A DNA stretch of 52,332 nucleotides, taken from contig JAHQVR010000154.1 in NCBI GenBank assembly GCA_019634245.1, positions 1 through 52,332 on the forward strand, in the 5' to 3' direction. Source of the DNA: Gammaproteobacteria bacterium (GTDB lineage Bacteria > Pseudomonadota > Gammaproteobacteria > Granulosicoccales > Granulosicoccaceae). A program made the position numbers and the translations under genes. This document shows, piece by piece, positions 1 through 52,332 of this stretch. The notes under the pieces were generated by a model. The model had not been told where the DNA came from. It saw nothing but the letters and a program-made list of their open reading frames with translations, and did not search any database. Numbering within the stretch: position 1 is the stretch's first letter; each line of letters opens with the position of its first letter.

Positions 1-1
1 A

Positions 2-163
2 GAGTGTTTATGGAAGTGGAAAAGTCCATTGGCTCGGGAATGGTATCCCTACCTTATGAGTCTAAAACACGATCTGGCACTGCAAAGCAAAAGCCTGCCC
101 GAAGATCGAATCATTAAAACCCAACCGGCGCCACTGGCAAAAACACTTTTAAACAGGCACTAG
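2..163 (+). CDS. 3' end of an unidentified protein (partial)
   Basis: An open frame enters from the left edge and runs 53 codons to a TAG at 161-163. The peptide is rich in Trp, Leu and Lys (it begins ECLWKWKSPLAREWYPYL and ends TLLNRH) and looks like a plausible protein C-terminus rather than random translation, but I do not recognise the family. There is no start codon in view, so the gene would begin outside the window. It is on the same strand as the large secreted protein that follows, separated by about 250 bases and a tandem repeat. It could be spurious; only the neighbouring sequence to the left can settle it. Confidence 0.4.
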   Translation, partial: ECLWKWKSPLAREWYPYLMSLKHDLALQSKSLPEDRIIKTQPAPLAKTLLNRH

Positions 164-251
164 TTTCCATCCAAAATCGCGCTAACTGATCACGGCAAGT
201 GCTTGCCAAACCGAGCCTGATAGTGGAAGAAGTTGTTCATTACCTCTGTTC

Positions 252-310
252 AACCTGTCCTTGCAACCTGTCCTTGCAACCTGTCCTTGCAACCTGTCCT
301 TGCAACCTGT
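252..310. repeat. 13-bp tandem repeat, four full copies plus a partial one
   Basis: The unit aacctgtccttgc occurs at 252-264, 265-277, 278-290 and 291-303 with no mismatch, followed by the first seven bases of a fifth copy. The array ends about 110 bases upstream of the start of the DUF1800 gene, so it lies in its presumed promoter/leader region. The remainder of 164-419 shows no further gene that I can support. Perfect identity of the copies suggests recent slippage or a maintained multi-copy site; the sequence alone does not say which. Confidence 0.9.
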
Positions 311-419
311 GTACTTTTGCCCAACGCCCTAATATACTGAGTCGCCCCCTGCCAGCACTCCCCTAGGTGTTGCAGCGCATGTCTCAGTTGCCAATTTAAC
401 GTCGCACGGAGTTTTTCAC

Positions 420-3400
420 ATGATGGTTGCGCGATTTCTGACCACCTCTCTGCTCGCCAGCGTCTTTTTGTTGGGCGTCCAACCAGCATTTGCTCAAACA
501 TTTTATGAAGATGCCGAATCCGGCGCTGAACACTGGGTGGTGTATGACAACAATCCTGAAGGGGCTACCGTCTCCACCGTTTATGACAGTGCGTTACAGA
601 GCCAGGTCATCGTCACAGCGGGCGACGGCCGCAGAAACGGTTATCGAATCGGGGGTTTGAACACCAACAACGGATGGAACAACACCACTGAATTTCACGT
701 TAATTGGAAGATGGCCATTGGCGAGTCGTACACCGTCTATTGGCGTGTTGATACCACCGATGGCTGGCGATATATTTATTACAATCACAGCAACTCCGAT
801 AGCTTGTTGCACAGCAACGGCCGGTACGTTCATCACGGTCTGGGCAGTGATACCCGTGATAACCGCTGGCGCACGTACAGTCGCGACCTGAATGCCGATC
901 TGAAAGATGCTGAACCCAACAACGAAGTGCTCGCGGTACACGGATTTTTGGTTCGTGGCAGCGGTCGGTTCGACGATGTCATATTAAGTAACAATGCATC
1001 TCCAATGGCCGATATTGCGCTGGGGGATCGCACGGTTGATCTGAATTCCGAATTCACTCTCGATGGCACGGGCAGTTACGATCCAGACGGCGCTATAACC
1101 GGGTATGAATGGCGAAACGGCGAAGGCGTTATCGTAGGCACCGAATCCACATACCGCGCAACACCGGATGCCACCGGCGACTTCCACTACCTGCTGACGG
1201 TAACCGACGTTACTGGCTTAACGGCAGCCACCGCCATGACGTTAACGGTTATCGATACGACGATACCTACCGTCTATGAAGACGCAGAAGACGGCAACAT
1301 AGATGGCTGGACCATTTATGACAACACCCCAACCGGTGGCACTATCACCAATGAGTTTGATGCCGATTCCGACAGCCGCGTGATTACGGTTGCCGGCACT
1401 GATCAAAAAAACGGCTTTATGCTCGGCCACTATCGTCGCGCCGAATCGTGGCTGAATACATCACAACGAACCATTCGATTCCGCATGCGAACGGACGGCA
1501 ACTTCGCTATATACGTCCGCTTGCACACCACAGACGGTTATCGCTACCTGAAGTACGACCAGTATGAAACTGATCGATTAGGCACCGGACGCACGGTTCA
1601 CCACGCACTGGGTGCAGCCTTGAAAAATGGAGAATGGCACAGCGTGGTGAGAAACCTCGACGCTGATCTCCAGGCGGCTCAACCCGATATCGACATTCTG
1701 GAGGTCCGCGGATTTTTCTTTCGCGGCTCCGGTTCAGTCGATGATATTGAGCTACTCAACATTATAGATGAGCCACCTGTAGCCAATCTGGTTGCGAATC
1801 CAGAGACTGGGATGTTGCCACTAACCGTAACTCTCGATGCCACTGGCTCCACCGACGATATAGGAATAGCAAGTTATTCGTTTGATATCGGCGTTGGTGA
1901 CCCCATAGCAAACACCGACGGCACAACAGAGTTTGAATTTACCGAGCCCGGTGAATTCACCGCTACGGTAACCGTCACCGACGTCGGTGGTCACACTCAC
2001 ACCGCCAGCCAAGTCATTACTGTGTTACCCGATACAGAATTACCTATTGCCAGCGTAACAGCTTCGACGCTGAGTGGGCCTTTGCCACTGGAGGTTGAAT
2101 TTGATTCGGAAGGTTCTTCTGACAACGACTCCATCGCAGACTACCACTGGGATTTTGGTGATGGCACCACGGTTAGCGGTGCTGAACTGCTTGCGCCAAC
2201 CCATATCTTTACGACAGCAGGAGTCTTTGAAGTCACACTCACAGTGATGGACCCATCGGGCAATCCCGCACAGAGCACATTAGAGATCGACGTTCAGACA
2301 CCCCCCGATCCTCCGCCAACGGCGAGCTTTTTGGCAACGGCAGGCACAGGCGCTAACTCATTGACCGTGATGGTTGATGCATCAGCGTCTTCGGATAACG
2401 AAGCTATCGTGAGTTATGAGTGGGACTTCGGTGACAATTACACGGGTAGTGGAATCACTTCAGCGGTGACCTATGCAGAAGCGGGTAGTAAAACGATCCA
2501 GCTTACTGTTACCGATAATGCAAACCAGAGTACTACCGCCTCCTACACCATAAGCGTAACCGAACCGATCATCGAAACACCACCCACCGCTGTGGTCATG
2601 GCATCGCCTCTCAGCGGCCCAGCACCGCTGCAGGTTTCCCTAAATGCAGCGGATTCCACCGCAGCGGACGATGCCACGATCGTTTCTTACCTTTGGGAGA
2701 TTGGCGACGTGACATCTTCCGACGAAATCGCAGCGGAACATACCTTCGCGAGCCCAGGGTCCTATCTCGTTTCGTTAACGGTCACTGATAGCAACAATTT
2801 AACCGATACTCAAAGTGTCACCATTGTTGTAGAGGAACCAACGGCGACAGCGGTATCCGCAGAAGCGGCGGCTCGTTTACTCACTCAAGCAACCTTTGGC
2901 CCCACCATGGACAGCATTGCTGACGTGCAGGCCGTCGGTATCGAGAGTTGGATAGATCAGCAGCTTTCTTTACTGGGCCCGCCTCATCTTGAATACGTTC
3001 AACAGCATTCGAATGGCAGTTTTAAACCTCCTCGACATGAAATTTGGTGGATGGATGCGGTTGATGGGGACGATCAGCTTCGCCAACGCGTCGCGTTTGC
3101 CTTGAGTGAAATTTTTGTGCTCTCAGACATAGGGTCAACGTTGGGTAATTCCCAATACGGCATCACGCAGTACTACGATCAGCTTCGCGAAAATGCGTTT
3201 GGTACTTACCGTGAATTAATCGAAGACGTCACGCTCAGCCCCGTCATGGGCCTGTATTTAAGCATGTTGCAAAACGCCAAAGGCGACCCCGACGGCAACA
3301 CCCGAGCGGATGAAAACTATGCGCGTGAAGTCATGCAACTGTTCTCCATTGGTCCTCATCAACTTAATCTTAATGGCACACCGGTATTGGCTGATGGCCT

Positions 3401-4406
3401 ACCCATACCGGCCTATTCACAAGCAGACGTTGAAGAGCTAGCTCGAGTATTTACTGGATGGAATTACGCCGGGGTGTCGCGCTGGGCACAGGGCATATCG
3501 ACCGGCAATAACCTGATCGATCCCATGGAACCCTACCCCGGCTATCATGATGAGGGAAGCAAGACTATCGTCGGCGGTATAGTGATACCCGCAGGTCAAA
3601 CGCCGGATAAAGACTTAAGCGATGCACTGGATGCCCTGACCAATCATCCGAATACAGCACCGTTTATTTCTCGGCAACTGATACAACGTTTAATCACCAG
3701 CAACCCAACACCAGCTTATGTTGGCCGTGTGGCCGCCGTGTTTGATAACAATGGTGTAGGCGAGCGCGGTGATTTGGCTGCCGTGGTCAAAGCGATATTG
3801 ATGGATGAAGAAGCTCGGACCGGCCACCTCACTGTGCCCAACTTTGGCAAGCTTCGGGAACCGCTACTTCGCCTAAGCCATCTTTGGCGCGCGTTTAACA
3901 TCACCCCGGGTGCCCGATCGGCGCGCGGCGAATACAACACCGTTTCGCCGCATGTCGAGCACATTGATGATTTAACCGGCCAAGCACCGCTTAACGCCAG
4001 CTCGGTGTTCAATTTTTTCCGACCTGATTTTGCACCGTCTGGCTCAGTAAATGATGCAAGCCTTGTGGCACCTGAAGCAGAGATTTATATCGATAGTTAT
4101 ATCGCTACTACCACGACGCGTATCAACGCACAAATCCAGCGCTTCTACGCCTCAACACCCTATGACAATTCATTGAACTACTCCGTTCTGGATCTAGCCA
4201 CCGAAAACGCATTGGCGGCCGACCCTGAAGCTCTACTAGAACGACTCGATTTGCTGTTGCTATCGGGCGCCATGTCAGACGGATTGAAAAACGCCTTGTT
4301 AGATCATTTAGACACCTTGCCCGACACAGACGTGGGCAGAGGGCAGCGGGCCAGAGACGCGATTAGCCTGATCATGGCATCCCCTGAATATTTAGTGCAG
4401 ATGTAA
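420..4406 (+). CDS. Secreted DUF1800 protein with PKD repeats
   Basis: A 1328-residue exported protein. Residues 1-26 form a classical signal peptide ending at AFAQ. Two similar modules of about 165 residues follow, near 27-195 and 285-450; each begins with the pattern YEDAE and a WTIYDN/WVVYDN motif and ends in a beta-rich FRGSGxxDDIxL segment, suggesting jelly-roll domains that may bind carbohydrate. A PKD-like domain sits between them, and four more PKD repeats span about 455-830 (repeated YxWDFGDG-type motifs). The last 480 residues are the DUF1800 domain, starting at EAAARLLTQATFGP. DUF1800 proteins are usually encoded next to DUF1501 proteins, as here (10-nt gap). Their biochemical role is not established; an extracellular or envelope role is inferred. 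Start: ATG 420 with GGAG 8 nt upstream; ATG 423 is equally possible. Confidence 0.92.
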   Translation: MMVARFLTTSLLASVFLLGVQPAFAQTFYEDAESGAEHWVVYDNNPEGATVSTVYDSALQSQVIVTAGDGRRNGYRIGGLNTNNGWNNTTEFHVNWKMAIGESYTVYWRVDTTDGWRYIYYNHSNSDSLLHSNGRYVHHGLGSDTRDNRWRTYSRDLNADLKDAEPNNEVLAVHGFLVRGSGRFDDVILSNNASPMADIALGDRTVDLNSEFTLDGTGSYDPDGAITGYEWRNGEGVIVGTESTYRATPDATGDFHYLLTVTDVTGLTAATAMTLTVIDTTIPTVYEDAEDGNIDGWTIYDNTPTGGTITNEFDADSDSRVITVAGTDQKNGFMLGHYRRAESWLNTSQRTIRFRMRTDGNFAIYVRLHTTDGYRYLKYDQYETDRLGTGRTVHHALGAALKNGEWHSVVRNLDADLQAAQPDIDILEVRGFFFRGSGSVDDIELLNIIDEPPVANLVANPETGMLPLTVTLDATGSTDDIGIASYSFDIGVGDPIANTDGTTEFEFTEPGEFTATVTVTDVGGHTHTASQVITVLPDTELPIASVTASTLSGPLPLEVEFDSEGSSDNDSIADYHWDFGDGTTVSGAELLAPTHIFTTAGVFEVTLTVMDPSGNPAQSTLEIDVQTPPDPPPTASFLATAGTGANSLTVMVDASASSDNEAIVSYEWDFGDNYTGSGITSAVTYAEAGSKTIQLTVTDNANQSTTASYTISVTEPIIETPPTAVVMASPLSGPAPLQVSLNAADSTAADDATIVSYLWEIGDVTSSDEIAAEHTFASPGSYLVSLTVTDSNNLTDTQSVTIVVEEPTATAVSAEAAARLLTQATFGPTMDSIADVQAVGIESWIDQQLSLLGPPHLEYVQQHSNGSFKPPRHEIWWMDAVDGDDQLRQRVAFALSEIFVLSDIGSTLGNSQYGITQYYDQLRENAFGTYRELIEDVTLSPVMGLYLSMLQNAKGDPDGNTRADENYAREVMQLFSIGPHQLNLNGTPVLADGLPIPAYSQADVEELARVFTGWNYAGVSRWAQGISTGNNLIDPMEPYPGYHDEGSKTIVGGIVIPAGQTPDKDLSDALDALTNHPNTAPFISRQLIQRLITSNPTPAYVGRVAAVFDNNGVGERGDLAAVVKAILMDEEARTGHLTVPNFGKLREPLLRLSHLWRAFNITPGARSARGEYNTVSPHVEHIDDLTGQAPLNASSVFNFFRPDFAPSGSVNDASLVAPEAEIYIDSYIATTTTRINAQIQRFYASTPYDNSLNYSVLDLATENALAADPEALLERLDLLLLSGAMSDGLKNALLDHLDTLPDTDVGRGQRARDAISLIMASPEYLVQM

Positions 4407-4416
4407 GGAGAGATCG

Positions 4417-5844
4417 ATGAAAAACACTCTAAAAAATAGACGTCACTTTCTTAAAGCCTCTGCTGCCACCGCACTGCTCGGCAGTGGCATGGGCGCGATG
4501 AATGGTAAGCTCAATCTGATGAGTTCGGCGTTGGCCGCCAGTGGCGACTATGCTGGCCTGACCGACTACAAATCTCTCGTCTGTGTGTTTCTCTACGGTG
4601 GTAGTGATTCGTTTAATCTGTTTGTACCGCTATCCAACTATGATGGTTACAGTACGTCGCGCGGCGGCTTGGCTATTCCTCAAAGCGCATTGCTAGCCAG
4701 TGCAGATAGCAGTATTGGATTCAATCCCAACATGCCCGAGCTGCAAAATTACTACGACTCGGGAAAACTGGCACTCATCTCCAACGTGGGTAATATTATT
4801 CAACCCACCACCCGTGCTCAAGTCGATAGTGGCAGTGCACTTATGCCAGCAGACCTATTTGCTCATAACCATCAACAAGAGCAAGTACAAAAAGGTCTGG
4901 CCAGTCAGCCGCAGTCATTAGTGGGTGCTGGTTGGGGAGGCCGAATGGCCGATTTGCTGTTCACAGCGAATGAATCCGACGCCTTGCCACCGAGTTTTAC
5001 ATTGGCTGGCAGTAATCACTGGCAAGCAGGTGTCAATACACTTCCAGTATCGGTAAACGCACAATATGGTCCACGCCTGATGACCTATCTCGATCCCAAC
5101 ACCGGCGGTTCGCAAAACGTTGGCCGCGACGCAGCCTTGGCCAACATCCTATCGCTTCAACACTCGCACCCACTCCAACGATTTGCCAGCGATTCATTTA
5201 CTCGCGCTCGAGATAACTCTCGCAAACTCTCCAGTGCACTGGCCTCTAGCCCGACGCTCACGACTTCCTATAATTCCGGCAGTAAGTTAGCGCAACAGCT
5301 GAGAATGGTGGCTCGCCTAATTGCTGTGCGCGAACAACTCGGCCAGCGTCGACAAATCTTTTTTGTGGGCATGGGCGGCTGGGATACACACGACACCCAG
5401 AGCCCCAGGCTGGTTCAGTTGGCCCGCGATCTCAGCACGAGCCTGGCGAGTTTTCAAACCACGTTGGCCGAGCTTGCTGTTAATAGCCCAGGGTTAGAAG
5501 AACAAGTCACTACCTTCACGACATCAGATTTCGGCCGAACGTTAACGATCAACGGAGACGGTTCCGATCATGGTTGGGGTGGTCATTATCTCGTGATGGG
5601 TGGCGCCGTCAACGGCGGACAGTTAGTGGGTTCATGGCCAGACTACGCGATCGGTGGCCCGCACGATATGGGTGATGATGGCCGCATTATTCCGACCATT
5701 TCATTGAATCAGTACGGCGCTGCTCTGGGTTCCTGGATGGGTTTATCCGAAGGTGATCTACACACCGTGTTTCCAGATTTGCAAAACTTCGAAGGCGCTG
5801 AGCACAACGGCTGGCAATCTCAGTATGGCCTGTTTAACACCTAA
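4417..5844 (+). CDS. Tat-exported DUF1501 family protein
   Basis: A 475-residue protein of the DUF1501 family, distantly related to the alkaline-phosphatase/sulfatase fold. The N-terminus carries a twin-arginine signal (NRRHFLKASAATALLG), so it is predicted to be folded in the cytoplasm and exported by Tat. Family-type motifs are visible: the early VCVFLYGGSDSFNL block, GMGGWDTHDTQ in the second half, TTSDFGRT, and the DHGWGGHYLVMGG segment with clustered His and Asp residues typical of a metal site. It follows the DUF1800 gene after 10 nt, with AAGGAGAG just before its ATG, so the two are almost certainly one transcription unit. DUF1800/DUF1501 pairs are common in environmental Proteobacteria and Planctomycetes; the substrate is unknown. 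Confidence 0.93.
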   Translation: MKNTLKNRRHFLKASAATALLGSGMGAMNGKLNLMSSALAASGDYAGLTDYKSLVCVFLYGGSDSFNLFVPLSNYDGYSTSRGGLAIPQSALLASADSSIGFNPNMPELQNYYDSGKLALISNVGNIIQPTTRAQVDSGSALMPADLFAHNHQQEQVQKGLASQPQSLVGAGWGGRMADLLFTANESDALPPSFTLAGSNHWQAGVNTLPVSVNAQYGPRLMTYLDPNTGGSQNVGRDAALANILSLQHSHPLQRFASDSFTRARDNSRKLSSALASSPTLTTSYNSGSKLAQQLRMVARLIAVREQLGQRRQIFFVGMGGWDTHDTQSPRLVQLARDLSTSLASFQTTLAELAVNSPGLEEQVTTFTTSDFGRTLTINGDGSDHGWGGHYLVMGGAVNGGQLVGSWPDYAIGGPHDMGDDGRIIPTISLNQYGAALGSWMGLSEGDLHTVFPDLQNFEGAEHNGWQSQYGLFNT

Positions 5845-5845
5845 T

Positions 5846-5873
5846 GCCACTCAGCGCTGTTTGGATGAGTGGC
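5846..5873. terminator. Inverted repeat between convergent genes (possible bidirectional terminator)
   Basis: GCCACTCA at 5846-5853 pairs perfectly with TGAGTGGC at 5866-5873 across a 12-nt loop. It lies just after the DUF1501 stop codon and upstream of the glyA stop codon, in a 58-nt gap between convergent genes. A second short stem (CTCAG/CTGAG) follows at about 5880-5896. Neither is followed by a clear U tract, so the terminator call is by position and structure only. Confidence 0.5.
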
Positions 5874-5902
5874 CAGAGCTCAGGTGTGGGCTGAGTGACA
5901 GA

Positions 5903-7177
5903 TCAGGTATAAATCGGGAATTGGTCCGTCAATGCATTTACCTTGTCCTTGACTGATAGTTCCACGGCTTGGTTGCCTTCTGCGCCGTTGGCTTCGAGAC
6001 CATTGAGCACCTCGATGATCAATTCCCCGACCAGCGTAAATTCCGCTTCAGCAAAACCACGAGAAGTTGCCGCAGGAGTTCCAAGTCGAATGCCTGAAGT
6101 CACCATCGGAGATTCTGGGTCGAACGGTATACCGTTTTTATTGCAGGTAATACCAGCTCGGCCCAACGAAGCTTCAGCGGCTTTACCGGTCAGTTTCTTG
6201 GCAGTTAAATCAACTAACATCACATGAGTATCAGTGCCACCAGAGACGAGGCTCAACCCACCAGAGTTGATCGCCTCTGATAATGCCTTAGCGTTGTCAA
6301 CCACAGTTTGAGCGTACTGCTTAAAATCAGGTTGCAGCGCTTCGCCGAACGCCACCGCCTTGGCGGCAATCACATGCATCAATGGCCCACCTTGCAATCC
6401 AGGAAACACTGCTGAGTTGATCTTCTTACCCAGCTCGATGTCGTTGGACAAAATCATCCCGCCACGTGGGCCACGCAGAGTTTTGTGAGTGGTGGTGGTG
6501 ACGATCTGAGCGTGTTCGACCGGATTCGGATGCACCCCGCCCGCGACAAGCCCAGCAAAATGCGCCATATCGACCATCAAAATCGCACCCACCGAGTCGG
6601 CGATTTGCCGAAAGCGGGCAAAATCGATAATACGCGGATAGGCAGAGCCACCTGCAATAATGATCTTAGGTTTGTGCTGATCCGCTAGCGACTGTACGTT
6701 GTCAAAGTTTATTTGGTGTGAATCTTTGTCCACGTTATACGACACCGCATTAAACCATTTTCCCGATTGGTTCACTGGAGAGCCATGAGTCAGATGACCA
6801 CCAGCAGCTAGATCCAGCCCCATAAAAGTGTCACCGGGTTGCAACAATGCTTGAAACACCGCCTGGTTAGCTTGAGCTCCAGAGTGCGGCTGGACATTAA
6901 CAAACGCACAGTTAAAGAGTTCTTTAGCTCGGTCGCGGGCTAAATCTTCAGCAACATCAACATGTTCACAGCCGCCATAGTAGCGGCGACCTGGATACCC
7001 TTCGGCATACTTATTCGTCATCACCGAACCCTGCGCCTCCATCACAGCGGTTGAGACAATATTCTCAGACGCAATCAGCTCAATTTCATGTTGTTGTCGT
7101 TTAAGTTCAGCCGAGATACTCGCCGCTACCGCTGGGTCGATATCAGCAAGCTTTCCCGTAAAAAAGGCGTTGGACAT
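5903..7177 (-). CDS. glyA: Serine hydroxymethyltransferase
   Basis: A PLP enzyme that interconverts serine and glycine while charging tetrahydrofolate with a one-carbon unit; cytosolic. The 424-residue length fits the family (about 417-420). The PLP lysine lies in the [14 protein letters not shown] motif (Lys232), and [22 protein letters not shown] and the AGLVAGG segment are all intact. The frame stays open upstream to 7312, but those 45 residues are Ser/Val-rich and unlike the family; ATG 7177, giving [10 protein letters not shown], is the correct-looking start. It is monocistronic, convergent with the DUF1501 gene. nrdR, often near glyA in other proteobacteria, is 32 kb away here. Confidence 0.98.
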
Positions 7178-7423
7178 GGATACTCTCAAGTCGATTTCTG
7201 AATGGGCAAAGATTACCATGGCGCAGCAGTAAACGCTGCCGTTTGTGGATACAGATGAGCTACTCACATGGGCGCTTGAAGATACCCAAAAAAGCCTCCT
7301 GTATAGAACCATTCGGGTTCGGATGGGGATTTGCCAATCGTCTCACATCAACCTAGCAGCAGCACCCATCATTGATGCGTAGAATACGGAGCATCGGATC
7401 ACCCACTCTTTAAAGAGAATCAT

Positions 7424-8272
7424 TTGAGTACTTCGAGAACGCTTCTCAGCGTGCTGTACATGTCTCTTGGCATGTCATTGATTCCAGTGGGGGACGCTAT
7501 TGCAAAGTATCTATCTGGTGCTACAGAACATTCCGCGATATTTCTAGCGTGGTCCAGATTTATCGTAGGAGGAAGCGTAGCCCTCCCGTTGGCCTGGATG
7601 CATCGCCACTCTGGTACCTATTCGCCCAACTTTGTATTTAAGCACTGTGTGCGAGGTCTGTGTATTAGCATGACGCTCGTGCTCATCATCCAAGCATTGA
7701 GTCTAAGCCCCATTGCCGATGTTTTTGGTGCATTTTTTATCGGTCCGTCATTTGCAGTCGTGTTAAGTGTGGTTTGGCTCAAAGAGCGCGTCACAGGCTT
7801 AGAGTGGTTAAGCGTGATTTTCGGCTTTGTTGGCGTATTGATGGTGATTCAACCGGTTGGCACAATAAGCCCAGGACTACCTTGGGCCTTTGCAGCTGGG
7901 CTGTGCTACGGCGGCTTCCTTACAGCCACACGTTGGGCTGCAGGTAGTGGACCGCCGATCACACAGTTGGCTATCCAGCTGATTTTTGGCAGTGTGTTTT
8001 TGATGCCATTTGCGATTCAAGACCTATCGATTATTCAAGCTGAATTCGCGCCTTTGATATTGATTATGGGACTGTCGTCCACCCTCGCTAATTTTTTCTC
8101 TATCATGGCTTTGAACCGAGCAAGACCAGCGTTTTTAGCACCTATAGTTTATTTGCAGGTAGTAGTTGCTACGCTACTGGGATTGTTCTACTTTGGAGAT
8201 ACGCTAAATACGTTGGCGGCTCTGGGTATTGGATTGATCGTTTTTACCGGTTTGTTGAAAATCCGAATTTGA
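7424..8272 (+). CDS. EamA/DMT-family transporter
   Basis: A 282-residue integral membrane protein of the drug/metabolite transporter superfamily, with about ten hydrophobic segments arranged as two EamA halves. The first half ends near the PVGTISPGL segment and the second shows the typical SSTLANFFSIMALNRA and APIVYLQVVVATLLGLFYFGD motifs. Members export amino acids, purines or other metabolites; the substrate cannot be read from sequence. The proposed start is TTG 7424 with AAAGAGAA about 5 nt upstream; an internal ATG at codon 13 would remove part of the first membrane helix. It stands alone, divergent from glyA and convergent with zur. Confidence 0.88.
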   Translation: MSTSRTLLSVLYMSLGMSLIPVGDAIAKYLSGATEHSAIFLAWSRFIVGGSVALPLAWMHRHSGTYSPNFVFKHCVRGLCISMTLVLIIQALSLSPIADVFGAFFIGPSFAVVLSVVWLKERVTGLEWLSVIFGFVGVLMVIQPVGTISPGLPWAFAAGLCYGGFLTATRWAAGSGPPITQLAIQLIFGSVFLMPFAIQDLSIIQAEFAPLILIMGLSSTLANFFSIMALNRARPAFLAPIVYLQVVVATLLGLFYFGDTLNTLAALGIGLIVFTGLLKIRI

Positions 8273-8327
8273 TGGTTTTCTGTAGCACCTGTTTAAAACC
8301 TGGTTCGATATCTCCGCAACGCAAGGT

Positions 8328-8720
8328 TTACACGGCTTGGCAATGCTCGCACAGACCAGACAATTCTATAGTGGTTGCGCGCAATCCAAACCCCTGGTCG
8401 CTAGCCAAATTCACCAATTGTTTCGCCACCTTATTCGCAGGAAATTCTAAAACCACGCTGCAGTTGTCGCAAATGGCCAGAGCACTGATTCCGTGGTCAG
8501 AGTCGTCATCATGATTACAAGCGACAAACGCATTTAGGCTCTCTACCCGGTGCACCAATCCATACTCAGTGAGTTTTTCCAAAGCTCTATAGATTTGTGG
8601 CGGAGCACGAAACCCCTGTTTGCGTAACTGATCCAATAGCTCGTAGGCAGTCAACGGTACAGACGATTTTGTCAGAGCTTGAAATACCGCCTGTTGGTTT
8701 TTAGTGAGTTTCATAATCAC
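8328..8720 (-). CDS. zur: Fur-family zinc uptake regulator
   Basis: A 130-residue Fur-family repressor with an N-terminal winged helix and a metal-binding dimerisation domain. Four cysteines in two pairs, Cys84/Cys87 (CDNC) and Cys124/Cys127 (CEHC), form the structural zinc site; Cys68, His70 and His76 lie in the region expected for the regulatory metal. The AHxxD/HHDH motif of iron-type Fur is not present in that form. Its position directly behind znuB argues for Zur. The GTG at 8720 overlaps the znuB stop as GTGA, implying translational coupling; an ATG two codons later is an alternative. It probably represses its own operon through the operator at about 10308-10324. Confidence 0.93.
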   Translation of the reverse strand: MIMKLTKNQQAVFQALTKSSVPLTAYELLDQLRKQGFRAPPQIYRALEKLTEYGLVHRVESLNAFVACNHDDDSDHGISALAICDNCSVVLEFPANKVAKQLVNLASDQGFGLRATTIELSGLCEHCQAV

Positions 8721-9526
8721 GATGCCCTACTTTTTCGAATATAAGACGAAAGGGGTGTCAGGCTGAGCGCAAATAAGGTACTGGCCACCACCACAATAGC
8801 AGGGCCTGACGGAATATCGGCATATAAAGAGAAATTTAAACCAGCAACCACCGCAATAACACCAATCACTGACGCTACCACAGCCATGGCTTCTGGCCCA
8901 ATCGTCATACGCCGGGCAGCTGCCGCGGGGATAATTAATAGCGCGGTTATCAACAACACTCCTACGATCTTCATCGCCAACGCAATTACGGTTGCCATCA
9001 ACAACATGAATACGAGATTGACTCTCTTGGGGTTTATTCCTTCGGCTTCGGCAAGCTCTTCACTCACCGTGGCAGCAAACAACCGCCGCCATATCCCGGC
9101 AAGCACCAGCAGTAACCCTGCACCGACAAGATAAATAATCGCTATATCCCGCTTTGATACCGCCAGAATGTCACCGAATAAGAAACTCATCAAATCAACC
9201 CGCACCCAACTCATATAGGCCAAACACACGAGCCCTAAGGCCAGTGATGAATGAGCCAATAATCCTAACAAGGCATCCGAAGATATTACGGTGCGATTGC
9301 GCATGGCGATAAGTGCTAATGAGACCACCGTACACACGGCAAACACAGCCAGGGTGGTATTGATGTCCAGTAGCAACGCAATGGCTATTCCCAACAACGC
9401 TGCATGAGAGAGTGTGTCACCGAAATAGGCCATTCGGCGCCAAATAATCACGCAGCCCAAAGGTCCGACCATCAGCGCAATGCCGACACCGGCGATCAAC
9501 GCACGACTAAAAAAGTCATCCATCAT
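8717..9526 (-). CDS. znuB: Zinc ABC transporter, membrane subunit
   Basis: A 269-residue polytopic membrane protein of the ABC-3 family (ZnuB/MntB/TroC type) that forms the zinc channel with the ZnuC ATPase. Hydrophobic helices alternate through the length. The N-terminal GPLGCVIIWRRMAYFGDTLSHAALLG segment, which contains the family's conserved early motif, and the ALLIIPAAAARR segment near residue 200 are diagnostic. Two adjacent ATG codons at 9526 and 9523 are both inside the end of znuC, so translation is coupled. It is followed by zur with a 4-nt overlap. Confidence 0.96.
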   Translation of the reverse strand: MMDDFFSRALIAGVGIALMVGPLGCVIIWRRMAYFGDTLSHAALLGIAIALLLDINTTLAVFAVCTVVSLALIAMRNRTVISSDALLGLLAHSSLALGLVCLAYMSWVRVDLMSFLFGDILAVSKRDIAIIYLVGAGLLLVLAGIWRRLFAATVSEELAEAEGINPKRVNLVFMLLMATVIALAMKIVGVLLITALLIIPAAAARRMTIGPEAMAVVASVIGVIAVVAGLNFSLYADIPSGPAIVVVASTLFALSLTPLSSYIRKSRAS

Positions 9527-10271
9527 GGTTGTGTCCGTGACTCACGGATCCGTCGGGCAGATGCGTATGATCGTGATGATGCTCGTACAATGCCAAGGCT
9601 GTTGCAGAGCGTAAACCGAACAACGCTTTGTACTCTTCACTTTGCGCTACCTGCACTGGGGCGCCACTACAACAGACATGCCCGTTGAGACAAACAACCT
9701 TATCGGTGGCAGCCATCACCACATGTAGGTCGTGAGATATCATCAACACCCCACACCCCAATTCGGTGCGAATGTCGGAAATCAACTCATATAGCGCAAT
9801 TTCCCCGTTGAAATCCACACCTTGCACCGGTTCATCCAACACAAGTAAGTCCGGTTCACGGGCAATCGCACGCGCGAGTTGAACCCGTTGAAACTCACCC
9901 CCCGACAACAATCGAAGCTCTGCCTGAAGTAAATGCTGTACACCCGTACGACGAAGAGCTTCGAGCATGACAGAGTGTGATACCGACGAGGTCAGCCGCA
10001 TAAACCGCTCCACTCGCAGAGGTACCGTCCAGTCAATGTGTAATTTCTGAGGTACGTAACCGACACTCAACCCTGTTGGGCGAGCGGCGCTGCCTTCATG
10101 GGTTGGGAGTATGCCTAGCGCCAATTTCGCAGTGGTTGATTTGCCGGACCCGTTCGGTCCGATCAAGGTGAGGATCTCTCCACGCTGCAAAGTGAGATCA
10201 ACACCTCGTACCAACCAGGAATCGTCGGACCGATACCCAGCTTGGGTGAGTACAATTAGAGGTTCGGACAC
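9516..10271 (-). CDS. znuC: Zinc ABC transporter, ATP-binding subunit
   Basis: A 251-residue ABC ATPase energising zinc import. Walker A is GPNGSGKS (38-45), the signature is LSGGE (122-126), and Walker B is LLVLDEP (142-148) with the switch His in MISHDLH. The C-terminal 23 residues are strikingly His-rich (EHHHDHTH, then HGHNHDG), a feature seen in zinc-handling proteins and likely to bind metal. The start is GTG 10271. It is the first gene of znuC-znuB-zur and is divergent from znuA across a 76-nt regulatory gap. Confidence 0.97.
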   Translation of the reverse strand: MSEPLIVLTQAGYRSDDSWLVRGVDLTLQRGEILTLIGPNGSGKSTTAKLALGILPTHEGSAARPTGLSVGYVPQKLHIDWTVPLRVERFMRLTSSVSHSVMLEALRRTGVQHLLQAELRLLSGGEFQRVQLARAIAREPDLLVLDEPVQGVDFNGEIALYELISDIRTELGCGVLMISHDLHVVMAATDKVVCLNGHVCCSGAPVQVAQSEEYKALFGLRSATALALYEHHHDHTHLPDGSVSHGHNHDG

Positions 10272-10307
10272 AAATTAGTCCGCCTTTTTTGCCAGTTCAA
10301 TTCAAAA

Positions 10308-10324
10308 ACGTTATATCATAACAC
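10308..10324. promoter_or_regulatory. Zur operator between znuC and znuA
   Basis: The core GTTATATCATAAC at 10310-10322 is a palindrome with one imperfect position and matches the established proteobacterial Zur consensus GTTATAnTATAAC at all but one base. It lies in the gap between divergent znuC and znuA, 37-38 nt from either coding region, where a single bound Zur dimer could shut off both arms when zinc is plentiful. The match is read from the sequence; binding is inferred. Confidence 0.85.
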
Positions 10325-10347
10325 GTAATCATCTCTTTCAAGTCTTG

Positions 10348-11235
10348 ATGTCACGTCTCCGTTCACCGCTAATAGCCGCGCTCAGCGCACTCGTGCTGCA
10401 CACACCCTCGGTGCAAGCTGACGAGTACACGGTAGTGGCCAGCGTTAAACCGCTGCATTCGCTGACCAGTTTGGTTATGGCCGGCAATGACAGGGCACCG
10501 ATGCTGCTACAGGACCAACCTATCTCACCACACCATCACCATCTGAAACCCACCACGGGGCAGTTGTTGGAAAACTCTGATGTGATGTTTTGGTTTGGCC
10601 CGGCCCTATCACCGTTTTTAGAACAAGCCAGCGAATCGATCCTGCCGAAAGGTGCTTCCGTGAATATGCTTTCTGTTCCTGGAGTGGATGCCGTTAGCTA
10701 CACCGGCGAAGCGGAACAAGATATGGCTTTGTTAGATCCACACGTCTGGTTGGATCCACAGCGCGCCATTACCATGGTGCACTACATCGCCGACGTGCTT
10801 GCTGGCAACGATGACCAAAACGCTGATCGGTATAGGGCCAATGCACAAGCCGCGGCGGACGAAATTCTGGCGTTGGACCTTAAAATTCAACAGGAGTTTG
10901 AAGGACTAACCCACAAACCCATACTAGCCTTTCACCCCGCCTATCAATACTTTGCCACGCGTTACGGTATCAACGAAGTCCATAGCATACTCAACGGTGC
11001 CGAACACATGCCCAGCGCAAAGAGAATACGTGACATCAATGCATTGATTCGAAAACATAATATCAAGTGCATTTTAGTTGAGCCACAATTCAGTTCTTCA
11101 TTGCTCGATGCGTTGATCGGTGACCTTAAAACCGTATCAGCAGACCCCATCGGTAACCACATAGAGGCGGGATCGTCTCACTACACAACCATGCTAATGG
11201 ATCTGGCCAACGCCTTTCTAGAGTGCGCAGACTAA
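10348..11235 (+). CDS. znuA: Zinc ABC transporter, periplasmic binding protein
   Basis: A 295-residue solute-binding protein that captures zinc in the periplasm. A signal peptide ends near SVQA. The PHHHHLKP cluster after the early VKPLHSL segment, the DPHVWLDP motif in the middle and the AFHPAYQYFATRYG segment supply the His ligands expected of cluster A-I metal receptors. The usual long His/Asp-rich loop of enterobacterial ZnuA is reduced to four histidines, while a His-rich tail is found on ZnuC instead. ATG 10348 is preferred over the TTG one codon upstream. It is transcribed alone, opposite znuCB-zur. Confidence 0.96.
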   Translation: MSRLRSPLIAALSALVLHTPSVQADEYTVVASVKPLHSLTSLVMAGNDRAPMLLQDQPISPHHHHLKPTTGQLLENSDVMFWFGPALSPFLEQASESILPKGASVNMLSVPGVDAVSYTGEAEQDMALLDPHVWLDPQRAITMVHYIADVLAGNDDQNADRYRANAQAAADEILALDLKIQQEFEGLTHKPILAFHPAYQYFATRYGINEVHSILNGAEHMPSAKRIRDINALIRKHNIKCILVEPQFSSSLLDALIGDLKTVSADPIGNHIEAGSSHYTTMLMDLANAFLECAD

Positions 11236-11287
11236 CTCGCAAGCGCTACCTAATGTGGAACGACAACTACGTCGCAGACACTGCCCT

Positions 11288-12025
11288 TTAACCCCGACCA
11301 ATAAACGGCATACTACTGGCCATAATCGTCATAAACTGAATGTTCGCCTCCAACGGTAGTGACGCCATATTAACGACCGCATCGGCAATGTGCTGCACAT
11401 CCATCGTGGGCTCACTTTTAATAGTTCCGTCTGCTTGAGGCACACCGGCATTCATCTTTTCAGTCATTGCCGATGCCGCGTTACCGATATCAATTTGACC
11501 ACAAGCAATGTTAAACGCACGACCATCCAGGGACAGTGTCCGCGTTAATCCTGTAATGGCATGTTTTGAGGTTGTGTAAGGTACCGAGCCAGGTCGCGGA
11601 ACATGGGCCGATATAGAACCATTATTAATAATTCGACCACCCTGCGGACTCTGCTTGCGCATCTGCCCAAACGCAGCGCGGGCAATTAAGAAAGCGCCGT
11701 TTAGGTTCACATCAATTACCGTGCGCCACTGTTCAACGGTGAGCTCGTCAATGGGCATAGCAGGAACATTGTTACCCGCATTGTTGAATACAACATCCAG
11801 CCGACCATGATCTGCCACCAGCTTACTCATCATTGAATCCACTGCTTTTTCGTCGGTTATATCAGCCGAGATCGCGTGGATATTGTCAAAGCCACTCGCC
11901 GTTTCATTGAGTGAATTTTGTGTTCTTCCGCAGACGATAACGGTAAAACCGGCGTTCGCCAATGCATGCGCGGAATGTCGGCCAATTCCCGAGCCACCAC
12001 CAGTCACAAGTGCCACTTGTGTCAT
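11288..12025 (-). CDS. Short-chain dehydrogenase/reductase
   Basis: A 245-residue classical SDR. The cofactor motif TGGGSGIG lies at 8-15, NNAG at about 86-89, and the catalytic set is Ser in NNGSISAH followed by YTTSK. An Arg at about 34, in CGRTQ, hints at NADP preference. The chain has a Gly/Asn-rich region after the active site and an unusual Met-rich C-terminus. Its ATG overlaps the stop of the preceding FAD reductase (TAATG), so it is the last gene of cupin-reductase-SDR. The substrate is unknown; a catabolic or detoxifying alcohol dehydrogenase step is likely from context. Confidence 0.9.
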   Translation of the reverse strand: MTQVALVTGGGSGIGRHSAHALANAGFTVIVCGRTQNSLNETASGFDNIHAISADITDEKAVDSMMSKLVADHGRLDVVFNNAGNNVPAMPIDELTVEQWRTVIDVNLNGAFLIARAAFGQMRKQSPQGGRIINNGSISAHVPRPGSVPYTTSKHAITGLTRTLSLDGRAFNIACGQIDIGNAASAMTEKMNAGVPQADGTIKSEPTMDVQHIADAVVNMASLPLEANIQFMTIMASSMPFIGRG

Positions 12026-13251
12026 TAGTTACGTTCCTCATTGATTAGTGTTTTTAGATCAAGCGAGTCATCCGCAACGTGCTGCTGAGTGAGCGGAATA
12101 TCCCTTTCAAGAGCCTTGCGGCCCAAGACGTAGGTTTTAGGATCGTTGACAGCGTCTAGGGCCAACAGTTGATCGTCTTTAAAATACCAAAAAGACTCAC
12201 CCCCTTCTCGAGAGCCCTTGCGACGCACTACCGCGTTGTAACCAGTGTTCAAACCGGCAATTTGCAGAGTAACGTCAAACTGATCAGACCAAAACCAAGG
12301 AGTAGGATTGTACGCCACTACTGTTCCACTCGCATGCAGAGCAGCTACTTTCGCTTGATCCACAGCATTTTGAACCGATTCGAGGCGTACTCGCGTGCCT
12401 CGCCAGGGAAAACAAGCGCAATCGCCAGCGGCATAAATCGTTGGTTCGGATGTCTGTGCGTGCTCATTGACGACAATGCCATTGTCGATCGCCAGCCCAG
12501 CTTTTTGGGCTAGTTGGGTATTGGGTTCAACACCGATACCAACGAGCACCAGGTCGACATCCATCTCTGAACCATCGCTGAAATACGCTTTTTGAACTCT
12601 CGAACGGCCTTCCAAACGATCTAAAGAGAGCTTTTCTTTGATCTCAACGCCGTTGTCGGTATGTAGTTTTCGAAAAAAATCTGATGTTTCGCGACACGCC
12701 ACACGTTGTAGGATACGCTCACTCATTTCCAGCACACAGACTTGCGCATCAAAATGTCGGGCCACCGCGGCAGCTTCAAGACCAATATAGCCACCACCGA
12801 TAATCAACACGCGTTTGCCGAACGATAGCTCTTTTGCAAAAGCATCTGCATCGATCACATTACGTAGCGTCAACACATTGCCAAGTTCACCGCCGATGCT
12901 CGCTGGTAGCCGCTTCGGGACCGACCCGGTCGCCATCAGCGCCTTGGTATAGGGCAATGTATCGCCAGAGTCGAGCACGATAGACTGCGCACTTATATCC
13001 ACAGCGGCCACAGGTGTTGAGACGCGAACATCGATGTTCTTGCGCTCATACCAAGATCTATCTCGAAACAGCAGCTTGTCTTTTTTTATTTCCGCTTTTA
13101 CGTACTGCTTGGACAACGGCGGTCTGTTGTACGGCAACTCATGTTCATCACACAGCACCGTCAGTGTGGACTCAGCATCCTTACGCCGAATCTGCTCAGC
13201 AAAAGAAAAGGCTGCCTGGCCGCCCCCAATCACCACGATAGCGTCAGTCAT
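12025..13251 (-). CDS. FAD-dependent ferredoxin/rubredoxin reductase-type oxidoreductase
   Basis: A 408-residue flavoprotein of the oxygenase-coupled NAD(P)H:ferredoxin reductase group. The FAD dinucleotide motif is VIGGGQAA near the N-terminus, the NAD motif is IIGGGYIGLEAA near 150, and the second FAD motif is IYAAGDCACF near 275. The PYNRPPLSKQY stretch and the C-terminal PWFWSDQFDVTLQIAG segment are typical of reductases that feed electrons to ferredoxins of Rieske oxygenases or P450s. No ferredoxin, P450 or oxygenase gene is visible in this window, so its electron acceptor must be encoded elsewhere or differ. It is cotranscribed with the SDR (1-nt overlap) and probably with the cupin gene 16 nt upstream. 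Confidence 0.92.
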   Translation of the reverse strand: MTDAIVVIGGGQAAFSFAEQIRRKDAESTLTVLCDEHELPYNRPPLSKQYVKAEIKKDKLLFRDRSWYERKNIDVRVSTPVAAVDISAQSIVLDSGDTLPYTKALMATGSVPKRLPASIGGELGNVLTLRNVIDADAFAKELSFGKRVLIIGGGYIGLEAAAVARHFDAQVCVLEMSERILQRVACRETSDFFRKLHTDNGVEIKEKLSLDRLEGRSRVQKAYFSDGSEMDVDLVLVGIGVEPNTQLAQKAGLAIDNGIVVNEHAQTSEPTIYAAGDCACFPWRGTRVRLESVQNAVDQAKVAALHASGTVVAYNPTPWFWSDQFDVTLQIAGLNTGYNAVVRRKGSREGGESFWYFKDDQLLALDAVNDPKTYVLGRKALERDIPLTQQHVADDSLDLKTLINEERN

Positions 13252-13267
13252 TCAATACAGCCCAATG

Positions 13268-14233
13268 TCATAGCCAATGGGTGGGTCCTGCGGGATCGCC
13301 CGTGGGCCGCACTCGCAACAGCGCCGCTTCCCCTGTCATCGAGGGAAATAAAGCATGAGACAAACCGGGTGGTATCGCACAAGTATCACCTGGAGCAAGA
13401 ACCTTTTCGCCTCCGTCCCAGCGCATTCGCCAATGACCACCCATCACGATAAGAACTTCATGAGCGTCGATACTATAGGGTGCATCGGAGATTGACTGCG
13501 CAGATAGAAAGTCAAGTTCAAACCCAGGCCGATCCTTCAACATGGCCTGTTCACCAATAACATTCGCAGGTTGATGATCTGAGCAGGCAACCATGTCCCA
13601 ATAGCGGGCCACAAATTGTGTGGCAACGGTAGCGGCACTGGGTTCGATGTAATTGTCCAGATCCTCGGTGTTCAGCACGGGCATAGGGTGCACATCGGTG
13701 GGCAACGACTGCCCCACAGCAGTGTCGTACAGCACGCCGTTGTCGCCTAACACCAACCCATGATCTGCGGCTTCGGCAATAACCTGCGGCGCCCAGGTCA
13801 CACCACCGCCAGCATCATCGCCACCGAGAATAGCCATACACATACCGTAATGATCACCAATATTTTCAAACCCTCGAAACATACCGGTAGGCAGATTGAT
13901 CAGATCACCTTTTTCCAGCACCACCTCGCCGGCATCACCATTGCGCCCCCAAAAAAAACGCCAGCGACTGCTCAGTACGCAAAATACTTCGGCCGTCGTA
14001 TGTGAATGCAAAGAGTTTCGACACTTAGGGGGTTGACCGGCCGCGCCAATATTGAATCCTGGGGTTTCATGGATATGGACGTGTTGATCAGCGCTCTCTG
14101 AGACGCCGCCACCGATAATGGTGAAGTTCTCTTTCTGGTCCGACCCGGGTGTATGAGCATCGATAAAAGCAGTCTTACACGGTTTAAGGTCACCATAACG
14201 AACAATGCGCTGTTCCATCTGTTCAGGTGTCAT
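13268..14233 (-). CDS. Two-domain cupin protein
   Basis: A 321-residue bicupin protein. The N-terminal cupin shows HSHTTAEVF (His-x-His-x3-Glu) and a second motif GDLINLPTGMFRGFEN, in which Arg stands where the usual metal-binding His is found. The C-terminal cupin has DAHEVLIVMGGHWRM and GDTCAIPPGLSHAL with a single clear His in the second motif. This arrangement resembles gentisate/salicylate-type dioxygenases and related sugar-binding cupins but is too divergent to assign. TTG at 14239 extends it by two codons; ATG 14233 is preferred. It heads the gene set with the FAD reductase and SDR, which suggests a shared catabolic pathway. Confidence 0.82.
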   Translation of the reverse strand: MTPEQMEQRIVRYGDLKPCKTAFIDAHTPGSDQKENFTIIGGGVSESADQHVHIHETPGFNIGAAGQPPKCRNSLHSHTTAEVFCVLSSRWRFFWGRNGDAGEVVLEKGDLINLPTGMFRGFENIGDHYGMCMAILGGDDAGGGVTWAPQVIAEAADHGLVLGDNGVLYDTAVGQSLPTDVHPMPVLNTEDLDNYIEPSAATVATQFVARYWDMVACSDHQPANVIGEQAMLKDRPGFELDFLSAQSISDAPYSIDAHEVLIVMGGHWRMRWDGGEKVLAPGDTCAIPPGLSHALFPSMTGEAALLRVRPTGDPAGPTHWL

Positions 14234-14319
14234 ACCCAAGTCTCAGTCACTAAACCACCTCAACATGACATAGTTTGAATACGTATGCAACGTGGAGATA
14301 TCACCCGAGGGACAACCGT

Positions 14320-15348
14320 TCAGTCGACAACAAACGGTTCAGCCATAGCACTGGTTTTGGTAAAAAATTGACCTTCTTCATCGGCCAGGGTCATGACTAC
14401 AGCCAACTCATGTTCGTTGGCCAATCGCAAAGCTTGGTCCGGACCCACGACCATAAATGCGGTGGCCCATGCATCGGCCGCCATCGTACTCTCTGCCAGC
14501 ACAGTCACCGCCACCAAGTGGTGCTCGATGGGTAGACCGGTTCTGCCATCAATCAAATGAGAGTAGCGTTTGCCCGAATCCAAGCGGTAATTTCGGTAGC
14601 TACCGCTGGTCGCTATATGCGCCTCTGAGACAGACAAACTAGCCGGACTGAGGCCCTCGGGCTGTTCGATACCAATGCGCCAATTGGCCCTGGGCGCGCG
14701 ATGACCGCGTGTGCGTATTTCTCCGCCGATATCGGCCAGATAGTTGTTAATTCCCACCGCCTCCAACAATTCACCGATGCGATCCACCGCAAAGCCTTTC
14801 GCTATCGAGGAAAGATCAACTTGTACACCAGGCCGCGATTTTTGCAGTGATCGTTCCCGCAGGGTTAACTTCTGATAACCCACCGATTGCATCGCTGATG
14901 ACAGAGCAGATGCAGAGGGTCGAGTCGAATGTGGGTCAGCTCCAAACCCCCAGAGGTCGATGACCGGTCCCAGAGTAATGTCATAGGCTCCCTCCGTGGC
15001 TTGGCTGATGACCAATGCCTGCCGAACAACTCGCAACGTATCAGCATGAACTGATTGAGGGGTAGTTAAACGACTGTGATTGAATACCGAGAGCTGCGAT
15101 GCTTCATCGTAAGTGGACATCAACGCATTGATGCGCGCCAACTCAGCGACAATTGACGCTCGAAGAGATTCACTGGAGCTATCAGTGATTTCATCGACGA
15201 TGACCACAGACCATTGTGTACCCATGGTCGGTCCGGCCAGTTCAGTAGGATCAACCTGACGATCACAGGCAACCAATGCTGTCAGGGTTAGCAAGACGGT
15301 TGCCCGCACCACAACGCTCCAGGTATTTGACAGCGAGGTCAGAGTCAC
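14320..15348 (-). CDS. apbE: FAD:protein FMN transferase (lipoprotein)
   Basis: ApbE attaches FMN from FAD to Thr/Ser of target flavoproteins in the periplasm. The protein has a lipobox LVAC about 28 residues in, so it is membrane-anchored. Conserved segments are present: GPTMGTQWSV, DLSSIAKGFAVDRI, the YLADIGGEIRTRG block, and the C-terminal TVLAESTMAADAWATAFMVVG metal/FAD-binding motif. GTG 15348 overlaps the SET gene's stop as GTGA; a TTG two codons earlier is the alternative. The usual clients (NqrB/C, RnfG/D) are not encoded nearby, so its substrate is elsewhere. Confidence 0.93.
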   Translation of the reverse strand: MTLTSLSNTWSVVVRATVLLTLTALVACDRQVDPTELAGPTMGTQWSVVIVDEITDSSSESLRASIVAELARINALMSTYDEASQLSVFNHSRLTTPQSVHADTLRVVRQALVISQATEGAYDITLGPVIDLWGFGADPHSTRPSASALSSAMQSVGYQKLTLRERSLQKSRPGVQVDLSSIAKGFAVDRIGELLEAVGINNYLADIGGEIRTRGHRAPRANWRIGIEQPEGLSPASLSVSEAHIATSGSYRNYRLDSGKRYSHLIDGRTGLPIEHHLVAVTVLAESTMAADAWATAFMVVGPDQALRLANEHELAVVMTLADEEGQFFTKTSAMAEPFVVD

Positions 15349-15683
15349 TCCCAACCGTAGTCGAACGTCAGCTCTTCATCGCGTTTGATTGTGCGCAATG
15401 CAATCGCTTGCGGCTTTTCGCCAGCGACATCAATTTCCAGATTGGGGGACGAACTGTGATTCAGAAAGCGAAATTTGTTCGTAACACGCCAGCCTTCGGA
15501 GTCATCGATCCACAGGACATGCATGCCATTGCGCTTAGTAGGCACCCCTTCGAGAAACCCGACAGAGGTGTTTTTCTTGATGCTTTCACCGGCAAATACA
15601 CCTTTACCGTGAATCTCACTGCTGCCCACATATATTTCACAGTGAACACCAGCATTGTTTTTCGAACTTGACATAGCGCGCAT
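15345..15683 (-). CDS. Small SET-domain protein
   Basis: A 112-residue protein consisting essentially of a SET methyltransferase fold. It shows the N-terminal GSSEIHGKGVFAGESIKK element, the RFLNHSSSPNLE motif that forms the SAM/pseudoknot, and the terminal DEELTFDYGWE motif with the catalytic Tyr. Eukaryotic SET enzymes methylate lysines; bacterial free-standing ones are sparse and mostly uncharacterised. It is short because the post-SET and pre-SET parts are missing, as is usual in bacteria. ATG 15683 is used; ATG 15674 is possible and neither has a strong ribosome site. It overlaps apbE by 4 nt, suggesting co-expression. Confidence 0.85.
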   Translation of the reverse strand: MRAMSSSKNNAGVHCEIYVGSSEIHGKGVFAGESIKKNTSVGFLEGVPTKRNGMHVLWIDDSEGWRVTNKFRFLNHSSSPNLEIDVAGEKPQAIALRTIKRDEELTFDYGWE

Positions 15684-15714
15684 TCAGTCTTGAACAAGCG
15701 CGCCATGTTACTAC

Positions 15715-16062
15715 TTACATAGTGTGGGTGGGGCGTTCCCCTTGCAATGTCGCTGCAAGGTGTTGTTCTATGTTGCTTTTCGACGCGCCATTGTCCGCAT
15801 CGTCGAACTGAACGCCAATGCCGGGAGTTTTGTTCCCTTGCGCACCAGGCGGAGTTACCCAAACGACTTTGCACTCGATGGCCGCTGGGGTGTTCTCATC
15901 CATTACCTTCAGCAACATGAAAATTTTATCACCGAGTTGATAATTCCTGGACGTGGGCACAAACATTCCGCCGTTGGTGATAAACGACATATAGGCTGAA
16001 TACAGCGCACCACGATCGGTGATGGAAAATGCAATTATGCCTTTGCGTGTTTCGGCGGTCAT
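15715..16062 (-). CDS. pilZ: PilZ-domain type IV pilus protein
   Basis: A 115-residue single-domain protein of the PilZ pilus-assembly type. It begins MTAETRKGIIAFSI and contains SAYMSFITNGGMFVPT and the CKVVWVTPPG and PGIGVQF strands. The RxxxR and D/NxSxxG motifs of c-di-GMP-binding PilZ proteins are absent, as in the founding pilus protein, which acts by binding PilB. ATG 16062 is chosen because it falls 10 nt after the holB stop; the frame is open farther upstream inside holB but that part is not PilZ-like. holB-pilZ is a well-known gene order in gammaproteobacteria with type IV pili; pilF elsewhere in the window agrees. Confidence 0.9.
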   Translation of the reverse strand: MTAETRKGIIAFSITDRGALYSAYMSFITNGGMFVPTSRNYQLGDKIFMLLKVMDENTPAAIECKVVWVTPPGAQGNKTPGIGVQFDDADNGASKSNIEQHLAATLQGERPTHTM

Positions 16063-16072
16063 TTGGACTGTC

Positions 16073-17059
16073 TCAATCGTGAACCATAAGACGGATATCG
16101 GCAAAAAGTCCCTCAAGCACAGTCTGAGTCTTGAAGCTGGCACTGTCGATTCGGCTTAATTTCACTAATGAATCGTAAATTGTGAACCATTTATCACTTT
16201 CGATACGCTCGACAACCGTTGAGGCCACCTGAGCAGCCGCTGATTCATCAGCGCTTCCCGCATTCAGGCGGCTGGCGGCGACGGAATACTCTGCGAACAC
16301 TCGCAGGGCTCGCGAGCAAGGCACCTCTTTGAGCGACTCCACGATACGGCCCACCGAGCCTCGATGCAAAAACAGATCCTGCCAGGCCTTCGCTAACTGC
16401 GCCTCAGTGGCCTGCCAGTCGGCAGAATTTAATTCTATGGCGCGCATCGGGGCTCCACGCGCTTGACTCAACATCAACTCAGGATCGGAGACCTGGTCTT
16501 GCAGCCAGGTAATCGCAGCATCATAAGCCTTTGTTTTCTTTAACGGCGCATGTAACACCACCTGTTGGCAACGACTGCGTACTGTCGCCGGCAACAGCCC
16601 CGGATTGTCACTGACCAAAATCAGAATGGCCGAGGCGCTAGGTTCTTCCAGCGTTTTGAGCAGGCTATTGGCCGCCGCTCGATTCATCCGATCAGCGTTC
16701 TCAACCAGTGCGATGCGATAAGAGTTAGCGTTGGCGGTGAGTTGCAACCAATCGGTCATCGAGCGCACGGTATCTACCTTTATGGTCTGACTAGCACCCT
16801 CTGGTTTAACCAATAAAAACTCTGCACATGAATCAGCAGCCCACTGGGCACAGGCTTCGCAGCCACCGCAGGCACGCCCGTCGGCCAAGCCAGACCGGCA
16901 TAACAAGGACGCGGCGGCAAAGTGTGCGAAAGCATGCTTGCCCACGCCACTTCGCCCAGCGATTAACAAGGCGTGAGGTAACGACCCGGTTTCACGGCGA
17001 CGTTGTAGACCCAGCCAATACTCGCTCAACCAAGGCGGACAATCGCTAAGCTCAGGCAT
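16073..17059 (-). CDS. holB: DNA polymerase III delta' subunit
   Basis: A 328-residue clamp-loader subunit that, with delta and gamma/tau, opens the beta clamp during replication. The N-terminal region has ALLIAGRSGVGKHAFA, a Walker-like motif; a Cys4 zinc module follows (CRSGLADGRACGGCEAC...C), then the LLKTLEEPS and VRSRCQ motifs with the conserved SRC that serves as an arginine finger. The C-terminal helical region completes the normal length. The start ATG 17059 overlaps the tmk stop by 8 nt. Confidence 0.95.
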   Translation of the reverse strand: MPELSDCPPWLSEYWLGLQRRRETGSLPHALLIAGRSGVGKHAFAHFAAASLLCRSGLADGRACGGCEACAQWAADSCAEFLLVKPEGASQTIKVDTVRSMTDWLQLTANANSYRIALVENADRMNRAAANSLLKTLEEPSASAILILVSDNPGLLPATVRSRCQQVVLHAPLKKTKAYDAAITWLQDQVSDPELMLSQARGAPMRAIELNSADWQATEAQLAKAWQDLFLHRGSVGRIVESLKEVPCSRALRVFAEYSVAASRLNAGSADESAAAQVASTVVERIESDKWFTIYDSLVKLSRIDSASFKTQTVLEGLFADIRLMVHD

Positions 17060-17672
17060 GGATCAAGGGCTGAAGTGCGGTGTCTATGGCGGTTTGCACA
17101 TGCTTTAAAGATTGCGCTGCATCAATCACTTTGATGCGCGTTGGGTTTTGTTTGGCTCGTTGCAAATAGGCTTCTCTAGCCCGATCAAAAAAACTCAACG
17201 CTTCTTGTTCTATTCGATCGGGAGAACTGCGATCACTAGCACGTTGCAGCCCATCGGATGCTGGCATATCCAACAACAGCGTAAGATCAGGTTCGAGAGT
17301 AATACCAGCAGCTTCGTGCACTCGAGCAACAACTTGCTCCCCAAGCTTTCGACCACCTCCTTGATAGGCGTAGCTGGCATCGGTATAACGATCACTGAGC
17401 ACCCAGTGACCGCGGGCCAATGCTGGTTTGATCACCTCGATGATGTGTTGATATCTCGAAGCCGCCATCAACAACAGCTCGGTAGTCGGATCAATGCTAT
17501 TGCGACTGTGCAACAAAAGCTCTCGCAACTGTTCCCCCAAATCTGTGCCGCCCGGCTCCCGACTCACAATAAGTTCAATGTTGGAATTCCGCAGAGTACT
17601 GGCAATAAACTCAAGATTGGTCGTCTTACCAACTCCCTCCACTCCTTCTAAGGTGATAAATCGACCAGTCAT
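17052..17672 (-). CDS. tmk: Thymidylate kinase
   Basis: A 206-residue cytosolic kinase that phosphorylates dTMP to dTDP. The P-loop is GVEGVGKTT (10-18), followed by SREPGGT, the DRYTDASYAYQGGGR substrate motif, and the LID region DRIEQEALSFFDRAREAYL. Length and motifs are normal for the type II enterobacterial form. It overlaps mltG by 4 nt (ATGA) and holB by 8 nt, so mltG-tmk-holB are translationally linked. Confidence 0.97.
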   Translation of the reverse strand: MTGRFITLEGVEGVGKTTNLEFIASTLRNSNIELIVSREPGGTDLGEQLRELLLHSRNSIDPTTELLLMAASRYQHIIEVIKPALARGHWVLSDRYTDASYAYQGGGRKLGEQVVARVHEAAGITLEPDLTLLLDMPASDGLQRASDRSSPDRIEQEALSFFDRAREAYLQRAKQNPTRIKVIDAAQSLKHVQTAIDTALQPLIHA

Positions 17673-18673
17673 TGAGAGCGTCGCTTTAACTGATACTTCG
17701 CCACTGCAGCATTGTGCTGTTCAAGAGTTTCAGAGAACTTGTGGGTGCCATCACCACGAGAGACGAAGTACAAAGCTTCAGTATCTGTGGGATTAAGAGC
17801 CGCGTTAATGGCGTCTCGCCCCACCATGGATATTGGCGTGGGTGGTAATCCAGCTCGCGTGTATGTGTTGTAGGGTGTGTCCGTTGTGAGATCTTTTCGC
17901 CGAATGTTGCCATCATAGGCATCCCCCATTCCGTAGATGACGGTTGGATCGGTTTGCAAGCGCATCTTTTTTCTTAACCGTGAATGAAACACGCCAGCGA
18001 TCAAGGGCCGCTCCTCGGCAACCGCCGTCTCCTTTTCAACAATTGATGCAAGAATTAATGCCTCATAGGCAGACTCCAAAGGTAAATCAGGCGCGCGATT
18101 CTCCCATTCCTCCTGTAACACCTTTTTCAACGCCTGATGGGAGCGCTTAAGGTAGTCCAAATCGGTGGTGTTCTTCGGGTAGCTATAGGTGTCCGCAAAA
18201 AATTGTCCTTCCGGGTGAACGTTTGGCGAGCCAAGCTTGGACATCAGCGAAGCTGCATCCATATCGGCGAGCGTTTGTTGCATTTGCGATGCATTGGCGA
18301 GCTGCGCTCGTACTTGTTTGAACGTATTTCCTTCAATGATTGTATGAGAGTACTGAACGGTGCGGCCAGTGGCGAAGGTGTTCAGCAATTGCGGTACGGT
18401 TAATTCACCATCGAGTATAAATTCTCCGGCTTTAATTTTGGTACCTAAGCCGCTTTGTCTGGCATACAGATCAAACCAGTGAGGTTTTGAATTCAAACCT
18501 TTACTGGCTAAAGACTGCGAGACTCGTTTTGCAGACCAGCCCGATTCAATGGTAAATAGTCGGTCTGCCTGTGAAATTTCAATCGGTTCTTCAAGGTAGC
18601 GAGAGTAGTCGTAGTAGGCCCATCCAGCTGCCCCTCCTGCGACTAAAAGCAACACCAACAGAAAACGCCACAT
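17669..18673 (-). CDS. mltG: Endolytic murein transglycosylase
   Basis: A 334-residue membrane-anchored YceG-family enzyme that cleaves nascent glycan strands and so limits their length. One membrane helix lies at residues 4-25 (FLLVLLLVAGGAAGWAYYDY). A LysM-like portion is followed by the catalytic domain with EALILASIVEKETAV (the catalytic Glu is in VEKET), LQTDPTVIYGMGD and YNTYTRAGLPPTPIS. It starts 2 nt after fabF. In many gammaproteobacteria pabC lies between fabF and mltG; it is missing here. Confidence 0.96.
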   Translation of the reverse strand: MWRFLLVLLLVAGGAAGWAYYDYSRYLEEPIEISQADRLFTIESGWSAKRVSQSLASKGLNSKPHWFDLYARQSGLGTKIKAGEFILDGELTVPQLLNTFATGRTVQYSHTIIEGNTFKQVRAQLANASQMQQTLADMDAASLMSKLGSPNVHPEGQFFADTYSYPKNTTDLDYLKRSHQALKKVLQEEWENRAPDLPLESAYEALILASIVEKETAVAEERPLIAGVFHSRLRKKMRLQTDPTVIYGMGDAYDGNIRRKDLTTDTPYNTYTRAGLPPTPISMVGRDAINAALNPTDTEALYFVSRGDGTHKFSETLEQHNAAVAKYQLKRRSQ

Positions 18674-18675
18674 AG

Positions 18676-19920
18676 TCAGTTGTCAGTCGAAAAAACCAAT
18701 GTGCCATTTGTGCCTCCGAAACCAAATGAATTCGAAAGCGCCACTTTTACATTGGCATCTCTGGATTGGTGCGGCACATAATCAAGATCGCATCCGTCAC
18801 TCGGGTTGTCTAAGTTAATAGTGGGCGGCACTTTTTGATCTCGCAGGCTGAGCACGGAGAACACAGCTTCAATGCCACCTGCTGCACCCAGTAGATGGCC
18901 AGTCATACTTTTCGTCGAGCTCACTAATACATCCTGAGCATGAGCACCCAAAAGGTTTTTTATAGCGGTAGTTTCAACCAGATCGCCAGCGGGTGTCGAC
19001 GTACCGTGTGCATTGATGTAATTGACGTCACCCATACCGAGATCGGCGTTTTTAAGCGCAGCTGCCATACAGCGCCTGGCACCTTCACCGTTTTCTGAGG
19101 GTAGAGTCATATGATAAGCATCTCCGCTCATTCCAAACCCTGTGAGCTCGCAATAAATGGTGGCACCCCGGGCCTTTGCGTGATCCAGTTCTTCGAGCAC
19201 CATCACCCCAGCACCATCACCGAGTACAAAACCGTCTCGATCTTTATCCCACGGTCGGCTGGCTGCTTCCGGGTTATCATTACGAGTAGACAGAGCTCGT
19301 GCCGCCCCAAAGCCAGCCAGTCCCAGCGGACACGTGGCCATTTCAGCACCACCGGCGACCATGATGTCGGCATCGCCATATTCAATCAACCGCGCTGCCT
19401 GGCCTAAGTTGTGAGTACCGGTAGTACACGCGGTTACCGTACACAGGTTCGGCCCCTTGTACCCCATCTTTATGCTCAGGTTGCCACTGATCATATTGAT
19501 GATGGTGGACGGAACAAAAAACGGGGATACTTTCCGAGCGCCACCCTCCAGCAGGGCTTTGTGTTGCACTTCAATATTGGGTAGACCACCAATACCGGAT
19601 CCGATGGCCACACCCACGCGCTCTAAATCAAGCCCGTCGGCATCGACAAGGTTGGCATCTTGAATAGCTTGAAGGCCAGCAGCGACGCCAAAATGGACGA
19701 AAACATCCATCTTGCGTGCTTCCTTCGTGGAGAAATACAGGCTCGGATCGAAATCCTTTACAGACGCACTAAACTGCGTTGCAAACTTTCCGACATCAAA
19801 AGAATCAATGGTTCTGACGCCAGAGACACCCGCAAGGATATTCTTCCAACTGGACTCAACTGTATTACCAACCGGAGTAACCAGACCCAGGCCGGTTACG
19901 GCGACCCGTCTTCGCGACAC
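18676..19920 (-). CDS. fabF: Beta-ketoacyl-ACP synthase II
   Basis: A 414-residue condensing enzyme that elongates acyl-ACP with malonyl-ACP in fatty acid synthesis. The catalytic Cys165 is in [11 protein letters not shown], and the two active-site histidines are in [12 protein letters not shown] and [11 protein letters not shown]. The start is GTG 19920, giving [12 protein letters not shown], with GGGAG 7 nt upstream; the frame is open nine more codons but without family similarity. It follows acpP across a 106-nt gap that contains a hairpin, which could lower its expression relative to acpP. Confidence 0.98.
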
Positions 19921-19968
19921 TAAATTCTCCCAGACTGCCCGACACAAAAACCCTCAGGCTAAAATGCC

Positions 19969-20003
19969 AAAAGCCGCAACCGGCGAAGCGCACGGTGCGG
20001 CTT
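19969..20003 (-). terminator. Attenuator-like hairpin between acpP and fabF
   Basis: AAGCCGCA (19971-19978) pairs with TGCGGCTT (19996-20003), extended inward by CCG/CGG after a one-base bulge. Read on the minus strand, it sits downstream of acpP and ends in TTTT, then GGCATTTT. It looks like a weak intrinsic terminator or processing hairpin that would let acpP be made in excess over fabF. The structure is seen in the sequence; partial termination is inferred. Confidence 0.5.
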
Positions 20004-20026
20004 GAATTCATGCTGTCTGGCGAGGA

Positions 20027-20263
20027 TTACCCTAAATGGGCGTTGACGTAGTCGACGGCCTGCTGGACAGTAGTTATTTTTTCCGCTTCATCGTCAGGAA
20101 TTTCACATTCGAATTCCTCTTCCAGCGCCATAACTAACTCCACTGTATCAAGTGAATCGGCACCGAGATCTTCTACAAATGAGGCTGAGTTTTTAACTTC
20201 ATCCTCTTTCACGCCTAACTGTTCAACAACAATCTTTTTGACGCGTTCGTCGACACTGCTCAT
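20027..20263 (-). CDS. acpP: Acyl carrier protein
   Basis: A 78-residue acidic carrier that shuttles growing acyl chains on a 4'-phosphopantetheine arm. The attachment Ser37 is in the [13 protein letters not shown] motif. The sequence begins [18 protein letters not shown] and ends YVNAHLG, as in most gammaproteobacterial ACPs. A strong-looking promoter lies upstream (20310-20339) and a hairpin downstream, agreeing with the need for very high expression. Confidence 0.99.
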
Positions 20264-20309
20264 GATAGGAAACTTCCTCCGATAAATGCGGGAAACGACC
20301 CGCCACGCT

Positions 20310-20339
20310 ATTGTAGTGAAGTCGCTCGATTGCTGCCAA
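20310..20339 (-). promoter_or_regulatory. Sigma-70-type promoter for acpP
   Basis: On the minus strand, TTGGCA (20339-20334) and TACAAT (20315-20310) are separated by 18 nt; each hexamer differs by one base from consensus. Transcription would begin near 20303, giving a leader of about 40 nt before acpP. The 173-nt gap between fabG and acpP is unusual in this tightly packed run, which supports a dedicated promoter. Confidence 0.65.
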
Positions 20340-20436
20340 GAGATTCACCTATAATAAAGAGCCTTTGTGCTTTATTTGAACAATTTGAGGGTATTTTTCT
20401 GAATTTCAAGACCCGGCAACTGCTCGAAAGCGAATG

Positions 20437-21183
20437 CTACATGTACATGCCGCCATTGATATGCAGCGTATGCCCGGTGATATAACCTGCTTTATCGGAC
20501 GCCAAAAAAAGAACACCTTCGGCAACGTCTTCGGGAGCCCCCAGGCGACCCAAGGCGATTTCATCGGCGAGCTTTTTCTTGTGCTCTTCACTCAGCGCAT
20601 CGGTCATATCCGATTCGATAAAGCCCGGCGCAATAGCATTGACTGTAATACCTCGTCCGCCGAGTTCGCGTGCCAACGCTTTAGTCAACCCTGTCATACC
20701 CGCCTTGGCGGCTGCATAGTTCACCTGACCAGCATTGCCCGTATGTCCCACCACCGACGCGATGTTTATAATTCGACCACTGCGAGCTTTGATCATGGGT
20801 TTCATAACCAGCTTACATAAACGCCATACCGCGCTCAGGTTTGTGGCAATGACGTCGTCCCATTCATTCTCCTTCATTCGCAACATCAAATTATCCCGCG
20901 TAATACCAGCGTTATTAACTAGCACGCTTACAGCACCGAACTGATCAGCAATAGCCGCCAGCATCGTCTCCATTTGCTCAGCGTCAGTCACATTCAACGC
21001 CATCCCTTGACCGCGTATATTGAGTGATTTAAAGCGCTCACTGATTTGCTGGGCACCGGACTCTGATGTCGCGGTACCGATGACCGTAGCCCCGGCCGCT
21101 CCCAACGTGTCAGCTATCGCCTTACCAATACCCCGGCTTGCACCGGTGACCAGCACAATTTCATCGTTTAGTTCTGTGGTCAT
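20437..21183 (-). CDS. fabG: 3-oxoacyl-ACP reductase
   Basis: A 248-residue NADPH-dependent SDR that reduces beta-ketoacyl-ACP. TGASRGIG lies at 13-20, NNAGITRDNLMLRM is a FabG signature, and the catalytic Ser/Tyr/Lys lie in INIASVVG and VNYAAAKAG. The C-terminal ITGHTLHINGGMYM is characteristic. The gap to fabD is 3 nt. It is distinct from the SDR at 11288-12025, which lacks the FabG-specific segments. Confidence 0.98.
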   Translation of the reverse strand: MTTELNDEIVLVTGASRGIGKAIADTLGAAGATVIGTATSESGAQQISERFKSLNIRGQGMALNVTDAEQMETMLAAIADQFGAVSVLVNNAGITRDNLMLRMKENEWDDVIATNLSAVWRLCKLVMKPMIKARSGRIINIASVVGHTGNAGQVNYAAAKAGMTGLTKALARELGGRGITVNAIAPGFIESDMTDALSEEHKKKLADEIALGRLGAPEDVAEGVLFLASDKAGYITGHTLHINGGMYM

Positions 21184-21186
21184 GGC

Positions 21187-22134
21187 TCAGACCTCTGTGG
21201 CAGTAAGAGCGGCGCCAGCCGACTCCAAAGTGTCAGGCGAAAAAACGGGCAAGCAACGCAACTGTTTGTCGATGCGACGGTTCAATCCACTCAATACTTT
21301 GCCAGGACCCGCCTCAAACATCAGCGTTACATCGAAGTCGTCGCGGATCGCCTCTACCGATCGGGTCCACTGCACAGGGCTGTAGACGTGCTTTTTAAGA
21401 TTCGTTACGAGCGCTTGCACATCAGCAGGCGCAGCGGCAACCAAGTTCTGCACGATGGGAATGGTAGGTTCTGAAAACTCAATGCCATCAATGGCAGATG
21501 CGAGCTGCTCGCCAGCGTCGCGCATCAAACTACTGTGGTTGGGCACACTCACCGCAAGCATAACCGCCTTACGGGCGCCACGACCCTTGGCCTCCACGAC
21601 GGTTTTTTCCAAGGCGTCGAGGTGTCCAGAGATAGCGACCTGTCCAGGAGCATTAAAATTAACGGCCTCAGTAACCCGACTGCCCGACAATTCAGCGCAC
21701 AGTTCGATCACCTGAGCATCATCCAGTCCCAGTAGAGCGGCCATACCACCCGTGCCCTCCGGTACGGCTGTGGCCATGAGCTCCGAACGAATTTTGACAA
21801 GCCGAAGCGCATCCGCAAAAGAAAGCACTTCACTTGCTACCAAGGCGGCAAACTCTCCAAGACTATGCCCCGCTACTACACTGGGCTTAGGCAGATCCGA
21901 ATGCTGAAGGACACGCCACACAGCAACACCGCTCACCAGCATCAACGGTTGAGTAACGCGAGTGTCCGCAAGCACATCATCAGGACCGGCCTGACACATC
22001 GCCCAAAGATCTTTACCCAGTACATCATTCGCTTCAGCAAAAGTCTCTTGCACCTCAGAATGATCGGCACTCAGCTCCGCCAACATGCCAGTTGCTTGTG
22101 AGCCCTGTCCAGGAAAGACAATACCAGTGTTCAA
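21187..22134 (-). CDS. fabD: Malonyl-CoA:ACP transacylase
   Basis: A 315-residue enzyme that loads malonate onto ACP. GQGSQATGM near the start, the nucleophile Ser91 in AGHSLGEF, and the active-site His in VSVPNHSSLM are all present. The start appears to be TTG 22134 with AGAGAA 8 nt upstream; no ATG or GTG is available near the conserved N-terminus. It is 12 nt from dapB rather than from fabH, which is the usual neighbour. Confidence 0.97.
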   Translation of the reverse strand: MNTGIVFPGQGSQATGMLAELSADHSEVQETFAEANDVLGKDLWAMCQAGPDDVLADTRVTQPLMLVSGVAVWRVLQHSDLPKPSVVAGHSLGEFAALVASEVLSFADALRLVKIRSELMATAVPEGTGGMAALLGLDDAQVIELCAELSGSRVTEAVNFNAPGQVAISGHLDALEKTVVEAKGRGARKAVMLAVSVPNHSSLMRDAGEQLASAIDGIEFSEPTIPIVQNLVAAAPADVQALVTNLKKHVYSPVQWTRSVEAIRDDFDVTLMFEAGPGKVLSGLNRRIDKQLRCLPVFSPDTLESAGAALTATEV

Positions 22135-22146
22135 TGTAGTTTCTCT

Positions 22147-24989
<2,843 letters not shown>

Positions 24990-24996
24990 TCAGTAC

Positions 24997-25869
24997 CTAA
25001 GAGGGCACACCGCTAAAATACTTTTGCCGATGCATGTATTCAAAGATGCCTTCGCGCATATGCTGCACAGCCTGATTGCTCAGAGTGCTGTGGTCGGAAT
25101 CTAGAACCGAGCCCCCTAACCCCTGTGCTAAATCCCATGCCTCACTAATCAAGACTTCAAACGCCACATCTGCAGCCACCGGCCCGGGTAGTTGCAAAAT
25201 CAAAGAGATTCCTGGGGTTTGAAAACTATCGATGTCTTCAATGTCGAAATAGCCCGGTTCCACAATCTTTGCAATGGAAAACACGGTTTTACCCTGATGC
25301 AGCGAATGGAAGATATTCATATCACCGAAATGATAGCCACGTTGCTCAAATTGATCATAGAGTTCAGCGCCACCAAAGACCTGCTGATCAGGGGCGACCA
25401 CATGCAGAGTCACAATCTTGCTGGCATAGGCGGCCTGTTCGGCTGCACGAGCTTCCTTGGATTCGGTTTCCGCAACACGCTGACGACGACGCGGTGATAG
25501 TTTTTCACTAAAGGCCTCGATCTTTCCAGTAATACCCGTTTTCACAGGCGCAGAAATCGCACTTTCTAAATTTGGATCGATCAGTGGATCCATCTGCGAG
25601 GGCTGGGGGCCGCCAGCGGGCCGGACGAAATCATCCGGGTCGACATCGGCAAAGCTCTGTAGAGCGTCAGTGTTGGGCATATCTCCCATGGCGTAGTCGT
25701 CGGCCGACATTCCGGCAGGATCGACCGACTGGTTTAGATCACCCATCAATGGATCATTCTGCACATCAGATTTTCGATGGCCACGAGATCGTGGTTGTCG
25801 GCCTGAAAAATACAACAGAGCCAAAATAGCAAAACCTGCCAATATGAGAATCCAACGGAGATTTTCCAT
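24997..25869 (-). CDS. zipA: Cell division protein ZipA
   Basis: A 290-residue bitopic membrane protein that ties FtsZ to the inner membrane. The N-terminal helix is ENLRWILILAGFAILALLYF, followed by a basic patch and an acidic, Pro/Asp-rich linker. The FtsZ-binding domain occupies about 150-290 (VTLHVVAPDQQVFGG, GDMNIFHSL, TPGISLILQLPGP, MREGIFEYMHRQKYF). Its place between smc and ligA supports the call. Confidence 0.95.
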   Translation of the reverse strand: MENLRWILILAGFAILALLYFSGRQPRSRGHRKSDVQNDPLMGDLNQSVDPAGMSADDYAMGDMPNTDALQSFADVDPDDFVRPAGGPQPSQMDPLIDPNLESAISAPVKTGITGKIEAFSEKLSPRRRQRVAETESKEARAAEQAAYASKIVTLHVVAPDQQVFGGAELYDQFEQRGYHFGDMNIFHSLHQGKTVFSIAKIVEPGYFDIEDIDSFQTPGISLILQLPGPVAADVAFEVLISEAWDLAQGLGGSVLDSDHSTLSNQAVQHMREGIFEYMHRQKYFSGVPS

Positions 25870-25888
25870 CGTACTTAGGGCCCTTTAA

Positions 25889-28800
25889 CTAAACGCCAGC
25901 GAGTTCGGCTGCTTCTTGTACATCCACGGCCACGAGACGGGATACGCCCGGCTCGTTCATAGTCACACCCATCAATTGATCGGTCATTTCCATAGTCACT
26001 TTATTGTGCGTGATCACAATGAATTGTACACGCTCTGACATTTCCTTTACCAGCTGACAAAATCTGCCCACATTCGCATCATCCAATGGTGCATCAACCT
26101 CATCGAGCATACAAAACGGCGATGGATTAAGTTCAAAAAACGCAAACACCAACGCAACCGCGGTGAGCGCTTTTTCACCACCAGACAGCACTTGGATATT
26201 GCTTATGCGTTTGCCCGGTGGTTGGGCCATCACGCCAATGCCAGTGCTTAACAAATCGTCACCGGTCATTTGCAAAGCTCCATGACCACCACCGAATAAG
26301 CGAGGAAAAAACTGCTCAAACTTAGCATTGACCTTATCGAAGGTTTCCTTAAAGCGCGCTCTGGTTTCGCGATCAATTTTAGCTATCGCCCGTTCTAGAG
26401 TCGCCAGAGCTTCCGTAACATCGGCATGCTGCGAATCGAGGTATTCCTTGCGTTGAGACTGTTCAGTGTGTTCATCAATCGCAGCAAGATTTATCGGCCC
26501 CAACCTCGCTATGCGCTGTTCAAGCTTTTCAAGATCGGCTGCCCACACTTCCACCGTGGCATCTTCCGGCAGCGACGCGACGATTTCTTCCAGGTTGTAA
26601 TCCAACTCATTGATTTGCTCTTCAATGGTTTTGAGCCTGACAACCACTTCCTGGCTGTCCATCCGTGCCTGGCTCAAGCCTTCCCGCACCCCTTGAACTC
26701 GAGAATCGTGTCGAACTCGCGCCTGCTCATGTTCACGAAGCCGAGTCTCCACCTCTTCTAGCGCTGAACGGGAGGTTGCCAATGCTTGTTCACTAACCAG
26801 ACGAGCATCCAAACTTTCTTTCAATGTGACTTCCAAAGCGTTCAAGGGATCGTCATCTGCCTCGGCCAGCATCTGATTCAGCAGCTCGTAACGTTGCGCC
26901 AGCTGCTCGATACGACTTTTCATACGAGCCAGGTTTTGCTCCGTCGCGGCTCGTGCACTGCGCATAGATTCCACTCGGATCGCCAGTTCTTGCCCGGCAT
27001 CGCGATCTGCTTCACTGCGCTGGCGCGCCTCGTTCAACGCAGCGTTCAGGCTTTGTTGCTCCTCTTCCAACAATCGGCCCTCAGCCTGCATATTGTCCAG
27101 CTGTGTCAACGCCTCTGATCGCTTCGCTTTGGCGACCTGGAGCTCTTCGAGTTCAACAGACTGCTGATTCTGGGTATCGGAGTAGTCAGCCTCCAATTGC
27201 ATCAATCGACTCTGATGTGTCGTCAGTTGTTGACGATTGGCGTGTAAGCCGGAGCTGGTGTCTGACAGTAACCGCACGGCGTCGTTATAACTGTGTTGCA
27301 AGGTTTCCCGACGCGTTTCGTGTTCGTCCAGCTGAGTATTTAACTCAACCAGGCGCTCTTCTATCGATTGGATGTGCTCTTCACCAGCGACGATGCTGGA
27401 GCGCAATTCAGTAATCTCTGTTTCCCGCAGCAGCACACTGTCTTCAGAATCGGCTCTGGCAATACGTAACCAGTTGCGCCCCAGCCATACACCTTCCTGT
27501 GTAATGACAGATTCACCCTCGCTGAGCTGATCGCGAATTGCCAATGCTTCGGCTAGTGACGCAGCCGCCCGCACCGACTTCAGCACATCTGACATCGACT
27601 CTGCGCCGGCGACCTTGGCTGCGAGTGTTCCGTCAGGCGCAGGGGCGGAACTCACTGCCTGACGCAGCAACGTTAATTGAGCCGCAGGCAAGTCGTTAAG
27701 ACAGCGGTCAATAAATTCGCTGTTATCAATACAAATGGCTTCAAGGTGAGGTTGCAACACCAGCTCAACTGATTTCTCCCAACCGGCATCGGCGGTGATC
27801 GATTGAGCCAGTCTGGGGGCGTCGCTGAGTTCGTGCATCTCCAACCAGGCATCAGCCGCACTGCTGTCGCTTTGCAACGCTGCCTGCTGCAATGCTTCGA
27901 GCGACGCGAGACGCCCAATCGATGATTGCAATTCCGACTGCGACTCGTTCATCTCGACCTGACTTCGGCGGATGCTTTCTCGAAGCCTTTGCTGTTTTTC
28001 TACGCTCTGAGTCAGTGCCTCTTGCAAACGCTTCTCATCGCCACTAGCAGAAACTTCCTCGGCAATCGCCGATGCAATTACCGCCTGCAGACCATCCGTA
28101 TCTATGCCTGATTTTTCTTCATCGAGACGTTGCAATCTCACTTTGGCAGCTTCTGCGTTTCGCTCGAGTTGATCGATGCGCGACAGCTCAACCTGTGCAA
28201 TACGGGTCGCTTCCGCAAACCGGTGTTGGTAATTATCTTGGCGAACGCGCCATTGCTGTAGTTCCCTTTCAGCTTTTGTAAACAGTTCGGCTGAGTGTTT
28301 TTGGGAGTCCTTCAATGAGTCGTAGGCGGGTTGATCGGTTTGCATTGATGCGTCGATATCAGCAATGCGGGCGGTATCCTCTCGCTGGTGAGTACGGGCC
28401 TCTTCCAGATTTTTCTCAACTTCTGCCAGTTCCTGGTTTTGCGCTCGCCGAGTATCTTTAGTGTGCTCTATCTGCTGTTCAACCCGCGACACATCCGCAC
28501 CAATGCGATAGTAGTCTGCTTGATCTTTGTTGAACCTCTCCGTGGCTTCGGTCTGCTGAGCCCGCGCTTGCTCAATGGCAGTCTCGGCTGCCCGCAATTC
28601 GGCAACGACACTCTCCACCTCTTTTTCTTTTTCAGCAATTTTCAGCGCGTGAGTATCGCTCTCTGCCAGATAGTCACGCCGTCGCAAACCCAGTAGCTCT
28701 CCGCGCATCCGTCGCTCATTGGTTTTCATCTCCTGATACCGCTCGGCGGTATTCGCCTGGCGCTTCAAATGCGCCAGCTGTTTGTCCACTTCCTCGCGAA

Positions 28801-29389
28801 GGTCATCGAGTCGATCAAGATTATCCCGCGTGTGCCGAATGCGATTCTCAGTCTCTTTGCGCCGCTCCTTATACTTTGAAATGCCAGCAGCTTCTTCCAG
28901 AAAGACGCGCATGTCCTCAGGTTTTGCTTCGATCAGACGCGAAATCATGCCCTGTTCGATAATCGCGTAGCTTCGAGGACCCAATCCCGTGCCCAGAAAA
29001 ATATCGCGAATGTCGCGTCGACGGCAGCGCGTATTGTTCAGAAGATACTTGGAGATACCATCACGCGAAACTTCGCGTTTAATGGAGATTTCTGAGTAAG
29101 CAGCATATTCACCGCCGAGCCGGCCTTCACTGTTATCAAAAATAAGTTCAACTGAGGCTTGGCCGACTGGCTGGCGTTGAGAGGTGCCATTGAAAATGAC
29201 ATCTTCCATAGACTCGCCGCGCAGATGTTTTGCAGAGGATTCGCCCATAACCCAACGCACAGCGTCGATCGTGTTGGACTTGCCACATCCGTTCGGTCCT
29301 ACGATACCGATTAACGAATTCGCCATTTTCAGATCCACAGGATCGACGAAAGATTTAAAACCGGCTAGCTTGATTCGTGTCAGGCGCAT
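25889..29389 (-). CDS. smc: Chromosome partition protein SMC
   Basis: An approximately 1166-residue condensin ATPase that organises and segregates the chromosome. Walker A is GPNGCGKS (31-38); the ABC signature LSGGEKALTAVALVFAFF and Walker B FCMLDEVDAPLDD lie near the C-terminus. Long coiled coils flank a hinge around 500-640. ATG 29389 (MRLTRIKLAGFKSF) matches family starts; an ATG four codons upstream is possible. The presence of SMC instead of MukB places the organism outside the Enterobacterales/Vibrio group. ScpA/ScpB are not in this window. Confidence 0.98.
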   Translation of the reverse strand: MRLTRIKLAGFKSFVDPVDLKMANSLIGIVGPNGCGKSNTIDAVRWVMGESSAKHLRGESMEDVIFNGTSQRQPVGQASVELIFDNSEGRLGGEYAAYSEISIKREVSRDGISKYLLNNTRCRRRDIRDIFLGTGLGPRSYAIIEQGMISRLIEAKPEDMRVFLEEAAGISKYKERRKETENRIRHTRDNLDRLDDLREEVDKQLAHLKRQANTAERYQEMKTNERRMRGELLGLRRRDYLAESDTHALKIAEKEKEVESVVAELRAAETAIEQARAQQTEATERFNKDQADYYRIGADVSRVEQQIEHTKDTRRAQNQELAEVEKNLEEARTHQREDTARIADIDASMQTDQPAYDSLKDSQKHSAELFTKAERELQQWRVRQDNYQHRFAEATRIAQVELSRIDQLERNAEAAKVRLQRLDEEKSGIDTDGLQAVIASAIAEEVSASGDEKRLQEALTQSVEKQQRLRESIRRSQVEMNESQSELQSSIGRLASLEALQQAALQSDSSAADAWLEMHELSDAPRLAQSITADAGWEKSVELVLQPHLEAICIDNSEFIDRCLNDLPAAQLTLLRQAVSSAPAPDGTLAAKVAGAESMSDVLKSVRAAASLAEALAIRDQLSEGESVITQEGVWLGRNWLRIARADSEDSVLLRETEITELRSSIVAGEEHIQSIEERLVELNTQLDEHETRRETLQHSYNDAVRLLSDTSSGLHANRQQLTTHQSRLMQLEADYSDTQNQQSVELEELQVAKAKRSEALTQLDNMQAEGRLLEEEQQSLNAALNEARQRSEADRDAGQELAIRVESMRSARAATEQNLARMKSRIEQLAQRYELLNQMLAEADDDPLNALEVTLKESLDARLVSEQALATSRSALEEVETRLREHEQARVRHDSRVQGVREGLSQARMDSQEVVVRLKTIEEQINELDYNLEEIVASLPEDATVEVWAADLEKLEQRIARLGPINLAAIDEHTEQSQRKEYLDSQHADVTEALATLERAIAKIDRETRARFKETFDKVNAKFEQFFPRLFGGGHGALQMTGDDLLSTGIGVMAQPPGKRISNIQVLSGGEKALTAVALVFAFFELNPSPFCMLDEVDAPLDDANVGRFCQLVKEMSERVQFIVITHNKVTMEMTDQLMGVTMNEPGVSRLVAVDVQEAAELAGV

Positions 29390-29454
29390 ATGGCTCGGCA
29401 TTGTACGATGTTTTTGAATGAACGACAGTATTGCTAAAGCGCTATTATTAGACT

Positions 29455-30219
29455 ATGGCAGCGCTGAATTTTGTTGGAGCAATGCATTATGTGGTACAGG
29501 GCTGGCGACTGGTTCGCAGACCCGGTTTGCGACGCTTCGTTTGGATTCCACTAATTATCAATATTCTGGTGTTTGCGGGACTGGGTTGGCTTTTTTTTTC
29601 AGCCGTTGCAGACTGGTTCGCAAACATCACCTTTCTTCACCGTTTGCAAGAAATACCGCTAATTGGCTGGGTTTTTACTCTTTTGCAGTGGCTGTTCGGC
29701 GCGGTGGTTATTGTGCTCATGTTGTTCTTTTTCAGCTTGCTCGCCAATTTAATTGGCGCACCGTTTAACGGGTTACTGTCAGAGAGAACTGAGCAATACT
29801 TGAACGGAAAATTACACGACAACGAATCGACACTGCAAAGTTTGATCAAAACTATTCCATCTACTCTGTCGTCAGAACTAAGGAAATTGTTATATTTGGT
29901 GCTGTGGTTAGTGCCCTTATTTATTGCGCATTGGATACCCGGCCTGAATCTTATTGCACCTTTTCTACTGTTTGCGTTCGGCGCATGGATGTTTGGCTTA
30001 GAGTATTTGGATTATCCGATGGGGAACCGCGGCATGGGGTTCGGTAAGGTGCGTAAGCATCTGAAGCAACATCGGCAAACAACGTTAGGGTTCGGATTCG
30101 CGGTCTCTGTATTAAGCGCAGTTCCGCTACTAAACCTCTTTATCATGCCTGTCGCCGTCGCCGGTGCTACGGCACTCTATGTGGAGCATTTACAGCATGA
30201 GATCGAAGCGAATTATTAA
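29455..30219 (+). CDS. cysZ: CysZ-like sulfate transporter/EI24 membrane protein
   Basis: A 254-residue inner-membrane protein with several hydrophobic segments, matching the CysZ family of proton-coupled sulfate channels. The beginning GAMHYVVQGWRLVRRPGLRRFVWIP, the FFFSLLANLIGAPFNGLLSE segment and EYLDYPMGNRG are conserved. It is divergent from smc across 65 nt, a gene order also seen elsewhere (cysZ-zipA region). It overlaps the M23 peptidase gene by 23 nt. Confidence 0.92.
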   Translation: MAALNFVGAMHYVVQGWRLVRRPGLRRFVWIPLIINILVFAGLGWLFFSAVADWFANITFLHRLQEIPLIGWVFTLLQWLFGAVVIVLMLFFFSLLANLIGAPFNGLLSERTEQYLNGKLHDNESTLQSLIKTIPSTLSSELRKLLYLVLWLVPLFIAHWIPGLNLIAPFLLFAFGAWMFGLEYLDYPMGNRGMGFGKVRKHLKQHRQTTLGFGFAVSVLSAVPLLNLFIMPVAVAGATALYVEHLQHEIEANY

Positions 30220-31087
30220 CGTTATTCGACTGAGCGTCATTACCCTTTTTTGGTTCCTGCAAGGCAACCTGTTTGCCGCTGGGGATTTCTCTTTCATCAA
30301 ACATTGGCCGGTACCGGGTGGCATCGCCGTGGTCGATCTGGATTTATCCGTGGATAAATATGCCGAGCAGCCTTCAGTGCACTGGCAAAAGCGTCCAGTT
30401 GCGGTGTTCAATCAAACAGGACGTTGGACAGCGGTGGTGGGCATACCCTTAAGCCTTGAACCCTCGGAGCAAACCCTCTCCGTGCAAATCAACGCCAATC
30501 AAACCGCTACCCGCTCCTACACCGTCGAGCCGCATGGTTATGAGGAGCAACACATCACAATAAAAAACAAAGCCAAAGTGAATCCGCCTCCAATGGATAT
30601 GAAACGCATAGAAAAAGAGACTGTGCACCTCAGAACCGTGAAACGGATGCGATCCGACAAGCCTCTTGCAAAGGCGCTGACTTGGCCAGTGGCTGGCCCC
30701 ATCAGCAGCCCGTTTGGCCTAAGGCGGTTCTACAACGAACAACCCCGTCGCCCACATGGTGGGATTGACATAGCCGCGCCAGAAGGCACTCCCATCCACG
30801 CACCCGCTGATGGGGTCGTCATCGATACCGGAGATTACTTTTTTAATGGTAACTCGGTGTTCCTCGAGCACGGCCTGGGTTTGCAAACCTTCTATGCCCA
30901 TATGAGCCGTATTACCGTGAATACCGGTGACGTGGTCAAGGCAGGCGATGTAATTGGTGCCATCGGAGCCACCGGCCGTGTCACAGGTCCGCATCTGCAT
31001 TGGTCAGTAGGCTTAAACAACACCTGGGTGAATCCGCTGTTGTTGATGGATGAGCCGATGAGTGTCACTACTGCCACACTCGATTGA
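30197..31087 (+). CDS. Secreted M23 family metallopeptidase
   Basis: A 296-residue periplasmic peptidase of the LytM/M23 type. ATG 30197 gives a signal peptide MRSKRIINVIRLSVITLFWF...AAG; the longer frame from 30164 lies wholly in cysZ. A central region with an Ig-like feel precedes the catalytic domain at about 155-290, in which HGGIDIAAPEGTP gives the zinc-binding His and Asp and GPHLHWSV the HxH motif, so it is predicted to be active on peptidoglycan cross-links. Translation may be coupled to cysZ. Confidence 0.92.
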   Translation: MRSKRIINVIRLSVITLFWFLQGNLFAAGDFSFIKHWPVPGGIAVVDLDLSVDKYAEQPSVHWQKRPVAVFNQTGRWTAVVGIPLSLEPSEQTLSVQINANQTATRSYTVEPHGYEEQHITIKNKAKVNPPPMDMKRIEKETVHLRTVKRMRSDKPLAKALTWPVAGPISSPFGLRRFYNEQPRRPHGGIDIAAPEGTPIHAPADGVVIDTGDYFFNGNSVFLEHGLGLQTFYAHMSRITVNTGDVVKAGDVIGAIGATGRVTGPHLHWSVGLNNTWVNPLLLMDEPMSVTTATLD

Positions 31088-31114
31088 CGTTGATCTGAGG
31101 ACGATCTGATGGGG

Positions 31115-31190
31115 GCTAAACAGACGTCGACTTGACTAACGACGTTGAATAGAAGTCGATCTGCTTAGGTGCTTAACGGATGTCGACTTG
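31115..31190. repeat. Imperfect direct repeats downstream of the M23 gene
   Basis: The stretch at 31115-31134 (gctaaacagacgtcgacttg) recurs at 31171-31190 with three changes. Related fragments (acgttga, agtcgatctg, acgatctgat) lie before and between them. This fills most of the 147-nt gap between the M23 gene and the convergent der. No open frame or U-tract hairpin is visible here. Confidence 0.6.
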
Positions 31191-31234
31191 TTCAAAGGCG
31201 CTGAGGCAATGGCTGCCCAATTCGCTATGACAAT

Positions 31235-32668
31235 CTAACGACGATTGGCAAACGGGTTGTCCCCTTCACGAAACTCGACTCGCAACGGTGTGCCAAAGAG
31301 CCTCAAGGCTTTAGTGAAGTAGTTAACCAGATACCGTTGATAAGACTTAGGCACTTTCCCCGCTTGTCGCCCATGAATAATAATCATCGGCGGATTTGTG
31401 CCGCCCTGATGAGCGTAACGCAGTTTGATACGGCGCCCCTGGGCCATGGGAGGCTGGTGTTGTTGCACGGCAATACCCAGCATACGAGTGAGCTGCGAGG
31501 TCGCCAGGTCTTTGAAGGCCGACGCATGTGCTTTGTTGATGGATTTGAAAAGATCCCCGACGCCAGAGCCCTTCAACGCACTGATAAAATGAATACGCGT
31601 GAATTTTAAAAACTCGACGCGCCTCTCCAAATCCAGCCTGACCTCGTCTCGCGCATCAGCATCCAGAGAATCCCATTTATTTACAGCGACAACAAGGGCT
31701 CGGCCTTGATTTATCACATGACCGAGCAAATGCATGTCCTGATCGGTCACACTGTCTTGACCATCAAGCAACATCACACAGACGTTACTTTGTTCTATTG
31801 CCTGTAGCGTCTTGACGACACTGACAATTTCGACTTTCTCCTTAACTCTACCTCGCCGACGAACGCCCGCCGTGTCGATCAATTGATACTGTTTCCCGGC
31901 GCGCTCAAAGGGAATGCTTACCGCATCACGCGTTGTTCCAGGCTGGTCGTAAGCAATCACTCTTTCTTCGCCAATCAGTCGGTTGATCAACGTTGACTTA
32001 CCCACATTAGGGCGACCGATAAAGGCTATTTTGATGTCGTGCTGAATCGCTGCAGACGTGGCCTCGGTGTCAGCCGACTCTGACGCGTTTTTCCCCTCTG
32101 CTGATCCAATGGCAGAGTCCTGGTCAGATTTTTCTTTGGTAGATTTCCCGGTTCCTGACGTTGTGTTCGGAGACTCCACACCCAGGGTCCGACCCACTTC
32201 CATCATTAACTGTCGAACACCACGATTAAGACTGGCTGCAATCGCGTGAACAGGATCGATACCCAGTGCATAGAAATCCAGCATGGCTCGCTCTTCACCA
32301 ACGCCGTCGGATTTATTGACGCACAGGAAGGTGGGCTTACCCTGCCGTCGCAAGGCATCGGCTATGTCTTCATCGCCTGAGGTTAAGCCATCGCGTCCAT
32401 CAACCATGAAGAGCACGAGATCCGCCTCTTCAATAGCGGCTTGAGTCTGTTCAGCCATAGCAGCATCGAGTGTTTCCGCTTCACCGCTCAGACCCCCGGT
32501 ATCAATAACGATATAAGACCATCCACCCACTTTTCCCTGACCGTACTGTCGGTCACGAGTTAAGCCCGGGAAGTCGGCTACAAGGGCATCACGGGAGCGT
32601 GTCAGCTGATTAAAAAGCGTGGATTTTCCGACATTCGGGCGCCCAACAAGAGCGATAACAGGCTGCAT
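31235..32668 (-). CDS. der: Ribosome biogenesis GTPase Der
   Basis: A 477-residue double GTPase needed for 50S assembly. The two G domains carry GRPNVGKS at 9-16 and 218-225, with DTGG and DTAGV switch motifs and NKSD/NKWD specificity motifs; a KH-like domain ends the protein. The linker between the G domains (about 165-210) is a long, Ser/Thr/Glu-rich low-complexity stretch, longer than in E. coli Der. It is the last gene in the hisS-yfgM-bamB-der order. Confidence 0.98.
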   Translation of the reverse strand: MQPVIALVGRPNVGKSTLFNQLTRSRDALVADFPGLTRDRQYGQGKVGGWSYIVIDTGGLSGEAETLDAAMAEQTQAAIEEADLVLFMVDGRDGLTSGDEDIADALRRQGKPTFLCVNKSDGVGEERAMLDFYALGIDPVHAIAASLNRGVRQLMMEVGRTLGVESPNTTSGTGKSTKEKSDQDSAIGSAEGKNASESADTEATSAAIQHDIKIAFIGRPNVGKSTLINRLIGEERVIAYDQPGTTRDAVSIPFERAGKQYQLIDTAGVRRRGRVKEKVEIVSVVKTLQAIEQSNVCVMLLDGQDSVTDQDMHLLGHVINQGRALVVAVNKWDSLDADARDEVRLDLERRVEFLKFTRIHFISALKGSGVGDLFKSINKAHASAFKDLATSQLTRMLGIAVQQHQPPMAQGRRIKLRYAHQGGTNPPMIIIHGRQAGKVPKSYQRYLVNYFTKALRLFGTPLRVEFREGDNPFANRR

Positions 32669-32685
32669 GGTGCCGCCGTGTCGAC

Positions 32686-33816
32686 CTACGGGGCAGTGCG
32701 GTTAAACAGCCGAACCGTGCCGTCGGTGCTTTGCACCACTACCGAGGTGCCGTTGGCTTTGGGCGCTGATCGGATGGGTTTATCACCCACCAACATGCGC
32801 CCGGAAAAGTCGCCGCTGACCGGATTCACCAGGTGCACATAGCCTTCAAGATCACCGACTACGATTTGATCGCCAATGGCTGTGGGTGGTGTGAGTCGAC
32901 GCCCTTTGAGCGCATCTTGAGTCCACAATACCGATCCGTTTGATTTATCGACGGCGTGCAAAACATCAAATTCGTCGACCACGACGATGACTTGGTCCAA
33001 CACTGTTAAGCCAGCCGTTGATGACATATCGGTGGACCACACGATTTGCCCTTTACCAGGTTCAACGCGCGCCAGCTTACCGCCATAGGTCACGACATAA
33101 ATCGCTTCATTATCAACCTGAATGTCAGCATCAACATCGACCAGACGCTCCACCTCTGAGCGTCCTGAGGGCACGCTCAGAACAGATTCCCAAATAGGGC
33201 GGCCATTGTTCAGAGCCAACGCAATCAATCGGCCATCGTCCAAACCGGCCAATACACCGCCTTCCAATAACAAAGGCTTGCTATATCCGTTAATGGTCAA
33301 CGCCGGCGGTGTGTAAGTGGCAGACCAACGCTCATCTCCATCAGCGGGCTCCAACGCCAGCAGACGTCCATCGGCACTTCTGACCAAAACGGTATCGTAA
33401 GCGACAGACGCCGGCCTTAGTACTTCGGTAGAGGCATTTTTCCGCCATACTTCTTCGCCCGAATCAGCCGATAGCGCAATGACAGCGCCGTCTTTGTCAC
33501 TGACATAGTACTGAGAGGAATCACCACCCACACCGGCGCCAAGTGTCACACCCAAATCGACACGCCACTGTCGCTCCCCTGAGTCCAAAGCCAGTTTGGT
33601 GACAACGCCTTTGCGATTGGCAAAGACAACGCTATCGGAGAGTAATAAAGGCTCAAACTGCCCGGCCCCACTGCTTCCGATGTCCTTGCTCCACTGTCCA
33701 GCCAGCGGCTCATTAGTGTCCAGCAAAGGAATCGGATTGGGTGGGTTTCGGGGAGGTTCGCTAGCACATCCAACGAGAAAACACAGGCTCGATGCGATGA
33801 TCGCAAAGCGGATCAT
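32686..33816 (-). CDS. bamB: Outer membrane assembly lipoprotein BamB
   Basis: A 376-residue lipoprotein of the Bam complex, which inserts beta-barrel proteins. The lipobox LVGC puts the acylated Cys at 17. Repeated blade motifs such as VFANRKGVVTKLALDSGERQW, VIALSADSGEEVWRK and LLALEPADGDERW indicate the eight-bladed PQQ-like propeller. Its ATG overlaps the YfgM stop (TAATG). Confidence 0.96.
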   Translation of the reverse strand: MIRFAIIASSLCFLVGCASEPPRNPPNPIPLLDTNEPLAGQWSKDIGSSGAGQFEPLLLSDSVVFANRKGVVTKLALDSGERQWRVDLGVTLGAGVGGDSSQYYVSDKDGAVIALSADSGEEVWRKNASTEVLRPASVAYDTVLVRSADGRLLALEPADGDERWSATYTPPALTINGYSKPLLLEGGVLAGLDDGRLIALALNNGRPIWESVLSVPSGRSEVERLVDVDADIQVDNEAIYVVTYGGKLARVEPGKGQIVWSTDMSSTAGLTVLDQVIVVVDEFDVLHAVDKSNGSVLWTQDALKGRRLTPPTAIGDQIVVGDLEGYVHLVNPVSGDFSGRMLVGDKPIRSAPKANGTSVVVQSTDGTVRLFNRTAP

Positions 33817-34457
33817 TAGCTGGATTCATCCGCTGAGGCCAGCTCATTGATCTTCATAGTGAGCGCGGTGGGGTTTGCCACATTGCCACTGTCCTGCGCT
33901 TTTTGATAGGCGCTCAACGCAGCGGACGCATCGCCATTGGCAACCAACAAGTCGCCACGCGCCTCTTCAATAAGCGCAGTAAATGATTCAGAGTATGATT
34001 CTGGCAACAGCTTCAACCCCGCCTCGGCGCCTCCTAAAGCGCCTTCAACTCGGGCGAGACGAATTTGTGCGATAAGGGTGACCTCCTCTTGCTTGCTGTT
34101 GTCGACTACCCAGGCCAAATGTTCTTTCGCCTGTTCAATGTCACCGGCCTCTACCGCCTCTCGAGCAGCTGCCAGCCGAGTGTAACTTGCGTATAGAGAT
34201 TTAGGCTGCTCATCGCTCACAGTCTCCGCCAGAGAGTTTAAGGCGGTGATATCGGTCTCTTCTTTATCGAGTACATCCAGCGAGGCACTGAACGTATCGG
34301 ACGCAGCCAGTGCAGCTTTTTCCGCCGCATTTTTCCACAGGGTCCATCCGCCGATCAACCCGGCGCCAAGAACGACACCAACGATCACTGCCCGGCCATT
34401 TTCAGCCCACCACTCTTTGAGTGCTTCGACTTGTTGCTCTTCGGTTTCAAAATCCAC
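33816..34457 (-). CDS. yfgM: YfgM-type tetratricopeptide protein
   Basis: A 213-residue inner-membrane protein with a helix at about 20-40 (GRAVIVGVVLGAGLIGGWTLW) and a periplasmic TPR-like domain. The start MDFETEEQQVEALKEWWAENG is typical of the family. YfgM interacts with SecYEG and periplasmic chaperones and affects envelope stress signalling. It lies between hisS and bamB, the conserved order. Confidence 0.93.
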   Translation of the reverse strand: MDFETEEQQVEALKEWWAENGRAVIVGVVLGAGLIGGWTLWKNAAEKAALAASDTFSASLDVLDKEETDITALNSLAETVSDEQPKSLYASYTRLAAAREAVEAGDIEQAKEHLAWVVDNSKQEEVTLIAQIRLARVEGALGGAEAGLKLLPESYSESFTALIEEARGDLLVANGDASAALSAYQKAQDSGNVANPTALTMKINELASADESS

Positions 34458-34482
34458 GGGGTTATTGCTCCGACCTTAGTCG

Positions 34483-35769
34483 TTAATTCAACGGGGGAAG
34501 TATAGATGCAAGGGCCTCACCCATGGCATCCTTCGTAACGGTTTTTTGCTCACCAGATGAGCGCAATGGCTTGATCGTAACGGTTCCGGCCTGCTGCTCG
34601 TCAGCGCCCACAATCAGCGCCACCGCTGCCCCGCTCTTATCGGCCTTTTTGAATTGACTCTTCATGCTGCCGCCTTCGTTGTGCTGAGCCACCGAATACC
34701 CTGGGGCTGCATCCCGCACCGCTTCTGCCAACTGCAAGGCCATTTCACGAGACACGTCATCGCTACACACCACAAAAATGTCACACCTGGCGCGCTCTGG
34801 AATCACTTCTAGTTTTTCCATCAGGGCTAGCACTCGCTCCATACCCAGTGCCCAACCCACGCCCGGTACACCCGGCGCACCCATTTGTTCTAGCAAGCCA
34901 TCATAGCGGCCTCCACCGCACACAGCGCTTTGAGCTCCGAGCTGATCGGTGGTCCACTCAAACACCGTGTGACTGTAATAATCCAATCCACGAACCAAAT
35001 TGGGGTTGAGATTAAATTCAAGATTGTTTTGTCGAAGATGCGACTGCAGATCGCTGAAGTGTTGGCGGGACGACTCACCCAAACTGTCGGCGAGTTTAGG
35101 TGCATCGGCTATGACGGATTCCAACGCTGGATTTTTACTATCCAGAATACGCAAAGGATTCTGAGACAGGCGCCGAAGACTGTCTTCATCCAGAGCATTT
35201 TTATGCTGATTGAAATAGTTCACTAGAGTATCTCTATAACTCGCTCGATCTTCGGGAGCACCAAGTGTGTTGATCTCCAGTGTCAGCGATTTCTCAATGC
35301 CCAATTCTCGCCACAGTCGACGAGATAGTAAAATAAGCTCAGCCTCTATAGCGGCACCCGAGAGCCCATACACCTCCGCCCCGGTTTGGAAAAACTGCCG
35401 TTGTCGGCCCAGCTGAGGACGCTCGTATCGAAACATCGGCCCTGAATACCAAATGCGTTCAACACTGCCCGGTTGCAATAGGCCATTTTCGATAACGGCT
35501 CTAACACAACCGGCGGTATTTTCTGGCCGCAATGTGATCTTGCTACCTTTGCGATCAGCCCAGGTGTACATCTCTTTTTCTACAATATCTGTCGCTTCAC
35601 CGATCGATCGAACAAACAAATCGGTAGATTCCACCAAAGGTGTGCGCATTTCACCGTAGGAGTATTCGCGCATAACGGTGCGAACAGCAGATTCGAACCG
35701 TTGCCAGCCCGACATCTGCTCGGGCACCAGATCGGGCATGCCCCGCAGGCGTTTGTAGAGGGCTTTCAT
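34483..35769 (-). CDS. hisS: Histidyl-tRNA synthetase
   Basis: A 428-residue class II synthetase. Motif 2 is seen in FRYERPQLGRQRQFFQTGAE, the His-specific signatures are LVRGLDYYSHTVFEW and CGGGRYDGL, and motif 3 is GVGWALGMERVL. A C-terminal anticodon-binding domain completes it. It is placed between pilF and yfgM; ispG, which usually precedes hisS, is absent from this position. Confidence 0.98.
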   Translation of the reverse strand: MKALYKRLRGMPDLVPEQMSGWQRFESAVRTVMREYSYGEMRTPLVESTDLFVRSIGEATDIVEKEMYTWADRKGSKITLRPENTAGCVRAVIENGLLQPGSVERIWYSGPMFRYERPQLGRQRQFFQTGAEVYGLSGAAIEAELILLSRRLWRELGIEKSLTLEINTLGAPEDRASYRDTLVNYFNQHKNALDEDSLRRLSQNPLRILDSKNPALESVIADAPKLADSLGESSRQHFSDLQSHLRQNNLEFNLNPNLVRGLDYYSHTVFEWTTDQLGAQSAVCGGGRYDGLLEQMGAPGVPGVGWALGMERVLALMEKLEVIPERARCDIFVVCSDDVSREMALQLAEAVRDAAPGYSVAQHNEGGSMKSQFKKADKSGAAVALIVGADEQQAGTVTIKPLRSSGEQKTVTKDAMGEALASILPPLN

Positions 35770-35785
35770 CGTCGAAGTTAACGGG

Positions 35786-36544
35786 TTATTGCAAAGGTCG
35801 GCTCATATATTCACCCGCTTCTTTAGAACCTGGAAAATTTGACAGCAATCTTTGGGCATAGCTCTCAGCCGTGGCCCGACGATTAGAATCGCGGTTTATT
35901 TTCATACCTAAATACAAACTCTCCGCTGTCGCTGTGCCATAGGTTTCGAAGCGTTGGTAGTACGCATCGGCCACGGTCATGCGCTCCCGACGATGCATCA
36001 GATCAGCCATGTGCAAGTAGGCATTGGCAAATTGCGGATTCACCCGTAATGCTTCACGCAACCAGTTTTCTGCTTTTTCCAAATTGTTTGCATCCAACAT
36101 GCAGAGCCCAGCATTATCCAGCGCAAACTCGGGGGTTTCGTAGTAGGGGTTGTCCGCGGCTTCTCGAAATTGTGTTTCGGCTATCTCGTACTCTTCTATC
36201 TGACACAGGAAAACCCCATAGCTATTGCGATGCGTCGCATCATCAGGCTCCAGATTTATGGCCCTCTGAAAATGGGACTGAGCCTGTTCAGACTCACCGA
36301 TTCGGTGTTGCAGCTGCGCATAGTAGACGTGTGCCACGGCATTCTGGCGATCTTGAGAGAGCGCTTTTTCAAGCTTTTCACGTGCCTCATCCAGCTGCCC
36401 GCGTTGCAGGTAGTTCGCGCCTAACTCGGCGTTAAATTTAGATGCATCCTTGGCCTTTTCCGGTGCTAACCCGGCGCCTGTGCAGGCTGAAAGAATCACT
36501 ACCAATGCGGCTAGCGTCAACCCATTTAAAACTGAATTCGTCAT
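35786..36544 (-). CDS. pilF: Type IV pilus lipoprotein PilF/PilW
   Basis: A 252-residue TPR lipoprotein required for PilQ secretin multimerisation. The lipobox LSAC puts the Cys at 21. Six TPR-like repeats follow (NYLQRGQLDEAREKLEKALS, YYAQLQHRIGESEQAQSHFQ and others). It overlaps rlmN as ATGA. This gene plus pilZ indicates the organism makes type IV pili. In many relatives rodZ and ispG follow it; here hisS follows directly. Confidence 0.94.
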   Translation of the reverse strand: MTNSVLNGLTLAALVVILSACTGAGLAPEKAKDASKFNAELGANYLQRGQLDEAREKLEKALSQDRQNAVAHVYYAQLQHRIGESEQAQSHFQRAINLEPDDATHRNSYGVFLCQIEEYEIAETQFREAADNPYYETPEFALDNAGLCMLDANNLEKAENWLREALRVNPQFANAYLHMADLMHRRERMTVADAYYQRFETYGTATAESLYLGMKINRDSNRRATAESYAQRLLSNFPGSKEAGEYMSRPLQ

Positions 36545-37689
36545 TGTGCCTGTTCTCCAAAACGAAGATCGGTAAACCGGACGTACCGTCGGCTTTTATC
36601 ATTCACATCGCCTGCCAACTGGCCGCATGCAGCATCTATATCGTCACCGCGTGTGGTTCTGGTCAGGGCCAGAACACCACCTTTCATCAAAATTTCCGCA
36701 AAACGCTTGATTGCCTGAGGACTTGAACGTTTATAGCCAGAGCCCGGGAACGGATTGAACGGAATCAAATTCACTTTTCCAGGGAAATCTTTGAGAAGCT
36801 TCGCCAACTCTTTAGCGTGATGCGGTTGGTCGTTGACCCCTTCGAGCATCACATACTCGAACAGGATCTTGCGCTTTCTCTCTCCTCCCACGTAGGTCCA
36901 ACAGGCTGCCATTAAGTCTTTTATGGGGTACTTTCGGTTTATCGGTACGAGCTCATCGCGCAATGGGTCATTGGCTGCATGCAATGAAACCGCCAATGAC
37001 ACATCGATATCGTTGATCAATCGATGCATCGAGGGCAACACACCGGAGGTGCTTACCGTGACACGTCGTTTACTCAAGCCGTAACCCAGATCGTCCATCA
37101 TGAGTTCCAATGCAGGAATCAGCTGTTTGTAATTGGCCAGAGGTTCGCCCATTCCCATCATAACGATATTGGTTATCCGGGCCTGCGCAGTAGCAGCATT
37201 CGTTCTCAATAACCGGTTTGCCAACCATACTTGTCCAATTATTTCTGCCGTGGACAAGTTTCTATTGAACCCCTGCCTGGCTGTGGCACAAAAAGAGCAA
37301 TCGAGTGCACACCCAACCTGCGAGGAAACACACAGTGTTCCTCTACCCGCCTCTGGAATATAGACTGTTTCGATTGAATTCCCGTCTGTGAGTTCAAATA
37401 ACCATTTGCACGTGCCGTCGGCCGATAAATGATCACTGGTTAACTGAGGCAGCTCAACCGTGGCAGATTCCCGCAATTTCAGCTTCAAGGACTTCGAAAT
37501 ATCGGTCATTGCCTCGATATCCCGTTCATTGCGTTGATACAGCCACTGCATCAATTGCCGCGCACGATAGGGCTTCTCGCCAAGACCCACGAGAAAGTCT
37601 TCCATGGCTGGCCGGTTCAAATCAAACAGGTTGACCCGTTGATCCGTCCCCACCGCCCCTGCGATTGTAGATGCCTGCGCCACTAGCAA
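36541..37689 (-). CDS. rlmN: 23S rRNA/tRNA adenine-C2 methyltransferase RlmN
   Basis: A radical SAM enzyme that methylates A2503 of 23S rRNA and A37 of some tRNAs. The Fe-S cluster Cys are 127, 131 and 134 (CALDCSFC); Cys355 in DAACGQLAGD is the methyl-carrying residue. The start is uncertain: TTG 37689 or GTG 37683, the latter with GAG 7 nt upstream; no ATG lies near the conserved beginning (RVNLFDLNR). Confidence 0.96.
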   Translation of the reverse strand: MLVAQASTIAGAVGTDQRVNLFDLNRPAMEDFLVGLGEKPYRARQLMQWLYQRNERDIEAMTDISKSLKLKLRESATVELPQLTSDHLSADGTCKWLFELTDGNSIETVYIPEAGRGTLCVSSQVGCALDCSFCATARQGFNRNLSTAEIIGQVWLANRLLRTNAATAQARITNIVMMGMGEPLANYKQLIPALELMMDDLGYGLSKRRVTVSTSGVLPSMHRLINDIDVSLAVSLHAANDPLRDELVPINRKYPIKDLMAACWTYVGGERKRKILFEYVMLEGVNDQPHHAKELAKLLKDFPGKVNLIPFNPFPGSGYKRSSPQAIKRFAEILMKGGVLALTRTTRGDDIDAACGQLAGDVNDKSRRYVRFTDLRFGEQAQ

Positions 37690-37715
37690 ACTCGACGTAA
37701 ACCCTAATTAATGCG

Positions 37716-38147
37716 TTAGGACCGGGTTCGAGAAACGGTACCTTCAGGAAAGAAAAACCCGATTTCTACCGCAGCTGTTTCCGGGGCATCGGAGCCATGA
37801 CAGGCATTTTCATCGATGGAGGTAGCAAAACGCTTGCGAACGGTGCCCTCTGCTGCTTCGGCAGGATTCGTTGCACCCATGACATCACGATGAGCCGCTA
37901 TCGCATTGTCACCTTCCAACACTTGCACCATCACCGGGCCAGAGGTCATGAAGCTCACCAAGTCGGCATAAAAGGGTCGTTCTTTGTGCACAGCATAGAA
38001 CTCGCCCGCCTGCTCTTGGGTTAAATGCAACATTTTAGCGGCGACGATCTGCAGGCCTGCTTTTTCGAACATGGCGTAAATGTCGCCAATGTGGTTTTTG
38101 CCGACCGCGTCTGGCTTGATAATGGAAAGGGTTTGTTCAACGGCCAT
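37716..38147 (-). CDS. ndk: Nucleoside diphosphate kinase
   Basis: A 143-residue enzyme that equalises NTP/dNTP pools. The phosphorylated His117 is in [28 protein letters not shown] is the family N-terminus, hence ATG 38147 over the in-frame ATG five codons earlier. A 258-nt gap to the upstream proteasome-like gene holds no gene I can support. A TACAAT hexamer about 45-50 nt before the start could be its -10 element, but no good -35 is paired with it. Confidence 0.98.
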
Positions 38148-38405
38148 GAATCCGGGCTCCAAGGTCTAGATGTAAAGAGTTTAGGTTAACCCCCCATTGT
38201 ACCTTCTTTCAGGGTGAGATCGGTGCAATAACCAGACAGCCGGCGACTCGCCAGAAACTGAGCGTAAATGCCGCTGGCCACGGTGCGGGAAAGGTCTACA
38301 GATCAGACATTTAGACAGCATCGTGCGCGTGGTAGCCAATAGCGACAACGCCAGTGCACGGCCGGCTGGCCACTATTTAGGTCGAGCACGCTCAACCAGA
38401 TTGGG

Positions 38406-38978
38406 TCAGCCCGAGAGTTTGACCGTTTTGAAATTCGCTGGGAGCTGGCTGGAGGTATCGAATTCTGCCCCTGCCTCGACACCGGCTTTCGCGACCTCAC
38501 GCGCTGTTTTGCAACGGCTATAGACTGCGTGCATGGCACCGATCGCGTAAGTGGCACCCGAGCCAACGGCCCAATAGGACGAGAATTCATAGACTTCCCG
38601 CAGAGAGTAGAAGGCAAAAATGCCATTACTATTGATAAACACCGCGTCGATCTGAGAACTCTCATAGGGGTCTTCCTCAGCGTCTTTGGGGTTTAGAAAG
38701 AACTGCTCTTTGAGAATGGGATGAACACGCAACAACGTATCGAACGTGGCGTCTCGGGAGCTAAAGTCGGCTTTGACATCCTTGTGTCTAAAGGCCCGTT
38801 CGGCAACCAGTGTATGGGCCGCACTGCCGACAATACCCATGTAGGTCTTGCCAAAGCTCTGAATTTTTGAATGGTACTGATCCAGTTGCGACCCTAAACG
38901 GATATCGCCAAACGTCGTCAGCGAATCGGCGGCAATGCAGGCGGTATTCCCTTTTCGCGCAACAACAATTGTAGACAC
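38406..38978 (-). CDS. Proteasome-family peptidase of the BPH type, Ser nucleophile
   Basis: A 190-residue Ntn-hydrolase of the HslV/proteasome-beta family. After Met removal it starts STIVVARKGNTACIAADSLTTFGD, so residue 1 is Ser, not the Thr of HslV. Asp17 is kept, and the Lys in HSKIQSFG (mature 37) aligns with HslV Lys33 after a 4-residue insertion. GSGATYAIGAMHAVY matches the GSGGxYA motif. It is slightly longer than HslV and lacks HslU nearby; its best match by recall is the 'betaproteobacteria proteasome homologue' BPH, a tetradecameric HslV descendant in which some members carry Ser. The start is GTG 38978, with AAGGGAG about 11 nt upstream. It follows nrdR after 36 nt, so may be cotranscribed. 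Proteolytic activity is inferred. Confidence 0.85.
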   Translation of the reverse strand: MSTIVVARKGNTACIAADSLTTFGDIRLGSQLDQYHSKIQSFGKTYMGIVGSAAHTLVAERAFRHKDVKADFSSRDATFDTLLRVHPILKEQFFLNPKDAEEDPYESSQIDAVFINSNGIFAFYSLREVYEFSSYWAVGSGATYAIGAMHAVYSRCKTAREVAKAGVEAGAEFDTSSQLPANFKTVKLSG

Positions 38979-39014
38979 GGTCAGTGGTACTCCCTTAGGA
39001 AAGTCCCCATCACC

Positions 39015-39518
39015 CTATTCAGGATCTTGTAACAAGGACAATTGATTGGCGGCCATTTCGGCATCGGGTATTTGTTCCAACACTTCGATAGCTTCACGAA
39101 ACGCCGCGACATCCTCAAAGCGCCTGTACACCGAGGCAAAACGGATGTAGGCAACCTGATCTAACTTACGCAGCTCCTCCATCACCCATTCGCCGACTTG
39201 GCGCGAATCGATTTCTCGTTCTCCTGCCCCCAAGCAACGGTGCTTTACCCGTGCGACTGCATCATCGATGAGTTCTACACTGACTGGGCGTTTCTCCAAC
39301 GCTTTTTGGAAACCTGATTGAAGTTTGGCTTCGGAGAAAGGCTCTCGCGATCCATCCGATTTTACGATTCTCGGTAAGTTTAATTCTGCCGTTTCATACG
39401 TGGTGAAACGCTCCTCGCATTCCATGCATTCACGACGACGACGAACCTGATCATTGTCCCCAACCAATCGGGAGTCAACAACTCGAGTTTCTATGCTTCC
39501 GCAGAACGGACAGCGCAT
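39015..39518 (-). CDS. nrdR: Transcriptional repressor NrdR
   Basis: A 167-residue repressor of ribonucleotide reductase genes. A zinc ribbon with Cys3, Cys6, Cys31 and Cys34 (MRCPFC, CMEC) precedes an ATP-cone (about 49-139) that senses ATP/dATP. ATG 39518 gives the invariant MRCPFCG start. Usually next to ribD or glyA; here it is divergent from mdh and upstream of the BPH gene. No obvious NrdR box pair is seen in the window. Confidence 0.97.
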
Positions 39519-39560
39519 CGCTAATCTCACGTATAGAGTCAATCCAGCCGTCTTTTAGAG

Positions 39561-39582
39561 TACCACAGGCGCCTGTGATACC
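39561..39582. promoter_or_regulatory. 22-bp near-perfect palindrome between nrdR and mdh
   Basis: GTACCACAGGC (39561-39571) is followed immediately by GCCTGTGATAC (39572-39582): 10 of 11 arm positions are complementary, with a 14-bp perfect core CACAGGCGCCTGTG. It lies in the 122-nt gap between divergent nrdR and mdh, about 43 nt from nrdR and 59 nt from mdh. A dimeric regulator's operator is the simplest reading; the regulator is unknown. Confidence 0.6.
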
Positions 39583-39640
39583 ATCGTCCGCGGGTTTTTT
39601 CATATTATATCCGCACCATCTACTCCAGGACTTTTTACCC

Positions 39641-40621
39641 ATGTCACAACCTAAGCGCATAGCCGTCACTGGCGCTGCAGGACAAATCTGCTACTCCTTG
39701 TTGTTTCGCATCGCTAACGGAGATATCTACGGACCCGATCAGCCAGTCAGCCTTCATTTACTGGAGATCACACCAGCGCTGGGCCTGCTAGAAGCCGTCA
39801 AAATGGAGCTGGATGATTGCGCGTTTCCGCTGCTTAACGACATCGTCTGTACCGACGATGCAGAGGTAGCACTAAAGAACGTAGATGCAGCGCTATTTGT
39901 CGGTGCTAAGCCGCGAGGCCCCGGCATGGAACGCAAAGACCTAATCTCAGATAACGGCAAAATATTCAGTGCTCTGGGTCAAGTGCTAAACGATGTGGGT
40001 AACCCCGATTGTAAGGTGGTGGTGGTTGGAAACCCAGCAAACACAAACGCGTTAATCCTCCAAGCAAACGCACCGAAAATCAATCCGCGTAACGTGACCG
40101 CCTTAACCCGTTTAGACCACAACCGAGCGGTGTCTCAGCTAGCAGCAAAAACAGGCTCCCGTGTGGGTGATATCAAACAAATGGTGATCTGGGGTAACCA
40201 TTCCACAACTCAAGTGCCCGATATCACCTATGCCACCATTAAAGGTAAAACCGCTTCGGACCTGGTCGATCAGGACTGGGCACGCAGTGAATTTATACCC
40301 ACTGTCGCCAAACGCGGAGCAGCAGTGATTGATGCACGCGGTAGTTCCAGCGCAGCCTCCGCGGCGAATGGGGTCATCGACCATATGGCCAGTTGGATCC
40401 AAGGCACCCCCGACGGCGATTGGGTGAGCATGGCAGTCACCAGCGACGGTAGCTATGGTATTGACGAAGGGCTAATTTACTCGTTCCCAGTACAGTGTAA
40501 GGATGGCGACTACACCATCATCAACGACTTGGATGTCGGTGACTTTATCCGTGAAAAAATGCTCGCCAGTCAACAGGAACTTCGCGAAGAGCGCGATACT
40601 GTGCAAGATTTGATGGCTTAA
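39641..40621 (+). CDS. mdh: Malate dehydrogenase
   Basis: A 326-residue NAD-dependent enzyme of the TCA cycle, of the cytosolic/beta-proteobacterial type 2 clade rather than the E. coli type. [17 protein letters not shown] is the NAD motif, LTRLDHNRA and [14 protein letters not shown] hold the catalytic Asp and His, and [17 protein letters not shown] is a type 2 signature. ATG 39641 with CAGGA about 11 nt upstream is preferred over the frame's extension to 39575, which runs through the regulatory gap. Confidence 0.97.
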
Positions 40622-40673
40622 AGCCGACAGTCCACCGCAACCTGATAACACCGACACCGATCGGTTAGTCGCC

Positions 40674-41309
40674 TCAATCTGACACACCTGCCACAGGACG
40701 TGGAGGTGTGCGTGTGTTCTTTTTGCCATTCAATAATTTGATCAATCGAATAACCAGTAGCGCTAGCAGAATAACTAAGTAGACTTTCGGTTCCAGACGC
40801 TCACCTTTTGCGAGCCATACATAGTGAACAATCGCAGCGGTCGCCCCCAGATACACCCATCGATGCAGCAACTGCCAACGCTTACCCAGGCGTTTAGTCA
40901 TTTTTCGTGTCGACGTGATGGCCAACGGTAGAAAAATCATTAACGCGATGAATCCGGCAAGCACGTAAGGCCTCTCGTAAAGATCCTCAATCACGGCCGG
41001 TACACTAAATCCGCTGTCCAGCAGATACAAAAGAAAATGGATGCAGGCGTAAAAAAAGGCATAAAGCCCAATCATTCTGCGTAAACGCACGGGCCAACTC
41101 ACCTTGAGCTTCTGGCGTAGCGGCGTTAAGACCAGGCCGAGGATAATAAAACGGAGTGCCCATTCACCGGTTTCGTCTGTCAGTACTTCGATAGGGTTAG
41201 GGTCAAGCCGATTGGTCAGCAATGCAAAGACCAATCCGATAAACGGCAGCAAGCACAGCACAAATACCGTAGGCTTTAGCCAAACATCCGGGTGATTCTT
41301 AAGCCCCAC
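40674..41309 (-). CDS. msrQ: Heme-containing membrane subunit MsrQ
   Basis: A 211-residue inner-membrane b-type heme protein (YedZ family) that passes electrons from the respiratory chain to MsrP for repair of oxidised methionine in the periplasm. About six helices are visible; GEWALRFIILGLVLTPL, LRRMIGLYAFFYACIHFLLYL and WQLLHRWVYLGATAAIVHYVWL carry the heme His residues. Start is GTG 41309. Unusually, it is separated from msrP by a gene on the opposite strand. Confidence 0.94.
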   Translation of the reverse strand: MGLKNHPDVWLKPTVFVLCLLPFIGLVFALLTNRLDPNPIEVLTDETGEWALRFIILGLVLTPLRQKLKVSWPVRLRRMIGLYAFFYACIHFLLYLLDSGFSVPAVIEDLYERPYVLAGFIALMIFLPLAITSTRKMTKRLGKRWQLLHRWVYLGATAAIVHYVWLAKGERLEPKVYLVILLALLVIRLIKLLNGKKNTRTPPRPVAGVSD

Positions 41310-41471
41310 TGTGCATCCACCTATACTCTAGGGGCATGGGGAAGTTGGAATTTTTATACAGATGAAGCGCGGTCATATCCGTTTGAGTCTAGCCCGATAT
41401 CGGGAAGTTCATTGTATGGTTGTTAGATTGATTGCAATTTCGGTGCAAAATTGAGTTCAAGCATATCCAAG

Positions 41472-42257
41472 ATGACGAATCTGCCACCGATTGGCCTACT
41501 CCCGGCAGCTGGATTTGCAACCCGATTGGGTTTGACGCATGGCAGCAAGGAAGTGTTGTCGGTGGCAGATATACACGCCGAAGGTCAACGTTTTTGCCCG
41601 GTGTCACACTACTTGTTGCGTCATTACGCCGCGGCGGGTATAGAGCATGTAAAGATCGTAACCCGCGCTGAAAAATCCGACATACCAGCGACTTTAGGCT
41701 ACCGCTATGGAACTCACACGCAACTCGACTACCTGTGCGTAGGGCCAACCCCCAGTGCGGTTCACACCATCGCAGCCGGTTGCCAAGCAACAGAAATCGC
41801 GCCAATGGCGCTGGGGTTTCCTGACATTATCATTCAGGCTACAGATGTATATGCTCAGCTGAGCTCGCAATTGCAGCAAGGCCGTCACTCAGTGGCCCTG
41901 GGTTTGTTTCCCACAGCAAAACCTGAGAAGTTTGATATGGTCATCACCGATGCAAACCACCAAGTCACGCACATAGACATTAAAAAGGCTCATAGCACTT
42001 CGCAACAAACCTGGGTATGTGCTGTTTGGAATTCAGACTTTACCCGCTACTTAATAGACTGGGTATCCAAAAAACCCTTAGCCGTTGAGTCGCACATGGG
42101 AGACGTGCTGCTAGGCGCGATAGCCGATGGTTTAACCATAGGCTCAGTGTCGTTTGTCAAAGGCCGAGTTTTGGATGTAGGCACTCCCGAGGATTTGGCG
42201 ATCGCCCGGGATCACCGAGCGTTAGAAAAATTTCTTCAAATCCATCCCGCTGTATAG
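41472..42257 (+). CDS. Nucleotidyltransferase-like protein
   Basis: A 261-residue protein of the GT-A/nucleotidyltransferase fold. [23 protein letters not shown] matches the GxGTRLxPLTxxxPKxxLPV signature of sugar-1-phosphate nucleotidyltransferases, and the ATDVYAQL and [17 protein letters not shown] elements at the middle and end are also family-like. The consensus Pro before Lys is Ser here, so substrate choice may differ. No sugar-pathway neighbour is present. ATG 41472 is chosen over a TTG seven codons earlier. Its 3' end overlaps the msrP 3' end by 36 nt. Confidence 0.82.
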
Positions 42258-43187
42258 CGACTCTACTTCTTCGGCATAGCCATTCATCATTTGAGTATCT
42301 ATCTTGGGCGAGAACAACGCCGCTAACCCACCGGAATCGCCCGTCAGGCGACGCTCTTTCGCTTGACTCCAGCGAGGATGATTTACATCAGGGTTTACGT
42401 TGCTGTAAAAACCGTATTCGTGAGGCCCAGCTACATTCCAGCTCGTTGGCGGCTGTTCTTCTGTAAAACTGATTCTGACTATCGATTTAATACTTTTAAA
42501 CCCGTACTTCCAAGGAACGATCAGTCGCAGAGGTGCACCGTTTTGATTGGGTATGGTCTCTCCGTACATTCCCACGGTCATCAGGGTCAACGGATGCATC
42601 GCCTCGTCAATTCGCAAACCTTCGCGATACGGCCATTCCAGCACTCGCCGCTGAATTCCGGGCAACCGATCATCGACAATCGTTTCAAAAGCAACATACT
42701 TCGCTTTGGAGGTAGGCTTAAATCGCTTCAGTAAATCACCTAACGGAAAACCATTCCATGGTATGACCATTGACCAGGCCTCTACACAGCGCATTCTGTA
42801 GATACGCTCCTCAATCGGATGAGGCTTGAGTATGTCTTCAAGGGCGAGCGTGCCGGGTGCTTCACATTCACCATCTACCTTGACGCTCCAAGGATCAGTG
42901 AGCAAAAATTCGGCATTACGTTTAGGGTCGCTCTTATCGGTACCGAGTTCATAAAAATTGTTGTAGCTTGTCGCCGTTTCCTGCGAGGTCAATTCCTCAT
43001 CAGTGCTAAAAGGACTTTTCACTATGTCCCCTGGCAACTTTGTGCTTGCCTGCAACTGACTACCCCCGATGAAACCCGTCATTCCTACCGCCATCGATGC
43101 TTGAATCAGTGCGCGGCGTTGTTTGAAGGTTTGCGGGTCGGTAATTTCGCTAGAACGAATATTCGCGACTTTCATCCAATCTTTCAT
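42222..43187 (-). CDS. msrP: Periplasmic methionine sulfoxide reductase MsrP
   Basis: A 321-residue molybdopterin enzyme that reduces oxidised Met in envelope proteins. It has a Tat-type N-terminus with the Arg pair at 24-25 ([13 protein letters not shown]), though it lacks the full SRRxFLK consensus. The Mo-ligating Cys134 is in [14 protein letters not shown], and [26 protein letters not shown] and [15 protein letters not shown] are family segments. It is divergent from the DUF4011-like gene and convergent, with a 36-nt overlap, with the nucleotidyltransferase. Confidence 0.95.
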
Positions 43188-43319
43188 GAGAGAACCCTGG
43201 TCATCGTTTGGTAGCCTTTCCTAGGACTCAGAAAAGGCCAAGAAATTCCATCTATTTTCATTTATTTAAGCAATCCTCACACCCACGCAGGCCGGTTTCA
43301 CCGACCCTGGGGCAATTCG

Positions 43320-45527
43320 TTGCCGTTTGACCCGGCAGAGTCTGCGAACTCACCGGCATTTGGCCCGATTTATGAATTGAAGCTCTGTATCCCTACTCAT
43401 AGTAGATTACCCAGAACTCTTCTTGTGGAAGTACTCAGCGGCAATGCATCCGAGCCAGAGCGCGCTCGCAGAAAACAGGATCTATCCCCTGGGGATATCC
43501 GAACCCTGGACTGGTCGAGTCGGCCCGGTGATATTTTGCTGTATCCGCACTCACCACTTGCACTGGTCGATGTATTCGGCAGTGAAAAAGGGGTTTTCGA
43601 CTTACTACCCCTGGAAGATGAGAATAATGCAGAACCACCTTCAGCCCACACAGATGAGCCAACGGGTAGTGTCATTTCCCTGCAGAGTCGTAAAGGTCGA
43701 ACGCAGCGCAAACGGGCCAACTTACTCACCTGTCACTCGCCTGAAGAACTGAGTACCAAATGCAAGCGCGCGTTGATCAGTAATGCGTTAGTAAAGCAAC
43801 CCGGGCAAAAACGACTATTCATCGTGACGGGTTTCTTAAAATGGAAAGCCAACGAAAAAGCAAAGTTTCCCATTCGGTCACCACTGTTGTTCTATCCGGT
43901 AATACTCGTCAACAAAAGACATAACCAAAGTCCAACAATTGCTACGCGTGACACCCATTCAGACGCACCGGCAGAGCTATCCAAACTCTATGAAGTCCGG
44001 CTGGATAGCAACCATCCTGAATCTAACTCAGATCTAACCATGCATTGCCAAAGGCAATGGGGCATCACCCTTCCAGAATTTAGAACTGAGCTGCCATTAC
44101 AAGACTATTTTGCTCAAGTAGCAGAAGCAATTGGCAGCACAGAAGGTGTGGAATTGGAATTTGACATTGCTCTGGGTACAGCTGCGCCTCCCACAGGTGA
44201 ACCGTTAAGACGGTCAGAGGCGCAGGCACAACTGCCAGAGTTACCCAAGAATTTTGCAGCACCACTTGCCATGGCCATCGCTAAGGATAAAGATTTAAAG
44301 GAGTTGTGCGCCGTATTAAATTTAATGGACGATTTCAACAACCGCGATATCAATCTTGATGAGACTTCTCTGAGCAAAAAAAACCTATCTCAGTTGCGTG
44401 AATTGTCGAAAAAATTAAAGGCTTTGGGACTGGAACATTTGGACTTTGACACACTCCTGAAAACCACCTCATCTGTGGCAGCCAATATCAATATTGTTAA
44501 AAGCATTTTAGGTGGCAAACTAATTAACGATATTCTGCAAAACCCTGAAATCACTGCCCTCCACCTGATTCGACTAGGAGGCGTAATCGAGTTAGTCGAT
44601 AAATTCCCTATGCAGCTAAGCGAATACCGGCACGCAGATCTATGCTATCAAGCGACACCCGGTTTGTTGCGTCGTGCGCGTCATCAGGCACGGTTAATAG
44701 AGGACGAGTTTGCTGCGTTGGAAGAGTATTTTGTACTGGATAAGATTCCCACAAAGCAACAGCTACTCAGCCTAATCGATGAATTAGGCCACACCGAACA
44801 CGATACCGATATCGTCGATGCTGATTACTTTAATGCTCGAAGACTCTTCATGGATTTTAGTGTAGAGGCTCCAACCACTCTAACCACAGAGCATCGACGC
44901 CAGCTAGGACAACTAGCCAAGGTCATGAGGTTTCGTGAACTGTTTGTTAACAATACTGAATATCGAATGGCTTTGGGACCCGGCTATCGTGGCTTGCGTA
45001 CCGCCTGGGATCAGTTGGAGCAAATGACTGACTATTCGCAAGAACTCAGCGCCGTATTAGAGTCTGAAAAACATGCGGCACGAGCTATCGCTCAGTGGGA
45101 TGAATTTCGTACCACATACATCAACGAACTCGAAACGCTTCACAACACCTCCGATGCTCTGCAAGGGTTGCTTAGAATTAGTGGCAAGCGCTGGCAACAC
45201 AGCCCGGTTCAAGCCTTGGTTCGGCACTGCCAGTCCGTTGGAGAGAACCTGATAGCGCTACTAGATCATTATGGCCCCATTGAATCGCATGGGTCCAAAA
45301 CACCCGCGGCTGTGCTAGCGCAATTTACCGGTAACTCCGAAAAAGATGGTCGAGTAGAATTTTGTGTCGGTGAAGCACAGGCCCAAATTGCAGAGATTTC
45401 CAACACACAAAATTTATCTCGAGAAGCCGTTGTAGAGACGCTCTCCTGGCTTAAGTCCGCGAGTAATACCGCTGCTGAATTGTCGCTGGACATCGATGAG
45501 ATTCTGCACCACCTGAACATCGCGTAG
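43320..45527 (+). CDS. Unrecognised protein with DUF4011-like region
   Basis: A 735-residue protein I cannot name. Residues about 140-285 resemble the DUF4011 domain at the N-terminus of large helicases often tied to phage defence: a helix then RLFIVTGFLKW, RSPLLFYPVILVNK, YEVRLDSNHPESN and WGITLPEFRTELPLQDYF follow the order of that family. The usual partners (Walker A/B helicase, DUF3320, DUF559 nuclease) are absent. The rest is mostly alpha-helical. The start is TTG 43320 with a weak GGGG before it; no ATG occurs until about residue 241, and upstream the frame closes at 43212-43214. It stands between msrP and a HAD gene, with no mobile or defence neighbours. Confidence 0.72.
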   Translation: MPFDPAESANSPAFGPIYELKLCIPTHSRLPRTLLVEVLSGNASEPERARRKQDLSPGDIRTLDWSSRPGDILLYPHSPLALVDVFGSEKGVFDLLPLEDENNAEPPSAHTDEPTGSVISLQSRKGRTQRKRANLLTCHSPEELSTKCKRALISNALVKQPGQKRLFIVTGFLKWKANEKAKFPIRSPLLFYPVILVNKRHNQSPTIATRDTHSDAPAELSKLYEVRLDSNHPESNSDLTMHCQRQWGITLPEFRTELPLQDYFAQVAEAIGSTEGVELEFDIALGTAAPPTGEPLRRSEAQAQLPELPKNFAAPLAMAIAKDKDLKELCAVLNLMDDFNNRDINLDETSLSKKNLSQLRELSKKLKALGLEHLDFDTLLKTTSSVAANINIVKSILGGKLINDILQNPEITALHLIRLGGVIELVDKFPMQLSEYRHADLCYQATPGLLRRARHQARLIEDEFAALEEYFVLDKIPTKQQLLSLIDELGHTEHDTDIVDADYFNARRLFMDFSVEAPTTLTTEHRRQLGQLAKVMRFRELFVNNTEYRMALGPGYRGLRTAWDQLEQMTDYSQELSAVLESEKHAARAIAQWDEFRTTYINELETLHNTSDALQGLLRISGKRWQHSPVQALVRHCQSVGENLIALLDHYGPIESHGSKTPAAVLAQFTGNSEKDGRVEFCVGEAQAQIAEISNTQNLSREAVVETLSWLKSASNTAAELSLDIDEILHHLNIA

Positions 45528-45557
45528 CGATTGCGGTTCGACTATCTCAAACATCCA

Positions 45558-46475
45558 CTATGTAGTGGGTGCAATATAATCTGGCCTGATGCCGCTAGAG
45601 TCGATAGCCGCCTCCACATCGAGCCCTTTTAACAACCCGTGATCAGTGATCAATACGGTACTCCAGCCGAAAGCCGCGCCACCAAGTATGTCTGTGTGCA
45701 AGGTGTCACCCACCATAGCAATACGCTTTCGGTCAATCACGTTGAGGCGTTCTTCCATCAGCGTAAATACGTCGGGGAAGGGTTTACCAAAAAACTCCGG
45801 TTCGACGCCCGTTTCGTCGGCCAGTGCATGAGCATAAAGACCCGGTTCCAGTGAAAATCCATTGGGATGCGGAGCTACCAAATCGGGATTACCCACGACA
45901 ACCGGCCGAACATGGTTTTTCAAAGAATCCACCATCATTTGATGTTGTGCTTCGCTCCACTGCGTCGTGCTGAGCAACACAAAACCCTCAGCTTCATCAA
46001 ATTCCCGAGGTGTATCCCCCAGCCAAAAACCGTTTGTGGCTAAGCGATGAATCTGCGCAAAATCCGGAGCCATGAACCCCCAACTGAGCTTTGGATCGAG
46101 CAGCGACAGGGCCCGGTCAAGAGCATCGCGACTGGAAATCACATCGTCGAGAGAAAAATTAAAACCCCAGTGAGCGTATTTACTGAACGTTAAATCAACT
46201 GGTTTGCCAGCACCATTGGTGATGACCTTGACCACCTTTCCAGCCCGCTGGAGCGCAGATACATGCTCAACCGCACCCGGCACTACCGATTCACCTACAT
46301 TTAAAACGCCAAAACCGTCCAGTATAAATACGTCGATATCATCGACTAATTCAGTTAAGTTGGCGACTGTGCGTGAATGCTTAGGATGGTGTGCATTAGG
46401 AAAGCGAGACCGAACCTCTTGGTATCGGGCGACTGCTTGATGTGCTGTAAGAGTGAGTGGAACAGACAAAATCAT
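45558..46475 (-). CDS. HAD-superfamily class IIA hydrolase
   Basis: A 305-residue phosphatase-like protein of the group related to NagD and annotated TIGR01459. The nucleophile motif is [13 protein letters not shown], motif II TNGAG, and the C-terminal [18 protein letters not shown] has the acidic metal site. The second Asp of the DxD motif is replaced by Phe, as is common in this subgroup. ATG 46475 overlaps the purL stop as ATGA, so it is translated after purL; a TTG start three codons earlier is less likely. Substrate unknown. Confidence 0.88.
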
Positions 46476-49400
46476 CCAACCCAAACGCGTGCATTTTCAA
46501 ACATGCGCAACCAAGGGCCATTCTCACCCCAGTTGCGTGGTGCATACGAATTAGTGACCGTTCGGAACACGCGCTCTGGATGCGGCATCATAATCGTCAC
46601 CCGACCATCGGAGCTACAAAGCCCAGTGATACCATGCAATGAGCCATTAGGATTCTCCGGATAGTGCTCGGTTATCTGACCGTTGTTATCGACAAATCCC
46701 ATGGTAATAACGGCATTGTGCAAATCGTCCGGCTGTTCAAAGGCCACTTGACCTTCACCGTGTGCGACTGCAATAGGAATGCGCGAACCGGCCATATCGA
46801 CAAAGAACAATGAGGGTGATTCGTAGATTTCAACGGTTGCAACACGGGCCTCATATTGCTCTGATCGGTTTCTTACAAACGCAGGCCACGCTCGAGTGCC
46901 AGGTATGATGCTTTTTAAACGAGACAGAGCTTGGCAACCATTGCATACCCCTAAAGTAAAAGTATCGTCTCGGTTAAAATAGCGACTGAATTCTTCCTTT
47001 AGGTTTTCGTTGTACAGAATTGAATTAGCCCAACCACCACCAGCACCGAGGACATCTCCGTAGGAAAAACCGCCACAGGCCACCAGACCCCGAAAATCTT
47101 CCAGCGATACGCGCTTTTCAGCCAGATCGCTCATGTGCACATCGACGGCCTCAAATCCTGCGGTATGAAACGCAGCGGCCATTTCTAAATGGCTGTTGAC
47201 GCCCTGTTCACGTAATATCGCTACGGGAGGGCGCGACAGATTCAACGCCGGGGCAATGAGGGACTGATTTGGTTCAAAGGTCAGCATGGGTGAGATACCC
47301 GCATCATCACTGCGGCTGATCAGTTCATATTCTTCATCGGCGCACTCTGGGTTGTCTCGCAAACGTTGTATTTGATAACTGGTTTCCCACCAGCAGCGCC
47401 GCAAGTGAGCTACCGTTTCGCTGTAGAGCATCTCCGCGCCCTGCCAAATTTCAATATCGCGCGTGTCATTCAGGCTTCCCAACGTATGAACGTAGTCCCC
47501 CAATCCCACACTCTCAAATTCTGCTAATACTTCGGCGTATTGCACACTGCGAATCTGAATAACAGCGCCCAACTCTTCCGTGAATAGCGTTGCGATAGAA
47601 TCGACCGGTAACGAATTTAGTTGCGCGGTCACCCCAACGTTTCCAGCGAATGCCATTTCCAACAGTGTGACCAACAAACCCCCATCCGAGCGGTCGTGGT
47701 ACGCCAACAACAAATCACGCTCTATTAAAATTTGTACAGCCGTAAAAAAGGCTTTCAGTCTGGCGGGGTCGTCAACATCTGGAGCGTCGTTACCCAATTG
47801 ATCGAAGGCCTGTGCCAGTGCAGAACCACCCAGCCGATTTTTACTGCCACCCAAATCCAGAAACAACAGCTCCGTATCACCACAATCGGTGTGTAGCTGA
47901 GGAGTTAAGGTTTTTCGCACATCGCTGACAGGAGCAAAGGCGGATATGATGACGCTCATCGGAGCAGTCACACTCAAATTATCTGCCCCGTCTTGCCATT
48001 GAGTTTTCATCGACAATGAATCTTTGCCCACTGGGATGGCAATGCCTAACGCGGGCGCAAGCTCTTCGCCCACCGCCTTAACCGCATCAAATAGGGCGAC
48101 ATCTTCACCTGGGTGACCAGCAGCGGCCATCCAGTTTGCCGAGAGTTTCACTTGGTTCAGCTCACCTATGCAGGCAGCTGCAATGTTGGTAAGCGCTTCG
48201 GCCAAGGCCATTCGCGCAGATGCCGCTGGATTAACCAACGCAATCGGTGGCCGTTCCCCCATGGCCATTGCCTCACCCGTATGACCAATGTAGTCAGCCG
48301 CTGTCACGGCGACATCAGCCACTGGCATCTGCCAGGGACCGACTAATTGATCTCGAACTATCTGTCCGGTGACACTTCTATCACCAATGGTGATTAAAAA
48401 GTTTTTCGCAGCCACGCTGGGCACCTGCAGCACCCGGAGTACGGCTTCCTCCAACGAAATGTTGCCCGTGTCAAAAGCAGGCTGATCGAACGATCGGCGC
48501 TGCGCCTCGATGGACAGCTTCGGTGGCTTACCCAGCAAAACGCTTAGCGGCATATTGACCACTTGGTTGTCAAAGTGCGCATCGGTGACGATCAGTTGCT
48601 GAAGTTCGGTCGTGTTCCCAACGATGGCATACAGGCATCGTTCTCGGCGACACAGATTTTCAAACTCAGTTAATTTCTGTGGATCAACCGCCAGCACATA
48701 ACGCTCTTGTGCTTCATTACACCAGATGCCCATCGGCGACATACCGGGTTCGTCATTGAGTATGTTTCTTAAGTGAATCTCAGCACCGCGGCCAGCGTCA
48801 TTGACGAGTTCCGGCAGCGCATTCGACAACCCGCCCGCACCCACATCATGCATAGACAGAACAGGACTGTCATCACCCATCGCGATGCACCGATCGATAA
48901 CTTCCTGGGCGCGGCGTTGCATTTCAGGGTTGCCACGTTGCACAGACGCAAAATCTAGCTCTTCACTGGACGTACCGCTAGACATTGACGACGCTGCCCC
49001 GCCACCTAAGCCGATTAACATCGCTGGGCCACCTAACACCACTAGTGCCGCTTCTACGGGTACGGGTTTCTTGTCAACATTGAGACTGCGTATGTTGCCC
49101 AATCCACCCGCGATCATGATCGGTTTGTGAAAGCCGCGTATCTCTGAGGTATCTCCAAACTTCACACTCTGCGTGAAACTGCGAAAGTACCCGCACAAAT
49201 TGGGTCGCCCAAATTCATTGTTGAACGAAGCCGCTCCGATGGGGCCTTCAATCATGATGCTCAAAGCACTGGCTATTCGTTCCGGTTTATTTTGAACGTT
49301 CTCCCAAGGCTGCGGAAGCTCTGGTATGTGCAAATCCGACACCGTAAATCCGCAAAGCCCAGCTTTAGGTTTTGATCCGTTACCGGTGGCTCCTTCGTCG

Positions 49401-50347
49401 CGAATTTCTCCACCCGCACCCGTTGCCGCCCCTGGATAAGGGGAAATCGCGGTTGGGTGGTTGTGGGTTTCTACTTTGATCTGGATGTGAGCAGCTTCGC
49501 GGGTGATGCGGTAGTGATGATCAGGTCCAGGCAACCAGCGATGCGCCATTTCTCCCTCGATCACAGCTGCATTGTCATGGTAGGCCGACAAGATACCGGT
49601 GGGTGATTCAGCGTAGGTATTGCGGATCATGCCAAACAAGGACTGCGGTTGAGGTATCCCATCGATTTGCCAACTTGCATTGAAGATTTTATGTCGGCAG
49701 TGTTCTGAGTTCGCCTGAGCAAACATCATAAGTTCAGCGTCGGTAGGATCGCGCCCCATTTTGACGAAGTTCTCTATCAGATAGTCGATCTCGTCATCCG
49801 ACAAGGCCAGGCCAAGCTCCCGATTGGCGTTTTCCAACGCCGTTCGCCCATCACTCGCTACCGGCACTGTGGTGAGCGCCAGAGGATCGTTCCGCTCGAA
49901 CAATACAGACAGCGCAGATTCTGAAGCGAACACAGCCTCTGTCATTCGGTCATGCAAAAGAGCACGGACAGCGAGAGTCGTTGAAGGGCTGATGTCATTG
50001 ACACCCTGAAGCGTGTAAACCACCGCCCGTTCTACCCGTTGAACCATTGCTAAACCGCAGCGATGACAGATATCGGTCGCTTTGGTGGACCACGGAGAAA
50101 TGGTTCCTGGCCTGGGAGCCACATAGAGCTGAAACCCGTCAGAATCAGAAGGCGCTGCAGTTACTGATAGAAGATTGCTCAAGCAGGCGCTATCGTCATC
50201 ACTTAAGGCGTTTGAGCCATCTGAGTGAATCAAATAGTGATAATGCGCGCTAACACCAACAATAGCTGCATCAACCGATGCTAGTTGAGCCGCCAAGCGC
50301 GACAAACGAAAGTCACTCTGTGCAGAAGCACCGGGCAGACATAGCAT
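46472..50347 (-). CDS. purL: Phosphoribosylformylglycinamidine synthase
   Basis: A 1291-residue single-chain FGAM synthase (purine step 4). An N-terminal PurS-like domain precedes two AIRS-like halves ([24 protein letters not shown] and [14 protein letters not shown]) and a C-terminal glutamine amidotransferase with Cys in [10 protein letters not shown] and the His/Glu pair in VAHGEGQ and MPHPER. The length is full, with no frameshift. A hairpin lies just upstream of the start ATG 50347. It is followed by the HAD gene with a 4-nt overlap. Confidence 0.98.
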
Positions 50348-50376
50348 GGGAAGAGAAATCCATTGGACAGAATCAC

Positions 50377-50404
50377 GGGTGCTTCATGATACTCCGAAGC
50401 ACCC
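50377..50404. promoter_or_regulatory. 9-bp hairpin in the purL leader
   Basis: GGGTGCTTC (50377-50385) is fully complementary to GAAGCACCC (50396-50404), with a 10-nt loop, 30-57 nt before the purL ATG on the minus strand. There is no following U tract, so it is either a terminator of the DUF481 gene that relies on Rho, or a leader element for purL. Confidence 0.55.
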
Positions 50405-50465
50405 GGATCGGCCACGCCCGACGCAAATTTCTTTGCGCCATTTCGATCAGTTGATCCTGTTTAGA

Positions 50466-51299
50466 TCAGATATCCACAACGAGATTCAACGAAGTTACGC
50501 TGTCACTGCTGGAGGAGAATTCATCATCAAACGCACTGATGTCACTGTTGCTACGTGAAAAGTGGGACACACCAAAGGCAATCTTCGAAGACACTTTGAA
50601 ATTAATGCCCAACCCTAACTCCACAAACGTGTTGTCGCTGCCAAAATCGCTGCGCATGTCGGCGTTAAATGTCACGTTGTCAGTCACTCTATTAAGGTAG
50701 TTGACGCCTAAATACCCGATACCGCCATTAATATCATCACCGAAGGTCTGATCCGTGGTTTTGTTTCCAAACCCGATTTCAGCCGACAGGTAGCTATTAT
50801 CAGTGGTTATGAACTTATGCCCTATCCCAATAATCTGCCGCGTTACAGATTTGATGCCAGCGGGTTTGTCTCTTTCCCAGTCAAGCACACCAAATAAGTA
50901 GGTGCGCTCACGCCAGTAATACCTTGGTTGATATCCCAACGCCAATCGATCAGATGAGCTACCGCGAATGATTTCACGCTGTGGCCGACCATCTGTGTCA
51001 AGGATCGTGTCACCGTTTTCATCCACCTGTTCCACTATCAGCGCAGATTCGCCTTTGAAAACCGAGGCAAAAGTGATGTGCTCCCATTTACCAACTGTTT
51101 TGCCCAGGCGAATAGAGCCATTGATGTTGCTCGTTTCGGCATTGCCAGTAGACGTAGTCGCACCCAAGCTGGCTGTACCACTCCACCCTAGAAACAGTGC
51201 ATCGGCAACGGGTTCGGTAGTCTCTTGTGCCTGCACCACCGGCATTAGTGTCATCAGACCGATGACGCTTAACAACGACATGGAATTTTTAAGGTTCAT
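50466..51299 (-). CDS. DUF481 family outer-membrane protein
   Basis: A 277-residue protein with a signal peptide (MNLKNSMSLLSVIGLMTLM, then VQAQ) and a series of amphipathic beta strands with alternating aromatic residues, for example WSGTASLGATTSTGNAET, YQPRYYWRERTYLFGVLDW and TPxxF-like ends. DUF481 proteins are salt-induced or uncharacterised outer-membrane barrels. ATG 51299 is preferred to the open frame's first start at 51374, because the signal peptide begins there. It is upstream of purL on the same strand. Confidence 0.85.
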   Translation of the reverse strand: MNLKNSMSLLSVIGLMTLMPVVQAQETTEPVADALFLGWSGTASLGATTSTGNAETSNINGSIRLGKTVGKWEHITFASVFKGESALIVEQVDENGDTILDTDGRPQREIIRGSSSDRLALGYQPRYYWRERTYLFGVLDWERDKPAGIKSVTRQIIGIGHKFITTDNSYLSAEIGFGNKTTDQTFGDDINGGIGYLGVNYLNRVTDNVTFNADMRSDFGSDNTFVELGLGINFKVSSKIAFGVSHFSRSNSDISAFDDEFSSSSDSVTSLNLVVDI

Positions 51300-51395
51300 G
51301 GAAGATTGTGATCCATAGCAATATCGAGCCGGCAGTATACCTAGGCAAAAGTTCAATAATTCACGGCGCAACAATGGTTTACATCTGAATAAACA

Positions 51396-51424
51396 TTGAA
51401 AATTCTGTGTATCGGCCGCATACT
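51396..51424 (+). promoter_or_regulatory. Putative ssrA promoter
   Basis: TTGAAA (51396-51401) and CATACT (51419-51424) are spaced by 17 nt. Transcription from near 51432 would give a short 5' extension removed by RNase P to make the mature tmRNA end at 51464. The -10 matches four of six bases; it is the best candidate in the 164-nt gap. Confidence 0.5.
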
Positions 51425-51463
51425 ACTAGTGCAGGGAATTCGCACTCAAATGTTCCAAACTAC

Positions 51464-51838
51464 GGGGAAGACCTGGTTTCGACGGGAGTGGCAAAACCTG
51501 AGGTGCATGCCGAGGATCAGATTACCTCGTTAAACCAGCTGAAAACTTATAGTTGCCAACGACGACAACTACGCATTGGCTGCCTAATTAGACATTTATT
51601 TGTTTAGTTAAGTAGTTCTACCCGGCGGCCGTCTTGCCTGTGATTTGGCTCCGGGGCATCAGCCACAGGATCGCTCAAAGGGTCGCCCTTACACCTGAGA
51701 GTTAAACCAATAATGGGATCGCTAACCTTAACCCCGTTCGTCGGGTTCTGGAAGGCTAAAGCTAAAGGCGAAACTAAGCATGTAGTACCAAAGGCGGAGT
51801 GCTTTCGGACGGGGGTTCGACTCCCCCCTTCTCCACCA
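51464..51838 (+). ncRNA. ssrA: tmRNA
   Basis: A 375-nt transfer-messenger RNA that frees stalled ribosomes. Its 5' end GGGGAAG pairs with CTTCTCC near the 3' end, forming the tRNA-like acceptor stem, and the gene encodes the terminal CCA. The conserved GGTTTCGACGGG follows the 5' end. The T-arm GGGGGTTCGACTCCCCC is visible near the 3' end. Between these lie the tag frame and the pseudoknot region. Confidence 0.98.
51555..51587 (+). other. tmRNA tag-peptide reading frame
   Basis: From the resume codon GCC at 51555 the frame reads Ala-Asn-Asp-Asp-Asn-Tyr-Ala-Leu-Ala-Ala then TAA at 51585-51587. ANDDNYALAA is the tag known from pseudomonads and close to the E. coli ANDENYALAA, with the ClpXP/ClpAP-recognised LAA end. 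This supports a gammaproteobacterial origin. Confidence 0.95.
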
Positions 51839-51844
51839 ATACAA

Positions 51845-51871
51845 AAGGCCCCTTTTTAAGGGGCCTTTTTT
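51845..51871 (+). terminator. Intrinsic terminator of ssrA
   Basis: AAGGCCCC (51845-51852) pairs with GGGGCCTT (51860-51867) across a TTTTTAA loop, followed by a T tract to 51871. It begins 7 nt after the tmRNA 3' end: a textbook Rho-independent terminator. Confidence 0.95.
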
Positions 51872-51881
51872 ACTCACAGTT

Positions 51882-52332
51882 ATGCCGGTTCCAATCGTTT
51901 TTCATGGTCATGCAGAATTCTCAGCCTGCGGACAGTATCGATACCTGCTCACGCGGCGTTGGGAGCGGCGCTGTGCGAAAAAACGCACGGTGTGCTTTAT
52001 TGGGTTGAATCCTTCCACAGCAGATGCCGAAACCAACGACCCCACCGTACGCAAATGTATAGCGATAGCCGATCAGCTGGGTTTCAAGCAATTACTGCTA
52101 GTTAATTTATTTGCCTATCGAGCAACCGAACCGAAAGACTTAAAGCTCTCGAGTGAACCACTTGGGGAATTAACCGACCACTATCTTTTACAGGCAGTAA
52201 AACTCTCCGGCACCGTAGTCGCTTGCTGGGGAAACCATGGACAGTTCCTGGGTCGAGATCAGGAAGTGTTGAATATGCTACCGGGCAAACTGCACTGTCT
52301 TAAGAGAAATGCCACAGGCACGCCAGCCCACC
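51882..52332 (+). CDS. DUF1643 family protein (partial, cut by the right edge)
   Basis: A frame from ATG 51882 runs 150 codons to the window edge without a stop. It reads CGQYRYLLTRRWE, then CFIGLNPSTADAETNDPT, LLLVNLFAYRATEPKDL and VVACWGNHG, the hallmark order of DUF1643, a small family of unknown function found in bacteria and phages. The conserved GLNPSTAD and NLFAYRAT motifs look intact. No clear ribosome site precedes the ATG, which lies only 11 nt after the ssrA terminator's T tract. No other ATG, GTG or TTG exists between there and the conserved region. Confidence 0.88.
   Translation, partial: MPVPIVFHGHAEFSACGQYRYLLTRRWERRCAKKRTVCFIGLNPSTADAETNDPTVRKCIAIADQLGFKQLLLVNLFAYRATEPKDLKLSSEPLGELTDHYLLQAVKLSGTVVACWGNHGQFLGRDQEVLNMLPGKLHCLKRNATGTPAH

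What the first reader, a model, noticed from the sequence alone, without database searches (positions are those of the whole stretch)
38406..38978. HslV/proteasome-family subunit with Ser as predicted nucleophile and no unfoldase
The mature N-terminus would be Ser-Thr-Ile-Val; Asp17, the Lys near 37 and GSG motif fit a working proteasome-type site, but the residue-1 Thr is Ser. The family best recalled is BPH, described mainly from betaproteobacteria, for which Ser variants and lack of an AAA+ partner were noted. Finding one in a gammaproteobacterial nrdR-x-ndk neighbourhood extends its range and ties it physically to nucleotide metabolism genes. The 4-residue insertion before the Lys and the long acidic middle (KDAEEDPYESSQ) may form a distinct pore loop.
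Basis: partly seen in the sequence, partly recalled or inferred. Interest (0 to 1): 0.78.

Follow-up and report, generated by a model that had tools for sequence, protein, structure and literature searches.

The report
Serine-type BPH, relic of riboflavin cluster
The gene makes a subunit of a known but little-understood bacterial relative of the proteasome (BPH) that uses serine instead of threonine as its cutting residue, and its place next to nrdR is what remains of an older riboflavin gene cluster that still holds this gene in many relatives.

Summary
ORF 38406-38978(-), 190 aa, has Ser1, Asp17, Lys37, Gly50 and GSG138-140, and no start shift exposes Thr. It is a BPH: BPH structures are the only strong solved relatives (5ovu 9e-48, 5ovs 4e-29; HslV 0.25 or worse), and the predicted fold matches BPH best. 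Ser1 outside Betaproteobacteria, BPH in Gammaproteobacteria, the acidic pore loop, Lys37 and the missing unfoldase are published (PMC5777263), so the protein is a new member of a known kind. Not found in print: the gene context. In 30 of 45 BPH-holding genomes of a 369-genome class sample, BPH sits in the riboflavin cluster between ribD and ribE, usually after nrdR. In the window's likely family the intermediates exist: nrdR-ribD-BPH-ribE-ndk, nrdR-ribD-BPH-ndk, nrdR-BPH-ndk. The nrdR-BPH-ndk trio is best read as the eroded end of that cluster, not as a tie to nucleotide metabolism. BPH is kept as neighbours leave. A separate HslU-HslV pair is present in 14 of 18 relatives. Mechanism inferred: ATP-independent, Ser-nucleophile, double-ring peptidase; substrates unknown.

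The parts
38406..38978 (-). BPH gene (Ser-1 type proteasome homologue), 190 aa, GTG start
38973..38975 (-). codon TCT of Ser1, predicted N-terminal nucleophile
   Evidence: Ser in 40 of 40 family sequences incl. the window
38925..38927 (-). codon of Asp17
   Evidence: Asp in 39 of 40, Glu in L280
38865..38867 (-). codon of Lys37
   Evidence: Lys in 40 of 40
38826..38828 (-). codon of Gly50 (oxyanion hole by homology)
   Evidence: Gly in 40 of 40
38556..38564 (-). GSG motif, residues 138-140 (Ser139 bonds residue 1 in Td-BPH)
38652..38687 (-). acidic pore loop KDAEEDPYESSQ, residues 97-108
   Evidence: low model confidence there
39015..39542 (-). nrdR, upstream neighbour, 36 nt from the BPH start
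37716..38147 (-). ndk, downstream neighbour (start taken at the ATG 5 codons inside the listed ORF); 258 nt gap to the BPH stop
36541..37689 (-). rlmN, next gene downstream; conserved flank in relatives
39575..40621 (+). malate dehydrogenase (Ldh_1 domains), divergent flank upstream; conserved in relatives

Best explanation
The gene encodes a subunit of BPH, the HslV-descended proteasome homologue. The start Met is removed, leaving Ser1 as an Ntn nucleophile whose amino group and hydroxyl are set up by Asp17, Lys37, Ser139 and the Gly50 oxyanion hole. By homology the subunits form a closed double ring (tetradecamer in the two solved BPHs) with the sites inside and a long acidic pore loop gating them. 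It works without a dedicated AAA+ partner, so it should cut only unfolded, damaged or short polypeptides that can enter unaided, much as an uncapped 20S core does. It is kept beside a separate HslVU. Its place next to nrdR is inherited: the ancestral order held nrdR-ribD-BPH-ribE, and in this family ribE, then ribD, left while BPH stayed. Shown here: identity, residues, context series, selection on relatives. Inferred: Met removal, ring, peptidase activity, substrates, the direction of the gene losses.
Against: No BPH has shown proteolytic activity in the papers read: Cm- and Td-BPH were inert on peptides and casein (PMC5777263), and neither is a Ser1 form. The monomer model says nothing about ring size. 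The order of loss is inferred from the distribution; the AU groups were named after a first tree had been seen. In one search the clade rib+nrdR type was not rejected (p 0.121) but was not the best tree either. In one search the family's BPHs do not form a clean clade: 8 rib-type rows from other samples fall among them (support 0.753). Selection could be measured in only 5 pairs, none with the window copy.
Confidence: 0.78

Rival explanations
1. It is a canonical HslV that works with HslU encoded elsewhere.
For: Same fold; weak HslV profile hits (NCBIfam 19.8-21 bits); HslU is present in relatives.
Against: Scores far below the HslV cut-offs (19.8 of 157.75 and 21 of 137 bits); 14 of 18 relatives already hold a separate HslV next to HslU; long branch to HslV; acidic loop where the 14 HslV compared are neutral to slightly basic; HslU-contact residues are reported as not conserved in BPH (PMC5777263, section 7 read).
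Confidence: 0.02
2. BPH is a working part of flavin or redox metabolism: translated together with RibD and RibE and acting on flavoenzymes or on oxidised proteins.
For: Median gap ribD-BPH 9 nt (28 loci measured) and BPH-ribE 3 nt (29 loci, ribE start taken by motif); 30 of 45 genomes. Other known contexts (PDC, Hsp33, argG) were read by the 2017 authors as stress linked (PMC5777263, section 6).
Against: In the window's likely family BPH persists after ribE and ribD have gone. In 24 of the 30 best-scoring ribD loci of a draw not chosen for BPH, ribE follows ribD with no BPH between. The 2017 authors saw no effect of BPH on carbonylated proteins.
Confidence: 0.15
3. BPH is tied to deoxynucleotide metabolism through nrdR and ndk.
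For: nrdR directly before BPH recurs in 23 of 40 BPH-holding genomes of the family.
Against: Relatives with ribD or ribE still between suggest that the trio arose by loss of the genes in between; nrdR precedes ribD with or without BPH.
Confidence: 0.03
4. It is a decayed or inactive subunit; Ser1 marks loss of function.
For: Ser1 is less efficient than Thr1 in the proteasome (PMC5777263); one rib-cluster copy is split (G203).
Against: Omega 0.019-0.049 in the 5 measurable pairs of relatives; Ser1, Lys37, Gly50 and GSG in 40 of 40.
Confidence: 0.04

Closest known systems
BPH of Cupriavidus metallidurans (5ovu) and Thiobacillus denitrificans (5ovs, 5ovt)
   Same: Sequence (45% and 36-38% identity by fold alignment), fold, Asp17/Lys37/Gly50/Ser139, no propeptide, acidic pore loop, no known unfoldase (PMC5777263)
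   Different: Ser1 instead of Thr1; gene context nrdR-BPH-ndk instead of PDC or argG
Ser1 BPHs of Gammaproteobacteria and other groups, noted in PMC5777263
   Same: Ser1, BPH family
   Different: Context not described in the main text (ribD, riboflavin and nrdR occur 0 times; supplements not seen); here placed in or derived from the rib cluster
HslV (ClpQ)
   Same: Ntn fold, Asp17, Lys, GSG
   Different: Thr1, short pore loop that is not acidic, partner HslU; 14 of 18 relatives carry it separately

Membership tests
BPH | Closest sequence relatives among proteasome-like proteins are BPH, not HslV, Anbu or 20S | tested here: met
   5ovu 9.2e-48, 5ovs 3.8e-29; 20S beta 0.0065; HslV 0.25 or worse; no chain named Anbu among the 12 listed at E 10. 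AAH, CPH and PPH were not compared
BPH | N-terminal Thr (Betaproteobacteria) or Ser (elsewhere) directly after Met, no propeptide | tested here: met
   Met removal itself not testable here
BPH | Asp17, Lys37, Gly50, Ser139 | tested here: met
BPH | Long acidic pore loop | tested here: met
   net 4 acidic; 14 HslV -1 to 0
BPH | Subunit fold | tested here: met
   pLDDT 85.7, best matches BPH
BPH | Tetradecameric double ring | not testable with these tools
   only a monomer was modelled
BPH | No partner AAA+ unfoldase | tested here: inconclusive
   none among 24 distinct scanned window proteins; own genome not held; where found, relatives' HslU sits beside their HslV
HslV | Score above the curated HslV cut-off | tested here: not met
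   19.8 of 157.75 and 21.0 of 137 bits
HslV | Thr1 and hslU next door | tested here: not met

The most novel reading that the evidence does not exclude
In Gammaproteobacteria outside Burkholderiales the Ser1 form of BPH is a standing member of the riboflavin-biosynthesis cluster, made in near-overlap with RibD and RibE, and serves as an ATP-independent protease for flavin-enzyme or redox quality control. The other BPH contexts (pyruvate dehydrogenase, Hsp33) would point the same way, giving an orphan proteasome homologue its first physiological handle.
Probability: 0.15. Interest if true: 0.62.

Novelty: new member of a known kind. Interest (0 to 1): 0.38.

Why it matters
BPH has crystal structures but no known activity, partner or substrate. 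A conserved, tightly packed genomic home (ribD-BPH-ribE) in many species, and a lineage in which that home wears away while BPH is kept, give testable leads about co-expression and about what the enzyme does not need. The window copy itself is ordinary for its lineage.

Tried and rejected
HslV identity: rejected. Start shift to Thr: rejected. Tie to nucleotide genes: rejected as a cause.

ribE or ribD remnants in the window gaps: only chance-level ribE hits (11 and 16 aa, E 0.22 and 1.3). RNA gene in the gap: none at gathering threshold; the only Rfam hit in the window is the tmRNA. Hidden BPH in the long ribD-ribE gaps of L171, L177 and L159: translations read by eye only, none seen; L171 has an open frame there that does not look like BPH and was not searched.

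(class of G007; 35 of 274) drew nearly the same genomes as and added only G007, so it is not counted as a second sample. One search covers the order of G007 (taken as Burkholderiales from the titles of L007 and L015): 57 of 150 genomes, 58 places. The 30 best places all have Thr1; of the other 28, 25 have Thr1 and 3 Ser1 (L214, L215, L015). Hsp33 is downstream in 14 of the 30. The phyla of G012 and G014 (by record titles Desulfobacterales and Blastocatellia) gave 1 of 297 and 6 of 297 at E 1e-20, the centre genomes included; nrdR and ribD were not found within about 1.5 kb in these 7 loci, L240 has a ribBA match on the other strand, and L244 has Thr1.

Of the 12 class-sample BPH genomes outside the rib and nrdR types (under 40% identity), 10 were checked for nrdR and rib genes, none found (flanks about 8 kb, L133 shorter); two (L236, L237) were read only for the protein. 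Seven of the 12 have Ser1 and five Thr1 (L126, L127, L128, L236, L237), and whether all 12 are BPH in the strict sense is not settled. AAH, CPH, PPH and Anbu were not placed on a tree. VIA-align lists no Anbu among its 50 shown rows; that is no evidence.

Trees: 95 of the 118 BPH-like rows went into the IQ-TREE run, to fit its size limit. In one search one HslV row (L079) carries a wrong 'S1' label from my start pattern; it has the TTILSVRR start inside.

Literature: 'BPH proteasome riboflavin Betaproteobacteria' 0 papers; 'nrdR ribD proteasome' 1, by its title and abstract start on mycobacterial thiol oxidation, not opened; 'BPH, proteasome homolog, riboflavin' 0; 'Anbu BPH proteasome operon' 2, of which only PMC5777263 was opened; 'riboflavin biosynthesis, ribD, nrdR, gene cluster' 5, listing only; 'proteobacteria proteasome homolog' 0; 'bacterial proteasome, Anbu, BPH' from 2018: 2, PMC8665760 and one on soft-coral inhibitors not opened. 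Valas and Bourne 2008, the first BPH paper (recalled), was not held under the DOI I recalled, so its context figure was not seen; nor were supplements of the 2017 paper. Subscription journals and preprints were not searched.

Full report
Observation. The ORF at 38406-38978 on the minus strand (190 aa, GTG start) is real and uses the first start after a stop. Counting the initiator Met as 0, it has Ser1, Asp17, Lys37, Gly50, GSG at 138-140 and an acidic stretch at 97-108. The codon before Thr2 is TCT, so Thr cannot become residue 1 by a start shift. Across 39 complete relatives plus the window, with start codons TTG 19, ATG 16 and GTG 5, the protein always starts at the same place with Ser1.

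What is already known. Fuchs et al. 2017 (PMC5777263; abstract, sections 6-9 and passages read) report BPH in Gammaproteobacteria and other groups, Ser1 in all BPH outside Betaproteobacteria, Lys37, the acidic pore loop, no unfoldase, no activity in vitro on peptides or casein, epoxomicin binding at Thr1, and three prevailing contexts: argG, pyruvate dehydrogenase and Hsp33. Fuchs et al. 2021 (PMC8665760; abstract, sections 3.1, 3.2 and 4, and passages read) count 291 BPH sequences at 90% identity. My two searches returned 3664 and 3494 relatives at E 1e-3 in a 5.8-billion-protein set, 120 of each listed, so the family is common in metagenomes. Several NCBI records name it 'MFS transporter', which does not fit.

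Ser or Thr. Ser1 is found in 29 of 29 intact rib-cluster BPHs and 40 of 40 family sequences including the window. In the order of G007 (Burkholderiales by record titles), of 58 places the 30 best all have Thr1 and the other 28 have Thr1 in 25 and Ser1 in 3 (L214, L215, L015). Of 12 distant forms in the class sample, 7 have Ser1 and 5 Thr1 (their taxa are not told), and one of 6 loci from the phylum of G014 has Thr1 (L244). So the published rule holds broadly, with exceptions inside the Thr group and possible ones outside it. On an IQ-TREE of 95 of the 118 rows, built without residue 1, the fewest changes of residue 1 is 4.

Context. In 369 genomes of the class of G005, 45 have a BPH at E 1e-10. 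Of these, 30 hold it in the rib cluster (29 intact, one split gene), 3 are of the nrdR-BPH-ndk type, and 12 are distant forms under 40% identity. In the 29 intact cases ribE follows in 29 and ribD precedes in 28 (in L107 the contig starts 301 nt upstream); nrdR is seen in 26, and the other three contigs end first; ribBA is seen in 26, ribH in 22 and thiL in 19, contig or locus ends included. Neighbours were named by NCBIfam on one representative each: glyA, nrdR, ribD, ribE, ribBA, ribH, nusB and thiL over their cut-offs, pgpA a little under (207.2 of 226 bits). Gaps are small: ribD to BPH median 9 nt (28 measured, 23 at most 30 nt), BPH to ribE median 3 nt (29 measured, 25 at most 30 nt, ribE start taken by motif). 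In a draw of the same class not chosen for BPH (46 of 56 genomes with ribD; the 30 best-scoring loci examined), nrdR precedes ribD in 25, ribE follows without BPH in 24, BPH lies between in 3, and ribE is not seen in 3. So the cluster is a general gammaproteobacterial one and BPH is an extra member in part of the class.

How the window's arrangement arose. In the family of G005, 40 of 48 genomes have BPH. Thirteen (52-57% identity to the window) have nrdR-ribD-BPH, seven of them with ribE after it and six without. The other 27 (71-80%) are 23 with nrdR directly before BPH, three that still have ribD (L256, L257, G1127), and one at a contig edge (L260). ndk and then rlmN follow where the fetched DNA reaches that far, and mdh lies upstream in opposite orientation in most. 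This reads as a step series: ribE leaves first, then ribD, and BPH stays. In 8 genomes of the nrdR type searched for ribD, 7 passed the cut-off, and 6 of those 7 loci show ribD-ribE-ribBA elsewhere, without BPH or nrdR in the fetched flank (the seventh ends at a contig edge). The tree is compatible: the nrdR type is one clade (9 rows, 100/99) and a rib-type clade that shuts it out is rejected (AU p 0.0167), while rib plus nrdR type as one clade is not rejected (p 0.121) though it is not the best tree. The groups were chosen after a first tree, so the p value is nominal. In a second FastTree with all family copies, the 13 and the 27 (window included) each form a clade (0.998, 0.999), but 8 rib-type rows from other samples fall within the smallest clade that holds both (0.753).

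Function and mechanism. BPH is kept after its old neighbours leave. Omega is 0.019-0.049 in the five pairs with dS under 1.5 among the 27 nrdR-type sequences; none of these pairs includes the window copy. The active-site residues are kept (Asp17 39 of 40, Glu in L280; Lys37, Gly50 and GSG 40 of 40). That speaks for a working Ser-nucleophile Ntn enzyme and against a strict need for either rib or nucleotide genes. HslV and HslU form their own adjacent pair in 14 of 18 genomes, 4 of the 6 Granulosicoccaceae among them, and HslV is present in 29 of 33 rib- and nrdR-type genomes, so BPH is an addition to HslVU and not a substitute. The likeliest mode is ATP-independent cleavage of unfolded or damaged polypeptides inside a double ring gated by the acidic loop. 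Ring size, Met removal, cleavage and substrates are inferred from the two solved BPHs, which are Thr1 forms.

Verdict. I found no mention of that cluster as a BPH context in the library searched, but the first BPH paper (2008) and the supplements were not available.

Noticed in passing
L096-L124 (29 intact rib-cluster BPHs): 11 of 29 have Ala in place of Ser139, the residue that bonds Thr1 in Td-BPH (GAG for GSG). Ser1 plus Ala139 is an unusual Ntn site; the window copy has Ser139.
   Followed up: partly
P0107 and L264: The Granulosicoccus antarcticus record lacks the first five columns, Ser1 included, while a 71%-identical locus from a genome of about its size (L264) starts with TTG and then Ser: a likely start mis-call that hides the nucleophile. 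That L264 is this species is a guess.
   Followed up: partly
database names: Several NCBI entries for gammaproteobacterial BPH are named 'MFS transporter'.
   Followed up: no
L132, L133, L135: Distant BPH-like genes (about 30% identity) lie just before a putative aminopeptidase (PF10023, one representative scanned) on the same strand.
   Followed up: no
L134 (G203): The BPH gene in the rib slot is split into two overlapping frames; decay or sequencing error not told apart.
   Followed up: no
L214 and L227 (G501): One genome holds two BPH copies, one Ser1 and one Thr1.
   Followed up: no
window 43320-45527 (+): 735-aa protein with a DUF4011 domain and a weak match to the anti-phage protein Hhe, far below its cut-off (66.4 of 2000 bits).
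   Followed up: no
window 51464-51838 (+): tmRNA with tag ANDDNYALAA.
   Followed up: no
window 5903-7312 (-): glyA, which often stands just upstream of nrdR in the rib clusters seen, lies about 32 kb away from nrdR here.
   Followed up: no
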